In this document: piece after piece, positions 1 through 64,000 of the stretch | Layout: each line of letters opens with the position of its first letter | Position numbering within the stretch: position 1 is the first letter of the stretch | NCBI GenBank assembly: GCA_022508285.1 | Contig: JAFLVN010000004.1 | Location: forward strand, 1-64,000 | Length of the DNA stretch: 64,000 nt | Direction of reading: 5' to 3' | DNA from: Clostridiales bacterium | GTDB taxonomy: Bacteria; Bacillota; Clostridia; Christensenellales; Borkfalkiaceae | The notes under the pieces: model-generated | Seen by the model: the letters and a program-made list of their open reading frames with translations, nothing else | What the model was told of the DNA's origin: nothing | The model's database searches: none | Position numbers and translations under genes: made by a program

Positions 1-64
1 TAGCCTAACACACCCCTTTCTCACGTCAAGTGGCTTTCGCGGCATAAACCGCCGTTGATTTGAC

Positions 65-93
65 TTGAACTATTCCGTTATTTTTGATATACT
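65..93 (+). promoter_or_regulatory. Sigma-A promoter for the small ORF at 119
   Basis: The -35 box TTGAAC (65-70) and -10 box TATACT (88-93) are separated by 17 nt. The predicted transcript starts near 100. A TTG that could be read as an upstream start codon at 65 lies inside the -35 box, which argues for translation from 119. Confidence 0.7.
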
Positions 94-118
94 TATCAAA
101 AAACCTTGGAGAAAGAAT

Positions 119-340
119 ATGAATACCAATTTAGATAAATTAATGCTATTTCTAAATCTTACTTCGCCACAAGTATCAAACGAGAAAAAGGAAAAAGAAG
201 TATTTAAAGCGCGTATTGAAGATTTGAATGTTTCTGACTACCATAAGTTTAATATGAAAGCGATTGTCGAAAGCGCACGAACTGAAAACCAAATGTTGGT
301 AGACTTAGGTAATTATATTATAGCCAATGGGCTAATTTAA
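119..340 (+). CDS. Small hypothetical protein, 73 aa
   Basis: I do not recognise this protein. It is 73 residues, charged and mostly helical in character, with no signal peptide or membrane segment. A Lys/Glu-rich patch lies around residues 20-30. The ATG at 119 is preceded by GGAG at 108-111 with a 7-nt spacer and by a good promoter at 65-93, so it is probably expressed as a single gene. It is slightly more AT-rich than the operons that follow. It ends where the tRNA-Glu terminator begins, so the two transcription units converge. Nothing in the context points to a function. Confidence 0.6.
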   Translation: MNTNLDKLMLFLNLTSPQVSNEKKEKEVFKARIEDLNVSDYHKFNMKAIVESARTENQMLVDLGNYIIANGLI

Positions 341-389
341 TAAAGAAAAAACCTAAACCGTGCACCTGTTAGGGTGTTCGATTTAGGTT
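341..389 (-). terminator. Intrinsic terminator of tRNA-Glu
   Basis: Arms AACCTAAA (350-357) and TTTAGGTT (382-389), with an inner CACC/GGTG pairing, form a hairpin. On the minus strand it is followed by TTTTCTTTA. It lies directly downstream of the leftward tRNA. Confidence 0.75.
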
Positions 390-394
390 GGTAG

Positions 395-469
395 TGGTGA
401 CCCTGCCGGGAATCGAACCCGGGATTGAGCCTTGAGAGGGCTCCGTCTTAACCGCTTGACCACAGGGCC
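395..469 (-). tRNA. tRNA-Glu (anticodon CTC)
   Basis: Reading the minus strand, the acceptor stem GGCCCTG/CAGGGTC, D arm, anticodon stem GAGCC/GGCTC with loop CTCTCAA, a 4-nt variable loop and T arm CCGGG-TTCGAAT-CCCGG fold into a complete cloverleaf. Anticodon CTC reads GAG (Glu). The 3' CCA is encoded (395-397). Confidence 0.95.
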
Positions 470-489
470 TTTATTTAAATTGCTTTGTG

Positions 490-518
490 ATTATATCACA
501 TCTGTTTGAGCTTTGCAA
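490..518 (-). promoter_or_regulatory. Sigma-A promoter for tRNA-Glu
   Basis: On the minus strand the -35 box is TTGCAA (513-518), the spacer is 17 nt and the -10 box is TATAAT (490-495), 20 nt before the tRNA 5' end. Confidence 0.8.
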
Positions 519-564
519 GCAAAAATAATACTTGTTAAAAAATTTTTTATAGAGCCATAACCGT

Positions 565-1494
565 CTACAATAGTAAGACCAAAACGGGAATTGTCATAAA
601 GCATATTAAGGTTGAAACCAAAACACTATTCGCCGCAAGTTCCGTTTCCGAGTGGTGCATTTCCGCCAAATTCAATATAATCGAAGCACAGGGCACGGAA
701 GAGAGGATAAGTATGCTTGCCTTAAAAGCAAAGTCGAGCGGAATAAAGTATACCGCAAAATAACAGAACAGCGGAAATACTAAAAGTTTAAAGGCGCATG
801 TAATATAAATAATAGGTCGTGTAAACAATTTTTTAAACGATACGGTCGCAAGGCGGATACCGAGTATTATCATACACAGCGGCGTCGTCATGCTGCCGAG
901 CAGAGATACGCCGTTTAAGAGTAGATCGGGTAAATATTGTTTTACGCCGAAAAAGTACAATGGCAGGGCAACTAAAATACTGAAAGTTGACGGATTTAAT
1001 ATCGCAGATTTAAATGACATAAATTTTTTATCGTTTGTCAAGCAGAAAATTCCCATTGTGAACACAAGAAAATTCATCGATAAAACGTAAACGGAGGAAT
1101 AGCACATAACTTCGGGATTATTCGGTAAAATTGCCTTAACCAAAGGCAACCCGAAAAATCCCACGTTGCCGAGTACCGAGCCAATCGTTAAAATACGAAA
1201 CTTACTATCGGCATATTTTTTGCGGAAAATTAAGTACAAAATGAGCATAAAGGCTATTTGCAATACCAAAGTTACCCCGAAAAATAACGCCATTTTGCCG
1301 AAACCGACCCAAGAAAACTCTAACTGTAAAAAGGAATTTACTATCATGCACGGTGACAATACGTAAATCAAAACGGCGGACATTGTAGATAAATGCTCAG
1401 CCGTTGCCTTTTTAACTTTACACAAAATAAATCCGGGTATAGCGTATAGAAGAGATAATATTACGTTTGAAAGCGCTATAATAAAGCTATCCAT
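565..1494 (-). CDS. AEC-family (auxin efflux carrier-like) transporter
   Basis: A 309-residue, almost entirely hydrophobic protein with about ten membrane segments in two five-helix halves, as in the AEC / Mem_trans family (bile-acid sodium symporter fold). Bacterial members export or take up small carboxylates such as malate or malonate; the substrate cannot be told from sequence. Conserved family features include the N-terminal NVILSLLYAIPGF segment, the LGNVGFFGLPLV motif around residue 108 and a second-half PLCMIILGIRLA segment. It has its own promoter at 1521-1549 and is divergent from the tryptophanase gene, so a link with tryptophan or indole movement is possible but unproven. The ribosome-binding site is weak (AAAGG). 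Confidence 0.85.
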   Translation of the reverse strand: MDSFIIALSNVILSLLYAIPGFILCKVKKATAEHLSTMSAVLIYVLSPCMIVNSFLQLEFSWVGFGKMALFFGVTLVLQIAFMLILYLIFRKKYADSKFRILTIGSVLGNVGFFGLPLVKAILPNNPEVMCYSSVYVLSMNFLVFTMGIFCLTNDKKFMSFKSAILNPSTFSILVALPLYFFGVKQYLPDLLLNGVSLLGSMTTPLCMIILGIRLATVSFKKLFTRPIIYITCAFKLLVFPLFCYFAVYFIPLDFAFKASILILSSVPCASIILNLAEMHHSETELAANSVLVSTLICFMTIPVLVLLL

Positions 1495-1520
1495 AAGTGT
1501 AACCTTTTTTATTCAATGAA

Positions 1521-1549
1521 ATTATACAGCAACTTTATAGGTATGTAAA
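1521..1549 (-). promoter_or_regulatory. Sigma-A promoter for the AEC transporter
   Basis: On the minus strand the -35 box is TTTACA (1544-1549), the spacer is 17 nt and the -10 box is TATAAT (1521-1526). Confidence 0.75.
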
Positions 1550-1589
1550 GAGAATTTAAAATTTTGAGTAAAGTCTTTTCATTTTACTG

Positions 1590-1618
1590 TTGACATTTTC
1601 GCTGGAAAAAGTTAGAAT
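1590..1618 (+). promoter_or_regulatory. Sigma-A promoter for tryptophanase
   Basis: TTGACA (1590-1595), 17-nt spacer, TAGAAT (1613-1618). Transcription should start near 1625, leaving a leader of about 30 nt. That is too short for a tnaC-type leader peptide. Confidence 0.8.
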
Positions 1619-1654
1619 AATATATAAGAAATAATATATAAAGGACAAAGTAAA

Positions 1655-3034
1655 ATGAAACCTATTTATTTCCCCGAACCTTTCAGAATTAAGAGCGTTG
1701 AACCCCTTAAAATGTTGACGAGGGCGGAGCGCGAAAAGAAGATTGCCGATGCGGATTACAACGTATTCTACCTTGCATCCCAAGACGTGTACATTGACTT
1801 GCTTACTGACAGTGGAACAGGAGCAATGAGCTCACAGCAGTGGGCAGGCGTAATGATGGGCGACGAGTCCTACGCCGGTGCAGACTGCTACTACAAAGTG
1901 CAGGATACTGCCAAAAAGATATTCGGTATGCCGTACATTCAGCTTGTTCACCAGGGCAGAGCGGCAGAAAAGGTACTTTTAGGCATATTGCTCAGCGGCA
2001 AGAAGTACGCAATCTCCAACATGCACTTCGATACCACACGTGCACACGTAGAGCTTGCGGGAGCCCGCGCTATCGACTGCGTAGTGCCCGAAGCGCTTGA
2101 TACCACAAAGTACTACGACTTCAAGGGCAACATGGACTGCAAGAGACTCGAGCAGTACATAAAAGAGCTCGGTGCAGAGAATATCGGCGTAATTATAATG
2201 ACGATAACCAACAACTCCGCCGGCGGTCAGCCCGTATCTGTTGAAAATATCCGCCAGACCCGCAAAATTGCGCACAAGCACGGCATTAAATTTATGATTG
2301 ACGCTGCACGCTATGCCGAAAACTCCTATTTTGTAAAGCAGCGTGAGCCCGAGTTCAAGAACAGCACGATAGATGAAATTATAAAAGCCATCTTCGAGGA
2401 TGCGGATTGCTTTACAATGAGCTCCAAAAAGGACGCAATCGTCAACATGGGCGGTCTTGTAGGTTGCCGTGACAAGGCATTGTTCGAGCTTATTAAGCAG
2501 CGCACAATCTCTTTCGAAGGCTTCATAACCTACGGCGGTATGTCCGGACGCGACATAGAAGCGCTTGCAATCGGACTTCAAGAGGGTATCGACGAAAACT
2601 ATCTCAAATACCGCATAGGTCAGATGCAGTATCTTGCCGCTCGTCTCGACGAGGCGGGAATTGCTTATCAGAGCCCCGTAGGCGGTCATGCAGTGTTCAT
2701 CGACGCTAAAAAGCTTCTTCCTCATATTCCTTACCATGAATTCCCCGCACAGGCGCTCGCAATCGAGCTCTATAAGGAAGCGGGAATCCGTGCATGCGAC
2801 ATAGGTTCGTACATGCTCGGCAACGACCCCGATACCGGCAAGCAGCTTGAAGCCGAGTTTGAATTTACAAGGCTTGCAATTCCCCGCCGTGTATACACGC
2901 AGTCCCACCTCGACGTAATTGCCGACGCACTTATAAACATTAAGGAGCGTGCTTCGGAAATCAAGGGTTACAAGATAGTGGAAGAACCCCCGATTCTGCG
3001 CCACTTCACCGCTAAACTCCGTCCTATTAAATAA
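1655..3034 (+). CDS. tnaA: Tryptophanase (L-tryptophan indole-lyase)
   Basis: A 459-residue PLP-dependent beta-eliminating lyase, predicted to split tryptophan into indole, pyruvate and ammonia in the cytoplasm. The PLP lysine is in SSKKD (Lys259), and SAGGQPVS and the VGGHAVF segment are typical of the family. Tryptophanase and tyrosine phenol-lyase are close relatives. Here Asp126 (HFDTTR), Ile383 (ACDIGS) and His450 (ILRHFTAK) occupy positions that are Thr, Arg and Phe in tyrosine phenol-lyase, so tryptophanase is the better call. The SD GGA lies 9 nt before the ATG. It is monocistronic, with its own promoter and terminator. No tnaB permease and no tnaC leader are adjacent. Confidence 0.92.
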
Positions 3035-3055
3035 TATATTTGAAGTGTAAAAACC

Positions 3056-3092
3056 AACGCCCGCAAGCTTGTGCTTGCGGGCGTTTTGTTCT
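3056..3092 (+). terminator. Intrinsic terminator after tnaA
   Basis: A 13-bp perfect stem (arms 3056-3068 and 3073-3085, AACGCCCGCAAGC) with a TTGT loop is followed by a T-rich tail. Confidence 0.9.
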
Positions 3093-3133
3093 TATATTTC
3101 ACCTAAATTTCGTTTAAGCTATCCGTAATGAAT

Positions 3134-3162
3134 TTGACATTATTTAAATATAATACTATAAT
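3134..3162 (+). promoter_or_regulatory. Sigma-A promoter for the ABC exporter operon
   Basis: TTGACA (3134-3139), 17-nt spacer, TATAAT (3157-3162): a perfect consensus, so strong constitutive expression is likely. Confidence 0.9.
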
Positions 3163-3201
3163 TGTGTCTATTGATGTGTAAAAGTAATTTGTGGTGAGTG
3201 A

Positions 3202-5031
3202 ATGATTAAAACTCTGATTAAAAGCATAAGGGAATATAAATTTCCAACCCTTCTTTCGCCGCTTTTTGTGTCGTTTGAAGTAATTTTGGAATGCATGTTG
3301 CCCTTTGTAATTGCCGAGCTTGTCAGTTCAGTTAAGCGAGGTGTTGTGCTTTGGGGCGGCTGGACTTGGCAGACCTTCGGTATAGGACAGTTTGCGCTCA
3401 TTCTTGTGCTTATGTCAGTTGTATCCCTTGCATGCGGTGCGCTTGCCGGCGCATTCTGTGCAAAGGCGGCGGCAGGCTTTGCAAAAAATCTGCGCAAGGA
3501 TATGTATTATAGAGTACAGGATTTTTCCTTTGAAAATATAGATAAATTTTCAACTTCTTCCTTAGTTACCCGTATGACTACGGACGTTACAAACGTTCAG
3601 TTTGCGTTCATGATGATAATCCGTACGGCAATAAGGTGTCCGCTGATGATGATTTTTTCGGCGGTAATGGCTTTTATTATGGGCGGAAATCTTGCCTGGA
3701 TTTTTGTCGGAGTAATGATACCGCTTTCGCTTATTTTAGCTTTGGTAATGTGGAAGACTCTGCCCTTTTTCAGACGTATTTTCCGCAAGTACGACAACCT
3801 TAACGAATCCATACAAGAGAACGTTAAGGGAATACGTGTTGTCAAGTCCTATGTTAGAGAGGAGTACGAAAAGGAAAAATTCAACCGTGCGGCAACCGAA
3901 CTGCAAATTAATTTTACCAAAGCCGAAAGGATTCTTGCATTGAATAACCCCGTAATGCAGTTCTTTTTCTACGGCGTATTGTCTTCAATACTTTTTATAG
4001 GCTCATATCTTGTCCTTGATAATATTTCAGTCGGTTTCGGCGCAAGCCTCAATTCGGAATCTATTTCCCAGCTCATCGTTTACGGAATGCAGATTTTAAT
4101 GTCGCTTATGATGTTTTCCATGATATTCGCCATGGTAACAATGTCTATAGAGAGCGCCCGCCGTATATGTGAAGTTTTAAACGAGGAGAGTACGCTGCAC
4201 AGCCCCGAAAACGCAATACACGAAGTTGAAGACGGTTCAATCGACTTCAACAACGTAAGCTTTAAATATTCGGCAAATGCTGAGAAAAATGTGTTGGAAG
4301 GTATAAACCTGCATATAAATTCTGGCGAGACAATCGGAATTATAGGCGGCACGGGTTCTTCCAAGACCTCGCTTGTAAATCTGATTTCACGCCTATACGA
4401 CGTGACGGAAGGAAGCGTAAAAGTGGGGGCAAGGGACGTAAAGGAGTACGATCTCGAATCACTCCGCAATCAGGTTGCAGTTGTGTTGCAGAAAAACGAG
4501 CTTTTCTCGGGTACGATAAAGGAAAATCTCCGTTGGGGCAATCCCGATGCTTCCGACGAAGAACTGGTTGAAGCCTGCAAGCTTGCACAGGCAGACGAAT
4601 TTATACAGACCTTCCCCGATAAATACGACACTCATATCGAGCAGGGCGGCACCAACGTTTCGGGTGGACAGAAGCAGAGGCTCTGCATTGCCCGTGCGCT
4701 TTTAAAAAAGCCCAAAATTCTCATTTTGGACGACTCGACTTCGGCAGTCGATACGCACACGGACGCACTTATCCGTAAGGCTTTCCGAGAATACATTCCG
4801 TCTACAACAAAAATTATAATAGCACAGCGCACTTCTTCTGTTGAAGACGCCGACCGCATAATAATTATGGATAACGGCAAAATAGACGCGGTCGGAACTC
4901 ACACGGAGCTCTTGGGCAAAAACGCAATATATACCGAAGTCTACAACACCCAAAATAAGGGTGGCAAGGCGGTAGCGTCGCTCAGCGAAATGGAAAATAA
5001 TGAGGGAGGTGAATCAAATGCCGCCCATTAA
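3202..5031 (+). CDS. ABC exporter half-transporter, degenerate-site subunit
   Basis: A 609-residue fusion of a six-helix membrane domain (about residues 15-320) and an ATPase domain (345-590), of the multidrug/lipid exporter type. The signature VSGGQ (486-490) is intact. The Walker A is GGTGSSKT (about 382-389, usual second G of GxGK replaced by S), the residue after the Walker B aspartate is Asp511 instead of the catalytic Glu, and the H-loop His is Gln542 (AQRTSS). This is the pattern of the non-hydrolysing partner of heterodimeric exporters such as TM287/288, BmrCD and LmrCD. The start is preceded by GGTGAG. The next gene overlaps its 3' end by 14 nt. The substrate is unknown. Confidence 0.9.
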   Translation: MIKTLIKSIREYKFPTLLSPLFVSFEVILECMLPFVIAELVSSVKRGVVLWGGWTWQTFGIGQFALILVLMSVVSLACGALAGAFCAKAAAGFAKNLRKDMYYRVQDFSFENIDKFSTSSLVTRMTTDVTNVQFAFMMIIRTAIRCPLMMIFSAVMAFIMGGNLAWIFVGVMIPLSLILALVMWKTLPFFRRIFRKYDNLNESIQENVKGIRVVKSYVREEYEKEKFNRAATELQINFTKAERILALNNPVMQFFFYGVLSSILFIGSYLVLDNISVGFGASLNSESISQLIVYGMQILMSLMMFSMIFAMVTMSIESARRICEVLNEESTLHSPENAIHEVEDGSIDFNNVSFKYSANAEKNVLEGINLHINSGETIGIIGGTGSSKTSLVNLISRLYDVTEGSVKVGARDVKEYDLESLRNQVAVVLQKNELFSGTIKENLRWGNPDASDEELVEACKLAQADEFIQTFPDKYDTHIEQGGTNVSGGQKQRLCIARALLKKPKILILDDSTSAVDTHTDALIRKAFREYIPSTTKIIIAQRTSSVEDADRIIIMDNGKIDAVGTHTELLGKNAIYTEVYNTQNKGGKAVASLSEMENNEGGESNAAH

Positions 5032-6964
5032 ACGTCCCGCTATGAAGGCGCCCCGCGGCACCTTTAAAAGATTAATAAAGTTACTTTTCCGTTTCTATCC
5101 CGTAATGATGCCGGTAACTTTGATACTCATAATTTTCAACGCCATAGTAAGCGCACTTCCCGCACTGTTTATGGGGCAGATTTACGGTGTGCTCGAAGCG
5201 GCAGAAGAAGCGAGAAAAGCAGGCGAGGTTGTTGCTTGGGCTGACTACGGCGGGCAGATAACCACCACAATGCTTACCCTTATCGGGCTCTACCTGCTTT
5301 CGCTTGCGGCGGGTGCGGTAGATAAACAGATGATGGCAATAATGACTCAGGGCTTTTTGAAAAAAATGCGCTGTCAAATGTTTGACGATATGCAGGATTT
5401 GCCCATTCGTTACTTCGATACGCATACACACGGCAATATAATGAGCTATTATACCAACGATATAGACGCACTCCGCCAAATGATTTCACAGTCTTTGCCC
5501 AATCTTCTGACTTCGGGCATAATGTGCATAACAGTCTTTATAATCATGCTGCTTTACAGCGTATGGCTGACGCTCATTATGTTCGGCGGAATAATACTGA
5601 TTCTGTTTGTCACCAAAATCGTCGGCGGTGGAGCGGGAAAATATTTCCTCGGTCAGCAGAGAGCCGTTGCGAGAACGGAAGGCTTTATCGAAGAGATGAT
5701 GAACGGACAGAAGGTCGTAAAGGTATTCTGTCACGAGGAACAGGCAAAGGCAGACTTCGACAAAGTCAACGAACAGCTTTTCGACCAGTCTAACCGTGCA
5801 AACCGCTATGCCAATATGCTTATGCCGATTTTGGGTAATATCGGTCACATATTATACGTAATACTTGCGCTTGTCGGCGGCATGTTTATAATTCAAGGCG
5901 TCTACAACGTAAGTCTTAATCCGGAATATATAGGAGCGCTTACAACTCTTGCCGGGATAACAATGCTGCTTGCTTTCCTGCAAGCTGCAAGGCAGTTTTC
6001 TAACAATATCAATCAGGTTTCCAATCAGGTCAACTCCGTCGTTATGGGACTTGCGGGTGCAGCCCGTCTGTTTGCACTCATCGATGAAAAGCCCGAAGAA
6101 GACGAAGGGTTCGTTACTCTCGTTAACGTAAAAGAAGAGAAAGGTCAGCTTGTGGAAAGCGGCGAGCGTACGGGAATCTGGGCTTGGAAATATCCCAACA
6201 AGGAAGACGGTTCGGTAACTTACGTTCGTCTTGCGGGCGATATAAGAATGTCCGAAGTCGACTTCGGCTACAATCCCGAAAAGATTGTACTGCACGATAT
6301 TTCGCTGTATGCAAAGCCCGGTCAAAAGGTTGCCTTTGTGGGAGCGACGGGCGCAGGTAAAACTACTATCACTAACCTTCTCACAAGATTTTACGACATT
6401 GCCGACGGCAAAATTTTGTATGACGGTATAAACGTAAATGAGATTAAAAAAGGTGAACTTCGCCGGGCGATAGGCATGGTATTGCAGGATACCAACCTGT
6501 TTACGGGCACGGTTATGGATAATATCCGCTACGGCAGGCTCGCTGCTTCCGACGAAGACTGTATTGCGGCGGCAAAACTTGCAGGCGCCGACGACTTTAT
6601 AACAAGACTTCCCGAGGGCTACAACACAATGCTCCGTCAGAACGGCGCAAACCTTTCTCAGGGTCAGCGACAGCTTTTATCCATTGCCCGTGCCGCCGTT
6701 GCAGACCCGCCCGTAATGATTTTGGACGAAGCGACCAGCTCTATCGATACACGCACCGAGGCAATAGTTCAAAGAGGTATGGATAAACTTATGGAGGGCA
6801 GAACGGTGTTTGTAATAGCGCACAGACTGTCCACCGTAAAGAATTCCAACGCCATAATGGTACTTGAAAACGGCAGAATAATAGAGCGAGGCAACCACGA
6901 ACAGCTCATCGCTCAACAAGGCAAGTACTATCAGTTATATACAGGTGCATTCGAATTAGAATAA
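5018..6964 (+). CDS. ABC exporter half-transporter, catalytic-site subunit
   Basis: A 648-residue partner of the preceding gene. It has a six-helix exporter membrane domain (about 20-345), a linker of about 60 residues, then an ATPase domain with Walker A GATGAGKT (442-449), Walker B ending in LDE (Glu571) and an H-loop His602 (AHRLST). Its signature is LSQGQ (546-550) instead of LSGGQ. The two subunits therefore complement each other: its own Walker motifs with the partner's VSGGQ form the active site, and the other site is degenerate. The start at 5018 is chosen over 5000 because GGGAGG at 5004-5009 sits 8 nt upstream. The substrate cannot be inferred. Confidence 0.9.
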   Translation: MPPIKRPAMKAPRGTFKRLIKLLFRFYPVMMPVTLILIIFNAIVSALPALFMGQIYGVLEAAEEARKAGEVVAWADYGGQITTTMLTLIGLYLLSLAAGAVDKQMMAIMTQGFLKKMRCQMFDDMQDLPIRYFDTHTHGNIMSYYTNDIDALRQMISQSLPNLLTSGIMCITVFIIMLLYSVWLTLIMFGGIILILFVTKIVGGGAGKYFLGQQRAVARTEGFIEEMMNGQKVVKVFCHEEQAKADFDKVNEQLFDQSNRANRYANMLMPILGNIGHILYVILALVGGMFIIQGVYNVSLNPEYIGALTTLAGITMLLAFLQAARQFSNNINQVSNQVNSVVMGLAGAARLFALIDEKPEEDEGFVTLVNVKEEKGQLVESGERTGIWAWKYPNKEDGSVTYVRLAGDIRMSEVDFGYNPEKIVLHDISLYAKPGQKVAFVGATGAGKTTITNLLTRFYDIADGKILYDGINVNEIKKGELRRAIGMVLQDTNLFTGTVMDNIRYGRLAASDEDCIAAAKLAGADDFITRLPEGYNTMLRQNGANLSQGQRQLLSIARAAVADPPVMILDEATSSIDTRTEAIVQRGMDKLMEGRTVFVIAHRLSTVKNSNAIMVLENGRIIERGNHEQLIAQQGKYYQLYTGAFELE

Positions 6965-7025
6965 ACTTTGTATAAACTTGTTTCTCCAAAGTTTGTTAAT
7001 TAAAAAGTAATTGGACAAATTATAT

Positions 7026-7072
7026 AAAACATACACTATACAACCGACGTTTAGGGGTATAGTGTATGTTTT
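7026..7072 (+). promoter_or_regulatory. Perfect 16-bp inverted repeat over the sigK start, with sigma-E/K-like -10
   Basis: Arms 7026-7041 and 7057-7072 are exact reverse complements (AAAACATACACTATAC) around a 15-nt loop. The left arm contains CATACACTA (7030-7038), which fits the -10 consensus of both sigma-E (CATACAnT) and sigma-K (CATAnnnTA). No convincing -35 was found at the expected spacing. The loop carries the SD (TTAGGGG, 7051-7057) and the right arm contains the ATG (7066). The hairpin is followed by TTTTTTGATTTTTT, so it could also act as a terminator for the upstream exporter operon. Confidence 0.7.
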
Positions 7073-7770
7073 TTGATTTTTTAGGACTGCTTTTTTCCAA
7101 AATATTTTTCTTTACGGGGCTTGTGCAGAACAAGGGCACTTTCCCCAAACCTCTCTCCCCGCAGGACGAAAAAAAGTACCTTGCGCTTGCAAGAGAGGGA
7201 AACAAAGAGGCAAAGGAAATTTTAATTAAGCACAACATGCGGCTTGTAGCGCACGTCGTGAAAAAATATTCTGGAGCTGCGGAGACGGACGACCTTATTT
7301 CAGTCGGCTCGATAGGGCTCATAAAGGCAATAAACACCTTTCAGGAGGGCAAGGGCACGGCGCTCGCCACGTATACCGCAAGGTGCATAGAAAACGAAAT
7401 TCTCATGCTTTTACGCTCGGGTAAAAAACATAAAAACAACGTTTCGCTCACCGACCCCGTCGGCACCGATAAGGACGGCAACGAGCTCACTTTAATGGAT
7501 TTGCTTTCAGAAAAGGAAGAAAACGTGTTTTCGCAAGTTGAAAAGAGTATTCAGCGGGAAAAATTTATTGCCGTGCTTAAAAAATTTCTCAATGAGCGGG
7601 AGTTTACGATTATTTCGCTCCGCTACGGACTTGAGGACGGCACGGCATTGCCCCAACGGGAAGTAGCAAAAAAACTCGGAATTTCCCGCAGCTACATATC
7701 CCGAATAGAAAAGCGTGCCATAGAAAAAGCCCGTGAAAACCTCAATAAGGACGATTTCATAACCGATTAA
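7066..7770 (+). CDS. sigK: RNA polymerase sporulation pro-sigma-K factor
   Basis: A 234-residue sigma-70 family factor resembling B. subtilis sigma-K, the late mother-cell sigma factor. It begins with a hydrophobic pro-sequence (residues 1 to about 22, FFDFLGLLFSKIFFFTGLV) that in known systems anchors pro-sigma-K in membrane until SpoIVFB cleavage. Region 2 follows, with the NMRLVAHVVKKY, DLISVGSIGLIKA and ARCIENEILM segments, then region 4 ending in the helix-turn-helix REVAKKLGISRSYISRIEKRA. The gene is intact, with no skin-like insertion, which suggests that the organism forms spores or did recently. The start lies inside the inverted repeat at 7026-7072. Confidence 0.93.
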   Translation: MFFDFLGLLFSKIFFFTGLVQNKGTFPKPLSPQDEKKYLALAREGNKEAKEILIKHNMRLVAHVVKKYSGAAETDDLISVGSIGLIKAINTFQEGKGTALATYTARCIENEILMLLRSGKKHKNNVSLTDPVGTDKDGNELTLMDLLSEKEENVFSQVEKSIQREKFIAVLKKFLNEREFTIISLRYGLEDGTALPQREVAKKLGISRSYISRIEKRAIEKARENLNKDDFITD

Positions 7771-7772
7771 AC

Positions 7773-7802
7773 TTGACAAAGTCCGCCTGTGTTTGCTATA
7801 TT
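7773..7802 (+). promoter_or_regulatory. Sigma-A promoter for tyrS
   Basis: TTGACA (7773-7778), 18-nt spacer, TATATT (7797-7802). The leader of about 30 nt is too short for a T-box. A TTG at 7773 that could be called a start codon is part of the -35 box. Confidence 0.75.
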
Positions 7803-7838
7803 TTTATTGATATAAATTTAAAGCACAGGTGCATTGAA

Positions 7839-9023
7839 ATGGATATTTTCAGCGAACTTAAAGAGCGTGGGCTGATTGCTCAGGTTACCGACGAGGAGGA
7901 GATTAAAACACTTATAAACGGCGGCGGTGCACGCTTTTATATAGGTTTCGACCCTACGGCAGACTCACTTCACGTTGGGCACTTTATGGCGCTCTGTCTT
8001 ATGAAAAGACTTCAGATGGCGGGCAATAAGCCCGTAGTTTTGCTCGGTGGCGGCACAGGCTATATCGGCGACCCGTCGGGCAGAACGGATATGCGCTCTA
8101 TGCTCACCCCCGAAACCATTCAGCACAACTGCGACTGCTTCAAAAAGCAGATGGAACGTTTTATCGAGTTCGGCGAGGATAAGGCAATAATAGTAAACAA
8201 CGCCGAATGGCTGTTAAAGCTCAACTATATCGACCTTCTGCGTGAGGTCGGCGCATGCTTTACCGTAAACAACATGCTACGCGCCGAGTGCTATAAACAG
8301 CGCATGGAGAAGGGGCTTTCTTTCCTTGAGTTCAACTATATGATAATGCAAGCGTACGATTTCTGGCATTTAAGTCAAAAGTACGGTTGCAATATGCAGT
8401 TCGGCGGCGACGACCAGTGGAGCAATATGCTCGCCGGCACCGAGCTGATCCGCAAAAAGTCGGGCAAGGACGCCTACGCCATGACGATAACCCTACTTTT
8501 AAACAGCGAAGGCAAAAAAATGGGCAAAACGGCAAAGGGCGCCGTCTGGCTCGACGAAAACAAAACAAGCCCCTACGACTTCTATCAATACTGGCGCAAT
8601 ATAGACGACGCCGACGTGATGAAATGTATAAAAATGCTCACCTTTATTCCCGTTGAAGAAATTAGGGAAATGGAGAAGTGGGAACAAAGCCGCATAAACG
8701 AAAAGAAGGAGATTTTGGCCTTTGAGCTTACAAAGCTCGTTCACGGCGAAGAGAAGGCAAATATCGCTCAGTCCCAAGCAAAGGCGGCGTTCGGCGGAGG
8801 CGGAGACCTTCCCGAAAAGGACATATCTGTCGAAACGGCAACGATAATCCCCGTGCTTGTAGCGGCAGGTATCTGCTCATCGAACGGAGAAGCCCGCAGA
8901 CTCATTCAGCAAGGCGGCGTATCCATAAACGATGACAAGGTTACGGATATAAATGCTCACGTTAAGGACGGCGATATTATCCACAAGGGCAAAAAAATCC
9001 ATATAAAAATCAATCTTAAATAA
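7839..9023 (+). CDS. tyrS: Tyrosine--tRNA ligase
   Basis: A 394-residue class I aminoacyl-tRNA synthetase that charges tRNA-Tyr in the cytoplasm. The HIGH motif is HVGH (45-48) and the KMSKS loop is KMGKT (227-231). QFGGDDQWSNM (about 187-197) belongs to the tyrosine/ATP pocket, and an S4-like RNA-binding domain occupies the last 60 residues or so. The ATG at 7839 is preceded by AGGTG with a 7-nt spacer. The start of the next gene overlaps its stop (TAATG), so the two are co-transcribed. Confidence 0.96.
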   Translation: MDIFSELKERGLIAQVTDEEEIKTLINGGGARFYIGFDPTADSLHVGHFMALCLMKRLQMAGNKPVVLLGGGTGYIGDPSGRTDMRSMLTPETIQHNCDCFKKQMERFIEFGEDKAIIVNNAEWLLKLNYIDLLREVGACFTVNNMLRAECYKQRMEKGLSFLEFNYMIMQAYDFWHLSQKYGCNMQFGGDDQWSNMLAGTELIRKKSGKDAYAMTITLLLNSEGKKMGKTAKGAVWLDENKTSPYDFYQYWRNIDDADVMKCIKMLTFIPVEEIREMEKWEQSRINEKKEILAFELTKLVHGEEKANIAQSQAKAAFGGGGDLPEKDISVETATIIPVLVAAGICSSNGEARRLIQQGGVSINDDKVTDINAHVKDGDIIHKGKKIHIKINLK

Positions 9024-9655
9024 TGGCTCAGTCCTATTTATCCCTTTCGGGTGAGTGCGTCACCCAAAAGGTAATCGAAAAATCAAAGTTTATTGCCACG
9101 TCCCGCCACGTGTGCGGCGAGGAGGAGGCGAGAGCGTTTATAGCCGAAATTTCAAAAAAGTATTCTGACGCAACTCATAACTGCTACGCCTATATTTCAG
9201 ATAATCTCGGCAACTTTCCACGCTTTTCCGACGACGGCGAGCCGCAGGGCACTGCGGGTATGCCAATGCTCGAGGTGCTCAAAAATAACAAGCTGTACGA
9301 GGTTGCAGTGGTCGTTACACGTTACTTCGGCGGAATAAAGTTAGGTGCGGGCGGACTTGTGCGTGCATATGCCGGTGCGGTTGCCGAAAATATTGCGGCG
9401 GCGCAAAAAGTTTTATACGAAACCTGCTCCGAAAGCGTGTACACGGTTGATTATTCAAACGTTGACGGCATAATGAAGTTTTTCGCAGAGCACGGTGCGG
9501 ACGTAATAAGTACTGAGTATTTGGGCGAAGTGCATTTTACTGCCGCAATAAAAAAGAGTGTGGAAGAGCAATTCAATGCGGCGCTCATAAACACACTCAA
9601 CGGCAGGGTGCGCATAAAAAAATTACGGGAATACTTTTTTCCATTCAAAGTATAA
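9023..9655 (+). CDS. YigZ/IMPACT family protein
   Basis: A 210-residue cytoplasmic protein with an N-terminal UPF0029 (Impact) domain, about residues 15-125, and a C-terminal DUF1949 ferredoxin-like domain, about 140-200. The family hallmark runs from HNCYAYI through FSDDGEPQGTAGMPML to VTRYFGGIKLGAGGLVRAY. Eukaryotic IMPACT regulates Gcn2; the bacterial role is unsettled, with proposals around translation or nucleic-acid binding. It is translationally coupled to tyrS (TAATG overlap) and followed by a terminator, so it forms the second gene of a two-gene operon. Confidence 0.92.
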   Translation: MAQSYLSLSGECVTQKVIEKSKFIATSRHVCGEEEARAFIAEISKKYSDATHNCYAYISDNLGNFPRFSDDGEPQGTAGMPMLEVLKNNKLYEVAVVVTRYFGGIKLGAGGLVRAYAGAVAENIAAAQKVLYETCSESVYTVDYSNVDGIMKFFAEHGADVISTEYLGEVHFTAAIKKSVEEQFNAALINTLNGRVRIKKLREYFFPFKV

Positions 9656-9690
9656 AAAGCGGAGCTTCAAGCTCCGCTTTAAGTTTGTTG
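9656..9690 (+). terminator. Intrinsic terminator after the yigZ homolog
   Basis: AAAGCGGAGC-TTCAA-GCTCCGCTTT hairpin (9656-9680) followed by AAGTTTGTTG. Confidence 0.8.
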
Positions 9691-9715
9691 TCGCTCATAC
9701 AGTCATATGCGCAGA

Positions 9716-9744
9716 TTGACAAATTTATATGACAGTGTTAAAAT
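9716..9744 (+). promoter_or_regulatory. Sigma-A promoter for recX-birA-nnr
   Basis: TTGACA (9716-9721), 17-nt spacer, TAAAAT (9739-9744). The SD GAGAGGAG and ATG 9763 follow. Confidence 0.8.
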
Positions 9745-9762
9745 AAGTCGAGAGAGGAGCGT

Positions 9763-10380
9763 ATGTCGGAAATTACTTCGATAGAGCCGCAGGTCAAAGA
9801 CAAGGCTCGCTGTAACGTATACGTTGACGGCAGATTTTACTGCGGCATAAAGCTCGAGGTGGCGATTAAATACCACCTGAAAGCGGGCATGCACATCGAA
9901 AAATCTCGGCTGGACGAAATTCAGCTCGAAACGGAAAAGAGTCAGGCGCTCGATAAGGCAATGACCCATCTTTCGGCTACAATGAAAACGGCAAAACAGA
10001 TGCGTGATTTCCTTTCTAAAAAGGGATACACCGAGGCGGTGCAGGACTACGTATTGGAGCGCCTCAATTACTATAAATTTATCGACGACTACGCCTATTG
10101 CCGGGCATACGTAGAAAGCGTTCACGGCAAGGGCAAACGTGCAATCGAAATGGACTTGATAAAGCGGGGGGCCGACAGATCTGCGATTGAGTATGTTTTA
10201 TCCGAAACGGAAGAGGACGGCGAGGAGGCATTTGCCGTTCTGCAAAAATATATGCGCGGGAAGCCCACTGATAAACAGACCTTGTACAAGGGTTTTAAAT
10301 TTCTTTTATCAAAGGGATATGGCGTAGACACGGCGAAGTCTGCGCTTGAAAAGTTCGGGGAAATAGATGAAGATAATTGA
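9763..10380 (+). CDS. recX: Regulatory protein RecX
   Basis: A 205-residue, highly charged helical protein of the RecX family, which binds RecA filaments and restrains recombination and SOS activity. The tandem three-helix repeats are visible: SATMKTAKQMRDFLSKKGY, then LNYYKFIDDYAYCRAYVES and a further KGFKFLLSKGYGVDTAKSAL. The N-terminal part, with VYVDGRFYCG, is the usual leading beta region. The ATG has GAGAGGAG upstream. Its 3' end overlaps birA by 14 nt. It is not next to recA in this window. Confidence 0.88.
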   Translation: MSEITSIEPQVKDKARCNVYVDGRFYCGIKLEVAIKYHLKAGMHIEKSRLDEIQLETEKSQALDKAMTHLSATMKTAKQMRDFLSKKGYTEAVQDYVLERLNYYKFIDDYAYCRAYVESVHGKGKRAIEMDLIKRGADRSAIEYVLSETEEDGEEAFAVLQKYMRGKPTDKQTLYKGFKFLLSKGYGVDTAKSALEKFGEIDEDN

Positions 10381-11050
10381 GCTTGATGAGGTGGATTCCA
10401 CCAACGAATACTGCAAGCGTGAAAATTTTGCCCAAGACGTTGCGGTAATCGCAAGGCGGCAGACCGCAGGCAGAGGCACAAAGGGCAGAAGCTTTGTGTC
10501 CGACGAGGGCGGACTGTATATCACGGTTATGCGCCATTATAATAATTTTCCTGCGGATAAGGCTTTTCGGATTATGATTAATTCCTGCGTTGCAGTCTGC
10601 AAAACGCTCGAAGAATTTTTAATTAAGCCTCGTATACGCTGGGCGAACGACGTGCTTGTCGGCAGTAAAAAAATTTGCGGAACGCTCATTGAAAATACTT
10701 TCTGTGGAAACAACGTAGTGCGCTCGATAGTTGGAATGGGTATAAACGTAAATAACGAAATTCCCGAAGAATTAAATAATATCGCAACGTCTATAACTCA
10801 GAATATATCCGCAAAAGTGACCATTGGCGAGGTGAAACGAGTTCTTTTAAGAAATTTAGAAAACAGCTATTCTATTGCCGATTATAAGAGCTATATCGAT
10901 TATTTCGGTAAATCCGTAGTATTAAAAACGGCGGATAGGGAGAGGCAGGTTGTCGCACTCGATATATCGGACGACGGAAGGCTGATTATAAAAGAGCAGG
11001 ACGGAACAGTTAATAAAATCAGCTCTGCGGAGGTAAGTTTAAAGCTGTAA
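10367..11050 (+). CDS. birA: Biotin--[acetyl-CoA-carboxylase] ligase, class I
   Basis: A 227-residue enzyme that activates biotin to biotinyl-AMP and attaches it to the biotin carboxyl carrier of acetyl-CoA carboxylase or other biotin proteins. The biotin/ATP loop GRGTKGR (35-41), RWANDV (around 90) and GMGINVNN are seen. The C-terminal SH3-like domain ends the protein. There is no N-terminal helix-turn-helix, so unlike E. coli BirA it should not repress transcription. The start lies inside recX, preceded by GGGG. The stop overlaps the start of nnr (TAATG). Confidence 0.92.
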   Translation: MKIIELDEVDSTNEYCKRENFAQDVAVIARRQTAGRGTKGRSFVSDEGGLYITVMRHYNNFPADKAFRIMINSCVAVCKTLEEFLIKPRIRWANDVLVGSKKICGTLIENTFCGNNVVRSIVGMGINVNNEIPEELNNIATSITQNISAKVTIGEVKRVLLRNLENSYSIADYKSYIDYFGKSVVLKTADRERQVVALDISDDGRLIIKEQDGTVNKISSAEVSLKL

Positions 11051-12483
11051 TGCAAAAGGTTCTCACTGTCGCTCAGATGCGGGAAGCCGACAGTTACACA
11101 ATCAATCAATTAAAAATTCCCTCGCAAACGCTTATGCGCCGAGCCGGTATTGCAATCGCCGACGAGGTTGCGGCTGCCGCAAAAAATAACGGCGCAAAAA
11201 AAATTCTTGTAGTCTGCGGCACGGGCAATAACGGCGGTGACGGTTACGTCTGCGCCCAAGAGCTGAAAAACCGTGGATACAACGTCGCCGTTTACGCAAT
11301 GCGAGGAAATTTATCCGCCGACTGCGCACGGGAGAAAGCGGCATACGGTGGCGTATATGCTCAAGATATTACTGCTGATATCATCGTTGATTGCCTTTTC
11401 GGTACGGGTCTTTGCCGTATGGTTTCGGGGGAATATGCCCAAGTAATAGAAAAAATCAACCAATCGGGCGCATACGTAATTTCCGCAGATATCCCGAGCG
11501 GTCTTAACGGCGATAACGGACTTGCCGAAGGTTGTGCCGTAAAGGCGGATATTACCGTTGCAATTGCGGAAAATAAGATTGGATACTTTTTAAACGACGG
11601 TCCCGACTTGTGCGGCAGGGTAATAAAAAAAGATATAGGAATAATCTGCCCCGAAACAAATTATGCGCACATTTATAATGATAGCGACATAAAAGAGTTT
11701 TATCCCAAGCGCAGGCGCAACTCCCATAAGGGAACGTACGGCACGGCACAGCTTATTGCAGGGTCGGATAGGTATATCGGAGCTGCCGCACTCGCTGCCG
11801 AGGCGGCGCTTAAATCGGGTTGCGGTTACGTTAAACTCAACACAAGTATGCAAAACCGCTCGGCTCTTGCGGCAAAACTGCCTCAGGTTATATTTACGGA
11901 CGATATCGATTTTTTCGCCGACTGCATAGCCGCAGGTTCGGGTTGCGGTGTGTCCGAAGAGTTGTATAAAACTGTACAAAACTTATTAAAAGTTTACAGC
12001 GGTACGCTTATAATCGATGCGGACGGACTGAATTGTATAGCAAAATACGGCAATGAAATTCTCGCCGATAAAAAGTGTAACGTGATTATAACGCCGCATA
12101 TCAAAGAGTTTTCAAGACTTTCAAAACTTTCGATGGATGAAATTCTTTCAAATCCGATAACGCACGCCCGCAATTTTGCAAACGAATACAAAGTTACCGT
12201 ATTTTTAAAGAGCTCCGTAAGCGTTTTAACCGACGGCGAAAGGGTCTTTCTTCTGCACAGGGGCAACTCTGCGCTCGCAAAGGGCGGCAGCGGCGATATG
12301 TTTTTGGGCTTCGCCTGCGGCACGGCAGCTCGGGGAGTGGACGGTTTTAACGCCGTTGCGGTTGCTTCGTACACGTTGGGGCTTGCCGCCGAAATTTGCG
12401 CAAAAGAAAAAACAGAGTATTGCGTCACTTCAAAAGATTTAATTAAAAATTTGCATTCTGCTGTCAGAAACTTGACAGTTTGA
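11050..12483 (+). CDS. nnr: Bifunctional NAD(P)H-hydrate repair enzyme
   Basis: A 477-residue fusion of NAD(P)HX epimerase (YjeF N-terminal domain, about 1-210) and ADP-dependent NAD(P)HX dehydratase (ribokinase-like, about 220-475). It repairs hydrated NADH and NADPH. The epimerase domain shows CGTGNNGGDGYVCAQEL and a DCLFGTGL segment. The dehydratase domain shows the nucleotide-site motif KGGSGD near residue 417. The length matches the usual bacterial bifunctional form. It is the last gene of the recX-birA-nnr unit, and the promoter of the next unit starts inside its last codons. Confidence 0.93.
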   Translation: MQKVLTVAQMREADSYTINQLKIPSQTLMRRAGIAIADEVAAAAKNNGAKKILVVCGTGNNGGDGYVCAQELKNRGYNVAVYAMRGNLSADCAREKAAYGGVYAQDITADIIVDCLFGTGLCRMVSGEYAQVIEKINQSGAYVISADIPSGLNGDNGLAEGCAVKADITVAIAENKIGYFLNDGPDLCGRVIKKDIGIICPETNYAHIYNDSDIKEFYPKRRRNSHKGTYGTAQLIAGSDRYIGAAALAAEAALKSGCGYVKLNTSMQNRSALAAKLPQVIFTDDIDFFADCIAAGSGCGVSEELYKTVQNLLKVYSGTLIIDADGLNCIAKYGNEILADKKCNVIITPHIKEFSRLSKLSMDEILSNPITHARNFANEYKVTVFLKSSVSVLTDGERVFLLHRGNSALAKGGSGDMFLGFACGTAARGVDGFNAVAVASYTLGLAAEICAKEKTEYCVTSKDLIKNLHSAVRNLTV

Positions 12484-12500
12484 CTTTTCTTTGCTAAAAT
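12472..12500 (+). promoter_or_regulatory. Sigma-A promoter for the riboswitch-antiporter unit
   Basis: TTGACA (12472-12477), 17-nt spacer, TAAAAT (12495-12500). The predicted +1 near 12507 coincides with the first base of the riboswitch P1 stem. Confidence 0.85.
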
Positions 12501-12504
12501 CAGT

Positions 12505-12605
12505 TGCGTTGAAGGGGAGTAGTTACAAGAGCGGCTACGACATAACCGGCATATTGCCCGGAGCCGCACCCGTAATTAATTTCGGGAACAAGACTTTCGA
12601 CTTAA
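12505..12605 (+). ncRNA. yybP-ykoY-type manganese riboswitch
   Basis: The leader carries the hallmark GGGGAGTAG (12514-12522), a central CATAACCGGC, GCCCGGAGCCGC, and a closing strand ending CAAGACTTTCGAC. P1 pairs GTTGAAGG (12508-12515) with CTTTCGAC (12594-12601) without mismatch, allowing G-U pairs. The yybP-ykoY class binds Mn2+ and commonly precedes cation exporters. The 3' strand of P1 is reused by the terminator at 12589-12633, so ligand binding should favour read-through (ON switch). The call comes from recognised motifs, not from a covariance model. Confidence 0.82.
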
Positions 12606-12641
12606 ATTTTTGTGGTTTAAGTCGAAAGTCTTGTTTTTATT
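12589..12641 (+). terminator. Riboswitch-controlled terminator
   Basis: An 18-bp perfect stem (12589-12606 with 12616-12633) around a 9-nt loop, followed by TTTTTATTT. Its left arm contains the P1 3' strand of the riboswitch, so the two structures are mutually exclusive. Confidence 0.88.
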
Positions 12642-12664
12642 TGCACATAATGAAAAGGTAGTAT

Positions 12665-13810
12665 ATGAATTTTAAAGTCATTTTGCAAAATACGGGCGCA
12701 ACCTGGGCGGTAAATATAATTTTACTGCTCTTGGGTTTTATCTTGCTTGTTAAAGGCGCAGATTTTTTCGTTGACGGCGCAGCGGGCATAGCAAAAAAAC
12801 TTAAAATCTCAACTTTTATTATCGGTGTAACGGTGGTAGCAATCGGCACGTCCGTGCCAGAGCTTGCCGTAACTATAGTCGATGCGGTCAAGCCCAAAGG
12901 CGGCGCTGTAATAATCGGCAATATAATCGGCAGTAATGCGCTCAATATCTTGCTTATCCTCGGAATTTCTGCGCTTATTTGCAAGCTTCCTTCCGAAAAG
13001 TCTACCCGCACTATAGATATGCCCTTTTTAATTTTTGTTTCCGCACTCTTTCTCGTACTCGGTGTGTTCGTGGGTGGATTTGATGCGGGCACAGTGGGTG
13101 GAGCTCTCTATCTCGACGCAACCATGACCTGGTATTGCGGACTTATTTTAATACTTTTGTACGTCGGATTCATGGTCTATAATATTTTACTTGCAAGAAA
13201 GCAGTCCAAGGCTCGGCTTGAGCAAGCTACGGCAGTGTCAATGCCCGCCGAAGCAGAGACAGCGGCAGCAAACTCCGAACTTAAATGGTATCAGCGGTTT
13301 ACGCCCTGGTACGAAAAAATGAAGCTCAAAACCTGGTTCCTTGCTATTATTGCCGTTTTCGGGCTGGGCATGGTTGTATTAGGCGCACAGGTTGTAGTCG
13401 ATTCCGCAACGGTGGTTGCCGAAAACCTGATAGGAATACCCACCGAGATTGTCGCTTTAACGGTTGTCGCTTTCGGAACTTCTCTTCCCGAGCTCATAAC
13501 TTCGATTTCGGCGGCACGAAAGGGCGATACAGGCATAGCTACGGGCAATATAATAGGTAGCAATATTGCAAATATTCTATTAATCGGCGGTGTGGGTGCA
13601 CTATGCAGGGGGTCGTACGGTTTACCCTTCACTATGGAAGGATTAATCGGCGGAATAGTATCGGTTGTTGCCGCTTTGCTCATTTTTGTTTTTACCGTGG
13701 GCAGCAAAACCAAAAGCCTCGGACGGGTTGCGGGAATTGTTATGCTTATGTGCCTTGTAGGATATTACACGCTGCTTTTTGTGAATCTGGGCGTTCGTAT
13801 TTATGTGTAG
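12665..13810 (+). CDS. CaCA-family cation/sodium antiporter (YrbG-like)
   Basis: A 381-residue membrane protein with about ten to eleven helices. The two inverted alpha repeats that bind cations in the calcium/cation antiporter superfamily are clear: GTSVPELAVT with GNIIGSNALNILLILG in the first half, and FGTSLPELITS with GNIIGSNIANILLIGG in the second. A hydrophilic, Ala/Glu-rich cytoplasmic loop (about residues 178-205) separates the halves. Family members exchange Ca2+ or related ions for Na+ or H+. The manganese-type riboswitch in its leader suggests that this one exports Mn2+ or is used under Mn2+ stress. The SD is a modest AAGG. Confidence 0.9.
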   Translation: MNFKVILQNTGATWAVNIILLLLGFILLVKGADFFVDGAAGIAKKLKISTFIIGVTVVAIGTSVPELAVTIVDAVKPKGGAVIIGNIIGSNALNILLILGISALICKLPSEKSTRTIDMPFLIFVSALFLVLGVFVGGFDAGTVGGALYLDATMTWYCGLILILLYVGFMVYNILLARKQSKARLEQATAVSMPAEAETAAANSELKWYQRFTPWYEKMKLKTWFLAIIAVFGLGMVVLGAQVVVDSATVVAENLIGIPTEIVALTVVAFGTSLPELITSISAARKGDTGIATGNIIGSNIANILLIGGVGALCRGSYGLPFTMEGLIGGIVSVVAALLIFVFTVGSKTKSLGRVAGIVMLMCLVGYYTLLFVNLGVRIYV

Positions 13811-13896
13811 CAAATGAATAAAAGGGTGCGATACGGTCAACAATATTTGTAAGGCAGTACATATAATAAAATATACCCTGCCGAAAAGAGGTTGAT

Positions 13897-14244
13897 ATGA
13901 CTATTAAGCGCGGAGAACTCTACTATGCCGACTTATCGCCGGTGGTAGGCAGCGAGCAGGGCGGCGTTCGCCCCGTGCTCGTGGTGCAGAACGACGTGGG
14001 TAATAAATACTCACCCACTGTCATAGCGGCGGCGGTAACAAGCAAAATAAACAAGGCAAAATTGCCCACCCATATAGAACTTCCGTCCGATACTTACGGA
14101 TTGCAGAAGGACAGTGTAATTTTACTCGAACAGATAAGAACGCTCGATAAGCGCAGACTGAAAGAGCGCATAGGCGAGCTGCCTATTGCAACAATGTCAA
14201 GGGTGGATAAGGCAATTTTAATAAGCCTCGGATTTGTAAAATAA
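13897..14244 (+). CDS. MazF/PemK-family endoribonuclease toxin
   Basis: A 115-residue protein of the MazF/EndoA family, an mRNA-cleaving ribonuclease that inhibits translation. Family features are the N-terminal [30 protein letters not shown] (given as the span of residues 3-32), the [16 protein letters not shown] strand, and [10 protein letters not shown] near the C-terminus. Gram-positive MazF is normally encoded just after a MazE-type antitoxin. Here the preceding gene is the antiporter and the 86-nt gap is too short for one, so the toxin stands alone. The SD is AGAGG. A terminator follows. Confidence 0.9.
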
Positions 14245-14251
14245 AAATTAT

Positions 14252-14286
14252 GCGGTGCGCAAATTGTTGCGCACCGCCCTTTTTTA
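14252..14286 (+). terminator. Intrinsic terminator after mazF homolog
   Basis: An 11-bp perfect stem (14252-14262 with 14267-14277, GCGGTGCGCAA) with an ATTG loop, then CCTTTTTT. Confidence 0.92.
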
Positions 14287-14298
14287 CAGGCAAACTTA

Positions 14299-14327
14299 TT
14301 GACAAAATTTTACCGTTAAGATATTAT
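14299..14327 (+). promoter_or_regulatory. Sigma-A promoter for lspA-rluD, giving a leaderless start
   Basis: TTGACA (14299-14304), 17-nt spacer, TATTAT (14322-14327). Only 8 nt separate the -10 box from the ATG at 14336, so the transcript should start at or within 2-3 nt of the start codon and carry no SD. Confidence 0.78.
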
Positions 14328-14335
14328 ATAACTGT

Positions 14336-14998
14336 ATGTTAAAAGGTAAATTAAAACCGAGTGTCGGTGTTAAAAGCATAATATTAATAGCCGTCTGTGC
14401 CGCTTTGGTTGCAATAGATTTGCTTACAAAATATTTTGCAAAGCACGACGTATGGGATTTGGTTATTATCCGAGGCTGGATAGAGATTGACGGAAGTATA
14501 CCCAACAACCAGGGCTGTGCGTTCAGCTTTCTCAACGAAAATCCCCAAATAGGTCAGCCTATTTTAATTTCGCTTACTTCCGTAATGCTCGTCTTTTTGG
14601 TCGGCGTATTCGTATTTCTGCCCGAACGCTTCACCATAATGAAAGTGACCGTCGCAATAGTGATAGCGGGCGCAATAGGCAACCTTGTAGACAGGCTTGC
14701 GTTCCGTTCCGTCCGCGACTTCATAGGGCTGAATATGCAGTTCAACGGCAACCTTGTGTACTGCAACTTTGCAGACTTCTGCATAACAGTCGGCGCAGTT
14801 CTCGCCGTTTTAGATTTATTATTCTTGGGCGAATGGGCAATATTCCCTCTTACAAAATCGGCGAAAGCCGCTCAGGCAAAGAAAAAGGAAGAGGAATTAA
14901 AAAAGGAAAATCCTCAAACAGCGGCAGACGAACTGCCCGAACCCGAAAACGGTGCAACTGACGGTAATACGGACGTTAGCAGTGGGGAGGATAGATGA
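14336..14998 (+). CDS. lspA: Lipoprotein signal peptidase (signal peptidase II)
   Basis: A 220-residue polytopic membrane aspartyl protease that removes signal peptides from prolipoproteins. It has four membrane helices, the NNQGCAFSF segment, and the two catalytic aspartate motifs, GAIGNLVDR (near residue 120) and CNFADFCITVG (near 145). The last 45 residues or so form an unusual Lys/Glu-rich hydrophilic tail, so the protein is longer than the usual 150-170 residues. No alternative in-frame start exists downstream before the first helix, so the ATG immediately after the promoter must be used. It overlaps the next gene by 4 nt (ATGA). Confidence 0.94.
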   Translation: MLKGKLKPSVGVKSIILIAVCAALVAIDLLTKYFAKHDVWDLVIIRGWIEIDGSIPNNQGCAFSFLNENPQIGQPILISLTSVMLVFLVGVFVFLPERFTIMKVTVAIVIAGAIGNLVDRLAFRSVRDFIGLNMQFNGNLVYCNFADFCITVGAVLAVLDLLFLGEWAIFPLTKSAKAAQAKKKEEELKKENPQTAADELPEPENGATDGNTDVSSGEDR

Positions 14999-15909
14999 AA
15001 ACGGAAACTTTTACCGCGCGGGAATCATACGCCCGCGCAGACGTTTTTTTAAGCGACAATCTCGAAGGCTTCACACGCTCGTCCGTTAAAAAGCTGTTCG
15101 AGGGCGATTTCGTTTCAATCAACGGCAAAAAGGGCAAACCGTCTCAACAGATATCGGCAGGTGATACTCTTGAAGTTACTCTGCCCGACGCTGTGGAGTA
15201 TAGCGCAAAGCCAGAGGATATACCCGTGGAAATTGTTTATGAGGACGGCGATATCGCCGTTATTAACAAACCGCAGGGCATGACCGTGCATGCGGGCAAC
15301 GGAAATACGGAAGGCACTCTCGTAAACGCACTTTTATTTAAGCTGGACAGTTTAAGCGGCATAAACGGTGTGCTCCGTCCCGGCATTGTTCACAGGATAG
15401 ACAAGGATACTTCTGGACTTCTGGTTGTGGCAAAAAACGACAGGGCGCATCTTAGCCTTTCCAAGCAGATTGAGGATAAAACCTGCCGCCGAACATATCT
15501 TGCGCTATTGGAAGGTGTTTTAAAAGACGACAGCGGCACTGTAACTACATACATAGGCAGACACCCGCAGGACAGGGTAAAAATGGCGGTTGTTCCGCCC
15601 GAAAAGGGCAAACTTGCAATAACCGATTACACCGTGCTTGAAAGATATGCTCAGGGCTACACGCTCTGCCGATTTGATTTACACACGGGCAGAACGCACC
15701 AGATACGCGTGCATGCACGCCACATGGGGCATCCCGTAGTCGGCGACCCTGTATACGGCATAAAAAAGCAGAAGTTTTCGCTCAACGGTCAACTTTTGCA
15801 CGCATGGCAGCTTCAGCTCACTCATCCCGCAACGGGAGAGCGAATGACTTTCGAAGCCCCTCTTCCCGAATATTTTAAAGCTGTGCTTTCAAAGCTCAAT
15901 AAACTTTAA
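14995..15909 (+). CDS. RluA/RluD-family rRNA/tRNA pseudouridine synthase
   Basis: A 304-residue enzyme that isomerises uridines in RNA, most likely large-subunit rRNA. An S4 RNA-binding domain (about 15-75) is followed by the catalytic domain with the signature HRIDKDTSGLLVVAKND (near residues 131-147), which contains the catalytic Asp. The C-terminal part has GRTHQIRVHARHMGHPVVGD. It lies directly after lspA, an arrangement common in Firmicutes (lspA-rluD). Which RluA subclass, and hence which uridine, cannot be fixed from sequence alone. Confidence 0.93.
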   Translation: MKTETFTARESYARADVFLSDNLEGFTRSSVKKLFEGDFVSINGKKGKPSQQISAGDTLEVTLPDAVEYSAKPEDIPVEIVYEDGDIAVINKPQGMTVHAGNGNTEGTLVNALLFKLDSLSGINGVLRPGIVHRIDKDTSGLLVVAKNDRAHLSLSKQIEDKTCRRTYLALLEGVLKDDSGTVTTYIGRHPQDRVKMAVVPPEKGKLAITDYTVLERYAQGYTLCRFDLHTGRTHQIRVHARHMGHPVVGDPVYGIKKQKFSLNGQLLHAWQLQLTHPATGERMTFEAPLPEYFKAVLSKLNKL

Positions 15910-15915
15910 TTTTAC

Positions 15916-15944
15916 TTGCAAAAAAATTTTCTAATTGATATACT
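15916..15944 (+). promoter_or_regulatory. Sigma-A promoter for the 15966-der-plsY unit
   Basis: TTGCAA (15916-15921), 17-nt spacer, TATACT (15939-15944). AAAAAAGGAG precedes the ATG at 15966. Confidence 0.78.
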
Positions 15945-15965
15945 TAAATAAAAAAGGAGAAAATT

Positions 15966-16319
15966 ATGGCAAAGAAAACTCAAAAGACTACCAATAAAGA
16001 AAGTTACGTAACGAACTATCAGTTCACAAAATTTTGCTCTTTCTGGAGCGTGGCAATCGCTGCAATTCTGTACATAATCAGCGGTATTCTCGGTTTTATA
16101 AGATGGTTGGGTCAGAAGCTTGACTTCAACGTAAGCGCTTCGCTCGGTACTGTAGGCGGAGTTTTTTCGCTCATAGCTAATATTTTGCTCGTAGTCGCTC
16201 TCGGTATCCCTGCATACGCATACGTAAGAGGCAAGGGCAAGAATTGGAAGGCTTTCTATTGGGTGGTAATTATCATATTTACGCTCGGAATTGTATTCGG
16301 TTTCTTACCTCATTTCTAA
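15966..16319 (+). CDS. Small membrane protein of unknown function, 117 aa
   Basis: I do not recognise a family. A Lys/Thr-rich cytoplasmic N-terminus (residues 1-22) precedes three predicted membrane helices (about 26-47, 60-85 and 96-114); the short loop between helices 2 and 3 is basic (RGKGKN). The good SD GGAG and strong promoter indicate expression. Only 3 nt separate it from der, so it is co-transcribed with the ribosome-assembly GTPase and PlsY. A role at the membrane is all that can be said. Confidence 0.75.
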   Translation: MAKKTQKTTNKESYVTNYQFTKFCSFWSVAIAAILYIISGILGFIRWLGQKLDFNVSASLGTVGGVFSLIANILLVVALGIPAYAYVRGKGKNWKAFYWVVIIIFTLGIVFGFLPHF

Positions 16320-16322
16320 GAT

Positions 16323-17633
16323 ATGTCTAATCCCTTAGTCGCTATTGTCGGCAGACCTAACGTGGGAAAAAGCACTTTTTTCAACAAGGTTGCGGGCAGA
16401 AAAATTTCAATAACGGAGGACAGACCCGGGGTCACCCGCGACAGGCTTTATGCGGACGCGGAGTGGCGGGGCAAGCCCTTCACAATGGTTGATACCGGCG
16501 GCATCGAAATGCGGTCGGAAGATACCATGTGGCGTGAAATAAAAAAACAGGCGGAAGTCGCCATTGACACCGCACAGGTAATTCTGTTTTTTGTTGACGG
16601 CAGAGAGGGACTCACTTCATCGGACTACGATGTTGCGGACATGCTCCGCCGCTGTAAAAAGCCCGTAATCCTCGTTGTGAACAAGATAGACGAGTACTCC
16701 GAAGAAAAGGTGTTCGAGTTTTACTCGCTCGGACTGGGCGAGCCTTATCCTATATCCGCCGAGCACGGCAAGGGCGTGGGCGACGTTTTAGACGAGGTGG
16801 TAAGCTGGTTTGAAAAGGGTGAAAACACCGAGGACGACAGCATTAAAATCGCAGTAGTCGGCAAGCCGAACGCAGGTAAGAGCAGTCTTGTGAATAAGCT
16901 GCTCGGCTTCGAACGCTCAATCGTTACCGATATTGCGGGCACAACTCGGGACGCAATAGATACTAAATTCACGTACAACGGCAAAAACTACACGATAATC
17001 GATACGGCGGGAATACGCAAAAAAAGCAAGGTGGAGGACGACGTGGAGTATTACTCCGTAATGCGCGCCTTCGACGCCGTTCGCCGTGCCGACGTCTGTC
17101 TGCTCGTTGTAGACAGTACGGAGGGGCTCACCGAGCAGGACACTAAAATTATAGGCTACGTTCACGAGCAGGGCAAACCTTCGCTTATTGTAATGAACAA
17201 GTGGGATTTGGTTGAAAAGGATACCAACACCATAAATAAATTTAACAAACAGCTTGAAGAAGACCTTAAATTCATGGACTACTTCAAGTCGGTGTATATT
17301 TCGGCTAAAACAGGTCAGCGCACCGAAAAGCTCCTCACTTTTGTTGACGAAGTGTACGAACACGCACGCTTCAGAGTTGCTACGGGCACGCTCAACGATC
17401 TTATCGCAGATACGGTGCGGGCGAACGAACCGCCGTCATACAACGGCAGAAGGCTCAAAGTGTACTATTCGTCACAGGTTTCCGTTGCGCCGCCCACTTT
17501 CGTGCTGTTTGTCAATTCAACAGATTTACTTCACTTTTCGTATGAGAGATTTTTAGAGAACACTCTCCGCAAAAATTTCGATTTTTCGGGTACGCCCATT
17601 AAAATTGTTACGAGGGAGAAGGGGGAACAATGA
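16323..17633 (+). CDS. der: Ribosome biogenesis GTPase Der (EngA)
   Basis: A 436-residue protein with two tandem GTPase domains and a C-terminal KH-like domain, needed for 50S subunit assembly. The first G domain has GRPNVGKSTFFNKVAG (near 9-24) and DTGG; the second has GKPNAGKSSLVNKLLG (near 180-195), DTAGI and NKWD. The C-terminal domain covers about 350-436. The length is typical. It starts 3 nt after the small membrane protein gene and overlaps plsY by 4 nt (ATGA). Confidence 0.96.
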   Translation: MSNPLVAIVGRPNVGKSTFFNKVAGRKISITEDRPGVTRDRLYADAEWRGKPFTMVDTGGIEMRSEDTMWREIKKQAEVAIDTAQVILFFVDGREGLTSSDYDVADMLRRCKKPVILVVNKIDEYSEEKVFEFYSLGLGEPYPISAEHGKGVGDVLDEVVSWFEKGENTEDDSIKIAVVGKPNAGKSSLVNKLLGFERSIVTDIAGTTRDAIDTKFTYNGKNYTIIDTAGIRKKSKVEDDVEYYSVMRAFDAVRRADVCLLVVDSTEGLTEQDTKIIGYVHEQGKPSLIVMNKWDLVEKDTNTINKFNKQLEEDLKFMDYFKSVYISAKTGQRTEKLLTFVDEVYEHARFRVATGTLNDLIADTVRANEPPSYNGRRLKVYYSSQVSVAPPTFVLFVNSTDLLHFSYERFLENTLRKNFDFSGTPIKIVTREKGEQ

Positions 17634-18355
17634 CGGAACTCTCATTTGCGGAAAGCTGGTACTGGTTTTTGCTCGGCGGCGTAATAAGCTATTTTATCGG
17701 TTGCTTCAACTTTGCGGTGATAATAGGTCGCATCAAGCATAAGGATATCCGCCATGAAGGCAGCGGCAACCCCGGCACAATGAATATGACTCGCACGCTC
17801 GGGCTAAAGTTCGGCGCAATAAACTTTTTCTGCGACGTTGCGAAAGGCGGCGTTCCCGTACTTGTGGGTTGGTTTATATTCAGAAATTATTACTTCGAGG
17901 GCACAACGTTTATCGTTTCCGACTTTGCCCGCTATCTGTTCGGATTGATGGTAATAGTCGGTCACATATTCCCCGTTACAATGAAATTCAAAGGCGGCAA
18001 GGGCATAGCTTCCACAATGGGGCTGTTTGTATTTGCACTCCCGTGCGAGGTGTGGTGGTACGTCTTTATTGCGGTTATAATACTTGTAGGTGTGCTTTTA
18101 TACATCATTTTTACAGAAATGGGCAGTATGGGCTCACTTTTGGGTGTATCTGGACTTTCGATTTTTCAAGCCGTAATTACTATTTTGAATTATCGTGAAA
18201 ATCTTTTAAACGTTTGGGTAATTATAACGCTGATGCTGATATTTGCGATAAATATTCTTACGTGGACAGCCCACCATAAAAATATATGGCGGTTGCTTGC
18301 GGGAGAAGAACACCACACGTCCGTACGTAAACACAAAAAAAGACGCACTCAATAA
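17630..18355 (+). CDS. plsY: Glycerol-3-phosphate acyltransferase PlsY
   Basis: A 241-residue inner-membrane enzyme that uses acyl-phosphate to acylate glycerol-3-phosphate in the first step of phospholipid synthesis. The three PlsY motifs are present: SGNPGTMN (near residue 44), FKGGKGIASTMG (near 121) and a C-terminal TWTAHHKNIWRL near 204. It has about six helices. The start overlaps the der stop. The final codons, encoding KHKKRRTQ, form the left arm of the terminator at 18335-18368. Confidence 0.94.
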   Translation: MTELSFAESWYWFLLGGVISYFIGCFNFAVIIGRIKHKDIRHEGSGNPGTMNMTRTLGLKFGAINFFCDVAKGGVPVLVGWFIFRNYYFEGTTFIVSDFARYLFGLMVIVGHIFPVTMKFKGGKGIASTMGLFVFALPCEVWWYVFIAVIILVGVLLYIIFTEMGSMGSLLGVSGLSIFQAVITILNYRENLLNVWVIITLMLIFAINILTWTAHHKNIWRLLAGEEHHTSVRKHKKRRTQ

Positions 18356-18368
18356 GTGCGTCTTTTTT
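18335..18368 (+). terminator. Terminator overlapping the plsY 3' end (bidirectional)
   Basis: A-rich left arm (18335-18349, ending GACGCACT), CAATA loop, and AGTGCGTC followed by TTTTTT (18355-18368). The stop codon of plsY is in the loop/right arm. The A-run on the left would also give a T-tail for the converging leftward gene. Confidence 0.88.
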
Positions 18369-18389
18369 GCTTCCGCAAACTTCGTCAAA

Positions 18390-18875
18390 TTATTTTTTCG
18401 GTTGATCGTCGTCGGGCGAGTTCTGTTTGGAATTAATCGTGTACTCTATATTCGGGTTGTTTTTAAGCAGTTCGTTTATAAAATCTTCGTACCATTCGGG
18501 TTTTACGGCTATCAATATAAACGAGTTGTCTGCAAAATGTACGGTAAGTTTATTAGTTTTTCTGTCGAGCATCACGCTCTTGATATTATCTATTTTGAAT
18601 TTACTCTTGATAATTCCGAAGCTCGTCTTTAAAATATTGTTTCCTACGGAGTAGTAGGAGGATATTATAAGGCTTAACAAAATAACGAAAAGCAGCACCG
18701 ACACGAGGAACATTACGCCGTGGCTGATTATGGGATAGATTTTGTTTTCAACTGAAAAAACGTCACCTTTTATCACGGTGTACAGAGTAACGCCGAATGC
18801 GGCAACCGCAAGCGCAAGTCCTATATATATGAATGCGGTCGTCAGTTTTGAATATTTGAATTTAAAAACTTTCAT
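18390..18875 (-). CDS. Membrane protein with a bacterial PH-like domain
   Basis: A 161-residue protein. Two membrane helices (about 12-34 and 48-72) are followed by a soluble domain (about 73-145) whose pattern, YSVGNNILKTSFGIIKSKFKIDNIKSV then LTVHF and a terminal WYEDFINELLKNNPNI, resembles small bacterial PH-like domains (YyaB/bPH type). A Gln/Asp/Lys-rich tail ends it. The function is unknown. The ATG is the probable +1 nucleotide of its own transcript, and no SD is present. It converges on plsY and shares that terminator. Confidence 0.72.
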   Translation of the reverse strand: MKVFKFKYSKLTTAFIYIGLALAVAAFGVTLYTVIKGDVFSVENKIYPIISHGVMFLVSVLLFVILLSLIISSYYSVGNNILKTSFGIIKSKFKIDNIKSVMLDRKTNKLTVHFADNSFILIAVKPEWYEDFINELLKNNPNIEYTINSKQNSPDDDQPKK

Positions 18876-18881
18876 AGCTGT

Positions 18882-18910
18882 ATTATAGTTTAAATATCTT
18901 TAAATTGCAA
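18882..18910 (-). promoter_or_regulatory. Sigma-A promoter producing a leaderless mRNA
   Basis: On the minus strand TTGCAA (18905-18910), 17-nt spacer, TATAAT (18882-18887), then ACAGCT and the ATG (18875). The A of ATG is 7 nt after the -10 box, the usual +1 position. Confidence 0.8.
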
Positions 18911-18937
18911 CAAAATTAATTGAAATTAATAAATAAT

Positions 18938-18960
18938 GCCCCGCTCATGCGGGGCTTTTA
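18938..18960 (-). terminator. Intrinsic terminator of the small secreted protein gene
   Basis: GCCCCGC and GCGGGGC arms (18938-18955) with a short loop lie directly after the stop of the gene at 18961. The minus-strand tail (ATTATTTATT) is only moderately T-rich. Confidence 0.6.
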
Positions 18961-19260
18961 TCAATTTGCTGCTTTGGGATTTCTGACAATTTTGTCGGGG
19001 TCGAACGGAGGGAAAGGAATCCTCATTCTGAAACCGTACTTGCGGTGTTCTATTCCGTTATTATCCGGACGTTCGGGGCATTTAACGTTCGGGCTGTCTT
19101 CGCCGTCGGGGCACTCGGGGCAATCGTCTGTGATTTCCTCGATTAAAGCTGCGGGACTGTCGCTGATACGGCTTGTTACGCCAACGCCCGATGCCCAGCC
19201 CGCACCGAATATTACGCTTAAACTTAAAACTGATACAACAAAATACAGTAACTTTTTCAT
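18961..19260 (-). CDS. Small secreted Cys/Pro/Asp-rich protein, 99 aa
   Basis: I do not recognise a family. A clear Sec signal peptide (residues 1-26, MKKLLYFVVSVLSLSVIFGAG) is followed by a short acidic mature protein containing DCPECPDGED and a further KCPERPD, three cysteines in all, two of them in a CxxC pair. The C-terminal half has FPPFDPDKIV. There is no lipobox, so it is probably released or wall-associated. No SD precedes the ATG. A possible promoter (TTGAAT, 18-nt spacer, CATACT) again ends 6 nt before it, so leaderless translation is possible. It is divergent from the TM1266-ABC unit. Confidence 0.6.
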   Translation of the reverse strand: MKKLLYFVVSVLSLSVIFGAGWASGVGVTSRISDSPAALIEEITDDCPECPDGEDSPNVKCPERPDNNGIEHRKYGFRMRIPFPPFDPDKIVRNPKAAN

Positions 19261-19300
19261 ACAAACAGTATGTCAAATTAAAAAATGTTTATTCAAAGTG

Positions 19301-19329
19301 TTGCAATTTACTCATCAACAATGTAAAAT
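19301..19329 (+). promoter_or_regulatory. Sigma-A promoter for the TM1266-ABC importer unit
   Basis: TTGCAA (19301-19306), 17-nt spacer, TAAAAT (19324-19329). A leader of about 105 nt follows before the start codon. Confidence 0.7.
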
Positions 19330-19335
19330 TATATT

Positions 19336-19440
19336 ACCTGAACGCAAAGAGTAATCTGAGGGTAAAGGGCTGAATATTACGTGGTGTATTTATACTCCAG
19401 TATTTTGCCCTTCCCCCGAATTTTAGGAGGAAATTTTTTT
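19336..19440 (+). promoter_or_regulatory. Structured 5' leader of the TM1266-ABC importer unit
   Basis: The leader can fold into a long imperfect hairpin: AAGGGC (about 19369-19374) pairs with GCCCTT (about 19406-19411), enclosing TAC/GTA, TGG/CCA and GTAT/ATAC pairings around a TT loop. It is followed by a C-run and the strong SD AGGAGG. It does not match a riboswitch class that I know; a TPP-type aptamer was considered and not supported. Confidence 0.45.
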
Positions 19441-19686
19441 ATGTCCGACCGTATAGCCGTAATCAGCATAATTGTGGAAGATAGAGAACAGAGTTCGAAA
19501 ATCAACGGTATTTTATCTGAGTTCGGTGATTTCGTTATAGGAAGAATGGGAATACCCTATAAACAGAAGTCGGTATTCATAATCAGCGTTGCGGTAGACG
19601 CCCCCACCGAAGTTATCAACACGATTACGGGTAAAATCGGGCAGCTTTCAGGCGTTTCCGCAAAGACCCTCATGTCAAAACTGTAA
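19441..19686 (+). CDS. TM1266-family (iron-only hydrogenase system) putative regulator
   Basis: An 81-residue protein of the TM1266 family, with a ferredoxin-like/ACT-like fold as in the NikR C-terminal domain. Motifs include VISIIVEDREQSSKINGIL, FGDFVIGRMGIPY and VDAPTEVINTITGKIGQLSGV. Family members often lie beside [FeFe]-hydrogenase maturation genes and are annotated as their regulators, although no DNA-binding domain is evident. Here it precedes an ABC importer instead. The start is chosen at 19441 because AGGAGG lies just upstream; an in-frame start at 19381 would fall inside the structured leader. Confidence 0.85.
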   Translation: MSDRIAVISIIVEDREQSSKINGILSEFGDFVIGRMGIPYKQKSVFIISVAVDAPTEVINTITGKIGQLSGVSAKTLMSKL

Positions 19687-19733
19687 AAATTTTTGAGGTA
19701 AAAGGGTAAACCTGATACCGAAAAGGAGTATTT

Positions 19734-20780
19734 ATGAAAAAATTTTTTGTAACCCTCGTATGCGCCGTTCTTGCGGCGCTCACCGTCGTCGGCTTTACCG
19801 CCTGCAATGACGGTTCCGCCCCCGATAAGGTCAACCTTGTCGGAATGGGTACTGATGCGAGCGGAGTTGTTCCCCGCAACGACGTTGATTATTTTGTTGT
19901 ACCCGAACCCGCCGCAAGCGCAAAGATTAAGGCCACTGCAAGCTCGCCCAACGGTTTTAAAATGGTGGGAGACTTACAGCAGCTCTACGGCGAAGATAAC
20001 GGCTATCCTCAGGCAGTCGTTGTAGTTAAAAACAGCTTGTTTTCTTCGGGTAACGGATTAGGTCACTTTATGAATGCATTAACCAGTAATGCGTCCTGGT
20101 TGCAAGAAGATTCAACAGAGATATCCACAATAGTGGAAGCGGTAACGACTCATCTTCCTTCGGGCACGACGCCTATGTTCAGTGCGAATAACTTAACAAA
20201 ATCCGTTATCGCAAACTGTGGAATAAGGTTTACAAGGGCTTCCGACGACAAAACTGAAATAAAGTCTTTTTTAACTGATTTAAAAACAGTTCAGCCGTCA
20301 GTAAACGCTACGCCCGCAGACAGCTTCTTTTTTGACGGAGGTTTTGCGGGAGTTATAAACCCTTATGAGTCATTAGAAATTTATGCTCCCGACGGAGCGC
20401 CGGCGCTTGCGCTTGCCGGACTCATGGCGGGCGAGGTAGATACTGGTTATGTGGCTAATACAATTAACTATCATATTGTAAATGCATCAACTATTCAGAC
20501 GCACGTTACAGGCGCAAATCCCGATGCGGATATCTGTATTCTTCCTGTAAACCTTGCCGCAAATCTTCTCGGAAGCGGTGAAAAATACACTATGCTCGGC
20601 ACTGTAACACACGGCAATCTGTACATTATTTCAGCTAAAACTGGCAAGCAGATTACTGCTGACAACATCTCCGAACTCAAAGGCAAAACGGTTGGAGTGG
20701 TAAATCTTGCCGCCGTTCCCGGACTTACTTTCAAACTTATTTTAAATAAATACAAAATAGCCTATACTGAACTTTCCTAA
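19734..20780 (+). CDS. ABC importer substrate-binding lipoprotein, apparently circularly permuted
   Basis: A 348-residue lipoprotein (signal peptide with lipobox FTAC, Cys24) of the NMT1/THI5-like (nitrate, sulfonate, thiamine-precursor type) binding-protein superfamily. In known relatives the chain begins with the APDGAPALALA segment, passes THGNLYIIS and LKGKTVGVVNL..PGLTF, and then continues with DYFVVPEPAAS, YPQA and IRF..A to a C-terminal DSFF/FYY. Here the order is reversed: DYFVVPEPAA (52-61), YPQAVVVV (91-98), IRFTRA (164-169) and DSFFFDGGF (196-204) come first, then APDGAPALALA (218-228), THGNLYIIS (282-290) and PGLTFKLILNK near 320, ending TELS. All parts are present in one open frame with a correct signal peptide. 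The stop overlaps the permease start. Confidence 0.87.
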   Translation: MKKFFVTLVCAVLAALTVVGFTACNDGSAPDKVNLVGMGTDASGVVPRNDVDYFVVPEPAASAKIKATASSPNGFKMVGDLQQLYGEDNGYPQAVVVVKNSLFSSGNGLGHFMNALTSNASWLQEDSTEISTIVEAVTTHLPSGTTPMFSANNLTKSVIANCGIRFTRASDDKTEIKSFLTDLKTVQPSVNATPADSFFFDGGFAGVINPYESLEIYAPDGAPALALAGLMAGEVDTGYVANTINYHIVNASTIQTHVTGANPDADICILPVNLAANLLGSGEKYTMLGTVTHGNLYIISAKTGKQITADNISELKGKTVGVVNLAAVPGLTFKLILNKYKIAYTELS

Positions 20781-21562
20781 TGAAAAGATTTTTTACCGAA
20801 AGAAAACTTAATATTTTAATTTCGGTGCTTGCCGTAGTTGTGATGTGGATAGTATGGATTATCGCATACTATTCCGTAAAAAACGACTATCTAATACCGT
20901 CTTTTCAGGATACGTTTGTAAGTCTCGGGCGGGATTGCCTTGCGCGAGGTGCGTTTTGGACGGCATTCGGTAATACGTTTTTGCGCACGCTGCTGGCGTT
21001 TATAATTTCCTTTGTAATAGCTGCGGCTCTTGCCTGCCTTTGCGCACTCTCGAAAAAGGTGGCGGCGTTTGTTATGCCCTTTATGGTCTTTTTGCGCACG
21101 CTTCCAACGCTTGCGGTAGTACTTTTATTGCTTATATGGACGAATCCCCGCGTGGCACCCGTAATCGTTACCGTTTTGGTATTATTCCCTATGATTCACG
21201 CAAGGTTGTTTACGGCGATAGATGGCATAGACGGCGGCATAAGGCAGATGTTAAAGGTTTATAATATCCCCAAGAGTCAGGCTGTATTTAAAATTTATCT
21301 GCCGCTTATTACGCCGGACGTGCTTCCGCAGACGGGTGCGGACATCTCTCTCGGGTTAAAGATTATGATTTCCGCCGAAGTGCTTGCGAGTACGTTTAAA
21401 AGTTTAGGCGGAATGATGCAGGAAGCGAGGCTGTATCTTGAAATGCCGCGCCTTGCCGCACTAACCCTGCTTGCCGTGTTTGTAGGACTTTTAATTGATA
21501 TCGCATTCTCCCAACTTTCCAGGCTTACCTATAAATGGAGCAGAAAGGAGGGAGTCAGATGA
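20780..21562 (+). CDS. ABC importer permease (SsuC/ThiX-like)
   Basis: A 260-residue inner-membrane permease of the binding-protein-dependent type with about six helices. The conserved cytoplasmic EAA-type loop reads VYNIPKSQAVFKIYLPLITPDVLPQ (span about residues 162-186, quoted in part) and contacts the ATPase. It is translationally coupled to the binding-protein gene (TAATG) and to the ATPase gene (ATGA), which makes the three-part importer certain. Relatives move sulfonates, nitrate, taurine or thiamine pyrimidine precursors. The substrate here is not identifiable. Confidence 0.9.
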   Translation: MKRFFTERKLNILISVLAVVVMWIVWIIAYYSVKNDYLIPSFQDTFVSLGRDCLARGAFWTAFGNTFLRTLLAFIISFVIAAALACLCALSKKVAAFVMPFMVFLRTLPTLAVVLLLLIWTNPRVAPVIVTVLVLFPMIHARLFTAIDGIDGGIRQMLKVYNIPKSQAVFKIYLPLITPDVLPQTGADISLGLKIMISAEVLASTFKSLGGMMQEARLYLEMPRLAALTLLAVFVGLLIDIAFSQLSRLTYKWSRKEGVR

Positions 21563-22218
21563 TAGAAATAAAAAATCTTTCCAAAAGCTATCCTAACGTG
21601 CCGCTCTACGAAAATTTCAATCTGTCGCTTGAGGAGGGCAAAATTACCTGCCTTTTGGGTTCGAGCGGTTGCGGTAAAACCACCCTGTTAAACGCCATAG
21701 CCGGATTGACGAAGTGTGAAGGCGAGATTCCTAAACTTAAATGTTCATATATTTTTCAAACTCCGCAGCTTGTGCCCAATTTAACGGTATTTAGAAATCT
21801 TTTACTTGTTTGTCGCGATGAACAGAAAATATTTAGTATGCTAAAGCGTGTGGGGCTCGAAGACAAGGCAAAAAGCTACCCTGTAAATCTTTCGGGCGGA
21901 GAGGCGCAACGTGTGGCGATAGCCCGTGCTTTCCTTTATAAAAGCGATATATTACTGATGGACGAACCGCTTGCCTCTCTCGATTTAAAGCTGAAAAAGC
22001 AGATAATAGAACTGTTTTTTGAAATCTGGAAAGAGGACGGCAGAACGGTGCTTGCCGTTACCCACGACGTAGACGAAGCAGCGGCAATCGCTCAGCGCAT
22101 AATAGTGCTGTCCGCAGGTAAAATAGTTTCCGATTTTGTGCCCGAAACCGCCGTGCCCCGACCCTTATATATGGGTGGAGAACTGCGAGAAAAGCTTATC
22201 GGTTTATTGCTTAATTAA
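21559..22218 (+). CDS. ABC importer ATP-binding protein
   Basis: A 219-residue ATPase subunit. Walker A is GSSGCGKTT (near residue 36), the signature is LSGGEAQR (near 119), Walker B is LLMDEP (near 140), and the H-loop is VTHD. It lacks the C-terminal regulatory domain of larger importers. The start at 21559 is chosen over 21535 because AAAGGAGG lies just upstream and the ATG overlaps the permease stop (ATGA). It powers the importer encoded by the two preceding genes. Confidence 0.92.
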   Translation: MIEIKNLSKSYPNVPLYENFNLSLEEGKITCLLGSSGCGKTTLLNAIAGLTKCEGEIPKLKCSYIFQTPQLVPNLTVFRNLLLVCRDEQKIFSMLKRVGLEDKAKSYPVNLSGGEAQRVAIARAFLYKSDILLMDEPLASLDLKLKKQIIELFFEIWKEDGRTVLAVTHDVDEAAAIAQRIIVLSAGKIVSDFVPETAVPRPLYMGGELREKLIGLLLN

Positions 22219-22229
22219 ACTCTAATTAC

Positions 22230-22258
22230 TTGACTTTAAAATTTCTGCATTTTATAAT
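22230..22258 (+). promoter_or_regulatory. Sigma-A promoter for mscL
   Basis: TTGACT (22230-22235), 17-nt spacer, TATAAT (22253-22258). Confidence 0.82.
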
Positions 22259-22288
22259 ATTTAATGTAAAAAATTTAAGGAGTACAAA

Positions 22289-22798
22289 ATGAAGAAATTT
22301 TTTAAAGAATTTAAAGAGTTTATATCCCGCGGCAATGTATTGGATATGGCAGTCGGCATCATTATCGGCGGCGCTTTCACGGCAATCGTTACTGCACTGG
22401 TTACCAATATTCTTACACCGCTCATTAACTGGATTCCCGGCACAAACGGTACGGGTGCATTACAGGTAGTGTTGAGAGAGGCTGTCCTTGACGCGGAAGG
22501 TCAGGTCGTAACCGAAGCATTGATTATTGATTTCGGTGCTGTAATCTCGGCGATTGTAACCTTTATTCTTACTGCGCTTGTGCTGTTTATAATTATTAAA
22601 ATTATAAATAGCATTCGCAATAAAGCAGATGCACTCAAAGCAAAGAAAGCAGAGTCTGTTGCTCCGGAGGCTGTTGCTGCTCCCGCAGAGGAAACTCCTG
22701 CAGAGGAAGCTCCCGCAGCGCCTGCCGCACCTACCGAGGCAGAACTTCTTGCGGAAATCCGCGACCTTCTCAAATCGCTGAATAGCGAAAAAGAATAA
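22289..22798 (+). CDS. mscL: Large-conductance mechanosensitive channel
   Basis: A 169-residue channel that opens on membrane tension to release solutes during osmotic downshock. The N-terminal amphipathic helix and first pore helix show RGNVLDMAVGIIIGGAFTAIV (span about 14-34, quoted in part), followed by a second helix near 85-108. The C-terminal bundle is preceded by an Ala/Pro/Glu-rich stretch (about 125-152) that makes the protein longer than the usual 130-150 residues. The terminal EIRDLLK is typical. The SD AAGGAG is good, and the gene has its own promoter and terminator. Confidence 0.95.
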   Translation: MKKFFKEFKEFISRGNVLDMAVGIIIGGAFTAIVTALVTNILTPLINWIPGTNGTGALQVVLREAVLDAEGQVVTEALIIDFGAVISAIVTFILTALVLFIIIKIINSIRNKADALKAKKAESVAPEAVAAPAEETPAEEAPAAPAAPTEAELLAEIRDLLKSLNSEKE

Positions 22799-22808
22799 AA
22801 TTTTTAAA

Positions 22809-22850
22809 AGCTGCCGCCCGTAAAAATTGCGGGCGGCTTACATTTTTTGT
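22809..22850 (+). terminator. Intrinsic terminator after mscL
   Basis: GCCGCCCG (22813-22820) and CGGGCGGC (22830-22837) arms with a 9-nt loop, then TTACATTTTTT. Confidence 0.9.
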
Positions 22851-22952
22851 TAAAGTTTTTCAAATTGCGTTTTGTCAACAGCTTAAATGAAAAATTTTCC
22901 GGTAATTTATAAAATAAATTTTATAAAAAGCTATTTCAAACATTTTTCTTTA

Positions 22953-22972
22953 ACAACATGTTGTGTTATAAT
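22953..22972 (+). promoter_or_regulatory. Extended -10 promoter with palindromic operator, possible pur operon promoter
   Basis: A 12-bp perfect palindrome, ACAACATGTTGT (22953-22964), abuts an extended -10, TGTTATAAT (22964-22972). It points rightward toward purE but lies beyond the leftward gene 22998-23315, so its transcript would run antisense across that gene. No closer promoter for purE was found in the 27 nt between the two divergent starts. Confidence 0.45.
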
Positions 22973-22997
22973 AACATTGTATCTTGTAAATATTGTG

Positions 22998-23315
22998 TCA
23001 GAATACAAAAAAGGTGAACCCCGAACGTAATACCATAAAAATCAAGTAAACGTTCAGTACGCCTATAACGGGAAGTAATACCATAAGCAGCAGATTTTTA
23101 ATTCGGTACTTCATTATAAACATACTTACGTACATCGCAATGGCTCCGCCTAAAATGGCGGCAAGAATCAGCTTGCCGTCTCCGGGTTTGTACGACCGGT
23201 TGTCGCCGTATTCGTCCCTTTGAGACTTTATTAGCATAACCGAGTAAAAATTTATTGCCAATATATACACGATAAAAATTATATACAGCAAAATCATATA
23301 AAAAGTATGCCGCAA
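22998..23315 (-). CDS. DUF1294-like small membrane protein
   Basis: A 105-residue protein with three to four membrane helices. The central [26 protein letters not shown] (span about 49-74, quoted in part) and the preceding [15 protein letters not shown] fit the DUF1294 pattern, in which NxxxxxLMxxDK is followed by a GGxxGxxxGM segment and a basic HKT-like turn, although here KYRIKN replaces the usual HKT. The function is unknown. It is divergent from purE with only 27 nt between the starts. No clear SD or promoter was seen. Confidence 0.65.
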
Positions 23316-23342
23316 ATTACCCCAAAAATACGGAGGACAAAA

Positions 23343-23840
23343 ATGGCAAAAATAGCAATAATAATGGGCAGCAAATCAGACTTCGGCGTAGTTAAGCCCG
23401 CCGTAAGCGTCATAAAGGATTTCGGTGTAGAGTGCGAAGTCAGAGTAATCTCCGCACACCGCACGCCCGAAGAGGCGCATGAGTTCTCTCAAACTGCCAA
23501 AGAGCGTGGGATAGAGGTGATAATCTGCGCCGCAGGCAAGGCTGCACACCTCGGAGGGGTAATTGCCGCAAATACGACTTTGCCCGTTATCGGTCTGCCC
23601 GTTAAAACGGATATGATGGGTGGGCTTGACAGCCTTCTTTCCATCGTGCAGATGCCCTCCGGTATACCCGTTGCCACAGTAGGCGTGAACGGCGGAGAGA
23701 ACGCAGGACTGCTCGCCTTGCAGATACTCGGTGTAAAATATCCCGAAATCGCCCAAAAGCTTGCAGACTATAAGTCAAAGATGAGGGATAAAATAAATTC
23801 CGACGATATTGCTCTGCAAAAAGAAGTGGAGCAGCTTTAA
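23343..23840 (+). CDS. purE: N5-carboxyaminoimidazole ribonucleotide mutase
   Basis: A 165-residue enzyme of de novo purine synthesis, interconverting N5-CAIR and CAIR. Hallmarks are [10 protein letters not shown] at the N-terminus, the SAHRTPEEA loop (about 42-50), [17 protein letters not shown] and [10 protein letters not shown]. The start at 23343 is preceded by GGAGG; an in-frame ATG at 23307 lies upstream of the SD and is rejected. It is the first pur gene of the series. purK is not in this window. A terminator-like hairpin separates it from purC. Confidence 0.95.
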
Positions 23841-23847
23841 AACTATA

Positions 23848-23872
23848 CCCGCAGTGCGCTCTGCGGGTTTTT
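23848..23872 (+). terminator. Terminator or attenuator between purE and purC
   Basis: CCCGCAG (23848-23854), a 6-nt loop, CTGCGGG (23861-23867) and TTTTT. It lies inside what otherwise looks like one pur operon, so it may reduce or regulate read-through into purC. Confidence 0.8.
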
Positions 23873-23964
23873 ACATTAAACAGCGTATATGCTTCGCAGT
23901 TTAAATAATTAATTGTGAATACCCCTTAACGGGCAAGATTTTTAAATTTTCAAGGAGAAAACTT

Positions 23965-24684
23965 ATGCAGAAAAAGGAACAGCTTTACGAAGGCAAGGCA
24001 AAAAAGGTTTACGCAACTGAAAACCCCGACTACGTTATCGTCTCATATAAGGACGACGCAACGGCGTTCAACGGTTTAAAGAAGGGCACGATTAGCGGCA
24101 AGGGCGTAATCAACAACAAGATGAGCAATCTTATGATGGCAATGCTTGAAAAGAAGGGGATTCCCACGCACCTCGTTGAGCAGATTGACGACAGGAACAC
24201 CGTTGTAAAAAAGGTTGAGATTGTTCCCCTCGAAGTAATTATAAGAAACGTGGCCGCCGGCAGCTTTTCAAAGCGCTACGGCGTTCCCGAGGGTACCCTT
24301 TTTAAAGCTCCCACAATAGAGTTTTCTTACAAAAACGACGACCTCGGCGACCCGCTTATAAACGATTATCATGCTTTGGCGTTAAATCTTGCCACGGCAG
24401 AGGAAATTGACACGATTAAGAAAATGGCGTTTGCCGTAAACGACGCAATGAAGTCGTTCTTCAAGGAACTGCATATCGACCTCATCGACTTCAAGCTTGA
24501 GTTCGGCAGATTCCACAACCAAATTGTTCTTGCCGACGAAATTTCTCCCGATACCTGCCGCTTCTGGGAAGCGGGTACGTGGGATACGACAAAGCACGTA
24601 AGTTTAGATAAGGACAGGTTCCGCCGTGACCTCGGCGGAGTAGAAGACGCATACGCCGAGATATTCAAGAGAATAGGCGGCTAA
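23965..24684 (+). CDS. purC: Phosphoribosylaminoimidazole-succinocarboxamide synthase
   Basis: A 239-residue ATP-dependent ligase that joins CAIR and aspartate to give SAICAR. LYEGKAKKVY near the N-terminus, the EVIIRNVAAGS motif (about 91-101), and LIDFKLEFG are typical, as is the late SPDTCRFW segment. The SD AAGGAG is strong. The 92-nt gap after the purE terminator holds no clear promoter, only AT-rich sequence, so expression probably depends on read-through or an unrecognised site. Confidence 0.95.
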   Translation: MQKKEQLYEGKAKKVYATENPDYVIVSYKDDATAFNGLKKGTISGKGVINNKMSNLMMAMLEKKGIPTHLVEQIDDRNTVVKKVEIVPLEVIIRNVAAGSFSKRYGVPEGTLFKAPTIEFSYKNDDLGDPLINDYHALALNLATAEEIDTIKKMAFAVNDAMKSFFKELHIDLIDFKLEFGRFHNQIVLADEISPDTCRFWEAGTWDTTKHVSLDKDRFRRDLGGVEDAYAEIFKRIGG

Positions 24685-24705
24685 ATTTTTTCGGAATAAA
24701 TTATT

Positions 24706-26133
24706 ATGTATTTGAGATCCAAAAAACTTCCTTTTGACAGCATGCACGAGGAGTGCGGCGTATTCGGCGTATATTCACAGGAGAACCGCAACGTTGCGCA
24801 TACCGTATATTACGGTCTGTACGCCCTTCAGCACAGAGGGCAGGAGAGTGCGGGTATTGCCGTTGCCTTTGCCGACAAAATAACCTATTTCAAAGGCATG
24901 GGGCTTGCGGCAGACGTGTTCGGTCACGGTGCGCTTGAAGAGTTTCCCGAAGGCGACGTGGCAATAGGTCACGTCCGCTACTCAACGACGGGGGCAAGCC
25001 AGCTGTTGAACGCCCAGCCTGTGGTATTTGCCGGCAAATGCGGAAAAATGGCTGTTGCGCACAACGGTAACCTTATAAATACCAAACAGCTCCGTGATGA
25101 ATTGATAGCGCAGAATGCCGTATTCCAGACCACGATCGACTCGGAAGTTATAGCAATAATGATAAACAGCTTGTCAGACGGCGATATTATTACGGGTGTC
25201 AAGCGTGCCTGTGCAAAACTCAAGGGCTCGTATGCGCTTGTAATAATGACTTGCGACAAGCTTATAGCCGTGCGAGATCCGCATGGAATACGTCCTCTTT
25301 GCATAGGTACTACGGAAAGCGACGTTATAGTTGCGAGTGAGACGTGCGCTCTCGATGCAGTCAGCGCAAATTATCTCAGGGACGTAAAGCCGGGTGAAAT
25401 TGTAGTAATCGACGACAGCGGCATGCACTCATACTTTATGGACGATATTCCCAAAAAGGCGAGCATGTGCATATTCGAATACGTTTATTTTGCCCGCCAC
25501 GACTCGATTTTGGACGGCTACAGCGTATACGAGGCGAGGAAGGAAGCGGGCAAACTTCTTGCGAAATACTATCCCGTTGAAGCCGACCTTGTTTCGGGCG
25601 TGCCCGACTCGGCTAACGTCGCGGCACGAGGCTATTCCGAGGAGAGCGGTATACCTTTCGTGGAAGCGCTCGCTAAAAACAGATACGTCGGCAGAACCTT
25701 CATTCAGCCCGACCAGCGGCAGAGGGAAAACAGCTTAAACGTAAAAATGAACGCTCTAAGAGCAAACATTAGGGACAAGCGTGTTATTATTATCGACGAC
25801 TCTATCGTGCGCGGCACAACCATGCGCAAGATAATAAAAATGCTGCGTAATGCGGGCGCTAAGGAAGTTCATATAAGAATTTGTTCTCCGATAATAAAGC
25901 ATCCCTGCCACCTCGGCATAGATATACAGACCTATTCACAGCTTATAGGCGCATACAAAAACGAGGAGCAGATTTGCGAGAGTCTTGGAGCAGACAGCGT
26001 GCATTATCTTTCCATAGAGCAGCTTGTCAGCACCTGCGACGGGGCACATACGGGTTTCTGTCTCGGCTGTTTCAACGGCAAATATCCATATCCGCTTGAC
26101 GAGTACGAAACGGATAAACATAAATTCGAATAA
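24706..26133 (+). CDS. purF: Amidophosphoribosyltransferase
   Basis: A 475-residue enzyme for the first committed step of purine synthesis (PRPP plus glutamine to phosphoribosylamine). The N-terminal glutaminase begins at Cys17 (EECGVFG), so residues 1-16 are a short propeptide, as in B. subtilis PurF. The phosphoribosyltransferase domain has IIIDDSIVRGTT near residue 364. Four cysteines in the SMCIFEY, RICSPI and FCLGC segments match the 4Fe-4S ligands of the Bacillus-type enzyme, suggesting oxygen sensitivity. The SD is weak (GGA); a second in-frame ATG at codon 13 is possible. Confidence 0.95.
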   Translation: MYLRSKKLPFDSMHEECGVFGVYSQENRNVAHTVYYGLYALQHRGQESAGIAVAFADKITYFKGMGLAADVFGHGALEEFPEGDVAIGHVRYSTTGASQLLNAQPVVFAGKCGKMAVAHNGNLINTKQLRDELIAQNAVFQTTIDSEVIAIMINSLSDGDIITGVKRACAKLKGSYALVIMTCDKLIAVRDPHGIRPLCIGTTESDVIVASETCALDAVSANYLRDVKPGEIVVIDDSGMHSYFMDDIPKKASMCIFEYVYFARHDSILDGYSVYEARKEAGKLLAKYYPVEADLVSGVPDSANVAARGYSEESGIPFVEALAKNRYVGRTFIQPDQRQRENSLNVKMNALRANIRDKRVIIIDDSIVRGTTMRKIIKMLRNAGAKEVHIRICSPIIKHPCHLGIDIQTYSQLIGAYKNEEQICESLGADSVHYLSIEQLVSTCDGAHTGFCLGCFNGKYPYPLDEYETDKHKFE

Positions 26134-26151
26134 TTTTCACGGAGGATACAA

Positions 26152-27171
26152 ATGGCAATTTCATATAAGGACAGCGGAGTAGACGTAGAGAGAGGCTACG
26201 AGGCTGTCAGGTTGATGAAGGAACACGTTAAGTCTACATATACCGAAGGCGTTTTGGGCGATATAGGTTCTTTCGGCGGATTTTTTGCAATGCCCAAGGG
26301 TATGAAAGAGCCCGTGCTCGTTGCGGGTACGGACGGCGTGGGCACAAAATTGAAGTACGCAATAATTTCTGAAAAGTACAACACAATCGGCATTGACGCC
26401 GTTGCTATGTGTGTCAACGACATAGTGTGTCAGGGTGCAAAGCCACTGTTTTTCCTTGATTACTTTGCTTCCGGTAGTCTTAACCCTCAGCAGGTTGCCG
26501 ACGTTGTTTCGGGCGTTGCAGATGGGTGCAGGCAGTCGGGTGCGGCGTTAATCGGCGGCGAAACGGCAGAGATGCCCGGATTCTATCCCGATGGCGACTT
26601 CGACGTTGCGGGCTTTGCCGTAGGCGTAGTAGATAAAAAGAAGATAATCAACGGCAGTAAAATAAAGTCGGGCGACGTGCTTATAGGCATAAAATCAAGC
26701 GGTATTCACTCCAACGGCTATTCTCTTGTAAGAAAGCTTTGGGGCGAGAACGTTGAAGATTTAAAGAAGTACGACGCAGACCTCGGCGCAGTGCCTTTAG
26801 ACGTGTTGCTTACGCCTACTAAAATTTACGTAAAGAGCATACTTGCACTCATTGAAAAGGTAAAAGTTAAGGGAATAGCGCACATTACGGGAGGCGGATT
26901 TATAGAGAATATTCCCCGCATATTCCCGGATGGCATAGGCTGCCAGATTGATACAAAATCTTATGAACTCCCCAAAATATTCCAGCTGATGGTTAAGAAA
27001 GCCAAAATAACCAAAGAGCAGGCCTATAACACGTTCAATATGGGCATTGGTATGGTTGTTTGCGTAGCAAAAAAGGACGTTGAAGCGACGATTGCCCAGC
27101 TTGAGAGCACGGGCGAAAGCTGCGTAATTCTCGGCAAAACGGTAAAGGGCAGCGGAGTAAAGCTTAAATGA
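26152..27171 (+). CDS. purM: Phosphoribosylformylglycinamidine cyclo-ligase
   Basis: A 339-residue AIR synthetase, closing the imidazole ring with ATP. The PurM fold motifs VAGTDGVGTKLK (about 59-70), GGETAEMPGFY (about 137-147) and HITGGGFIENIPR (about 245-257) are present. The length is typical. The SD GGAGG lies upstream. It overlaps purN by 4 nt (ATGA). Confidence 0.96.
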   Translation: MAISYKDSGVDVERGYEAVRLMKEHVKSTYTEGVLGDIGSFGGFFAMPKGMKEPVLVAGTDGVGTKLKYAIISEKYNTIGIDAVAMCVNDIVCQGAKPLFFLDYFASGSLNPQQVADVVSGVADGCRQSGAALIGGETAEMPGFYPDGDFDVAGFAVGVVDKKKIINGSKIKSGDVLIGIKSSGIHSNGYSLVRKLWGENVEDLKKYDADLGAVPLDVLLTPTKIYVKSILALIEKVKVKGIAHITGGGFIENIPRIFPDGIGCQIDTKSYELPKIFQLMVKKAKITKEQAYNTFNMGIGMVVCVAKKDVEATIAQLESTGESCVILGKTVKGSGVKLK

Positions 27172-27782
27172 AAAGAATAGCTGTTTTCGCCTCGGGCGGC
27201 GGAACGGATTTTCAATCTATAATAGACGCAAACGAGAGGGAAAAATTTTGCGAAATTTCATATCTCATTGCCTCTAAAGATGGTATAGGCGCTATCGAAA
27301 GAGCAAAAAAGCACGGTATAAAAACTGCGGTTTTTGCAAAAAAAGACTATCCCGATTTAGAGATTTTGTACAGCAAGCTCACAGAACTTTTAACGGCAGA
27401 AAAGGTGGATTACATAGTACTTGCTGGCTGGCTGAAAATTATTCCCGAAAGCTTTATAAAAAGGTTTGAAAACAGAATTATAAATATACACCCGTCGCTC
27501 ATTCCCGCATTCTGCGGTGCGGGTTACTACGGGCTCAAGGTGCACCAAGCGGTATTGGAGTACGGCGCAAAAGTATCGGGTTGCACGGTTCACTTTGTAA
27601 ACGAAATTCCCGACGGCGGCGCAATAATAGCGCAACATGCGGTAAACGTGGAGGACGGCGACACGCCCGAAAGTTTGCAGGCACGTATTCTTGAAGAAGA
27701 GCACAAGCTTCTGCCGTACTGCGTTAAAAAGCTCTGCGAAGGCAAAATTCAAAAACAAGGCAGAGTAGTCATTATAAAATAA
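27168..27782 (+). CDS. purN: Phosphoribosylglycinamide formyltransferase
   Basis: A 204-residue folate-dependent enzyme that transfers a formyl group from 10-formyl-THF to GAR. It begins with IAVFASGGGTDFQ, and has the catalytic RIINIHPSLIPAF segment (about 102-114) and the GCTVHFVNEIPDGGAII region with the conserved His and Asp. It is coupled to purM. Confidence 0.95.
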   Translation: MKRIAVFASGGGTDFQSIIDANEREKFCEISYLIASKDGIGAIERAKKHGIKTAVFAKKDYPDLEILYSKLTELLTAEKVDYIVLAGWLKIIPESFIKRFENRIINIHPSLIPAFCGAGYYGLKVHQAVLEYGAKVSGCTVHFVNEIPDGGAIIAQHAVNVEDGDTPESLQARILEEEHKLLPYCVKKLCEGKIQKQGRVVIIK

Positions 27783-27804
27783 AAACGTTTGAAGAGGATA
27801 TAGT

Positions 27805-29424
27805 ATGAAAATGAAAAAGCGTGCGCTCGTAAGCGTATCCGATAAGGCGGGAGTGGTAGACTTCTGCAAAGGACTTGTTGAAAACGGTTTTGAAATTATA
27901 TCCACGGGCGGCACGGCAAAGGCGTTAAAGGATGCAGGGCTCAAAGTGATAGGAATTTCCGATATCACGGGTTTCCCCGAGTGCCTTGACGGCAGAGTAA
28001 AAACTCTTCACCCCAACGTGCATGCGGGGCTTTTGGCTATGCGTTCCAACCCCGAGCATATGGCTCAGCTTGAAAAGCTCAACATAAACACAATCGACAT
28101 AGTCTGTGTAAACCTATATCCTTTCAAAGCCACGCTTTTAAAGGGGGCTGATTTTGCCGAGTGCATTGAAAATATCGATATCGGCGGTCCCACAATGATA
28201 AGGGCTGCGGCTAAAAACTATCAGGACGTTGCGGTAATTGTCGATCCCAAAGACTATAATAGAGTTCTCGACGAGCTGAAAAACGGCGGTGTTACCCTTG
28301 AAACAAAGAAATATTTGCAGTATAAAGTGTTTGCGCATACCGCCGTATACGACAGCTTAATTTCAAATTACCTCGCCGCACAGCTCGGCATAACATTCCC
28401 CGAACAGGTCACCTTTGCTTATGAAAAGGCGCAGGATATGCGCTACGGTGAAAACCCTCAGCAGCAGGCGGTATTCTACAACGAGCAGTTCATTCGTCCC
28501 GGTTCGCTTTCGTCTGCAAAACAGCTTTGGGGTAAGGAGCTTTCATATAACAACATAAACGACGCCAACGGTGCGCTTGAGCTTTTAAAAGAGTACGGTG
28601 ATACTCCCGCAGTCGTCGCTTGCAAGCATGCAAACCCCTGCGGAGTGGGTACGGGTAAGAGCATTCATGAAGCATATATGCGGGCATATAATTCCGACCC
28701 TGTGTCCGTTTTCGGCGGAATACTCGCAATAAACGGCTCGGTTGACGAGGCTACGGCAAACGAAATAAATAAAATATTCATTGAAATTGTAATGGCTCCC
28801 GACTATACGCCCGAAGCTCTTGCAATTCTCGAAGCAAAGAAAAATATCAGACTTTTAAAGATTGAAAATATCTCCGCAAGACGAGAGCCGACCGCCTTTG
28901 ATATGAAAAAGGTTTACGGCGGACTTCTCGTTCAGCAGTACGACGAAAGTCTGCTTCACGGCGAGGATATGAATTTGTTCAAAAACAAAGCAACTGTGGA
29001 AGAAATTACAACTCCCGCAGGCAAAAAGAGAAAGACTTACGGCTTGGGCGTTGTTACAAACCGTGCGCCCACGGCGGAGGAAGTTGAAGCGTTACTTTTC
29101 AACTGGAAAGTAGTTAAGCACACCAAGTCCAATGCAATTGTTATCGGCAAGGCGGGCAAAACTACGGGTATCGGTATGGGACAGACCAACCGCATCTGGG
29201 CGGCTCAGCAGGCAATAGCTCATGCGGGCGCAGAGGCAAAGGGTTCGGTTATGGCTTCCGATGCGTTTTTCCCTTTCCCCGACTGCGTAGAGGAGTGCAT
29301 AAAAGCGGGCATAACCGCAATTATTCAACCTGGCGGCTCCATTCAGGACGAGGCTTCTGTTGAAGCTTGCAACGCCGCGGGAATAGCTATGGTATTCGTA
29401 GGCGACAGACATTTCAAACATTGA
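27805..29424 (+). CDS. purH: Bifunctional AICAR transformylase/IMP cyclohydrolase
   Basis: A 539-residue enzyme for the last two steps to IMP. The N-terminal MGS-like cyclohydrolase domain (about 1-150) shows [10 protein letters not shown] and [13 protein letters not shown]; the AICAR transformylase domain follows with the [10 protein letters not shown] motif (about 273-282), and the usual SDAFFPFPD near the C-terminus. The length is slightly above the usual 510-520. The ATG at 27805 has GAGG upstream. A 124-bp element with terminal inverted repeats begins right after its stop. Confidence 0.95.
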
Positions 29425-29425
29425 T

Positions 29426-29549
29426 TTAAAAGTATATATACTTCGCATAACTTTGTCAAACTGCGCATTTCTTCGGGTCATTTACGCATTAGTAAACTCC
29501 CCTTGAAAAATGCTCGTTTTCCTCGTTCTGCTCGTATCTCTACTTTTAA
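29426..29549. repeat. MITE-like element with 16-bp imperfect terminal inverted repeats
   Basis: The left end (TTAAAAGTATATATAC, 29426-29441) and the reverse complement of the right end (TTAAAAGTAGAGATAC, 29534-29549) match at 14 of 16 positions. The interior has no ORF. It fills most of the purH-purD gap, the largest in the operon. No target-site duplication is obvious. Only one copy is in this window, so its repetitive nature elsewhere is inferred. Confidence 0.5.
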
Positions 29550-29606
29550 TTTGTAACAACTTACACACCAATATATCCTTTAACGAACGATTTTTAAGGT
29601 AAAGTT

Positions 29607-30887
29607 ATGAACGTACTTGTCATAGGTAACGGCGGCAGGGAACACGCCATATTGCAAGCTTTAAGAAAGAGTAAAAAAGTGGATAGGCTCTATTGCATGA
29701 AGGGCAACGCCGGCACGGCGCAAATAGCCGAAAACGTCAACGTTGACTACATGAATATAGAGGCGGTTAAAAAGTACGCCGAGGAGCATCCCGAAATAGA
29801 TTATTACGTGGTTGCCCCCGACGACCCTCTTGCGCTCGGACTTGTTGACGAGCTCGAGTCTATGGGCAAGCGCTGCTTCGGTCCGAGAAAGAACGCCGCA
29901 ATTATCGAGGCAAGCAAGGCTTACGCTAAAAGCCTTATGAAAAAGTATAATATTCCCACCGCCGAGTCGGAGACGTTTGATAACTATGAAGCCGCTCTCG
30001 ACTATATTCGCAGAAAGGGCGCGCCTATCGTTCTGAAAGCAGACGGCCTTGCGCTCGGCAAGGGCGTACTTGTGTGCGATACGCTCAAGCAGGCGGAAGA
30101 AGGCTTAAAAGAGATTATGCTCGATAAAACATTCGGTGCGGCGGGCAATGTTATAGTTATCGAAGAGTGCATGCGCGGACTTAAATACACACCCGGCGAA
30201 GAGGTTTCCGTTCTTGCATTCACCGATGGCAAAACTATTGTCCCCATGATAACCGCCTGCGACCACAAGCGTGCAAACGATGGCGACAAGGGGCTCAACA
30301 CAGGCGGTATGGGCACTTTCTCACCCTGTCCGTTCTGGACAAAGGAGCTTGAGGAAGAGGTCTTAAATAAAATAATGATTCCCACGATGAACGCATTGAA
30401 CGCCGAGGGCAGAACCTTTAAGGGTTGTCTCTATTTCGGGCTCATGCGCACGGACAAGGGAATGAAAGTTGTTGAATACAACTCACGCTTCGGCGATCCC
30501 GAAACACAGGTCGTTCTGCCTATGCTAAAAACCGATTTAATGGAAATTTTCGAGGCGGTCACAGACGAACGGCTTTCCGATATAAAAATCGAATGGGAGA
30601 ACGGCGCCTGCGTGTGCGTAGTGCTTGCAAGCGGCGGCTATCCGTTAAGTTATAACAAAGGCAAAGAAATTAAAATCGGCGATATCGGCGACTGCACTAT
30701 TGTGCATGCAGGCACGGCAATTAAGGACGGCAAGTTGGTCACAAACGGCGGCAGAGTTTTAGGCGTAGTTGCAAAGGGCACGAATATTGAAAACGCCCGC
30801 AGAAAGGCATACGCCGCAGTCGAAAATATTAAATGGGAAAACATGCACTACCGCAAAGATATAGGAATAAAGTACCGCGAAGGCTAA
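29607..30887 (+). CDS. purD: Phosphoribosylamine--glycine ligase
   Basis: A 426-residue ATP-grasp enzyme (GAR synthetase). The N-terminus MNVLVIGNGGREHAI is diagnostic. The ATP-grasp region shows APIVLKADGLALGKGVLV, and NTGGMGTFSPCPFWT and EYNSRFGDPETQ mark the metal/substrate site. The SD AAGG is modest. It lies 182 nt after purH, beyond the inverted-repeat element, and ends 3 nt before purL. Confidence 0.95.
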   Translation: MNVLVIGNGGREHAILQALRKSKKVDRLYCMKGNAGTAQIAENVNVDYMNIEAVKKYAEEHPEIDYYVVAPDDPLALGLVDELESMGKRCFGPRKNAAIIEASKAYAKSLMKKYNIPTAESETFDNYEAALDYIRRKGAPIVLKADGLALGKGVLVCDTLKQAEEGLKEIMLDKTFGAAGNVIVIEECMRGLKYTPGEEVSVLAFTDGKTIVPMITACDHKRANDGDKGLNTGGMGTFSPCPFWTKELEEEVLNKIMIPTMNALNAEGRTFKGCLYFGLMRTDKGMKVVEYNSRFGDPETQVVLPMLKTDLMEIFEAVTDERLSDIKIEWENGACVCVVLASGGYPLSYNKGKEIKIGDIGDCTIVHAGTAIKDGKLVTNGGRVLGVVAKGTNIENARRKAYAAVENIKWENMHYRKDIGIKYREG

Positions 30888-30890
30888 AAG

Positions 30891-33800
30891 ATGATATACA
30901 GAATTTTTGTTGAAAAGAAAGACAATTTACAGGCTAAACAGACAATAAGCGATATCCGCAACCTTTTAAAAATTTCGGTTGAGGACGTTCGTCAGCTTTT
31001 ACGCTACGACGTGGACGGAATTTCCGAAGAAGAATTTAAGTCCGCCGTTCCTTGCGTATTCTCCGAGCCGCCCGTCGACAACGTGTATTTCGAGGAAGTA
31101 TCTTTCCCTAAAGATTACAGCGTGTTCGCAATTGCATACCTCACCGGTCAGTACGACCAGCGTGCGGACAGTGCGGCGCAGTGCGTTCAGCTACTCACGC
31201 AGAAAGAGCGCCCCATTGTAAAATGTGCGAGGATTTATGCCGTTAAGGGTGCGGACGCACAGCAGTTGGAGCGCATTAAAAAGCACCTTATAAATCCCGT
31301 TGAAAGCGAGGAAGTCTCGCTTGAAAAGCCTTTATCGCTTGCTCACCAAACGGTTGAAGCGGAAGACGTTAAAAACGTGGAGGGCTTTATTTCCTTTGAC
31401 GGAAATCAGATCAAGGCATATCATGCGCAGATGGGGCTCGCCATGTCGGTAGAGGATCTTGCTTTTGTGCGTGATTATTTTGCAAAAGAGGGCAGAAATC
31501 CCACCGAAACGGAAATAAAGGTTATCGACACCTATTGGTCTGACCACTGCCGTCACACAACTTTTTCAACCGAGCTTAAAAATATAACGGTGAACAGCGA
31601 TAACGATAAGGTAAACGAAGCTCTCGCTCTGTACAGAGAGCTATTTGCCGAACTCTATAAGGACAGACCGGACAAATACCCCTGCCTTATGGATATTGCC
31701 ACCATTGCCGTTAAAAAGCTTAAAAAAGAGGGCAAGCTCAATAATCTCGACGAATCGGACGAGATTAACGCATGCTCTATAAAGGTTGACGCCATGCTCG
31801 ACGGCAAAAAGCAGAAGTACACCGTAATGTTCAAAAACGAAACGCACAATCACCCCACGGAGATTGAGCCTTTCGGCGGTGCGGCGACCTGCCTCGGCGG
31901 TGCAATCCGCGACCCTCTGTCGGGCAGAACGTACGTATTGCAGTCAATGCGAGTAACAGGTTGCGCCGACCCCACAGAACCCATTGAAAATACGCTTGCG
32001 GGCAAACTCCCGCAGAGAATTATAACTAAGACTGCCGCCTCGGGCTTCTCGTCATACGGCAATCAGATAGGTCTTGCCACTGGTCAAGTCGAGGAAGTGT
32101 ACCACCCCGGCTACAAGGCAAAGAGGCTTGAAACGGGCTTTGTTGTCGGCGGCGCAAAGTCGGATATGATTTACCGTGAAAAACCCAAAAAGGGCGACGT
32201 GATTATCCTTTTGGGCGGAGAAACAGGTCGCGACGGCTGCGGCGGTGCAACCGGGTCTTCCAAGGCGCACGATAAAAAGTCCGTGCAGACCTGCGGCGCC
32301 GAAGTGCAGAAGGGTAACGCACTGACCGAACGTAAATTGCAGCGTCTGTTCATGAATAAAGAGGCAACAACGCTCATAAAAAAATGTAACGACTTCGGTG
32401 CTGGCGGCGTTTCCGTAGCCATAGGCGAGCTTGCCGACGGGCTTGAAATTATGCTCGACAGAGTTCCCAAAAAGTACGAGGGGCTTTCGGGCACAGAGCT
32501 TGCAATCTCCGAATCTCAAGAGAGAATGGCGGTAGTGGTTGCAAAGGAAAACGTGGAAAAGTTCTCTGCGCTCGCCGCAGAAGAGAATCTCACCGCAACA
32601 CCCGTTGCCGTTGTTACGGACGACAGAAGAATGAAAATGTATCACCGAGGCAGGGCAATAGTCGACATTTCTCGAGACTTCCTTGATACGAACGGCGTAA
32701 AACAGTTTACCGACGCCGAGATAAACGAAAAGGTTACACCTTTCTTTGAGCTTCCCAATAAAAAGTCGTTCAATGAAGCGGCAAAAGAAACTTTGTCTCA
32801 GCTCAACGTTTGTTCCAAAAAGGGACTTGCCGAAATGTTCGACTCGACTATCGGTGCAAAGTCTGTATATATGCCTTTCGGTGGCAAGTATCAGCTTACC
32901 CCCGTAATTGCAATGGCGGCTAAGTTTGTCGGCGGCGAGACGGACGACTGTACGGTTTCGGCATACGGCTACAATCCCGAACTCATGTCAACTTCGCCTT
33001 TCACAGGCGCAATATATTCCATAATGACTTCGGTGTCCAAAGTAGTTGCAACAGGTGCAAAGTACGAGAATATCCGCCTATCATTGCAGGAATTTTTCAT
33101 GCGCCTTCGTGACGACAAAAAGAGGTGGGGCGTACCCACGGCGGCGCTACTCGGTGCCCTGTATGCGCAGATAGGTCTCGGACTCGGCGCAATCGGCGGC
33201 AAGGACAGCATGAGCGGTACGTTCGAAGATATCGACGTTCCGCCTACGCTCATTTCCTTTGCACTTGCGCCTTCAAAGGCTTCCAAGCTCATTACTAACG
33301 TGCTTACAAATAAGGGTCAGAAACTGTACTTCCTGCCCGCTAAAAAAGATAAGAATTACATTCCAGACTTTGATTACCTTAAAAAGTTGTACACTGTTGT
33401 CAACAATAATATTGAAAGCGGCAACATAAAGTTTGCAATGGTAGTAGAAAAGGGCGGAGTGTTTGCGGCTGTGGCTAAGTCCTGCTTCGGCAACGGGCTC
33501 GGCTTTAAATTCACCGCCGATTATAACATACTGTTTGCCGAGCACTACGGTGAAATTATTGTTTCCGCAGAAGATATTTCCAAGCTCGGCTTCATTGACG
33601 TTGTTGAATTAGGTCAAACTGCCAACGGCGGATTTACGCTCGGTAGAGAGAAAGTAGAGTATACAGATGCTCTCGAAGCATACACCAAAAAGCTTGACGG
33701 CGTATTCCCTGCAACTGCGGCAGCGGAGGGAAATGTACCCAACTGCGATTGCAAAGAGGGAAAGAAATACTCCAACATATCCACAAAAATTGCAAAGCCG

Positions 33801-34592
33801 AGAGTGTTTATACCTGCATTCCCCGGCACAAACTGCGAGCTTGATACCGCACGGGCATTTAAAATGGCGGGTGCGGAAACGCAGATTTTAGTAATCAAAA
33901 ACCTCACGCCCGCCGATATCGAGGAGAGCGTGCAAGCCATTATAAAGGCAATCGACAAAGCAAATATAATCGCTTTCCCCGGCGGCTTCTCGGGCGGTGA
34001 CGAGCCTGACGGTTCGGGCAAGTTTATCGCCACAACCTTTAAAAACCCCGCCGTATCCGAAAGGATTATGGAGCTTTTAAATAACCGCGACGGGCTCGCA
34101 TTGGGTATTTGCAACGGTTTCCAGGCGCTCATAAAATTGGGACTTGTGCCCTACGGCAAGGTAAGCCCCCTCACCGAAAATTCACCTACGCTCACGTTCA
34201 ATAATATTTCACGCCACGTTTCCACGATAGCAAATATACGTGTAGCTTCCACAATCAGTCCTTGGCTTTCCGCCTGCAAGGTAGGCGAGGTGTACTCAGT
34301 ACCCGTATCCCACGGCGAGGGTAAAATTGTTGCGCCCGTATCCGAGCTTGAGCTGATGAAAAAGAACGGGCAGATTGCCACGCAGTACGTTGATTTATCC
34401 GGCAAGCCCACAATGGAGAGCCCTTACAATCCTAACGGAAGCATGTGGGCGATTGAGGGCATAACCTCGCCCGACGGCAGAGTTTTCGGTAAAATGGGCC
34501 ATGCCGAAAGAAAGGGCGAAAACCTTTACAAAAATTTTGACGGCAACTTCGATATGAAAATTTTCGAAAGCGGCGTTAAGTATTTTAAATAA
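30891..34592 (+). CDS. purL: Phosphoribosylformylglycinamidine synthase, single-chain
   Basis: A 1233-residue FGAM synthase combining an N-terminal PurS-like region, the ATP-dependent synthetase domains (about 190-960) and a C-terminal class I glutaminase (about 980-1233). The synthetase has the DHCRHTTF motif and FKNETHNHPTEIEPFGGAAT segment. The glutaminase has PGTNCE, the nucleophile Cys in LGICNGFQAL, and the VSHGEGKI histidine. This is the large form of clostridial type (clade II), so no separate purQ or purS is needed. It is the last gene of the pur series; purB is not in the window. Confidence 0.95.
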   Translation: MIYRIFVEKKDNLQAKQTISDIRNLLKISVEDVRQLLRYDVDGISEEEFKSAVPCVFSEPPVDNVYFEEVSFPKDYSVFAIAYLTGQYDQRADSAAQCVQLLTQKERPIVKCARIYAVKGADAQQLERIKKHLINPVESEEVSLEKPLSLAHQTVEAEDVKNVEGFISFDGNQIKAYHAQMGLAMSVEDLAFVRDYFAKEGRNPTETEIKVIDTYWSDHCRHTTFSTELKNITVNSDNDKVNEALALYRELFAELYKDRPDKYPCLMDIATIAVKKLKKEGKLNNLDESDEINACSIKVDAMLDGKKQKYTVMFKNETHNHPTEIEPFGGAATCLGGAIRDPLSGRTYVLQSMRVTGCADPTEPIENTLAGKLPQRIITKTAASGFSSYGNQIGLATGQVEEVYHPGYKAKRLETGFVVGGAKSDMIYREKPKKGDVIILLGGETGRDGCGGATGSSKAHDKKSVQTCGAEVQKGNALTERKLQRLFMNKEATTLIKKCNDFGAGGVSVAIGELADGLEIMLDRVPKKYEGLSGTELAISESQERMAVVVAKENVEKFSALAAEENLTATPVAVVTDDRRMKMYHRGRAIVDISRDFLDTNGVKQFTDAEINEKVTPFFELPNKKSFNEAAKETLSQLNVCSKKGLAEMFDSTIGAKSVYMPFGGKYQLTPVIAMAAKFVGGETDDCTVSAYGYNPELMSTSPFTGAIYSIMTSVSKVVATGAKYENIRLSLQEFFMRLRDDKKRWGVPTAALLGALYAQIGLGLGAIGGKDSMSGTFEDIDVPPTLISFALAPSKASKLITNVLTNKGQKLYFLPAKKDKNYIPDFDYLKKLYTVVNNNIESGNIKFAMVVEKGGVFAAVAKSCFGNGLGFKFTADYNILFAEHYGEIIVSAEDISKLGFIDVVELGQTANGGFTLGREKVEYTDALEAYTKKLDGVFPATAAAEGNVPNCDCKEGKKYSNISTKIAKPRVFIPAFPGTNCELDTARAFKMAGAETQILVIKNLTPADIEESVQAIIKAIDKANIIAFPGGFSGGDEPDGSGKFIATTFKNPAVSERIMELLNNRDGLALGICNGFQALIKLGLVPYGKVSPLTENSPTLTFNNISRHVSTIANIRVASTISPWLSACKVGEVYSVPVSHGEGKIVAPVSELELMKKNGQIATQYVDLSGKPTMESPYNPNGSMWAIEGITSPDGRVFGKMGHAERKGENLYKNFDGNFDMKIFESGVKYFK

Positions 34593-34606
34593 TAGGGGTG
34601 CTATAA

Positions 34607-35065
34607 ATGAAGTGTATTTATTGCGGATGCGAAGACAGCAAAGTTATAGACAGCCGTTCAGCCGACGAGGGCAGAACGATAAGGCGCAGAAGGGAGTGCG
34701 TTCAGTGCGGAAAACGCTTTACAACTTACGAGACAATCGAGGATACCCCAGTGCTCGTCGTAAAAGCGAGTGGAATGCGGCAGGCGTATGACCCGCAAAA
34801 AATCAAAAACGGAATTATAAAATCTTGCGAAAAGCGACCCGTTCCTCTGAACGTAATCGACGATATCGTTTCGACGATAACAAAACAGATTTACAACTCC
34901 ATGGAGCAGGAAATTTCTTCTAAAAAAATCGGTGAAATGGTAATGGATCAGCTCAAAAAAGTAGATGAGGTAGCTTACGTCCGCTACGCAAGTGTGTACC
35001 GTTCGTTCAAGGATATCCCCAGCTTTATGGAAGAGCTTAAAAAGCTTATGGAAAATAAAAATTAA
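34607..35065 (+). CDS. nrdR: Transcriptional repressor NrdR
   Basis: A 152-residue regulator of ribonucleotide reductase genes. The N-terminal zinc ribbon uses CIYCGC and CVQCGK (Cys3, 6, 31, 34), preceded by the conserved VIDSRSADEGRTIRRRREC region. An ATP-cone domain (about 49-139), where ATP/dATP binding sets repressor activity, follows. The length is standard. It has a GGGG SD and sits 14 nt after purL, so it may be co-transcribed. No NrdR box was identified in this window. Confidence 0.96.
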   Translation: MKCIYCGCEDSKVIDSRSADEGRTIRRRRECVQCGKRFTTYETIEDTPVLVVKASGMRQAYDPQKIKNGIIKSCEKRPVPLNVIDDIVSTITKQIYNSMEQEISSKKIGEMVMDQLKKVDEVAYVRYASVYRSFKDIPSFMEELKKLMENKN

Positions 35066-35070
35066 TTTTG

Positions 35071-35104
35071 TACAGACAGTGTCAGGCACTGTCTGTATTC
35101 TTTG
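35071..35104 (+). terminator. Perfect 11-bp hairpin between nrdR and ispG
   Basis: TACAGACAGTG (35071-35081), TCAGG loop, CACTGTCTGTA (35087-35097), then TTCTTTG. The tail is only partly T-rich, so it could be a weak terminator or an attenuator ahead of ispG, whose ATG is 11 nt further on. Confidence 0.6.
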
Positions 35105-35108
35105 AAAT

Positions 35109-36161
35109 ATGCAATATAAATCAAAAAAAGTAAACGTCGGTAACATAGTTATCGGCGGTGGCGAAAGCGTAAAAATTCAGTCTATGTGTACGACTAAAAC
35201 TTCGGATATTTCGGCTACGTGCGCACAGATTTCAAGGCTTGAGAAAGCGGGTTGCGAAATTATAAGAGTTTCCGTTCTCGACGAGGACGACGCAACCGCC
35301 ATAAAAAAAATCAAAGAAAATGTACATATACCGCTTGTCGCCGACATTCATTTTTCGGCTGCGCTTGCCGTAAAGGCGATAGAAAACGGTTGCGATAAAG
35401 TGCGAATAAACCCCGGCAATATCGGCAGCGAAAGCAATATAAAACTAGTCGCCGACTGCATAAAAGCGCATAAAATTTCTGTGCGTGTCGGCTCTAATAC
35501 TGGCAGTATAGAAAAGGAGTTTTTGCAAAAATACGGCAAAAACGAAAATTCTCTCGTTGAAAGCGCTTTAAAAAGTGTAGCTTCGCTGGAAAAGCACGGG
35601 GTATACGACATCGTAATTTCCGTTAAGGCGTCTGACGTGCCGTTGACAGTCAAGGCGTACAGGCTTCTTGCCTCCCGCACTCAATATCCCATGCATATAG
35701 GCGTTACCGAGGCGGGTACGGAAGAGATGGCGATAGTTAAATCCTCTGCGGCGCTCGGAGCGCTGCTTTTAGATGGAATAGGCGATACCTTGCGCATATC
35801 CATAACCGACGACCCCGTAAAGGAAGTTTACGCCGCCCGCAGATTGCTGCGGGCTGTCGGACTCGATAAAAATTATGTCAATGTGATTTCCTGTCCGACC
35901 TGCGGCAGATGCCAATGGAACTCCATGGATATAGCAAAAAAAGTGTCGGCATACGTGGAAAACAGTAATAAACCTCTCAAAATTGCCGTTATGGGCTGTG
36001 TGGTAAACGGACCTGGAGAGGCGAAGGATTGCGACATAGGCATTGCGGGGGCTCAGGACTACTGCGTTATTTTCAAGGGCGGCGAAATCATAAAAAAAGT
36101 TGCCGCATCAAATGCGGAATGCGAACTGTTCGGGGAGATAGATAAACTTTTGAATGAATAA
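35109..36161 (+). CDS. ispG: 4-hydroxy-3-methylbut-2-enyl diphosphate synthase
   Basis: A 350-residue 4Fe-4S enzyme of the MEP isoprenoid pathway that reduces MEcPP to HMBPP. The N-terminal TIM-barrel region shows IQSMCTTKTSD and PLVADIHF, and the C-terminal cluster domain has SCPTCGRCQWN (about 258-268) and VMGCVVNGPGEAKDCDIG. It has no visible SD. It overlaps the next gene by 8 nt. The place just before polC and rimP is the usual Firmicutes arrangement. Confidence 0.95.
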   Translation: MQYKSKKVNVGNIVIGGGESVKIQSMCTTKTSDISATCAQISRLEKAGCEIIRVSVLDEDDATAIKKIKENVHIPLVADIHFSAALAVKAIENGCDKVRINPGNIGSESNIKLVADCIKAHKISVRVGSNTGSIEKEFLQKYGKNENSLVESALKSVASLEKHGVYDIVISVKASDVPLTVKAYRLLASRTQYPMHIGVTEAGTEEMAIVKSSAALGALLLDGIGDTLRISITDDPVKEVYAARRLLRAVGLDKNYVNVISCPTCGRCQWNSMDIAKKVSAYVENSNKPLKIAVMGCVVNGPGEAKDCDIGIAGAQDYCVIFKGGEIIKKVAASNAECELFGEIDKLLNE

Positions 36162-37692
36162 TAAAATTCTTGAAGCGATACGGGCTTCGTCGATAAATTT
36201 TCAAAAAGCAATAATGCGCTCGGTTACGGTTAACAGAGCAATACGTCGGGTGGAAATAGAGATTGCCACCGACTGTGCGTTTTCCGATTCGGATATTGCA
36301 AAGGCAAAAGCTGCAATAGGGCCTTTAATGCCCGAGTTTTTCAATTTTGATTTAAATATTGTAAAGCTTTCGCCCGACTGCGAAATGGTCAAACGTAAAA
36401 TATCTCAGGCAATCGATACGAACTTCAAAGCAATTTCGGTTACTTTAAAGGAGTCCGATATCGAGGTCATAAAATCAGACAGAGGTTTTGAGTACATAGT
36501 TTCGGTGATGCCGTTTATGCAGATAAACACGGATATGTGCGATAAAATTAACGATTATTTAAAGCAAAATTTTTGCGGCGATTTCTTCGGGAAGTGCGTT
36601 GTGTCAAACAGAACTGCCGACGACATTCAGATTGAAGAAAAGCCCGACGAAATCGAATTTGAAATTCCCGTCCGCAAGTTTGAAATAGAGGATTTTACCT
36701 TTCTCGAAGGCACAAAAAAGCAGTCTTCCGCAGTATATCTCGCCGACTTGAACTTCGCTTCCGAAGAAGTAATTATCTGCGGAACAATAGAGGAAATAAG
36801 GGAGAAAACATATACCAACAAAAAGGGTGTGGAAAAGCCTTATCTTTCGCTCACTCTCTCGGATACGACCGCTACGGTATATATTACCTATTTTATCAGG
36901 CAGAAAAGTTACGATAAAATCAAAAACCTTAAGGTTGGCGACAGTATAGTTTGTACGGGCGCAAACGAGGAGTACAGGGGGAGTTTAAGGTACACTGCCA
37001 ACACAATCGATATTGGCAGATATCCAAAAGGCTTTGTGCCCGAAAGGAGGGTGTCCAAGCCCGTGCCAGCATACTATCACCATGTAAGCCCTCAGCCTTT
37101 CAGTGATATTGCGCAGGGAGATTTCTTTACTCAAAATATCATTCCCGATTGCTTAAAACAGAACTCGTTTGTGGTTTTCGACCTTGAAACTACGGGGTTG
37201 AATTCGTCGCCTGTGTCGGGCAATATGGACAGGGTAATAGAAATAGGAGCATATAAAATAGTAAACGGCGAAATTTCGCAGTGTTTTTCGACCTTTATCA
37301 ATCCTCAGCGCAAACTTTCCGAGGAAATAAAAAAACTTACGGGAATTACCGATTCTATGGTTGCAAACGCCCCCACCTATGAAGAGGCGATGCCCGACTT
37401 TTTCAAATTTTGCAGCGGAAGTATACTTGTAGGACACAACATTGCAGGTTTTGACTATAAGTTTGTTGAATACTATTGCGCTCGCCTCGGGTATATTTTA
37501 GAAAGAAATATTATAGACACCATTCCGCTTTCGCAGGAATTGCTGTTTTTGTCTAACTATAAACTCAATACGGTTGCGGATAAATTCAATATAGCTTTCA
37601 ATCACCACCGGGCAACGGACGACGCGCTTGCCACCGCAAAAATATTTATCGAGCTTATAAAACTTAAAAAATCTTTGCCGAGACCGGGATAA
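36154..37692 (+). CDS. Truncated PolC: N-terminal, OB and DEDDh exonuclease domains only
   Basis: A 512-residue protein at the usual polC position. Residues 1-190 resemble the PolC N-terminal domain, 203-290 form the OB fold (IICGTIEEI through LKVGDSIVCTGANEEY), and 338-505 form a DEDDh 3'-5' exonuclease with all catalytic residues: Asp343 and Glu345 (FDLETTG), Asp434 (HNIAGFDYKF), His485 and Asp490 (HHRATDDA). PolC of about 1400 residues continues with PHP, polymerase and helix-hairpin-helix domains. Here the frame stops and only 115 non-coding nt separate it from rimP. The frame is clean, so this looks like a maintained reduced protein, perhaps a proofreading or repair exonuclease. Confidence 0.85.
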   Translation: MNNKILEAIRASSINFQKAIMRSVTVNRAIRRVEIEIATDCAFSDSDIAKAKAAIGPLMPEFFNFDLNIVKLSPDCEMVKRKISQAIDTNFKAISVTLKESDIEVIKSDRGFEYIVSVMPFMQINTDMCDKINDYLKQNFCGDFFGKCVVSNRTADDIQIEEKPDEIEFEIPVRKFEIEDFTFLEGTKKQSSAVYLADLNFASEEVIICGTIEEIREKTYTNKKGVEKPYLSLTLSDTTATVYITYFIRQKSYDKIKNLKVGDSIVCTGANEEYRGSLRYTANTIDIGRYPKGFVPERRVSKPVPAYYHHVSPQPFSDIAQGDFFTQNIIPDCLKQNSFVVFDLETTGLNSSPVSGNMDRVIEIGAYKIVNGEISQCFSTFINPQRKLSEEIKKLTGITDSMVANAPTYEEAMPDFFKFCSGSILVGHNIAGFDYKFVEYYCARLGYILERNIIDTIPLSQELLFLSNYKLNTVADKFNIAFNHHRATDDALATAKIFIELIKLKKSLPRPG

Positions 37693-37707
37693 ATTTTCCA
37701 AAAAAGG

Positions 37708-37736
37708 TTGCTTTTTACAAATTGTTGTGTTAGAAT
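37708..37736 (+). promoter_or_regulatory. Sigma-A promoter of the rimP-nusA-infB operon
   Basis: TTGCTT (37708-37713), 17-nt spacer, TAGAAT (37731-37736) with a TGT extension before the -10. Confidence 0.78.
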
Positions 37737-37763
37737 TTAAGTGACCTTAATAGTAATGTTAAG

Positions 37764-37789
37764 ATTGAGTGCCTTGCGGGGCACTCAAT
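37764..37789 (+). promoter_or_regulatory. Leader hairpin of the rimP-nusA operon
   Basis: A perfect 10-bp stem, ATTGAGTGCC (37764-37773) with GGCACTCAAT (37780-37789), around a 6-nt loop, 19 nt before the rimP ATG. There is no T-run after it. NusA operons are known to be autoregulated by transcription elongation control, and this hairpin is a candidate element. Confidence 0.6.
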
Positions 37790-37807
37790 ACTTGTATAGA
37801 GGGTTGC

Positions 37808-38266
37808 ATGAACGTAAAACCTGTTTCCGAAATTCGCTCGTTTTTAGAAAAAATCGCAGAGCCTATGGGCATTGAGATTGTAGACGTGGAGTGGAACGAC
37901 CGCTCGGCGGAGCTTACGGTATTCATTGAAACGGAGAGCGGCGTTGACCTTGATACGTGCGAAAAATTCCATAATGCCATAATGGAACCCATCGACGAGC
38001 TCGATCCCACTTACGACAAGCCGTATACTTTGAACGTATCAAGCCCCGGGCTCGACAGACCGTTCAAAACTCAAAGGGATTTTGAAAGGAATCTTTCAAA
38101 CGAAGTGGAAATTAAACTCTATGCGCCGCTTAAAGGTAAAAAATATCTCGAAGGCGTACTCACGGAGTTTGATGAAAATTCCGTCACAATAAAATTGCAA
38201 AACGAAGAAGTTAAAATTTCTTTGAACAAAATAGCAAAAATAAACAAAGCAATAAAATTCGATTAA
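37808..38266 (+). CDS. rimP: Ribosome maturation factor RimP
   Basis: A 152-residue factor for 30S subunit maturation. It has the N-terminal alpha/beta domain with GIEIVDVEW, the NVSSPGLDRPFKTQRDFER motif (about 68-86) and a C-terminal SH3-like barrel. The start at 37808 is preceded by GAGGG; an upstream in-frame start at 37769 falls inside the leader hairpin and is rejected. It is the first gene of the operon running through infB. Confidence 0.95.
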   Translation: MNVKPVSEIRSFLEKIAEPMGIEIVDVEWNDRSAELTVFIETESGVDLDTCEKFHNAIMEPIDELDPTYDKPYTLNVSSPGLDRPFKTQRDFERNLSNEVEIKLYAPLKGKKYLEGVLTEFDENSVTIKLQNEEVKISLNKIAKINKAIKFD

Positions 38267-38298
38267 TATAAACCTTACTAATCGTCAGGAGAATAAAA

Positions 38299-39378
38299 AT
38301 GACCAATAAAGATTTTTTTGCAGCACTCGAAGACCTTGAAAAGGAGAAAGGTATACCGCAGGAAGTATTTATGGAAGCGCTTTCAAATGCGCTTGTTTCA
38401 GCCTGCAAAAAGCAGTATGCGGGGGCAGCGAGCCGTGTTGATATACGTTTGAATCCCGAAAAAGGCACAATTGATTTTTTCACCGTTAAAACGGTAGTGG
38501 AGGAAGTTCTTGACCGTGAAACGGAAATTTCTCTTGCGGACGCACAGGCAATTAAAAAGAGCTATAAGATTGGCGACACCGTAACGGAAAAATTTGTACC
38601 TAAGGATTTCACCCGCATAGCCGCACAAACGGCTAAGCAGGTAATTCTGCAAAAAATTCACGAAACCGAGCGTGATTCGGCCATGAACGAGTTTTCCAAC
38701 AAAGAGGGTGAACTCCTTGTTGGCATAATCAGAAAAATCGACGCTAAAAACGTTTACGTTGAGCTCGGCAAAGGTCAGGTTGAAGGACTCATGCTTCCGT
38801 CCGATCAAGTTCCCGGTGAAAAATATAACGTTAACGACAAGATTAAGGTATTTGTAAAGCGCGTTAAAAGCGGATTCAGAGGTGCGCAGGTGCTTGTAAG
38901 CCGTTCCGCACCCGGACTTGTGCGCAAGCTGTTTGAAGAGGAAGTTCCCGAAATCAAGCAGGGTACGGTTGTAATTAAAGAAATCAGCCGCGAAGCAGGC
39001 GCAAGAACAAAAATGGCAATCTGGTCGGAAGACGAGAGAGTAGACGCTATCGGCGCATGCGTAGGCAATAAGGGCGCAAGGGTAAACGCAGTCGTTGAAG
39101 AGCTCCGCGGCGAAAAGATTGATATAATTCCTTGGAGCGAAAATCCCCTCGAATTTATCGCAAAGGCGCTTTCTCCCGCTAAGGTAATTTCCGTTACCCA
39201 GCTCGAAGGCGACAAATCCGCAATGGTTGTAGTTCCCGACGATAAGCTGTCGCTTGCGATAGGCAAGGACGGACAAAACGCCCGCCTTGCGGTAAGGCTT
39301 ACGGGATGGAAAATCGACGTAAAGAGCAAGTCCGCTGCCGAAAAACTTGGATTTATTGCAGAAGAAACCGAAGAATAA
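38299..39378 (+). CDS. nusA: Transcription termination/antitermination factor NusA
   Basis: A 359-residue RNA-polymerase-binding factor. It has an N-terminal domain (1-125), an S1 domain (about 133-200, GELLVGIIRKIDAKNVYVELGKG quoted in part) and two KH domains (about 230-345) with GACVGNKGARV and AIGKDGQNARLA. The acidic repeats found in Proteobacteria are absent, as usual in Firmicutes. The SD AGGAG is good, and it sits between rimP and ylxR as expected. Confidence 0.97.
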   Translation: MTNKDFFAALEDLEKEKGIPQEVFMEALSNALVSACKKQYAGAASRVDIRLNPEKGTIDFFTVKTVVEEVLDRETEISLADAQAIKKSYKIGDTVTEKFVPKDFTRIAAQTAKQVILQKIHETERDSAMNEFSNKEGELLVGIIRKIDAKNVYVELGKGQVEGLMLPSDQVPGEKYNVNDKIKVFVKRVKSGFRGAQVLVSRSAPGLVRKLFEEEVPEIKQGTVVIKEISREAGARTKMAIWSEDERVDAIGACVGNKGARVNAVVEELRGEKIDIIPWSENPLEFIAKALSPAKVISVTQLEGDKSAMVVVPDDKLSLAIGKDGQNARLAVRLTGWKIDVKSKSAAEKLGFIAEETEE

Positions 39379-39386
39379 GGAAATAT

Positions 39387-39662
39387 ATGCCTAATAAAAA
39401 GATACCGCTTCGCCAATGCATAGCGTGCAGAGAACTCAAAGAAAAAAAGTCAATGCTTCGGATTGTAAAAAACTCCGAAGGAGAAATTTTTCTTGATTTT
39501 TCGTGGAAAGCGGCAGGTCGTGGCGCATATATCTGCGACAATCCCGACTGTATTAAAAAACTTAAAAAGGGACGGCTATTGAACAAAGTTTTTTCCTGTG
39601 CGGTAGACGACGCCGTCTATACCGCCGTTGAGGAGGAATACTTTGGGAAGAAGCAGAATTGA
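39387..39662 (+). CDS. YlxR-family RNA-binding protein
   Basis: A 91-residue basic protein of the YlxR/DUF448 family. It has PLRQCIACRELKEKKSMLRIV near the N-terminus (quoted span about 6-26), the family GRGAYIC motif (about 50-56) and C..C pairs. The family has been proposed to act as a nucleoid-associated or RNA-binding protein and always travels with nusA and infB. The start at 39387 follows AAGGAA. An earlier in-frame start at 39306 lies inside nusA and is rejected. Confidence 0.9.
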   Translation: MPNKKIPLRQCIACRELKEKKSMLRIVKNSEGEIFLDFSWKAAGRGAYICDNPDCIKKLKKGRLLNKVFSCAVDDAVYTAVEEEYFGKKQN

Positions 39663-39966
39663 AACCTTTATAGGCTTTTGCATAAAGTCCGGTAAAATGT
39701 CTTACGGTTCGGGCGTTATAGATACGCTTAAAAGCGGCGTGTATCTTTTAATACTTAACGGCGACGCGGCAAAAAACACGCAAAAGCTTGCCGTAAAATA
39801 TAAAAACAGATTTAACTGTCCGCTTATTGTATGTAAGTCTGAGTTTGAGCTTGTTGTAAACAAATCGGGCTGTATGCTTGCAGCGGTAAGGGACAGACAG
39901 TTTGCAAAACTGATAATTGAAAATATTGATAACAACTACGAATTATATGCCGGAGGCAATTTTTAA
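39643..39966 (+). CDS. L7Ae/L30e-family RNA-binding protein (YlxQ-like)
   Basis: A 107-residue protein of the L7Ae/L30e kink-turn-binding family, with RIETFIGFCIKSGKMSYGSGVIDTL at the N-terminus (quoted span about 4-28). The start is a TTG at 39643 with GAGGAGG at 39630-39636. A TTG at 39628 would overlap that SD and is rejected. It overlaps ylxR by 20 nt. The position ahead of infB is the standard ylxQ slot. A precise RNA target is not known. Confidence 0.88.
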   Translation: MGRSRIETFIGFCIKSGKMSYGSGVIDTLKSGVYLLILNGDAAKNTQKLAVKYKNRFNCPLIVCKSEFELVVNKSGCMLAAVRDRQFAKLIIENIDNNYELYAGGNF

Positions 39967-39968
39967 AT

Positions 39969-42467
39969 ATGGCAAAAAAATATGAGAATATCGAAAATAT
40001 AGGTAAGCTCATTTCAGACGGGGCAGTTTCCGAACTCTCAAAAAAGATTTCAGCCGCAGAGCGGGCAGTATCCGACGTTCTTAAAAAACTGAATGATTTT
40101 GAGGCGGCAAAACTTCAGGCTAAGCTTGAAGAGGAGAGAATAGCCGCAGAAAAGGCGGCGGCTGAGGAGGCTGCAAAGCGTGCCGCCGAACAAAAAGCGC
40201 AGGAAGAACTTAATAAGCAGCAAGAACTTAATAAGCAGCAAACGCCCGTCGTTGAAGAAAAGACCGAGGCGCCCGTTGTCGAACAGAAAAATCCTGTTAA
40301 AGAGCAAAAGCCTCAGCAGTTCAAGCCCCAGGAAAATAAAACTTTTATTAACCGTGAAAATCGTCCGCCCAAAGGTGACAGGAAGAACGTGCCTCCGTAT
40401 TCTTCAGCACCCCGCACACCGCAGGGACAGCAGTCACCTCGTCCGCAGGTGGGCGCAAAATTCAACGGTGCGGCAGCTACCGTTCCCGCAGCAAATGCTC
40501 AGGCTCCCAAAAAGAACTTCGGACCTGATAAAAAGAAGCAGAGCTACGATAAAACTTACATTGAAAAGGAGCGCCGTGCGCCTTCAAAGCGTGCCCTTCA
40601 AAAACAGCAGGGCGCAAGCATAGAGGACTTTGACGAGAATAAGAGCGGTTACAGAAAGCTCCGTGTTAAGAAGGATAAGAGCAAACAGAATAGCCAGACC
40701 ATAAAAATTGAAAAAGCCGTTGTCACCACGGATGAAATTCCTTTGAAAATTCTTTCCGAAAAACTCGGAATTTCGGCTGTAGAAATAACTAAACGCCTCT
40801 TTAAAGAGGGCGTCATGAAAACCGTAAACGAGTCGGTAGACTACGACACCGCAGCGCTTATTGCGGCAGGGCTCGGAATAGAGCTTGAATACAAGCCCGA
40901 AAAAACGGCGGAGGAAGTGCTGTTCGAACAGCAGGCCGACACCGTTGAAGAAATCGAAAGCCTTGTTCCCCGTGCTCCAGTCGTTACCGTTATGGGTCAC
41001 GTAGACCACGGTAAAACTTCGCTATTAGACTATATTAAAAACACAAAAGTCGCCGCAGGCGAAGCCGGCGGAATCACTCAGCACATAGGTGCGTATACGG
41101 TTAGCGTAAACGGCAAGGGCATTACCTTTATAGATACCCCCGGTCACGAGGCGTTTACCGCAATGCGTGCAAGGGGTGCGCAGGTAACCGATATTGTTAT
41201 ACTTGTCGTAGCCGCAGACGACGGCGTAATGCCGCAGACGATTGAGGCAATAAACCACGCAAAAGCGGCGGGCGTAACGATAATAGTTGCCGTAAACAAG
41301 ATTGATAAAACGGGTGCCAACATTGAAAAGGTTAAACAGGAGCTCACCGCTCAGGGACTTGTCCCCGAGGAATGGGGCGGCGATACTATGGTTTGCCCTA
41401 TTTCCTGCAAGACGGGTGAAGGAATAGACCAGCTTCTTGAAAGCCTTCTTATCGTAGCCGAAATGAAGGAACTGCTTGCAAATCCCGCAAGAGAGGCAAG
41501 GGGAATTGTCATTGAAGCGCAACTCGACAAGGGCAAGGGTCCCGTTGCTACCGTGCTCGTTCAGAACGGTACACTGCACACGGGCGACAACCTTATTTCC
41601 GGTATGGTTACGGGCAGAGTCCGCGCCATGATAGACGACAAGGGCAGAACGGTCAAAGAGGCAGGTCCTTCCATGGCTGTAAACGTGCTCGGACTTGAAG
41701 AAGTTCCCAATTCGGGCGACTCTATCTACGCTGTTTCGCAATCGCTCATGAAGCAGGTTATGGACGAGCGAAAGAGAAAGGAGAGCGAATCCATGATAAA
41801 AGCTTCTTCAAAGGTTTCGCTCGACGACATATTCAACAATATTGCCGAAGGCAATTTAAAGAATCTCAACCTTATAATAAAGGGCGACGTTCAGGGCTCA
41901 GTCGAGGCAATCAGACAGTCCGTTGTCAAACTTTCCAACGACGAGGTTAAAGTTAAGGTTATCCACAGCGGCGCAGGCGCCGTCACCGAGACTGACGTCA
42001 TGCTCGCAGATTCTTCAAATGCAATTATTCTCGGCTTCAACGTGCGCCCCGACACAAAGGCAAAGGCGCTTGCAGAAAGAAGCAAGGTAGACGTGAGGAG
42101 CTATCGCATAATATACGATCTTTTAGACGACGTGGAAGCCGCTCTCAAGGGCATGCTTGCTCCAAAGTATCAGGAAATATTCCTCGGCAAATGCGAAGTC
42201 CGTCAAACTTTCAAAATTACGGGCGTGGGCAATATTGCAGGTTGCTACGTTCTCGACGGCAAAATTATCCGCGGCGGCAAGTTGCGCATATACCGCAACG
42301 ACGTGCTCGTGGTTGAAGGCAACGTACGTCAGCTCAAACGCTTCAAGGACGACGTTAAGGAAGTTGCGGCGGGCTTTGAGTGCGGCTGTGCGATTGAAGG
42401 CTTCAACGATATACAAATAGGCGACATAATCGAATGCTATCTCATTGAACAGGTGGCGGCTGTATAG
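39969..42467 (+). CDS. infB: Translation initiation factor IF-2
   Basis: An 832-residue GTPase that brings initiator tRNA to the 30S subunit. The N-terminal 270 residues are low-complexity, Ala/Glu/Lys/Gln/Pro-rich, and include an exact tandem duplication (ELNKQQ twice). The IF-2 N domain at about 255-310 is followed by the G domain: [13 protein letters not shown] (about 344-356), DTPGHEAF and NKIDKTGAN. Domains II to IV complete the protein. It sits between the L7Ae gene and rbfA. Confidence 0.97.
40206..40241 (+). repeat. Exact 18-bp tandem duplication in infB
   Basis: The unit GAACTTAATAAGCAGCAA occurs twice in tandem (40206-40223 and 40224-40241), adding six residues to the disordered N-terminal linker of IF-2. 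This site may vary in length between strains. Confidence 0.9.
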
Positions 42468-42468
42468 T

Positions 42469-42828
42469 ATGAAAGGATTGAGAGGAGAACGCCTCGCAGG
42501 CGAATTCCAAAAAGAAATATCAAGCGTAATCTCGGGAAAATTGAGAAGTAAATTTCCCGAGCTTTCGGCTATAATCAGCATAACTGCCGCAGACGTTGCA
42601 CCCGACCTTAAGAGCGCAAAAATTTATGTCAGCGTATTCGACGTTGACAAGACGAAAGCCGAAAACAGCTATAAAATTCTCAAAGAAAACGCAGGATTAA
42701 TCCGTCACGAGCTTGCAAAAGTTATGCACATAAGAACTGTGCCCGAACTTCGTTTTATTGCCGACGGCAGTATGGAGTACGGAGTTAAGATAGATAAAAT
42801 ACTATCGGATATTTCAGAAGATGAATAA
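42469..42828 (+). CDS. rbfA: Ribosome-binding factor A
   Basis: A 119-residue KH-fold factor for 16S rRNA 5' end maturation and cold growth. It shows the usual N-terminal RGERLAGEFQKEISSVI and the late LRHEL-like IRHELAKVMHIRTVPELRF segment (quoted in two parts). The ATG at 42469 is one base after the infB stop; an in-frame start at 42445 inside infB is rejected. It overlaps nrnA by 8 nt. Confidence 0.93.
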   Translation: MKGLRGERLAGEFQKEISSVISGKLRSKFPELSAIISITAADVAPDLKSAKIYVSVFDVDKTKAENSYKILKENAGLIRHELAKVMHIRTVPELRFIADGSMEYGVKIDKILSDISEDE

Positions 42829-43780
42829 TTCGTTTGAAGAGATAATTGAAAAATTCGATGCGGCAAAACGCATAGCAATATTTTGCCATGCCCGTCCCGA
42901 CGGCGATGCGCTCGGCGCAGGACTAGCTCTTTGCCTTGCTTTTGAAAGTGCGGGCAAACAGGCGTATATGTGCTGTGAAGACGTGCCCCCCGAAAAGTTT
43001 TCTTTTATCCCCTCAATGAAAAAAGTATTGCAGGAAATACCCGAAGTCGATTATGACTTATTCGTCAGCGTCGACTGCGCAGACTCGGCACGGGTCGGGG
43101 TATTTTCCAAACGCTATAATAAATTCAAAAAAACCACGGTAAATATAGACCACCACGTATCAAACAACCGCTATGCAAAGCTGAATTACGTGGTTGAGTG
43201 CCCCGCAAGCTGTGAAATAATTACCGAACTGCTAACTAAAGCCGGTTACGAGATTACTCAAGAGATTGCAAACCTTTTGATGATAGGGCTTGTAACGGAT
43301 ACAGGTAACTTTACGCATCAGGACGTAACGCAAAAAACCTTTAAAACTGCCGCACTTCTGCGGTCGAAGGGTGCAGACGTAAATTTAATTTACTACAATC
43401 TCTACGCCCGTCAGACAAAGGAAAGAGCGCTGTTATACGGCAGAGTTATGAACAATATCCGCTTTGCGCTCGACGATAAGCTTGCTTATATCATAATTTC
43501 CAAAAAGGATATGACCGAGCTCAACGCAGACAAAAGCCTCACCGAAGGGTTTGTTGATTTCCCTCTTTCAATCGACGGAGTGGAAGTTTCGGCGGCTATT
43601 CTCGAAAATAATAAGGGGCAATATAAAGTATCTTTGCGCAGTAAGGGCAAGGTGAACGTAAACGCCGTTGCAACCGCTTTCGGCGGCGGCGGACACGTGC
43701 TTGCAAGCGGCTGTATGCTGTTCGGCGAATTAGAAGAAGTTATCGAGCGGCTCAGCTACGCAGTCTATCAGAATCTATGA
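42821..43780 (+). CDS. nrnA: DHH-family phosphoesterase (NrnA-like oligoribonuclease/pAp phosphatase)
   Basis: A 319-residue DHH/DHHA1 enzyme that degrades nanoRNA and dephosphorylates pAp in known homologs. Metal-binding motifs are HARPDGDALGAG (about 24-35), VDCADSARV, and NIDHHVSNN (about 109-117). The DHHA1 domain ends with FGGGGHVLASGC. The position between rbfA and truB is standard for Firmicutes. It overlaps both neighbours by 4-8 nt. Confidence 0.92.
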   Translation: MNNSFEEIIEKFDAAKRIAIFCHARPDGDALGAGLALCLAFESAGKQAYMCCEDVPPEKFSFIPSMKKVLQEIPEVDYDLFVSVDCADSARVGVFSKRYNKFKKTTVNIDHHVSNNRYAKLNYVVECPASCEIITELLTKAGYEITQEIANLLMIGLVTDTGNFTHQDVTQKTFKTAALLRSKGADVNLIYYNLYARQTKERALLYGRVMNNIRFALDDKLAYIIISKKDMTELNADKSLTEGFVDFPLSIDGVEVSAAILENNKGQYKVSLRSKGKVNVNAVATAFGGGGHVLASGCMLFGELEEVIERLSYAVYQNL

Positions 43781-44625
43781 CGGGATTTATAAACGTAAAC
43801 AAGCGGCAGGGCACATCGTCTGCACAGGAAGTGGCAAAAATAAGGCGGCTTACCAATACGCCCTGCGGGCATATGGGCACGCTTGACCCTATGGCTTCGG
43901 GCGTTTTGCCCGTTGCAATCGGCAACGCCGCCAGACTTTTTGATTATTTTTTAGGCAAAAATAAAACGTATATCGCTACATTTAAATTCGGGGTTGACTC
44001 CGACACGCTCGATACTACGGGTGAAATAACTTTTCAGGGCGGCAGGATTCCCACCGCAATCGAAATTTCTGACGTGCTGAACGAATTTACGGGTGAAGTT
44101 GAACAGCTCCCGCCAAAGTATAGTGCAAAGTGCATAAACGGAAAGAGAGGATATCAGCTTGCCCGAGAAGGTGTAGAGTTTGAGCTTTCTCCTAAAAAAG
44201 TAACAATTCACGGTATTAAATTGCTTCAGAATATTAGCGCAGACGAGTACTCGTTTGAAATAGAGTGCGGCGGCGGAACTTATATCCGCTCTATTGCAAG
44301 AGATTTGGGCGTAAGGCTTGGGACAAGCGCAATTATGAGCTCGCTTGTCCGCACAAAAAGCGGTCCGTTTACTTTGGATAATTCCGTTCAGTCGAATCTT
44401 TTATCCCCGCAAAATATGGACGATTACATTATAAAAACGCAGGATGTATTGAGCTTTGAAAGTATTTATCCGTCCGAGACTGAAGCAAAAAAACTGTTAA
44501 ACGGACTTTCCGTTGTAAGCGAAAGAGCGGACGGAATATATAAATTTTTCAATACTGACGGCAGCTTTTACGGGCTTGCCGAAGTTAAACAAAAGGTTCT
44601 AAAGGTCAGGACAAAGTTATGTTAG
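43777..44625 (+). CDS. truB: tRNA pseudouridine(55) synthase
   Basis: A 282-residue enzyme that makes the T-loop pseudouridine 55 of tRNAs. It begins with GFINVNKRQGTSSAQEVAKI, and the catalytic Asp is in HMGTLDPMASGVLPVAIG (near residue 38). PPKYSAKCINGKRGYQLAREG and GTYIRSIARDLG are typical. The start overlaps the nrnA stop (ATGA), and its end overlaps ribF by 7 nt. Confidence 0.95.
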   Translation: MTGFINVNKRQGTSSAQEVAKIRRLTNTPCGHMGTLDPMASGVLPVAIGNAARLFDYFLGKNKTYIATFKFGVDSDTLDTTGEITFQGGRIPTAIEISDVLNEFTGEVEQLPPKYSAKCINGKRGYQLAREGVEFELSPKKVTIHGIKLLQNISADEYSFEIECGGGTYIRSIARDLGVRLGTSAIMSSLVRTKSGPFTLDNSVQSNLLSPQNMDDYIIKTQDVLSFESIYPSETEAKKLLNGLSVVSERADGIYKFFNTDGSFYGLAEVKQKVLKVRTKLC

Positions 44626-45512
44626 AAATCGTAAATTATAGAGAGGACGAATACGGATTTCCCTGTCTTGTTGTTTTAGGTTGCTTTGACGGACTGCATA
44701 ACGGGCACATCGAGCTTTTGAAAAAGGCAAAGCTTCAGGCTAAAATCAATGGACTTGACCTCGGCGTTATGACGTTCACCGACGGCAAAGGCGGCAGGCA
44801 GATTTATACGTTTGAAGAAAGACTTGGCTTTCTGGAAGAGTTCAACGTAAAATTCGTACTCAAAATCGACTTCACCGAAGAATTTAAAAAGACTTCGGCT
44901 ACAGATTTTTTAAACGCCATAGAAGAAAAAATCAACGTTAAAGGATTTATGAGCGGAAAGGATTTCCGTTTCGGTGCAGGCGCAAAAGGCAAGTCGTCTA
45001 CACTCAAAAATTATGCCGAAAACGAGGATAACGGAGTTTGGTACCAATCTGTAAAAGACGTCATGTACGGTGAAGAAAAAATCAGTACGTCGCTGATTAA
45101 GAAAATGCTTGAAAACGGCGATATTGCCACGGCAAACGAGCTCCTCGGCAGAAATTTTTCCGTGAGCGGCACGGTAATCAGCGGTGCCGACAGAGGAAAT
45201 AAGCTTCTCGGCTTTCCCACAATTAATATTCTGTATCCCGAAAACAAGGTCGAAGTTAAGTCGGGTGTGTATTCGGTTGTATGCAAGGTCGGCGAAAACA
45301 GCTACAAAGGTATAGCAAACTACGGCGCACGCCCCACGTTTGACGAGGAGCAGCCGGTTCTGGAAGTCCATCTTGACGGTTTTGAGGGTGAACTCTACGG
45401 CGAAAATATAACCGTTGAATTCTGCGAATACATAAGGGACATACAAAAGTTTGAAAGTGCGGAAGAGCTTAAAGCTCAGCTTGAGCAAGATATTCTTAAA
45501 ATAAGGCAATAA
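44619..45512 (+). CDS. ribF: Bifunctional riboflavin kinase/FAD synthetase
   Basis: A 297-residue enzyme making FMN and then FAD. The N-terminal adenylyltransferase domain (about 10-160) has GCFDGLHNGHIELLKKA with its HxGH motif, and GKDFRFGAGAKG. The C-terminal riboflavin kinase domain (about 178-297) has GNKLLGFPTINI and a GVY segment. The truB-ribF neighbourhood is conserved. One nt separates it from the next gene. Confidence 0.95.
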   Translation: MLEIVNYREDEYGFPCLVVLGCFDGLHNGHIELLKKAKLQAKINGLDLGVMTFTDGKGGRQIYTFEERLGFLEEFNVKFVLKIDFTEEFKKTSATDFLNAIEEKINVKGFMSGKDFRFGAGAKGKSSTLKNYAENEDNGVWYQSVKDVMYGEEKISTSLIKKMLENGDIATANELLGRNFSVSGTVISGADRGNKLLGFPTINILYPENKVEVKSGVYSVVCKVGENSYKGIANYGARPTFDEEQPVLEVHLDGFEGELYGENITVEFCEYIRDIQKFESAEELKAQLEQDILKIRQ

Positions 45513-45513
45513 A

Positions 45514-46365
45514 ATGATTAAATTCGGACCGAGCGGTAACGGAGAGGCGTTTTACGCCGCAGGATTTAAACATACAACCGAGGCGGCGGCATACTGCAAA
45601 TCGCTCGGGCTTGACTGCTTTGAATATTCCTTCGGCAGAGGCGTAAATATTTCCGAGGGCAAAGCGGTAGAGATAGGCGAGGCGTTTAGGCAGGCGCAGG
45701 TGGAAATCAGCGTGCATGCGCCGTACTTTATAAATTTTGCAAATCCAGACGACGAGGTTGCGCAAAAATCATATAATTACGTCCTTTCAAGTGCAAAATT
45801 TTTGCAGCTGTTTGGTGGCGAGCGGGTTGTGTTTCACCCTGCGGCGCAGGGCAAAGTTTCAAGATACGAAGCAGTGCAAAAGACGGCGGATAGGCTCAAA
45901 ACTCTTAGAGACTATATCTATCTGAACGGATTTGAAAATCTTAAATTCTGCCCCGAAACTATGGGCAAAATTGCACAGATAGGCACGCTTGAAGAAATTG
46001 TTGCGTTCTGCAAAATAGATAATTGCTTTGTGCCGGCAATAGACTTCGGGCACATCAATGCCCGGGAGCAGGGCAGTTTAAAGACGGTGAACGACTACAA
46101 AAACCGCCTTGAATATATGATTGCCGAGCTCGGATACGAGAGGGTTAAAAGCTTTCACGTTCACTTTTCAAAAATCATGTACGGCGGCAAGGGCGAAATA
46201 AAGCATCTCACGTTAGACGATACCGTCTACGGACCTGAATTCGAGCCTTTGGCAATCGCATTGAAAGAGCTTAAGTTAGAGCCGTATATTGTGAGTGAAT
46301 CGGCGGGAACTCAGGCGGAGGACGCCGTCCAAATGAAACGTATATATTATAGTGTTGACACGTAA
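45514..46365 (+). CDS. Endonuclease IV-like TIM-barrel protein
   Basis: A 283-residue protein of the AP endonuclease IV / xylose-isomerase-like TIM barrel superfamily. Metal-ligand segments of endonuclease IV are present: SVHAPYFINFA (about 68-78), VFHPAAQG, CPETMGK (about 148-154), AIDFGHINAR, FHVHFSKI (about 217-224) and SESAGTQAEDA. It is therefore likely to cleave DNA at abasic sites, but it is a divergent branch, and a sugar-phosphate role is not excluded. It starts 1 nt after ribF. The promoter of the next gene lies in its last codons. Confidence 0.85.
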   Translation: MIKFGPSGNGEAFYAAGFKHTTEAAAYCKSLGLDCFEYSFGRGVNISEGKAVEIGEAFRQAQVEISVHAPYFINFANPDDEVAQKSYNYVLSSAKFLQLFGGERVVFHPAAQGKVSRYEAVQKTADRLKTLRDYIYLNGFENLKFCPETMGKIAQIGTLEEIVAFCKIDNCFVPAIDFGHINAREQGSLKTVNDYKNRLEYMIAELGYERVKSFHVHFSKIMYGGKGEIKHLTLDDTVYGPEFEPLAIALKELKLEPYIVSESAGTQAEDAVQMKRIYYSVDT

Positions 46366-46383
46366 AATTTTTTTTGATAAAAT
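46355..46383 (+). promoter_or_regulatory. Sigma-A promoter for pepP-efp
   Basis: TTGACA (46355-46360, inside the end of the previous gene), 17-nt spacer, TAAAAT (46378-46383). Confidence 0.82.
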
Positions 46384-46400
46384 AAAAAGGAAGGCAAAGT

Positions 46401-47450
46401 ATGGCAATCAATAACGCAAAAAAGATTTTTGATAAAGTTTCGGCACAGGCGGTTTTAACCGAACAATCAGACTTAAGGCAGTATCTTACTGGAATTTCAA
46501 CCTCGTTCGGATACGTTTTAAGCGATAAAGCGGGTACAACGTTTTATACCGACCCCCGCTATTTAGAGGCGGCTGCGAGCGCATTGAAAGGCTCTGATAT
46601 TAACGTAAAGCTGTTCCAAGGTCCGCTTGAAAACATATTAAAGCCTTACAGCGAAGTGGCTATACCCGTATCGAGAACTCTGTTCCCCGACTATATGAAG
46701 CTAGCCGACTTGAAACTGAAAATTGTTGACAGCACACCGGCTTTCACCGAGGCAATGGCAGTAAAAGAGGAAGATGAACTCGAACTCATCAAAAAGGCGT
46801 GCGAGATTGCCGATACGGCATACATAGCTCTGCTCGGAAGAATAAAAGAGGGTATGAGCGAAAACGAGGTTGCGGCAGAGCTTGAATATCTTATGCGCAA
46901 AAACGGTGCAAGCGGAACGAGCTTTGAAACTATCGTTGCTTTCGGCGAAAATTCAAGCGTGCCCCACCACGAAACGGGCAACCGCAAGCTGAAGTTCGGC
47001 GATATAGTTTTAATCGACTTCGGCTGTATATACGGCGGTTACTGCTCAGACTGCACAAGGACTTTCCTCTTCGGCGACGACAAAACGCACAGCGAGTTCA
47101 AACAAATATACGGACACGTATTAAAAGCACACATGCTTGCGAAGGAGCGCATTCACGAGGGTGTTACGGGGCGCGAGGCTGACGGTTTTGCAAGGGAATA
47201 TCTGCGTGAGCATAATCTCGATAAATATTTTACTCATTCTTTGGGTCACGGTATAGGCATAAACGTGCACGAATATCCCAACCTTTCCCCCAAGAGCGAG
47301 GCAGTGCTTAAAAACAATATGGTATTTTCCGACGAGCCCGGCGTATATTTCGAGGGTCAGTTCGGCATAAGAATAGAAGACACGGTCGCACTTAAAAACG
47401 GAAACGTGATAAGTTTGACCGATTCAGATAAAAAATTAACGGTAATTTAA
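46401..47450 (+). CDS. M24-family Xaa-Pro aminopeptidase
   Basis: A 349-residue metallopeptidase that removes N-terminal residues preceding proline. The creatinase N-terminal domain (about 1-120) is followed by the M24 pita-bread domain, with metal ligands in [18 protein letters not shown] (two Asp), [11 protein letters not shown] (His), [11 protein letters not shown] (Glu) and GIRIEDTV (Glu). It has an SD of AAGGAAGG and lies immediately upstream of efp, the classical Firmicutes pairing. Confidence 0.94.
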
Positions 47451-47469
47451 GGTATTAAGGAGAAAATTT

Positions 47470-48045
47470 ATGGCATCCATTTTAGCAGGCGACATCAGAA
47501 AGGGCTCAACTTTCGAATATAACGGTAAAGGCGTTTACACCGTTACCGAGTTCCAGCACGTTAAACCCGGTAAGGGCGCAGCGTTCGTAAGAGCTACTTT
47601 AAAGAACGTAGTAACCGGACAGGTGCTTTCGGATATCACTTTCAACCCCACCGCAAAGCTTGAAACTGCGCAGGTTGAAACCAGAAAGATGACCTATTCG
47701 TACACCGACGGCGAGTTCTATTACTTCATGGACCCCGATACGTTCGATATGATTACCCTCAATCCCGGACAGGTAGAGGAAGCGCTCAAATATATCAAGG
47801 AGAACGACACAGTAACGGTAAAATCGCTCAACGGCACGGCATTCTCGGTTGAACCCGAAAACTTCGTTGAGCTCAAGATAATCGAGTGCGAGCCCGGCGT
47901 TCGCGGCAACACCGCAACTAATGCAATGAAAAACGCCGTCGTAGAAACGGGTGCAACCATTCAGGTGCCTATGTTTGTTGAAGAGGGCGAAATCATCCGT
48001 ATCGATACCCGCACAGGCGAGTATATGTCCAGAGTCGGCAAATAA
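47470..48045 (+). CDS. efp: Elongation factor P
   Basis: A 191-residue, three-domain factor that rescues ribosomes stalled on polyproline. Domain I carries the modified-lysine loop [15 protein letters not shown] with Lys35, as in B. subtilis EF-P. Domains II and III follow, and the C-terminal [18 protein letters not shown] signature is complete. The SD AAGGAG is strong. It is co-transcribed with the Xaa-Pro peptidase gene. Confidence 0.97.
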
Positions 48046-48049
48046 TTAA

Positions 48050-48487
48050 ATGAGAGCTGTAATACAGCGCGTCGGGCGCACTGCGCTCTCGGTTGACGGC
48101 AAGCTCATTTCCGAAATAGATTTCGGGCTTGTCGTATTCCTCGGTGTAAAAATCGGGGACAGGGAGGAGCAGGCGGAAACGCTGGCTAAAAAGATATCCA
48201 AGCTCCGCATTTTCAGAGATGAAAACGGCAAAACCAATCTGTCCGTAAAAGACGTAGGCGGGCAGATTTTGCTCGTTTCGCAATTCACACTTTTGGGCGA
48301 CTGCTCGCACGGCAACCGTCCGAGTTTTTCAAATGCCGAGTTGCCCGAGCGAGCTAAATTTTTGTACGAATACACGGCGCAAAAACTCCGTGAGAACGAT
48401 TTAACCGTAAAGTTGGGCGTGTTCGGTGCGGATATGAAAATTCAGCAGTTCAACGACGGACCGGCATCTATTATAATGGAAATTTAA
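48050..48487 (+). CDS. dtd: D-aminoacyl-tRNA deacylase
   Basis: A 145-residue enzyme that hydrolyses D-aminoacyl-tRNA, protecting translation. It begins MRAVIQRV and has the two DTD motifs: SQFTLL (about 78-83), and NDGPASI near the C-terminus with the Gly-cisPro pair. It sits 4 nt after efp with no separate promoter, and a terminator follows. Confidence 0.96.
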   Translation: MRAVIQRVGRTALSVDGKLISEIDFGLVVFLGVKIGDREEQAETLAKKISKLRIFRDENGKTNLSVKDVGGQILLVSQFTLLGDCSHGNRPSFSNAELPERAKFLYEYTAQKLRENDLTVKLGVFGADMKIQQFNDGPASIIMEI

Positions 48488-48490
48488 AAT

Positions 48491-48516
48491 ACAGGGCGAC
48501 TTATCGCCCTGTTTTG
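48491..48516 (+). terminator. Intrinsic terminator after dtd
   Basis: ACAGGGCGA (48491-48499), CTTA loop, TCGCCCTGT (48504-48512), then TTTGAC. Confidence 0.82.
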
Positions 48517-48529
48517 ACATTGAGCTTTA

Positions 48530-49060
48530 ATGAACTTTTTTAAGCATTTAAGAACGGTAGGTCGGCACAGAAGTGCGGTTAGAAAGCTCTGCTTTAAAGT
48601 AGGGCTCATATGGCAGGGGCTTACGCACGATCTTTCAAAGTATTCAAAAGCCGAATTCCGTGCGGGGGTTAAGTATTATCAAGGCTTTCGCAGTCCCCAG
48701 GCAAAGGAAAGGGAAGTGTTGGGATATTCCGCCGCATGGCTTCACCATAAAGGCAGAAACAAGCACCACTTCGAGTACTGGGAGGATTTTGCCGACGGCA
48801 AAAAAGTGTACGTTGAAATGCCCGCCAAGTACTTTGCCGAAATGGTGTGCGACAGGGTAGCCGCAAGCAAAATATATCTCAAGGATAAATACACGGACGC
48901 AAGCCCCCTCGAATATTTTGAAGCCCGTACTGATAAAGAGAGCATAAATCCCAAAACGTACGAACAGCTTAAATACTTTCTTACTATGCTCAAAGACGAA
49001 GGCGAGGATAAAACGTTTAAGGAGCTCAAAAAATTCGTAAAAGAAAATAAGAAAAAATAA
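48530..49060 (+). CDS. DUF5662-family protein
   Basis: A 176-residue cytoplasmic protein recalling the DUF5662 family (some members are misannotated as catalase). His/Asp-rich segments LTHDLSKYSKAEF (about 31-43) and WLHHKGRNKHHFEYW (about 70-84) could bind metal in an HD-domain-like helical fold. The C-terminus is Lys/Glu-rich. No SD is visible before the ATG. A TTGACA-like box overlaps the dtd terminator, but no matching -10 was found. The function is unknown. Confidence 0.75.
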   Translation: MNFFKHLRTVGRHRSAVRKLCFKVGLIWQGLTHDLSKYSKAEFRAGVKYYQGFRSPQAKEREVLGYSAAWLHHKGRNKHHFEYWEDFADGKKVYVEMPAKYFAEMVCDRVAASKIYLKDKYTDASPLEYFEARTDKESINPKTYEQLKYFLTMLKDEGEDKTFKELKKFVKENKKK

Positions 49061-49063
49061 TAT

Positions 49064-49096
49064 TGCGCAGAGTGCTTATACACCCTGCGCTTTTAA
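49064..49096 (+). terminator. Terminator after the DUF5662 gene
   Basis: GCGCAG...CTGCGC hairpin with an inner GTG/CAC pairing (49065-49090) and a TTTTAAA tail. It lies between converging genes. Confidence 0.7.
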
Positions 49097-49117
49097 AATG
49101 TCAATAAGTGTTGAGTT

Positions 49118-50371
49118 TTACTTGGTTCTTGCTATCTTTGTGTTATCCTTTTCGCGACTGCGGAGCTCCTTCACGGGGTGGTCGCTGTCTTGATAGCGAT
49201 AGTCCTTGCCGAGACGCTCGATCGCCTTCTCGATTACGAGGTGCGAGGGGTTTCTTTCGGGGTTGCCCGACATATATTGCTGATAGTCGAAATATCTGTG
49301 GTCGTCGGAAATCTTTTTAATATCCTTGTAGTCAAACTTTTCATGCGTATTGTCGGCGGTGAGAAGTATGGTACTGCCGAGAACTTTTCTTATATATTCC
49401 TTGTTTCCGCCAAGCTTTAAAAGTTTGGGGAACTCGCCCGAGCCGAAAACGCTTTCATAGCTCTTGTTTTCAAACTTTTTAAGCATTTTTGCGGCGGTCT
49501 TTAAGTGGGATACTTCCATTTTAAAGTGCTCAGTCCAAATCTTTTTAATGGCTTCGTCACTCTCGTCCTGCATTGCCGAGTAGTACAGCCAGCACTCGGT
49601 GTACTCGTGCATAACCCACTGTTCAAGCCAGGTCATAGTGGGGTCTTTAAGGCTTTCGTATTGAGTTACGTGCGCTTCCTCAATCATTGCAATCTCGGCG
49701 TATAATTTGCGCCCTAAGTCGTTTTTATACCACTGCGCAATGTTCATATAGTAATTCATTGTTTGCTGCTCTGCGGCGGTTATAGTGCACGCTACGAGCT
49801 TTGAGTACAGGTCGGCTTTGTCTGCCTTGAGGTGAGGCTTGATATCGTCCGAGGGATATCTGTGTTCGGCAACGGTGGGGCGGCCGGGCATAATTTCCGT
49901 GTACTTACCTACAAGCATGTCTGCGTCGATGTTTTTGTCCATTTTGAGCAGGTTGGCATAGCGGTAGAGGTGGTCAAAGTCCTCCAAAAGCGCAAAGTTG
50001 AGTGCCCTGATATTATTGTCGTCTTTTTCGTTCTGAGCGAGTACGGCAGTTAAATCCACTGCAAGCTGTTCGTATGCAATTGTCGTTTCAAGAATACTCT
50101 CGTTTATAGGCTTTAAGCAGCTGATGCGCTTTTGTTGCTGCTGTTCCTGACGGCGCACAACTGCAAGCGCTTGCAAAATTTCGGGTTCGTCGCAGTGCCT
50201 TGCAAAGTTATGCATAAACCATTGCGACTCGAACTCCGTACCGTTCATTAAAATTACACGGGTTTTCGTATAGGGGGAAGTCTTTTCTTTATTATAACTT
50301 TTAGGGTACATTTTTCTCAAAGGTAAAAAGTTGTTTTCAAGTGATTTGCTTTTTTCTTTTATGGGATTCAT
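49118..50371 (-). CDS. Ferritin-like (diiron) protein of unknown function
   Basis: A 417-residue, mostly helical protein that I cannot assign to a named family. Several helices carry ferritin/rubrerythrin-type metal motifs: Glu101 and an ED..DH cluster (LEDFDH, 130-134), Glu201 with IEEAHV (ExxH, 231-234), and Glu256 (HEYTEC) with KMEVSH (ExxH, 286-289). This is enough for two four-helix diiron sites. The N-terminal 60 residues are basic and the C-terminal 100 are charged and lack such motifs. The start at 50371 is chosen because GGAGG lies just upstream; an in-frame ATG at 50398 lacks one. An oxidative-stress or iron role is inferred only. Confidence 0.7.
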   Translation of the reverse strand: MNPIKEKSKSLENNFLPLRKMYPKSYNKEKTSPYTKTRVILMNGTEFESQWFMHNFARHCDEPEILQALAVVRRQEQQQQKRISCLKPINESILETTIAYEQLAVDLTAVLAQNEKDDNNIRALNFALLEDFDHLYRYANLLKMDKNIDADMLVGKYTEIMPGRPTVAEHRYPSDDIKPHLKADKADLYSKLVACTITAAEQQTMNYYMNIAQWYKNDLGRKLYAEIAMIEEAHVTQYESLKDPTMTWLEQWVMHEYTECWLYYSAMQDESDEAIKKIWTEHFKMEVSHLKTAAKMLKKFENKSYESVFGSGEFPKLLKLGGNKEYIRKVLGSTILLTADNTHEKFDYKDIKKISDDHRYFDYQQYMSGNPERNPSHLVIEKAIERLGKDYRYQDSDHPVKELRSREKDNTKIARTK

Positions 50372-50464
50372 AGTTACCTCCGCATAAGTTTTCGGCAAAT
50401 GTCAGATTTTTTAATCAACAATCGCCGAATTTTATATTTTTTGCTTTTAAAAGTGTAATCTGTA

Positions 50465-50473
50465 TGATATAAT
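50465..50473 (+). promoter_or_regulatory. Extended -10 promoter for luxS (near-leaderless)
   Basis: TGATATAAT (50465-50473) is a full extended -10. The -35 region is poor (TTTTAA at 50445-50450). The ATG is 10 nt after the -10 box with no SD, so the leader is at most about 4 nt. Confidence 0.65.
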
Positions 50474-50483
50474 TACAACAGCT

Positions 50484-50951
50484 ATGGAAAAGATAGAAAG
50501 TTTTAAAGTGAATCACTTAACGCTTGAAGCAGGGCTTTACGTTTCACGCCGCGACCAAAAGGAAAATTGCACTGTTACGACGTTTGATATGCGCGTCACT
50601 GCGCCCAACCGCGAACCGGTAATGGATGTGCCCGCAATACATACCATAGAGCACCTCGGTGCAACGTATTTGCGCAACTCGGCAAGAGGTGACGAAGTTA
50701 TATATTTCGGACCTATGGGCTGCCGCACGGGCTTTTATATTGTAATGTTCGGCAAGTTACAGTCGGAAGATATCTATAATCTTGTGGTAGACATGTGTAA
50801 CTTTATAATAAATTTCGAAGGCGAAATCCCCGGGGCGAAGCCCGAGGAGTGCGGAAACTACTCCGAACAAAATCTCTCCATGGCAAAATATTATATTTTA
50901 CGTTACAAGAAAGCCCTCACAGAAAATAGAAATTTTGAATATAAGGAATAG
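50484..50951 (+). CDS. luxS: S-ribosylhomocysteine lyase
   Basis: A 155-residue Fe/Zn enzyme that splits S-ribosylhomocysteine into homocysteine and DPD, the autoinducer-2 precursor, as part of methyl-cycle detoxification. The metal site is IHTIEHL (about 52-58) with a later Cys, and the catalytic Cys is in GPMGCRTGFY (about 75-84). The C-terminal CGNYSEQNLSMAKY is typical. No SD is visible. pfs/mtnN is not adjacent. Confidence 0.95.
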   Translation: MEKIESFKVNHLTLEAGLYVSRRDQKENCTVTTFDMRVTAPNREPVMDVPAIHTIEHLGATYLRNSARGDEVIYFGPMGCRTGFYIVMFGKLQSEDIYNLVVDMCNFIINFEGEIPGAKPEECGNYSEQNLSMAKYYILRYKKALTENRNFEYKE

Positions 50952-50959
50952 AAATTTGG

Positions 50960-51021
50960 GAATCTGCGGTTTCCCCAAGGGAACCCTCCGCAGAGCTTCG
51001 TCGCTACGCTCCTCGCACGAA
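50960..51021. repeat. 62-bp intergenic repeat, copy 1
   Basis: This matches 51050-51111 at 60 of 62 positions. It contains the pairing halves CTGCGG/CCGCAG with an inner TTCCC-CAA-GGGAA hairpin, then CTACGCTCCTCGCACGA. It looks like a REP-type palindromic intergenic element downstream of luxS. Confidence 0.85.
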
Positions 51022-51049
51022 TCGTGCATAAATATGTACAAAATTGCGT

Positions 51050-51111
51050 GAATCTGCGGTTTCCCCAAGGGAACCCTCCGCAGAGCATCGTCACTACGCT
51101 CCTCGCACGAA
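51050..51111. repeat. 62-bp intergenic repeat, copy 2
   Basis: Second copy, in the same orientation, offset by 90 bp. Differences are T to A after CAGAGC and G to A before CTACGC. Confidence 0.85.
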
Positions 51112-51139
51112 CCAAGGGGTTGATTGTTATCAGAATTAC

Positions 51140-51177
51140 AAAAAGTACCTTGGGCAATTTTGCCCAAGGTACTTTTT
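51140..51177 (-). terminator. Intrinsic terminator of tRNA-Arg
   Basis: An 18-bp stem (51140-51157 with 51160-51177), symmetric A/T ends with core GTACCTTGGGCA. It directly abuts the tRNA 3' CCA on the minus strand. Confidence 0.85.
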
Positions 51178-51251
51178 GGTACTCCCGACGGGAATCGAAC
51201 CCATAACTAACCCTTAGGAGGGGTTTATTATATCCATTTAACTACGGAAGC
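51177..51251 (-). tRNA. tRNA-Arg (anticodon CCT)
   Basis: On the minus strand, acceptor GCTTCCG/CGGGAGT, D stem GTTA/TAAT, anticodon stem AACCC/GGGTT with loop CTCCTAA, variable AGTT, and T arm ATGGG-TTCGATT-CCCGT. Anticodon CCT reads AGG (Arg). The CCA end is encoded. Confidence 0.94.
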
Positions 51252-51263
51252 GCTAGTACATAA

Positions 51264-51292
51264 ATAATACAACATTGCCTTAAAAAAATCAA
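51264..51292 (-). promoter_or_regulatory. Sigma-A promoter for tRNA-Arg
   Basis: On the minus strand TTGATT (51287-51292), 17-nt spacer, TATTAT (51264-51269), 12 nt before the tRNA 5' end. Confidence 0.72.
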
Positions 51293-51322
51293 TTGATTTT
51301 AAAGGCTACATATTTAAATAAT

Positions 51323-51353
51323 AAAAAAAGCGGACGAATATCGTCCGCTTTTA
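51323..51353 (-). terminator. Intrinsic terminator of rpsT
   Basis: Stem AAGCGGACGA / TCGTCCGCTT with an ATA loop (centre 51338-51340), flanked by A- and T-runs. It lies just after the leftward rpsT stop. Confidence 0.9.
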
Positions 51354-51367
51354 TTTTTTTATTCAAT

Positions 51368-51631
51368 TTACGCCATTGCGTTGAGTTTCTTTGCCAAACC
51401 GGATTTCTTGTTTGCAGCGGTGTTCTTTTTGATAACGCCCTTTGCAACTGCGCCGTCAATAACGGAGCAGGTGTGGGGGAACAGCGCCGTAGCGGCTTGC
51501 TTGTCGCCGTTAGAAATAGCCGTAAGAAGCTTTTTAACTTCAGTCTTCATCTCGGACTTCAAAGCCTTATTTCTCTCGGTTTTCTTTTCGATTACAAGCA
51601 CACGCTTTTTAGCAGACTTTATATTAGGCAT
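51368..51631 (-). CDS. rpsT: 30S ribosomal protein S20
   Basis: An 87-residue basic, helical protein binding 16S rRNA. It starts MPNIKSAKKRVLVIEKKTERNKALKS (quoted span 1-26 in part) and ends KNTAANKKSGLAKKLNAMA, both typical of S20. The SD AAGGAG is strong. It is monocistronic, with a promoter at 51677-51705. Confidence 0.97.
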   Translation of the reverse strand: MPNIKSAKKRVLVIEKKTERNKALKSEMKTEVKKLLTAISNGDKQAATALFPHTCSVIDGAVAKGVIKKNTAANKKSGLAKKLNAMA

Positions 51632-51676
51632 TTGATTTCTCCTTTAAATACCGTATTCTCTTTGAATTACTGTGTA

Positions 51677-51705
51677 ATTTTATCATAAAAAACCCCGTTT
51701 GTAAA
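51677..51705 (-). promoter_or_regulatory. Sigma-A promoter for rpsT
   Basis: On the minus strand TTTACA, the reverse complement of TGTAAA at 51700-51705, 17-nt spacer, then TAAAAT (51677-51682). Confidence 0.75.
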
Positions 51706-51772
51706 CTGTTTTTTATCGGCTTTTAATATTTTTTTAATATATTTTGCCTTAATACAATATTAATAATTATGT

Positions 51773-52513
51773 ATGAATAAAGTCGGTCAAACAAAATTAG
51801 TGTGCTTTTTCGACAGCGGAATAGGCGGACTAAACCTATTGAACGAATGCGCAAAAAGGCGGAAAGACTGCAACTTTGCCTATTTTGCCGATAACTACAA
51901 TATGCCTTACGGGAGTCTGACGCATAAAGAAATTCAAAGCCTTGTAGACGGTAAATTTCAGCTCATGAGTTACCTTAACCCTGCCGCTGCGGTGGTTGCG
52001 TGCAATACGGTTACCGCTGAGTGTATTCAATTTCTGCGTCAAAAATATTCATTCCCTATTATAGGAATTCAACCTGCCGTAAAGCCTGCGGCAGCAAATC
52101 ATAAAAATTGCGTTGTGCTCGCAACTCCGGCAACAGCAAACAGCCAGTCGCTAAAAAATCTCGTGCAAGAACATGGAGGAGGACACACAAAAGTTATCGC
52201 CTGCCCCGACCTTGCCGCTTACATAGAAAATAATATTTTCAATCTCGACCGCAAAGAGGTGCAAAGGCTTCTGCCGAAAATCGAGTGCGACAGCATAGTT
52301 TTAGGTTGTACGCACTATATTTACGTCGGAGAAATAATCTCATCTTTCTACAACTGCCCCGTGTTCGACGGAATAAAAGGTACAGCTAACCGCTTTGAAA
52401 CTATTATCGGGAATTGCGATTTTCCGTCTGATCACAGCGAAATAACCTTTTTCGGCGGAGACTGCATGAAGAATAGCAGGATTTTCAGCTATTTAAGCAA
52501 TAATAAAAACTAA
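51773..52513 (+). CDS. murI: Glutamate racemase
   Basis: A 246-residue enzyme providing D-glutamate for peptidoglycan. The two catalytic cysteines are in VACNTVTAEC (near residue 75) and LGCTHY (near 180), with FDSGIGGLNLL at the N-terminus and NMPYGSLTHKEI. It is slightly short but complete. No SD is visible. The upstream region is very AT-rich, with a possible -10 TACAAT at 51753-51758. It lies between rpsT (divergent) and the dcw cluster. Confidence 0.9.
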   Translation: MNKVGQTKLVCFFDSGIGGLNLLNECAKRRKDCNFAYFADNYNMPYGSLTHKEIQSLVDGKFQLMSYLNPAAAVVACNTVTAECIQFLRQKYSFPIIGIQPAVKPAAANHKNCVVLATPATANSQSLKNLVQEHGGGHTKVIACPDLAAYIENNIFNLDRKEVQRLLPKIECDSIVLGCTHYIYVGEIISSFYNCPVFDGIKGTANRFETIIGNCDFPSDHSEITFFGGDCMKNSRIFSYLSNNKN

Positions 52514-52519
52514 TGTTTA

Positions 52520-52538
52520 AAGGTGGTTAAAAGTGGTC
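52520..52538 (+). promoter_or_regulatory. Candidate MraZ box upstream of mraZ
   Basis: Two GTGG-type repeats, AGGTGG (52521-52526) and AAGTGG (52531-52536), are exactly 10 nt apart in an A-rich context. They resemble the repeated AAAGTGG sites through which MraZ controls the dcw cluster in Firmicutes and Mollicutes. They lie about 40 nt upstream of the -35 box. Confidence 0.55.
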
Positions 52539-52577
52539 AAAAAATCATAATTTTTTCAAAAAAATTACTTAAATCTG

Positions 52578-52606
52578 TTGACACGTGGTTTGGGCCATGC
52601 TATACT
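52578..52606 (+). promoter_or_regulatory. Sigma-A promoter of the dcw cluster
   Basis: TTGACA (52578-52583), 17-nt spacer, TATACT (52601-52606). An in-frame TTG at 52578 is part of the -35 box, not a start codon. Confidence 0.85.
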
Positions 52607-52634
52607 AAATCTACACTACAGAAAGGAAAAGCAT

Positions 52635-53111
52635 ATGCGCGCTTTGTCAGGTTCGTACGACCACTCGGTTGACGCCAAAAACAGAATAAGAATACCCGCT
52701 AAACTGAAATCGGACCTGCTCGGCGAACCCGTAGAGCCGGAGGACAAGGAACAGAAGAAGTTCAACGTTGTCTTTCATTTGGGCACAGGCGGTTGCATAG
52801 AGGTTTACTCCGAGGAAGAAGTAGAAAAGATTTATTCAAGGTTTGCAGACGTAAAACAGTCTGATACGGAAAAATACAAGGCTGTAAGCATATTTTTAAG
52901 CACGTTCGAACCGGTAGAAAGCGACCCGCAGGGAAGACTCGTAATCCCCACCATGTGCAGAAAATATGCAAAGATCGAAAAGGACGTAAAAATCTGCGGC
53001 AGAAGAAATCATATAGAAATCTGGTCGCCCGAGCGCTACGACGAGTTCTACGGTACACAGGAGATGACCGTCGAAGGAATGGCAGATCTCGTAAAGATTT
53101 TGGACTTTTAA
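52635..53111 (+). CDS. mraZ: Transcriptional regulator MraZ
   Basis: A 158-residue protein of two AbrB-like repeats that forms ring oligomers and represses the dcw cluster. The first repeat has the motif DAKNRIRIPAKL (about 13-24) and the second DPQGRLVIPTMCRKYA (about 97-112), matching the DxKGRxxxP-type motif. An insertion of about 10 charged residues lies between them (VEPEDKEQKK). The SD AAAGGAAAAG precedes the ATG at 52635. It is the first gene of the cluster. Confidence 0.94.
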   Translation: MRALSGSYDHSVDAKNRIRIPAKLKSDLLGEPVEPEDKEQKKFNVVFHLGTGGCIEVYSEEEVEKIYSRFADVKQSDTEKYKAVSIFLSTFEPVESDPQGRLVIPTMCRKYAKIEKDVKICGRRNHIEIWSPERYDEFYGTQEMTVEGMADLVKILDF

Positions 53112-53114
53112 TCA

Positions 53115-54056
53115 ATGAAAGAGTTCTCTCACATACCCGTTATGCTCGAAGAGTGCATGCAGGGGCTCGACTTAAAGGACGGCGGCATTTACTACGATGC
53201 AACAATAGGCGGAGCGGGACACTCATACGAAATTTTAAAGCGCACGGCGCCGAACGGCAGACTTATCGCAACCGACCTTGACGACGATGCGATTGAAGCT
53301 TCAAATAAGAGATTGGAGCAATTCAAGGGAAGATTCCAAATATTCAAGTCAAACTATAAGGACTTTGAACAGGTTTTTAAAGAGGCAGGCGTTGACAGCC
53401 TCGACGGCATATTAATAGATTTCGGCGTTTCAAGCCATCAGCTTGACGACAGGGATAGGGGTTTCAGCTATATGCAACCCGAAGCCCCGCTCGATATGCG
53501 AATGGACCAAACGCAAGAATTGACAGCCGAATACATTGTTAACAACTACACTCAATCGGAACTCACAAAAATTCTGAAAGAGTACGGAGAAGAAAGATTT
53601 GCACCTAATATCGCTGCTAACATTGTTAAAGTGCGAACCCGAAGCGCAATAACAAAGAGCGGCGAGCTTGCAGAAATAATCGAATCGAGTATACCTGCGA
53701 AGTTCCGTCAGAACGGACCGGCGGCAAGAAAGAGCTTTCAGGCTATAAGGATTGCCGTAAACGGAGAGCTTTCAGGATTGTACGACTGCGTAATGGGTCT
53801 TACCCGAAGACTTAAAAAGGGCGGTCGCATTGCAATTCTGACCTTCCATTCGCTTGAAGACAGAATCGTAAAACAGGCATTCAGAATGTTGGAATGCGAC
53901 TGCGTATGCGATAAAAGCCTTCCGGTGTGCGTGTGCGGCAAGCGGCAAGAGGTGGAAATAATCACAAAAAAACCCATTATAGCAAGCGTCAAAGAAATGG
54001 CGCTTAACTCGCGCTCAAAATGCGCAAAATTGCGGATAGCAAAGAAAATAATCTAA
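53115..54056 (+). CDS. rsmH: 16S rRNA (cytosine(1402)-N(4))-methyltransferase
   Basis: A 313-residue SAM-dependent methyltransferase that modifies C1402 in the ribosomal P site. Motifs are FSHIPVMLEE at the start, DATIGGAGHS (about 28-37, SAM site), LIDFGVSSHQLDD and FQAIRIAVNGEL. It starts 3 nt after mraZ. Confidence 0.96.
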   Translation: MKEFSHIPVMLEECMQGLDLKDGGIYYDATIGGAGHSYEILKRTAPNGRLIATDLDDDAIEASNKRLEQFKGRFQIFKSNYKDFEQVFKEAGVDSLDGILIDFGVSSHQLDDRDRGFSYMQPEAPLDMRMDQTQELTAEYIVNNYTQSELTKILKEYGEERFAPNIAANIVKVRTRSAITKSGELAEIIESSIPAKFRQNGPAARKSFQAIRIAVNGELSGLYDCVMGLTRRLKKGGRIAILTFHSLEDRIVKQAFRMLECDCVCDKSLPVCVCGKRQEVEIITKKPIIASVKEMALNSRSKCAKLRIAKKII

Positions 54057-54077
54057 AAAGTGCGATAAGGAGAAAAT

Positions 54078-54800
54078 ATGGCAGTCGCAACCCCGATTTT
54101 AGAAAAGAGAATAGAGGAAACTCAGGAAAAATCCGTATACGGGTATTCTTCAATCGAAATTGCCGATAGAATTCATAATTCCGGAATAAGCGAAAGATTT
54201 AAGCAGATCATGAATGCCGATAATACGATGAGTGATTTGAAGTCTTCGGTTGCACAGCCCGTGCAGCCGGCGCCTGTTGCGCTTGAATCTTATCAGGCTG
54301 CCGCTCCCGTACAGAATGAGATTTATCAGGTAGAGGGCGCACGTACGAGTGCGGATTTATTCCGTGCCGACAGCGCAATAAACAGGAAAGTATCTTTTGC
54401 GCAAGCCGAAGAGCAGCCTGTTATGGTTGCACAGCAGATTGTCGAAGAGGAAAACGAAGACCTCGTTCCCACCAGAACGACAATGCAATATATATCCGCT
54501 AATCAGAAGGCTGACGAGGAAGGAGCAATTGCAAACAGCACTAAAAAGCGCATCAACCTTTCCAAGCGCGATAAAATAATTATCGGAGCGGTTATTGCGG
54601 TAATCGTTGCGCTGTTTACTCTCATAATCGTAAATGCGGCAATTATATCGGGTGCAAGCAGGGATTTGGGAAATCTTCAATCGTCTTTAAACGAAGCCCG
54701 TGAGTCGTATGAAAGCGTTAATCAAGATATCGCCGATTTCGAATCCAACTTCGACGAATGGTTAGCCAAGGGTGCAGAAGCGAACGATATGGTTAAATAA
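54078..54800 (+). CDS. FtsL-like division protein
   Basis: A 240-residue bitopic membrane protein in the ftsL position between rsmH and ftsI. A long, low-complexity cytoplasmic N-terminus (about 1-165, Gln/Ala/Glu-rich) precedes a basic patch (KKRINLSKRDK), one membrane helix (about 173-195) and a short coiled-coil exterior (about 200-240). Topology and position match FtsL, which links FtsQ and FtsI in the divisome, but sequence similarity is too low for a firm family match. It is longer than the usual 90-130 residues because of the N-terminal extension. The SD AAGGAG is good. Confidence 0.7.
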   Translation: MAVATPILEKRIEETQEKSVYGYSSIEIADRIHNSGISERFKQIMNADNTMSDLKSSVAQPVQPAPVALESYQAAAPVQNEIYQVEGARTSADLFRADSAINRKVSFAQAEEQPVMVAQQIVEEENEDLVPTRTTMQYISANQKADEEGAIANSTKKRINLSKRDKIIIGAVIAVIVALFTLIIVNAAIISGASRDLGNLQSSLNEARESYESVNQDIADFESNFDEWLAKGAEANDMVK

Positions 54801-54812
54801 GGAGATAGCTCT

Positions 54813-56561
54813 ATCAAAAAAATAAATAAAACAGGCCTTTCAACCACAGTTTTACAAAAGAGGTTATTGTCAATGAGTTTGGCAATAACCTTTATTTTTT
54901 GTCTGATAATTGCACGCCTTTTATACGTTCAAACGAGCTGGAGCTCAGAGCTTAAACTTCGGGCTTCCGACCAGTGGAACAGAGAGATACCGGTAATTGC
55001 GGCAAGGGGCAATATAACTGACCGCAACGGAGTGGTGTTAGCCGGAAACAGAACTACGTACAGCGTTTTTCTGCGTCCTAACGCTGTGTCTAACGCCGAA
55101 TATACGGCAACGGTGCTCAGTGGAATTTTCAATATTGACCCTAATCAATTACTTGAAAGAATTAAGGCTGGAAAAGTATCCGAAATAACTGTTGCCAGAC
55201 AGGTTGATAAACAATCTGTTGAAAAGGCAATATCATACGGGCTTTCGGGCGTGTACTATTCCCGCGACAATTCCCGCTCGTATCCGTACGGCGATGCGCT
55301 CTGTCAGGTGCTCGGCTTTACCGCATCGGACGGACTCGGCATAGCAGGTATTGAAAAATACTACAATACCGTACTCAGCGGAGCGGACGGTGAAATTGTG
55401 TATAGCACCGACATAGTTGGCAACGAAACGGAAAAATCTACGGTAATATATCGGGAAGCTCAGGCGGGCGACAATATTCAGCTAACTATCGATATAGATA
55501 TTCAGCTTGCCGCCGAGGAGGCGATGAAGTCCGTTTACATTTCGTCGCAGGCGAAAGCCGTTTCCTGCGTTGTACTCAATCCGCAGAATTTCGATATTCT
55601 CGCTATGGTAAACTATCCTTCGTACGATTTGAACGACGTTCCCCGCAACGATACCGAAACGCTCAATGCTTTAACGAGAAACGTCTTAGTAAGCGATATC
55701 TACGAACCCGGTTCGACTTTCAAAGTCGTAACGGCGGCAGCGAATATTGAGGAATATCTGCGGGGCAATTCAAAAGCGTTTTCAAATTCCTATGTTTTTA
55801 ACAGTAGCAGAACGAGGTCGGTTGACAGCACTAAAATAAAGTGCTGGTCAGACCACTCTAACGGAAAACACACAAATCAGACTTTGGCGACCGCTTTAAA
55901 CAACAGCTGTAACCCCTGTTTTACGGATATAGCACTGTCGCTCGGCAGTGAAACTTTTTATAAATACCTCCAAGCGTTCGGATTCGGCAATGTTACAGGG
56001 CTTGATTTCAACGGTGAAGCGCTCGGTATGCTCGTTCCGCAGTCGGTGGTTCGGGATTGCGACCTCGCAAGAATAGGCTTCGGGCAGACCGTGGCGGTTA
56101 CGGGCGTTCAGCTCGCATGCGCAGTTGCCGCAGCGGTGAACGGCGGAAATTACTATATTCCTCACCTTTTAAAAAGTATAGATTCGGCGGACGGGAAGTC
56201 CGTTTCTCAAAATAAAGCAGTTTTAAAAAATAAAGTAGTAAGCTCGGAAGCCTCGCACATACTTGCGGAAATGCTTGAGGGAGTTGTTACAGAGGGTAGC
56301 GGTAAACACGCCTATATCGAAGGTTATAAAGTGGGCGGCAAAACGGGAACTGCGCAGAAATACGAAGACGGTCACGTTGCGCAGGGGAAATACGTGTCTT
56401 CATTCACAGGTTTTTTCCCTGCAAATAACCCGCAGTATCTTGCACTTATAATAGTAGACGAACCGCAGGGAGTCTACTACGGCAGCACAGTTGCGGCGCC
56501 CGTGGCAAAGCAGATTTTTGAAGATATAATCAGCATTAAAAACATACAGCCATATGAATAA
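54813..56561 (+). CDS. ftsI: Division-type penicillin-binding protein (transpeptidase, FtsI/PBP2B)
   Basis: A class B penicillin-binding protein that cross-links septal peptidoglycan. It has one N-terminal membrane helix, a dimerisation domain and a transpeptidase domain with the active-site motifs STFK (in PGSTFKVV), SCN (NNSCNP) and KTGT (GGKTGTAQ). There is no PASTA domain. The start is uncertain: AAGGAG (54799-54804) has an ideal 8-nt spacer to ATC at 54813, which would give the expected basic cytoplasmic tail KKINKTGLSTTVLQKR before the helix. Conventional alternatives are TTG 54867 and ATG 54873, which remove the tail. I list the ATC version as the best biological fit. Confidence 0.85.
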   Translation: MKKINKTGLSTTVLQKRLLSMSLAITFIFCLIIARLLYVQTSWSSELKLRASDQWNREIPVIAARGNITDRNGVVLAGNRTTYSVFLRPNAVSNAEYTATVLSGIFNIDPNQLLERIKAGKVSEITVARQVDKQSVEKAISYGLSGVYYSRDNSRSYPYGDALCQVLGFTASDGLGIAGIEKYYNTVLSGADGEIVYSTDIVGNETEKSTVIYREAQAGDNIQLTIDIDIQLAAEEAMKSVYISSQAKAVSCVVLNPQNFDILAMVNYPSYDLNDVPRNDTETLNALTRNVLVSDIYEPGSTFKVVTAAANIEEYLRGNSKAFSNSYVFNSSRTRSVDSTKIKCWSDHSNGKHTNQTLATALNNSCNPCFTDIALSLGSETFYKYLQAFGFGNVTGLDFNGEALGMLVPQSVVRDCDLARIGFGQTVAVTGVQLACAVAAAVNGGNYYIPHLLKSIDSADGKSVSQNKAVLKNKVVSSEASHILAEMLEGVVTEGSGKHAYIEGYKVGGKTGTAQKYEDGHVAQGKYVSSFTGFFPANNPQYLALIIVDEPQGVYYGSTVAAPVAKQIFEDIISIKNIQPYE

Positions 56562-56573
56562 AGGTGATATATT

Positions 56574-58013
56574 ATGAAACTTTCCGAACTGACAAAATAC
56601 ATAAAAATCAAGGAACAGACAGTAAATGCAGACGCTGAAATTTCGGGTATATGTACCGACAGCCGAACGGTCAAAAAAGGAGACCTGTTTATCTGCTATG
56701 CGGGAGCTAATTTCGACTCTCATTCACGCATTGCCGAAATAGAAAAAAGCGGTGCGGCGGCTATCGTATGCGAACGCAAAGTTGAAAGCGCTCTGCCGCA
56801 GATAATCGTTGAAAACGGCAGGGCTCAGATTGCAAAGCTTGCTGCGGCATTTTACGGATTTCCCGATAAAAAATTAAAACTTATTGCGGTTACGGGAACT
56901 AACGGCAAGACAACAACCACATATATGCTGTCTGAAATATTTAAGGCAAACGGCAGTAAGGTGGGGATAATCGGAACGCTCGGCATAAGCTACGGCGAAA
57001 AATTTATCTCTCCCGAACTTACTACGCCCGACCCTATCTATATGCACTCTGTGTTTGCCGATATGGTGGAAAACGGCGTGCAGTACGTATTCATGGAAGT
57101 GTCTGCCCATGCGTTGTACTACAATAAAATCGACGGACTGCATTTTGACGTCGGCATCTTTACCAACTGCACGCAGGACCATCTTGACTTTTTCGGTAGC
57201 ATGAAGGAGTATGCCGACTGCAAAAAGCTAATGTTTAAAGAGGATAGATGCGGATATGCGGTTATAAATTCGGACGACGCACTCGGTATTCAGCTTCTGA
57301 AAAGCACAAAAAATTCAATAAGTTACGGCATAAGCAATCCCGCAGACGTGTTCGCCGTTGATATTACTGAAAGTCTGCACGGCACAACCTACGTTTTAAA
57401 TCTTTTTGACGAGCTGTACGAAATTAAATTGTTGCTGCCCGCCATTCATAACGTGTACAATTCAATGGCTGCTGCGGCATGTGCAAAAATTTTGGGAGTG
57501 AATACGGCGACCATAGCAAAAGGTCTTAAGAATCTGAAAAAAGTCACGGGCAGACTCGAGAGGATAGCAAACTACAACGGAGCGGATATATTTGTTGACT
57601 TCGCACATACTCCCGACGGGCTTGAAAAGTCGTTGCAATCCTTGAAAAAGCTGTGCAAGGGTAAGCTTTACTGCCTTTTCGGGTGCGGTGGCAACCGCGA
57701 CAGAACCAAGAGACCGATTATGGGCTCGGTTGCGGCAAAATATGCCGATTTCTGCATAATTACTTCAGACAATCCCCGCTTCGAGGAACCCTTCGATATA
57801 ATTTCGGAAATTGAAGAAGGCGTTAAACCTTACGGTAAAAAATACGTTACGGTCACAGAAAGAGAGGCGGCAACGGAATACGCCGTCAGACTTCTGGAGA
57901 AAGGCGATATACTTCTTGTGGCTGGTAAGGGCGGCGAGCACTATCAGGAGATAATGGGTATAAAACACAGTTACGACGACAATACAGTTATAAAAAAGAT
58001 AATCGGCGACTAA
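56574..58013 (+). CDS. murE: UDP-MurNAc-L-Ala-D-Glu:meso-DAP ligase
   Basis: A 479-residue ATP-dependent ligase that adds the third residue of the peptidoglycan stem. The ATP loop is TGTNGKTTTTYM (about 109-120), and HTPDGLEKSL and GCGGNRDRTKRP follow. The amino-acid selectivity motif reads DNPR in TSDNPRFEEP (near residue 402), the form associated with meso-diaminopimelate, so the wall is probably A1-gamma. The SD AAGG is modest. It abuts mraY. Confidence 0.95.
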   Translation: MKLSELTKYIKIKEQTVNADAEISGICTDSRTVKKGDLFICYAGANFDSHSRIAEIEKSGAAAIVCERKVESALPQIIVENGRAQIAKLAAAFYGFPDKKLKLIAVTGTNGKTTTTYMLSEIFKANGSKVGIIGTLGISYGEKFISPELTTPDPIYMHSVFADMVENGVQYVFMEVSAHALYYNKIDGLHFDVGIFTNCTQDHLDFFGSMKEYADCKKLMFKEDRCGYAVINSDDALGIQLLKSTKNSISYGISNPADVFAVDITESLHGTTYVLNLFDELYEIKLLLPAIHNVYNSMAAAACAKILGVNTATIAKGLKNLKKVTGRLERIANYNGADIFVDFAHTPDGLEKSLQSLKKLCKGKLYCLFGCGGNRDRTKRPIMGSVAAKYADFCIITSDNPRFEEPFDIISEIEEGVKPYGKKYVTVTEREAATEYAVRLLEKGDILLVAGKGGEHYQEIMGIKHSYDDNTVIKKIIGD

Positions 58014-58958
58014 ATGAAAATAATTTTTATAGGCATTCTCGACGCTTTCGGTGCGTCGTTTTTGCTGCTGTTATTGCTTTTGCCCCTTTTAAAAAGACTT
58101 AAAGCGGGGCAGTATATTCTCGGATACGTAAAAGAGCACAAGTCAAAGAGCGGAACGCCCACTATGGGCGGTCTTGCCTTTGTTGTTGCAATAATAATTG
58201 TCGGCTTCTGCCTGTGCGGATTTAATAGCGGACAAGCCAATTTAACGCTTGCCGTTACGGCAGGCTTTACAATCGTCGGCTTTTTAGACGATTTTTTAAA
58301 GATATACCGTAAGGAAAACGAGGGGCTAAAGCCCTATCAGAAGATTTTTTTTCAGCTTGCAATTGCTATCGTTGCAGCAGTTTACTGCTATGTGAACGAC
58401 TTAACGTATATTAGCGTGCCGTTTGCGGGCAGTCTGTCCGTTAATATAAAGTGGGGTATAATTCCTCTTGTGGCGTTTATATTTATTGCGACGGTCAACT
58501 GCGTCAACCTCACCGACGGACTCGACGGGCTTGCAGGTAGTACAAGCATGGCATACCTCGTTATTTTCGGTATAATGCTTACTTTGCAGGGTACGAATCT
58601 TTCGCTGTTGTGCTTTGCCGCCGTAGGGGCGATTGCCGCATTTCTTGTTTTTAACACAAACAGGGCGGCAATATTTATGGGGGATACCGGTTCGCTTGCT
58701 TTGGGTGGATTTATTTCATGCGTTTCGGTATTTTCGGGTAACTCGCTCTATATTCCCATACTCGGCATAATGTTCGTAATTTCCGGAATATCCGTTATAG
58801 TTCAGGTAATATACTATAAACGGACAAGGAAGCGAGTATTTCTGATGGCGCCCCTGCATCACCATTTTCAGATGAAGGGATATTCGGAAAGTAAAATTTC
58901 CTATGCGTATTTCACGCTCACTGCCTTGGTCGGAATATTCTGTCTGATATTTGTGTGA
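58014..58958 (+). CDS. mraY: Phospho-N-acetylmuramoyl-pentapeptide transferase
   Basis: A 314-residue polytopic enzyme that makes lipid I from UDP-MurNAc-pentapeptide and undecaprenyl phosphate. It has about ten helices. Conserved loops include SGTPTMGG (about 44-51), GFLDDFLK (about 89-96), NLTDGLDGLAG (about 164-174), MGDTGSLALGG and LMAPLHHHFQMKG (about 279-291). The length is typical. It starts directly after the murE stop. Confidence 0.97.
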   Translation: MKIIFIGILDAFGASFLLLLLLLPLLKRLKAGQYILGYVKEHKSKSGTPTMGGLAFVVAIIIVGFCLCGFNSGQANLTLAVTAGFTIVGFLDDFLKIYRKENEGLKPYQKIFFQLAIAIVAAVYCYVNDLTYISVPFAGSLSVNIKWGIIPLVAFIFIATVNCVNLTDGLDGLAGSTSMAYLVIFGIMLTLQGTNLSLLCFAAVGAIAAFLVFNTNRAAIFMGDTGSLALGGFISCVSVFSGNSLYIPILGIMFVISGISVIVQVIYYKRTRKRVFLMAPLHHHFQMKGYSESKISYAYFTLTALVGIFCLIFV

Positions 58959-58964
58959 GGTAAA

Positions 58965-60317
58965 ATGTATTTCAGAAATCAAAAATTTTTAGTAGCGGGA
59001 CTTTCCAAATCGGGTGAGAGCAGTGCACGCTTTCTCCTTGACAGGGGTGCGGAGGTATATCTTTACGACGACGTAATAAGCGACAACGTGTCGGCAGTAT
59101 GTTTAAAGCTCGAACAGCTCGGCGCCCGCATAATCTCTGCCGAGGAGAGCGAGGAGGCAGCGCAGTTCTGCGACGTGCTCGTTTTGAGCCCCGGAATCCC
59201 CATCGATACAGCTCTGCCTATATCTTTCAGAAAGCAGGGCAAAGCCATTATCGGAGAGGAAGAGCTTGCAGCTCTGTATCTCAGAGCAACGGCGATAGCA
59301 GTGACGGGTACGAACGGAAAAACAACAACCGTATCTATGCTGAACGACGTTTTAAACGCTTCGGGCAAACGTTCGGTAGCCTGCGGAAATATCGGAAATC
59401 CGCTTGTGAAAGAGGTGGAAAATCTCTCTTTCGACGATTTTGCGGTAATAGAAATATCTTCTTTTCAGCTTGAAACCCTTTCCAGCCTCCGCCCGCACAT
59501 AGCCATAATCACAAACGTGACGGAAGATCACCTTAACCGCCACTACAATATGGAAAACTACATTTTTCTGAAGTCGAAAATACTTCGCAATCTCAGGGAA
59601 AGCGAGTATGCCGTATTAAACTACGACGATCCCGTAGTGCGGGGATTTGCAAAAAACTGCAAGTCAAAAGTAATCTATTTTTCCGTTCAGAACAAGGTGG
59701 ACGGTGCATATGCCGACGGCGGCAGTCTTTATTTCAGAGGCGAAAGATATCTTGACGTAGCAGACATGACGGTGGGCGGGGTACATAATATTTACAATGC
59801 GCTCGCATGTATTGCGGCGGCGGGAGTGCTCGGGCTTGACAAGGCGTCGGTTGCCAAAGCAATTTGTGCCTTTAAGGGCATACGTCACCGCATTGAAAAA
59901 GTGCGTGTTGTCGGCGGAGTCACTTACATAGACGACAGCAAGGGGACAAACGTGGACGCAACGGTAAAAGCGGCGCAGGCAATGAAGTCGCCGACGGTCA
60001 TTCTTTTAGGCGGCAAAGACAAGGGGTACGACTATGCTCCGCTGTTTGAAAATCTCAATTCCACTCCTGTAATTCATGCAATAATTTACGGTGAAAACAG
60101 ATTCAAAATGCTCAACGCCGCAATAAAGTCGGGGTTTGTAAGCGTTTCGCTGTGCTCGGAATTTTCAACTGCGGTAAAACTTGCAGGATTTATCGCCAAG
60201 CCCGGACAGAATGTGCTGTTGAGTCCCGCAAGTTCGTCGTTTGACAGCTTCTCCAACTATGAAGAACGGGGAGAAGTTTTCAGGCAGATGGTGGAAAGTA
60301 TAGATGAAACCATTTAA
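58965..60317 (+). CDS. murD: UDP-MurNAc-L-alanine--D-glutamate ligase
   Basis: A 450-residue ATP-dependent ligase adding D-Glu to the stem peptide. It starts FLVAGLSKSGESSARFLL (nucleotide-binding N-terminal domain) and has the ATP loop VTGTNGKTTTVSML (about 110-123), EISSFQLET and DDSKGTNVDAT. The C-terminal SPASSSFDSFSNYEERGEVF is a family hallmark. It overlaps ftsW by 14 nt. Confidence 0.96.
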   Translation: MYFRNQKFLVAGLSKSGESSARFLLDRGAEVYLYDDVISDNVSAVCLKLEQLGARIISAEESEEAAQFCDVLVLSPGIPIDTALPISFRKQGKAIIGEEELAALYLRATAIAVTGTNGKTTTVSMLNDVLNASGKRSVACGNIGNPLVKEVENLSFDDFAVIEISSFQLETLSSLRPHIAIITNVTEDHLNRHYNMENYIFLKSKILRNLRESEYAVLNYDDPVVRGFAKNCKSKVIYFSVQNKVDGAYADGGSLYFRGERYLDVADMTVGGVHNIYNALACIAAAGVLGLDKASVAKAICAFKGIRHRIEKVRVVGGVTYIDDSKGTNVDATVKAAQAMKSPTVILLGGKDKGYDYAPLFENLNSTPVIHAIIYGENRFKMLNAAIKSGFVSVSLCSEFSTAVKLAGFIAKPGQNVLLSPASSSFDSFSNYEERGEVFRQMVESIDETI

Positions 60318-61401
60318 AAAGAGTAAAAAAGCGGGAGATATCCCGCTTTTAATTTGTGTGTTTTTGATGGCGTGCTTCGGTTGCCTTATGATATATTCGG
60401 CAAGCTCGTATACCGCAGAGGTGCAGTACGGCGACAGTTTGTATTTTGTAAAAAAACAGATAATAGGTCTTGTAATCGGAACGGCGGCAATGCTTGGCAC
60501 TGCGTTTTTGCCGTACTCTAAATTGATTAAGCTCAAATATCCGGCAATAATTATTTCCGCAGTGCTACTTATCCTTGTATTTATTCCGGGGGTGGGCGTT
60601 ACCAACTACGGCGCAACCCGCTGGATAGGCTTCGGCGGACTCACTCTGCAACCTTCGGAAATAGCCAAATATTCATTTGCGCTGTTTGCCGCCGCATACT
60701 TTGCCAAAAATTATAAAAAAGTTAAAACGGTTAAAGGCGTTCTGCCCGTGCTCGGGGTGGGGTTGGCGTTTTGTCTGCTGATAATAATCGAGCCGAATAT
60801 GTCAATTACAATGTGCGTCGGTCTTTTGATGCTCGGTATTATATTTTTGAGCGGCACAAACTTAAAAACTTTTCTCATTATAATAATACCGTGCGCAATC
60901 GCCGTGCCGCTTTTAATCATTCTCGAACCCTACCGATTACAGAGGCTTTCGGCGTTTATCGACCCTTGGGCTTCGCCCAAAGACGAGGGATATCAGCTCA
61001 TTCAATCGCTCTACGCCCTTGGCAACGGCGGACTTTTCGGTACTGGGCTGTTTAACTCTACTCAAAAATACCGCTTTCTTCCCTTTGCCGAAAGCGACTT
61101 TATTCTTGCGATAATGGGAGAGGAGCTTGGGTTTTTCGGGCTTTTAATTTTCTTTTTGGTCTGCGGATTTATAATTTTCAGAGGTATGCGGATTGCCAAA
61201 AACTGCAATGAGCGGTTCGGCTATTTACTTGCGTCGGGCTTTACTCTCGTATACGGAATACAGGTAATTATAAACGCCCTCGTAGTGAGCGGCGCAATTC
61301 CCCCCACGGGACTACCTTTACCTTTGATTTCAAGCGGAAATACTTCGTTAATCATAACAATGGCTTCGATGGGTGTACTTTATAATATTTCGCGGAATTA
61401 A
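60304..61401 (+). CDS. ftsW: SEDS-family division glycosyltransferase FtsW
   Basis: A 365-residue polytopic SEDS protein, the peptidoglycan polymerase that works with FtsI at the septum. About ten helices are evident. Hallmarks are GATRWIGFGGLTLQPSEIAKYSF (about 99-121, quoted in part), the DPWASPKDEGYQLIQSL loop with its conserved Asp, and the PPTGLPLPLISSGNTSLI segment. Position next to murD and ftsI supports FtsW rather than RodA or SpoVE, although SpoVE is close in sequence. Confidence 0.93.
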   Translation: MKPFKKSKKAGDIPLLICVFLMACFGCLMIYSASSYTAEVQYGDSLYFVKKQIIGLVIGTAAMLGTAFLPYSKLIKLKYPAIIISAVLLILVFIPGVGVTNYGATRWIGFGGLTLQPSEIAKYSFALFAAAYFAKNYKKVKTVKGVLPVLGVGLAFCLLIIIEPNMSITMCVGLLMLGIIFLSGTNLKTFLIIIIPCAIAVPLLIILEPYRLQRLSAFIDPWASPKDEGYQLIQSLYALGNGGLFGTGLFNSTQKYRFLPFAESDFILAIMGEELGFFGLLIFFLVCGFIIFRGMRIAKNCNERFGYLLASGFTLVYGIQVIINALVVSGAIPPTGLPLPLISSGNTSLIITMASMGVLYNISRN

Positions 61402-61458
61402 CAAGGCTTAAGCTGTCCGCCATATAATAAAGTATATTTTACTACTCGGAGTCAAATA

Positions 61459-62715
61459 ATGGAAAAATACGTTATTAATGGAGGAAACAAGCTATACGGA
61501 AGCGTCAAAATTCAATCTGCTAAAAATTCGGTGCTTCCCATACTTGCTGCTGCTGTTCTGACAGACGGAAAGGTAACGATTACAAACGTGCCGCATATCT
61601 CCGACGTCAGGAACATGGTAAAAATTTTAACCCGTCTCGGATGCAGTGCCGTATTCGACGGCGAAAATATAATAATCGACAGCTCATCGGCGGACTGTTT
61701 TGAAATACCGAGCGGACTCGCTCACGAGCTCAGATCTTCGGTATTCTTGCTCGGTTCGCTGATTTCACGCTTCAAAATGGCAAAAATCGCCTTCCCGGGA
61801 GGGTGCGACATAGGTCTACGACCGGTTGATTTACACCTTACGGGATTGAAGCGGTTAGGTGTTGAAATCACCGAAAAAAACGGATACATACTTTGCAAAT
61901 GCGAAAAACTTACGGGCAACGAGATAATGCTCGACTGTCCCAGCGTGGGCGCTACCGAAAATATAATGCTCGCCGCAGTCAAAGCGGAGGGAACTACGGT
62001 AATAAAAAACGCCGCACGTGAGCCGGAAATCGAGGATTTGCAAAAATTTTTAAACGCAATAGGCGCAAAAGTGCTGGGTGCGGGCAGCGGAACGATTGTA
62101 ATCGAAGGCGTAAAAACACTTGGCGGAACGGAGTTCCAACCAATAAGCGACAGGATAGAGGCAGGCACTTTTCTTGTAGCGGCGGCAATGTGCGGCGGAG
62201 AAGTTCAGCTTGAATGTGCAGGAGCGGAAAATATCAGCTCGCTTTTACATAAACTTCGGGAAAACGGTTGCAATATTCATATAAAAAATGATAAAATAAT
62301 GTTGGAAAGTTCCAGAAGGCTTACTTCCGTAAAGAGCATAGAAACGCAGCCCTATCCCGGATTCCCCACGGACTTGCAGGCACAGATAACTGCGCTCTGC
62401 TGTATATGCAAGGGGCAGTCCATAATTACCGAAAATCTGTTTGAAACCCGCTTCAAATATGTGCCCGAACTCCGCAAAATGGGGGCGGATATCACGGTGA
62501 TAGACCGTAGTGCATTCGTTCGGGGGGTAGACAGATTCAAGGGGGCTACCGTAGTTGCGCACGACTTGCGAGGCGGCGCTGCGCTCGTACTTGCCGCACT
62601 TGCGGCGGAGGGCAGAAGCGAGGTTCTGGATATTTCCCATATCGACAGGGGGTACGGCTCTTTCGAACATAAGCTGCGTGCAATCGGCGGCGATATCGTG
62701 AGGGTCGTTGTTTGA
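61459..62715 (+). CDS. murA: UDP-N-acetylglucosamine 1-carboxyvinyltransferase
   Basis: A 418-residue enzyme for the first committed step of peptidoglycan synthesis, the target of fosfomycin. KIQSAKNSVLPILAAAVL is at the N-terminus. The catalytic Cys lies in FPGGCDIGLRPVDLH (near residue 115), where Cys implies fosfomycin sensitivity rather than the resistant Asp form. The C-terminal HIDRGYGSFEHKLRAIGGD is typical. It sits between ftsW and ftsQ, where murG and murC usually lie. The SD is a short GGAG. Confidence 0.95.
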   Translation: MEKYVINGGNKLYGSVKIQSAKNSVLPILAAAVLTDGKVTITNVPHISDVRNMVKILTRLGCSAVFDGENIIIDSSSADCFEIPSGLAHELRSSVFLLGSLISRFKMAKIAFPGGCDIGLRPVDLHLTGLKRLGVEITEKNGYILCKCEKLTGNEIMLDCPSVGATENIMLAAVKAEGTTVIKNAAREPEIEDLQKFLNAIGAKVLGAGSGTIVIEGVKTLGGTEFQPISDRIEAGTFLVAAAMCGGEVQLECAGAENISSLLHKLRENGCNIHIKNDKIMLESSRRLTSVKSIETQPYPGFPTDLQAQITALCCICKGQSIITENLFETRFKYVPELRKMGADITVIDRSAFVRGVDRFKGATVVAHDLRGGAALVLAALAAEGRSEVLDISHIDRGYGSFEHKLRAIGGDIVRVVV

Positions 62716-62722
62716 CTAAAAT

Positions 62723-63487
62723 ATGAAATACTTAAGAAAAATTATCTGGCTTGTAATAGCGGTTGTATTTCTTGCGTCCGTAATTATCGGTTTCGGAATA
62801 ATTTTTTCTGTAAAAAACGTAAACGTTACGCTTAGAAGTTATAGCTACGGCGCAGAAATGACGGAGGATGAGGAGCAAAGAGCCAACGCCGAAATAAAGG
62901 CTATAAAGGATACGCTTTTCGATAAGTGCGGCGGTAAGCTCATGGGGTTAGTCGACGAGAAGGATATCGCAGAATGTTTTAACGATTCGGGCTACGTACT
63001 TTCAAGCTATGAAAAGGTGTATCCCTGCACGCTTAATATTACCGTTGCCGAACGTGTAGAAACGTTTTTCATCTCGGATGACGACGGTACTTTTTCCGCT
63101 TATGACGGCTCCGGCACGCTTATGCGCAGTGGGGTGAAAGCGGGAGAGGTTGTTGAACCCGCTATTGTGGTCAGTGGAACAACTACCGCAAAGCATATTA
63201 AAGACGTTGCCGAGGTTTCAAAAATATTTGCCGAAAAGTTCTCTGCCCTTCGCTCGGTAGTCAAAGAAATTAAAGTCCGCACTTCAAATGCTTATGCGGG
63301 ATATATGGAGTTTGTTTTCCGTAGCGGAATAACCCTTCATATAGCCGACTATTCAAACCTTACGGCAGCGAAGATGCAGGCAGCCCATAATCTATTTATA
63401 ATGCTGACCGGGGAACAAAAGCTTTCGGGTACAATAGTTGTGAATTTGCGCTCCGACGGCACTGCGGCGGCTTATTATAGCTATTAA
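62723..63487 (+). CDS. FtsQ/DivIB-type cell division protein
   Basis: A 254-residue bitopic membrane protein. One helix (about 7-29) is followed by a POTRA-like region beginning FSVKNVNVTL, then an extracytoplasmic beta domain (about 100-225). The position before ftsA and the topology fit FtsQ/DivIB, which organises FtsL-FtsB-FtsI at the septum. Sequence conservation in this family is low, and the insert of acidic residues after the first strand (EMTEDEEQ) is unusual. No SD is visible; the ATG is 8 nt after the murA stop. Confidence 0.8.
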   Translation: MKYLRKIIWLVIAVVFLASVIIGFGIIFSVKNVNVTLRSYSYGAEMTEDEEQRANAEIKAIKDTLFDKCGGKLMGLVDEKDIAECFNDSGYVLSSYEKVYPCTLNITVAERVETFFISDDDGTFSAYDGSGTLMRSGVKAGEVVEPAIVVSGTTTAKHIKDVAEVSKIFAEKFSALRSVVKEIKVRTSNAYAGYMEFVFRSGITLHIADYSNLTAAKMQAAHNLFIMLTGEQKLSGTIVVNLRSDGTAAAYYSY

Positions 63488-63539
63488 ATTATACTGATTC
63501 CAAATTTTGGTAATTGACGTATATTACGGTACGAATTTC

Positions 63540-63569
63540 AAAAAAGCGGCACTATTTGGCCGCTTTTTT
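63540..63569 (+). terminator. Intrinsic terminator between ftsQ and ftsA
   Basis: AAAAAAGCGGC (63540-63550), 8-nt loop, GCCGCTTTTTT (63559-63569). Confidence 0.88.
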
Positions 63570-63581
63570 ATTTTTATTCAG

Positions 63582-63610
63582 TTGACTTTTTATACAGCGT
63601 ATTATATAAT
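63582..63610 (+). promoter_or_regulatory. Sigma-A promoter for ftsA
   Basis: TTGACT (63582-63587), 17-nt spacer, TATAAT (63605-63610). Together with the terminator just upstream, it makes ftsA a separate transcription unit from the rest of dcw. Confidence 0.85.
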
Positions 63611-63648
63611 TTTATTATATAATAAATTTAAAGGGCACGTTAAAGGTT

Positions 63649-64000
63649 ATGCGTAAAAATTATGTAGCCGTGCTTGATATCCGTTCTTCCGAAATCACGT
63701 CGGTTGTGGGAGAAAGAGGAGTCAACAATACTTTCATAATAAAGAGCAAATATACCTGCGCTTACGACGGTTATGCGGAGGGCGAACTTTTGGACGTTAA
63801 CGGCTTTATTTCAGCTGTGTCCGAAATCGTGCGCAACACTTTAACGTCTGCAAGCGGTATAAAAACTTTCTATGTCGGCGTTCCCGGCGAATTTTTAAAA
63901 CTTGTTAATACTGATAAGGTGCTTACCTTTCAGTCGGCAAAAAAAATACATAAATCCGATTTACAAACCCTCGGCCGCATGTCCGCACCTCCCGTCGAGG
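63649..64000 (+). CDS. ftsA: Cell division protein FtsA (5' part, cut by window end)
   Basis: The first 117 codons of an actin-like protein that tethers FtsZ to the membrane. The opening YVAVLDIRSSEITSVVGERG is the phosphate-1 region, in which DIRSS replaces the usual DIGTS/DLGTS. FISAVSEIVRNTL and FYVGVPGEFLK follow at the SHS2-like insertion domain. The ATG at 63649 is preceded by AAAGG. The frame stays open to the window end. FtsZ is expected just beyond. Confidence 0.85.
   Translation, partial: MRKNYVAVLDIRSSEITSVVGERGVNNTFIIKSKYTCAYDGYAEGELLDVNGFISAVSEIVRNTLTSASGIKTFYVGVPGEFLKLVNTDKVLTFQSAKKIHKSDLQTLGRMSAPPVE

Follow-up and report, generated by a model that had tools for sequence, protein, structure and literature searches.

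The window analysed here is a stretch of 64,000 nucleotides from a Clostridiales bacterium (contig JAFLVN010000004.1), and the gene under study occupies positions 19734-20780 of it. As the preliminary description had stated, this open reading frame encodes 348 amino acids in one uninterrupted frame, with a signal peptide and a lipobox ending at C24. Residues M1, K2, K3, A23 and C24 were at least 90% conserved in the 12 sequences compared. The proposed coupling to the permease gene was also borne out: the ATG of the permease and the stop codon of the substrate-binding protein (SBP) overlap by one base. With a lipobox signal peptide and an operon shared with a permease and an ATPase, the product has the features by which an ABC-importer binding lipoprotein is recognized. 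The features of the locus are collected in Table 1. Hereafter, L, G, g and f followed by a number denote a locus, a genome, a genus and a family, respectively. The ancestral N-terminal part of the protein is called half A and the ancestral C-terminal part half B. The order A-B is designated CP0, and the order B-A, which is that of the window, CP1.

Table 1. Features of the locus in the window and the basis of each assignment
Feature	Positions	Strand	Basis
CP1-order (permuted) substrate-binding lipoprotein gene, 348 aa	19734..20780	+	36 further Coproplasma genomes match it collinearly
Signal peptide and lipobox, residues 1-24, anchor cysteine C24	19734..19805	+	Sequence
Half B, residues 32-203, formerly C-terminal, now first	19827..20342	+	Corresponds to 3HN0 residues 144-270 and to the second part of CP0 relatives
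Linker from old C terminus to old N terminus, residues 204-212	20343..20369	+	Sequence and length vary among CP1 relatives
Half A, residues 213-348, formerly N-terminal, now last	20370..20777	+	Corresponds to 3HN0 residues 7-92 and to the first part of CP0 relatives
Loop equivalent to the CP2 cut point of relatives, residues 66-74	19929..19955	+	Profile comparison
Segment equivalent to the CP3 cut point of relatives, residues 300-314	20631..20675	+	Profile comparison
ABC permease (BPD_transp_1), single permease gene seen in the operon	20780..21562	+	Pfam PF00528, E 5e-12
ABC ATPase	21535..22218	+	Pfam PF00005, E 1e-29
TM1266-like putative regulator, frequent upstream neighbour	19381..19686	+	Pfam PF21699, E 2.5e-29

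The family to which the TM1266-like gene belongs (PF21699) comprises putative regulators of iron-only hydrogenase systems. Elsewhere in the genome from which the window comes, the large subunit of [FeFe]-hydrogenase gave two matches. A functional link between this hydrogenase-type regulator and the transporter is possible.

No match above the cut-off was obtained for the window protein in Pfam or NCBIfam. The preliminary description had assigned its conserved blocks to the NMT1 family. However, neither the window protein nor its rotated form matched Pfam NMT1, even at E 10. When Pfam was run on the window protein, its rotated form and four relatives, NMT1 matches appeared in L014 only. This protein, one of the two CP0 relatives tested, gave an NMT1/THI5-like match of 19.5 bits against a cut-off of 20.5. 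The curated cut-off of PF09084 was reached by neither form of the window protein nor by the tested CP0 relatives. The NMT1/THI5-like proteins (PF09084, PF13379) share the operon type, and L014 matches them weakly; the window protein, which matches them in neither order, is a distant, permuted relative. A Cas_VVA1548 match (E 0.04, below the cut-off) was judged to be due to chance. No riboswitch that could name the ligand was found in 11 loci.

The window belongs to the genus Candidatus Coproplasma, a group of gut Clostridia. A search of 93 genomes of this genus detected the window order as one collinear stretch in 37 genomes, namely that of the window and 36 others, and the ancestral order in 52. 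The pieces lay on two contigs in one genome (G107), and three genomes gave no match. Among the window-order genomes, the match of G096 was cut by a contig end. The 36 other proteins were 45-68% identical to the window protein. In the CP0 congeners, the counterpart of window residues ~213-345 comes first (47-62% identity) and is followed by that of residues ~24-204 (36-49%), so that the proteins align as two pieces in reversed order, with E values down to 1e-45. Likewise, positions 31-165 of the CP0-relative profile matched 20367-20780 of the window, and positions 170-339 matched 19818-20336. A collinear alignment with normal relatives was looked for and was not found. Both segments are homologous and swapped within one open frame, as expected of a natural permutant. 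These results confirm the swapped block order and support the natural, lipid-anchored circular permutant that the preliminary description had proposed.

The permuted copy of G113 (L054, ORF 5823-6518 onward) carries one in-frame TAG inside half A, and is possibly a pseudogene or a sequencing error. In G326, contigs C23 and C29 carry binding-protein matches of identical score and extent, which reflect a recent duplication or a duplication in the assembly. A contig search with a single protein gave no relative. An alignment-based search found 136, from which 80 named loci were kept; none of these entered the counts.

Arrangements across the order were determined by a doubled-sequence test, in which each mature protein was written twice in tandem and matched to the window-order profile. 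CP2 proteins start near profile position 44 and end with positions 4-44. This is the same joined circle opened in a different loop, the one behind the helix downstream of the EPAAS motif. The first element of CP3 is the strand LKGRVVYSIG, directly past the lobe crossover, and its chain ends with GSLYLIGRE; this order was found in four of the seven genomes examined in genus g86, and the other three have CP0. A census of 189 distinct genomes comprised 103 CP0, 63 CP1, 21 CP2 and 1 CP3, with one further protein cut by a contig end. The census was built non-randomly from chosen search matches, the genomes fetched being part of those in the search listings, and its proportions are not frequencies. 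CP0 and CP1 were both present in six genera of three families (g1, g26, g36, g39, g75 and g78), and CP2 was present alongside CP0 in g28 and g36. Where an alignment was possible, the CP1 cuts fell into almost one and the same loop; in six of the 21 f1 CP1 proteins outside g1 (L114, L117, L122, L123, L134 and L135), the N terminus was unaligned and the exact cut is uncertain. Among 291 genomes drawn from the class, seven near-full-length matches were obtained outside the order (G686, G722, G913, G817, G836, G741 and G932), and most of the remaining matches were too partial to order. Since all seven were collinear with CP0, this order was taken as ancestral.

The closest solved relative by sequence profile was PDB 3HN0 ("Nitrate transport protein"), which differs from the window protein by its ancestral half order. 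Positions 207-293 of the CP1 profile corresponded to 3HN0 residues 7-92 and positions 49-185 to residues 144-270, and the CP0-relative profile was collinear with 3HN0. The whole-sequence E values were 8e-9 (CP1) and 2e-9 (CP0), and the stretches taken alone were weak (i-E 0.003-0.03). No MglB-titled chain occurred among the 50 matches listed, a result that leaves room for families beyond those 50. AlphaFold models were obtained for the window protein (pLDDT 84.5, pTM 0.81) and for L014 (pLDDT 88.6, pTM 0.85). The 24 listed secondary structure elements of the two models, assigned by DSSP, agreed after rotation: window E211-H339 corresponds to L014 E30-H152, and window E33-H184 to L014 E160-H311. 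The window model has one additional short C-terminal strand (344-347). A short linker between the old termini had been predicted earlier, and residues 204-212 proved to be such a linker. Its nine residues lie in a region of block-mean pLDDT 73-93, and its modelled length would be compatible with old termini that are close in space.

The position of the new termini was revised. They had been placed at a lobe crossover; in the model they appear instead to fall within the second lobe, in the stretch that connects a helix to the strand after it. Here we take the fold to have the type II topology, in which the elements between the two crossovers presumably belong to lobe 2. Behind the lipid anchor, the chain enters the first strand, in lobe 1, in CP0, and the equivalents of L014 E160, E198 and E132 in CP1, CP2 and CP3, respectively. 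Since E160, E198 and E132 lie between the two crossovers, the anchor-adjacent elements of all three permuted orders would be in lobe 2 under this topology.

The number of switches was estimated from trees. The main count comes from a tree of 50 proteins, a hand-picked subset of CP0 and CP1 without CP2 or CP3. This tree required 11 switches, and supported branches force at least eight of them. All 200 bootstrap trees needed more than one change. Gathering the CP1 proteins into one clade cost 631 log-likelihood units (p-AU 1.8e-6), and one origin was thus rejected in this tree. A tree of 146 proteins, with a common column order and the junction columns omitted (L147, L133, L040 and L054 dropped), required 9 changes for the three arrangements known by then. 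A tree of 181 proteins across the order, made quickly with a simpler model (L147, L133, L040, L054, L152, L288, L090, L091 and L273 dropped), required 17 changes when all arrangements were counted; for CP0 versus the rest, at least 12 were forced.

Trees of each half (L147, L133, L040, L054, L152, L090, L091, L092 and L031 dropped) were weaker than the full tree and agreed with it in kind. For CP1, the half-B tree needed 7 changes (at least 4 forced) and the half-A tree 6 changes (at least 2 forced). Both placed the CP1 proteins L127-L130 (g36) beside the CP0 proteins L145/L146, with support of 99 in each half, and both placed CP1 L131/L132 among the CP0 proteins of their own genus g26. CP1 L113 grouped with CP0 L139 (support 81) or with L139/L144 (73). 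The two half trees conflict on the placement of L126. Because the change counts carry no direction, some switches may be reversals. A single permutation event, as the preliminary description had assumed, does not account for these trees; there were many. In these analyses, one orthologous gene has been cut and re-joined many times in closely related bacteria, apparently without loss of function, and at least four orders of the chain have resulted.

The neighbourhood of the gene was conserved over all arrangements: where the locus left room, the permease was downstream in 182 of 183 loci and the ATPase in 165 of 183. On the upstream side, the TM1266-like gene was present in 149 of the 186 loci that extended far enough, and was missing beside most g39 copies. 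The clearest case of switching in place is genus g78, which belongs to another family and in which four genomes have CP1 and six have CP0. In its flanks, L233 (CP1) shares 75-84% identity with four CP0 genomes. Between L233 and L242 (CP0), DNA identity was 80% upstream through the signal peptide, 79% in half A, 71% in half B and 77% downstream. The pairs L113/L139 and L128/L146 and the CP2 pairs of f32 were less clear, the permease being less alike than the binding protein.

L242 (genome G642) also carries a scar. With a simple motif, a DSFYY-like tail was found to terminate 79 of 96 CP0 proteins, and in CP1 this tail is located at the internal junction. L242 carries this end piece of half B directly behind its lipobox and has none at the C terminus. 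In a second motif search, this arrangement was unique to L242 among the 96 CP0 proteins with a placed N terminus; the first motif was too narrow and missed even L242, and 7 of the 103 CP0 proteins were not placed or were misplaced. Two explanations fit the scar best: the gene of a CP1-like ancestor was permuted a second time, or a separate permutation had its cut immediately ahead of the tail. On either reading, more than one event occurred in g78.

Operon mosaics were observed at L089, L084, L080, L073 and L081 (G017, G006, G104, G101 and G103). Compared with the window, their ATPases were 64-72% and their regulators 73-81% identical, but their SBPs only 40-43% and their permeases 51-55%. This pattern suggests that a segment comprising the binding protein and the permease has been exchanged between Coproplasma species.

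In 14 close pairs (7 CP1, 4 CP0 and 3 CP2), dN/dS was 0.07-0.23, with dS above 1 in three pairs. The pairs of all three orders thus show purifying selection, and the permuted genes, those with CP1 among them, are kept as proteins. Permutation has recurred at this conserved locus with three cut points. We conclude, with a probability of about 0.88, that the gene at 19734-20780 encodes a circularly permuted binding lipoprotein, of predicted type II fold, that most likely works like its CP0 orthologues. Its old ends are joined by the short linker, and its new ends appear to lie in a second-lobe loop. The protein would be lipidated at C24, close on a ligand between the lobes and deliver it to the adjoining permease, so that binding and transport would be retained. 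In three dimensions, the site of the lipid anchor would be relocated from the first lobe in CP0 to the second lobe in CP1, CP2 and CP3. Since one permease gene was seen in the window operon, the membrane part probably consists of a homodimer. A permease with such two-fold symmetry may accept the receptor either way round, and hence may tolerate the permutation.

As for the origin, the likely route is tandem duplication with trimming in place: the copies would have been fused in frame and the outer parts lost. Consistent with this model, the signal peptide and the neighbouring genes have been retained, and there is a likeness at the junction in g78, where GEGSGTLELY in CP1 (L233) resembles the post-lipobox linker GGGSGTLELY in CP0 (L240). 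The preliminary description had proposed the same route, and it is still the most plausible one, although the expected intermediate did not appear: no tandem copies, 1.5-length proteins or remnants were detected in 190 loci from 189 genomes. No second binding-protein ORF above the set score was found in these 190 loci, which are short stretches with distant copies out of view. A self-tblastn of 150 loci gave four weak matches of 20-28 residues (E 0.01-0.04), which were judged to be chance, and no internal repeats.

The switches may also have been adaptive, if moving the anchor to the second lobe altered the seating on the membrane or the contact with the permease and was selected in some lineages. 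All three permuted orders place second-lobe elements beside the anchor, at least when the lobes are assigned by the topology assumed above, and something comparable has been suggested for TpMglB-2 (PMC4990184). However, congeners of either order coexist, the order may also have reversed, and dN/dS is equally low in CP0, CP1 and CP2, so that neutral change fits as well. We regard selection of this kind as a tentative proposal. It would be equally speculative to describe the gene as a reversible permutation hotspot with at least four orders and a dozen or more in-place switches, selected through lobe-to-lobe moves of the anchor.

It is improbable that the permutation arose once, long ago, and was then distributed by horizontal transfer and gene conversion, so that exchange would account for its patchy occurrence. 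Exchange of the SBP-plus-permease segment does occur in the genus, as in the five mosaic genomes. Nevertheless, whole-gene transfer cannot disturb the gene tree, and the gene tree itself needs the 11 switches. Furthermore, the two halves separately put the CP1 proteins L127-L130, L131/L132 and L113 beside CP0 proteins, and the separate cut points of CP2 and CP3 bring the minimum to three different cuts on any scenario.

Still less probable is fission and fusion, in which the halves were once separate genes and were fused in either order. The nearly constant loop of the alignable CP1 cuts would fit a half that behaves as a unit. However, none of the 190 loci had two ORFs as separate halves (the split in L054 is the in-frame TAG in half A), CP2 and CP3 are cut elsewhere, and CP0 is the arrangement of all seven near-full-length matches from outside the order. 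Recurrent permutation in place is thus preferred to both.

Misassembly or a binning artefact that joined two gene copies in the wrong order is very unlikely, the least probable of these explanations: the majority of the named records carry the label MAG (metagenome assembly) and were judged from assemblies rather than reads, but the same type of junction is present in 37 genomes of the genus at the divergence given above, the named records come from different assembly projects with isolate names that indicate rabbit, chicken, deer and other sources, the neighbours are in place, and six genera hold both CP0 and CP1. In addition, a second binding protein encoded in the genome of the window was searched as a control in the 93 genomes, and its 79 full-length copies were without exception collinear; the remaining genomes gave five partial matches, one weak cross-match and, in eight, none. 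Therefore, neither the assemblies nor the search method generally yields swapped orders.

The DNA methyltransferase and saposin/swaposin permutations are old splits between families or classes. Unlike these, the present case concerns a single operon gene whose orthologues have different orders even in close relatives. PMC3320104 ascribes the methyltransferase and saposin/swaposin permutations to duplication and trimming, and summarises the duplication and fission-fusion models together with swaposin and the permuted DNA methyltransferases. The preliminary description knew of no such natural case in the NMT1/THI5-like family. A natural case in another fold has been reported, namely TpMglB-2 (Tp0684; "Type Ic / Cluster Bc"), a naturally permuted, lipid-anchored binding protein of type I fold (PMC4990184). 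Like the window protein, TpMglB-2 is a lipoprotein of an ABC importer; according to the same paper, it retains ligand binding, relatives of the same topology also occur in Gram-positive gut bacteria, and its authors wondered whether anchoring drove the permutation. TpMglB-2 is a type I protein for glucose and was proposed as one permuted subclass, whereas the window gene has a predicted type II fold, three permuted orders and switching within genera. In the permutation literature covered, with subscription papers mostly outside it, neither a type II case nor recurrent permutation of one orthologous gene was found. The preliminary description is thus partly supported: its core was right and its scope too small.

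Circular permutation is commonly regarded as rare and deep. The gene described here in effect provides replicate natural experiments: related proteins can be paired across the two orders, the permuted forms are cut at three points, and one copy retains a scar. Permuted proteins of the kind found in the window can escape domain models built on a single order, which constitutes a gap in annotation. The DNA-level route of permutation, the survival of intermediates and the cut points accepted by selection can now be tested with this gene, as can the relevance of chain order to folding, lipid anchoring and docking.
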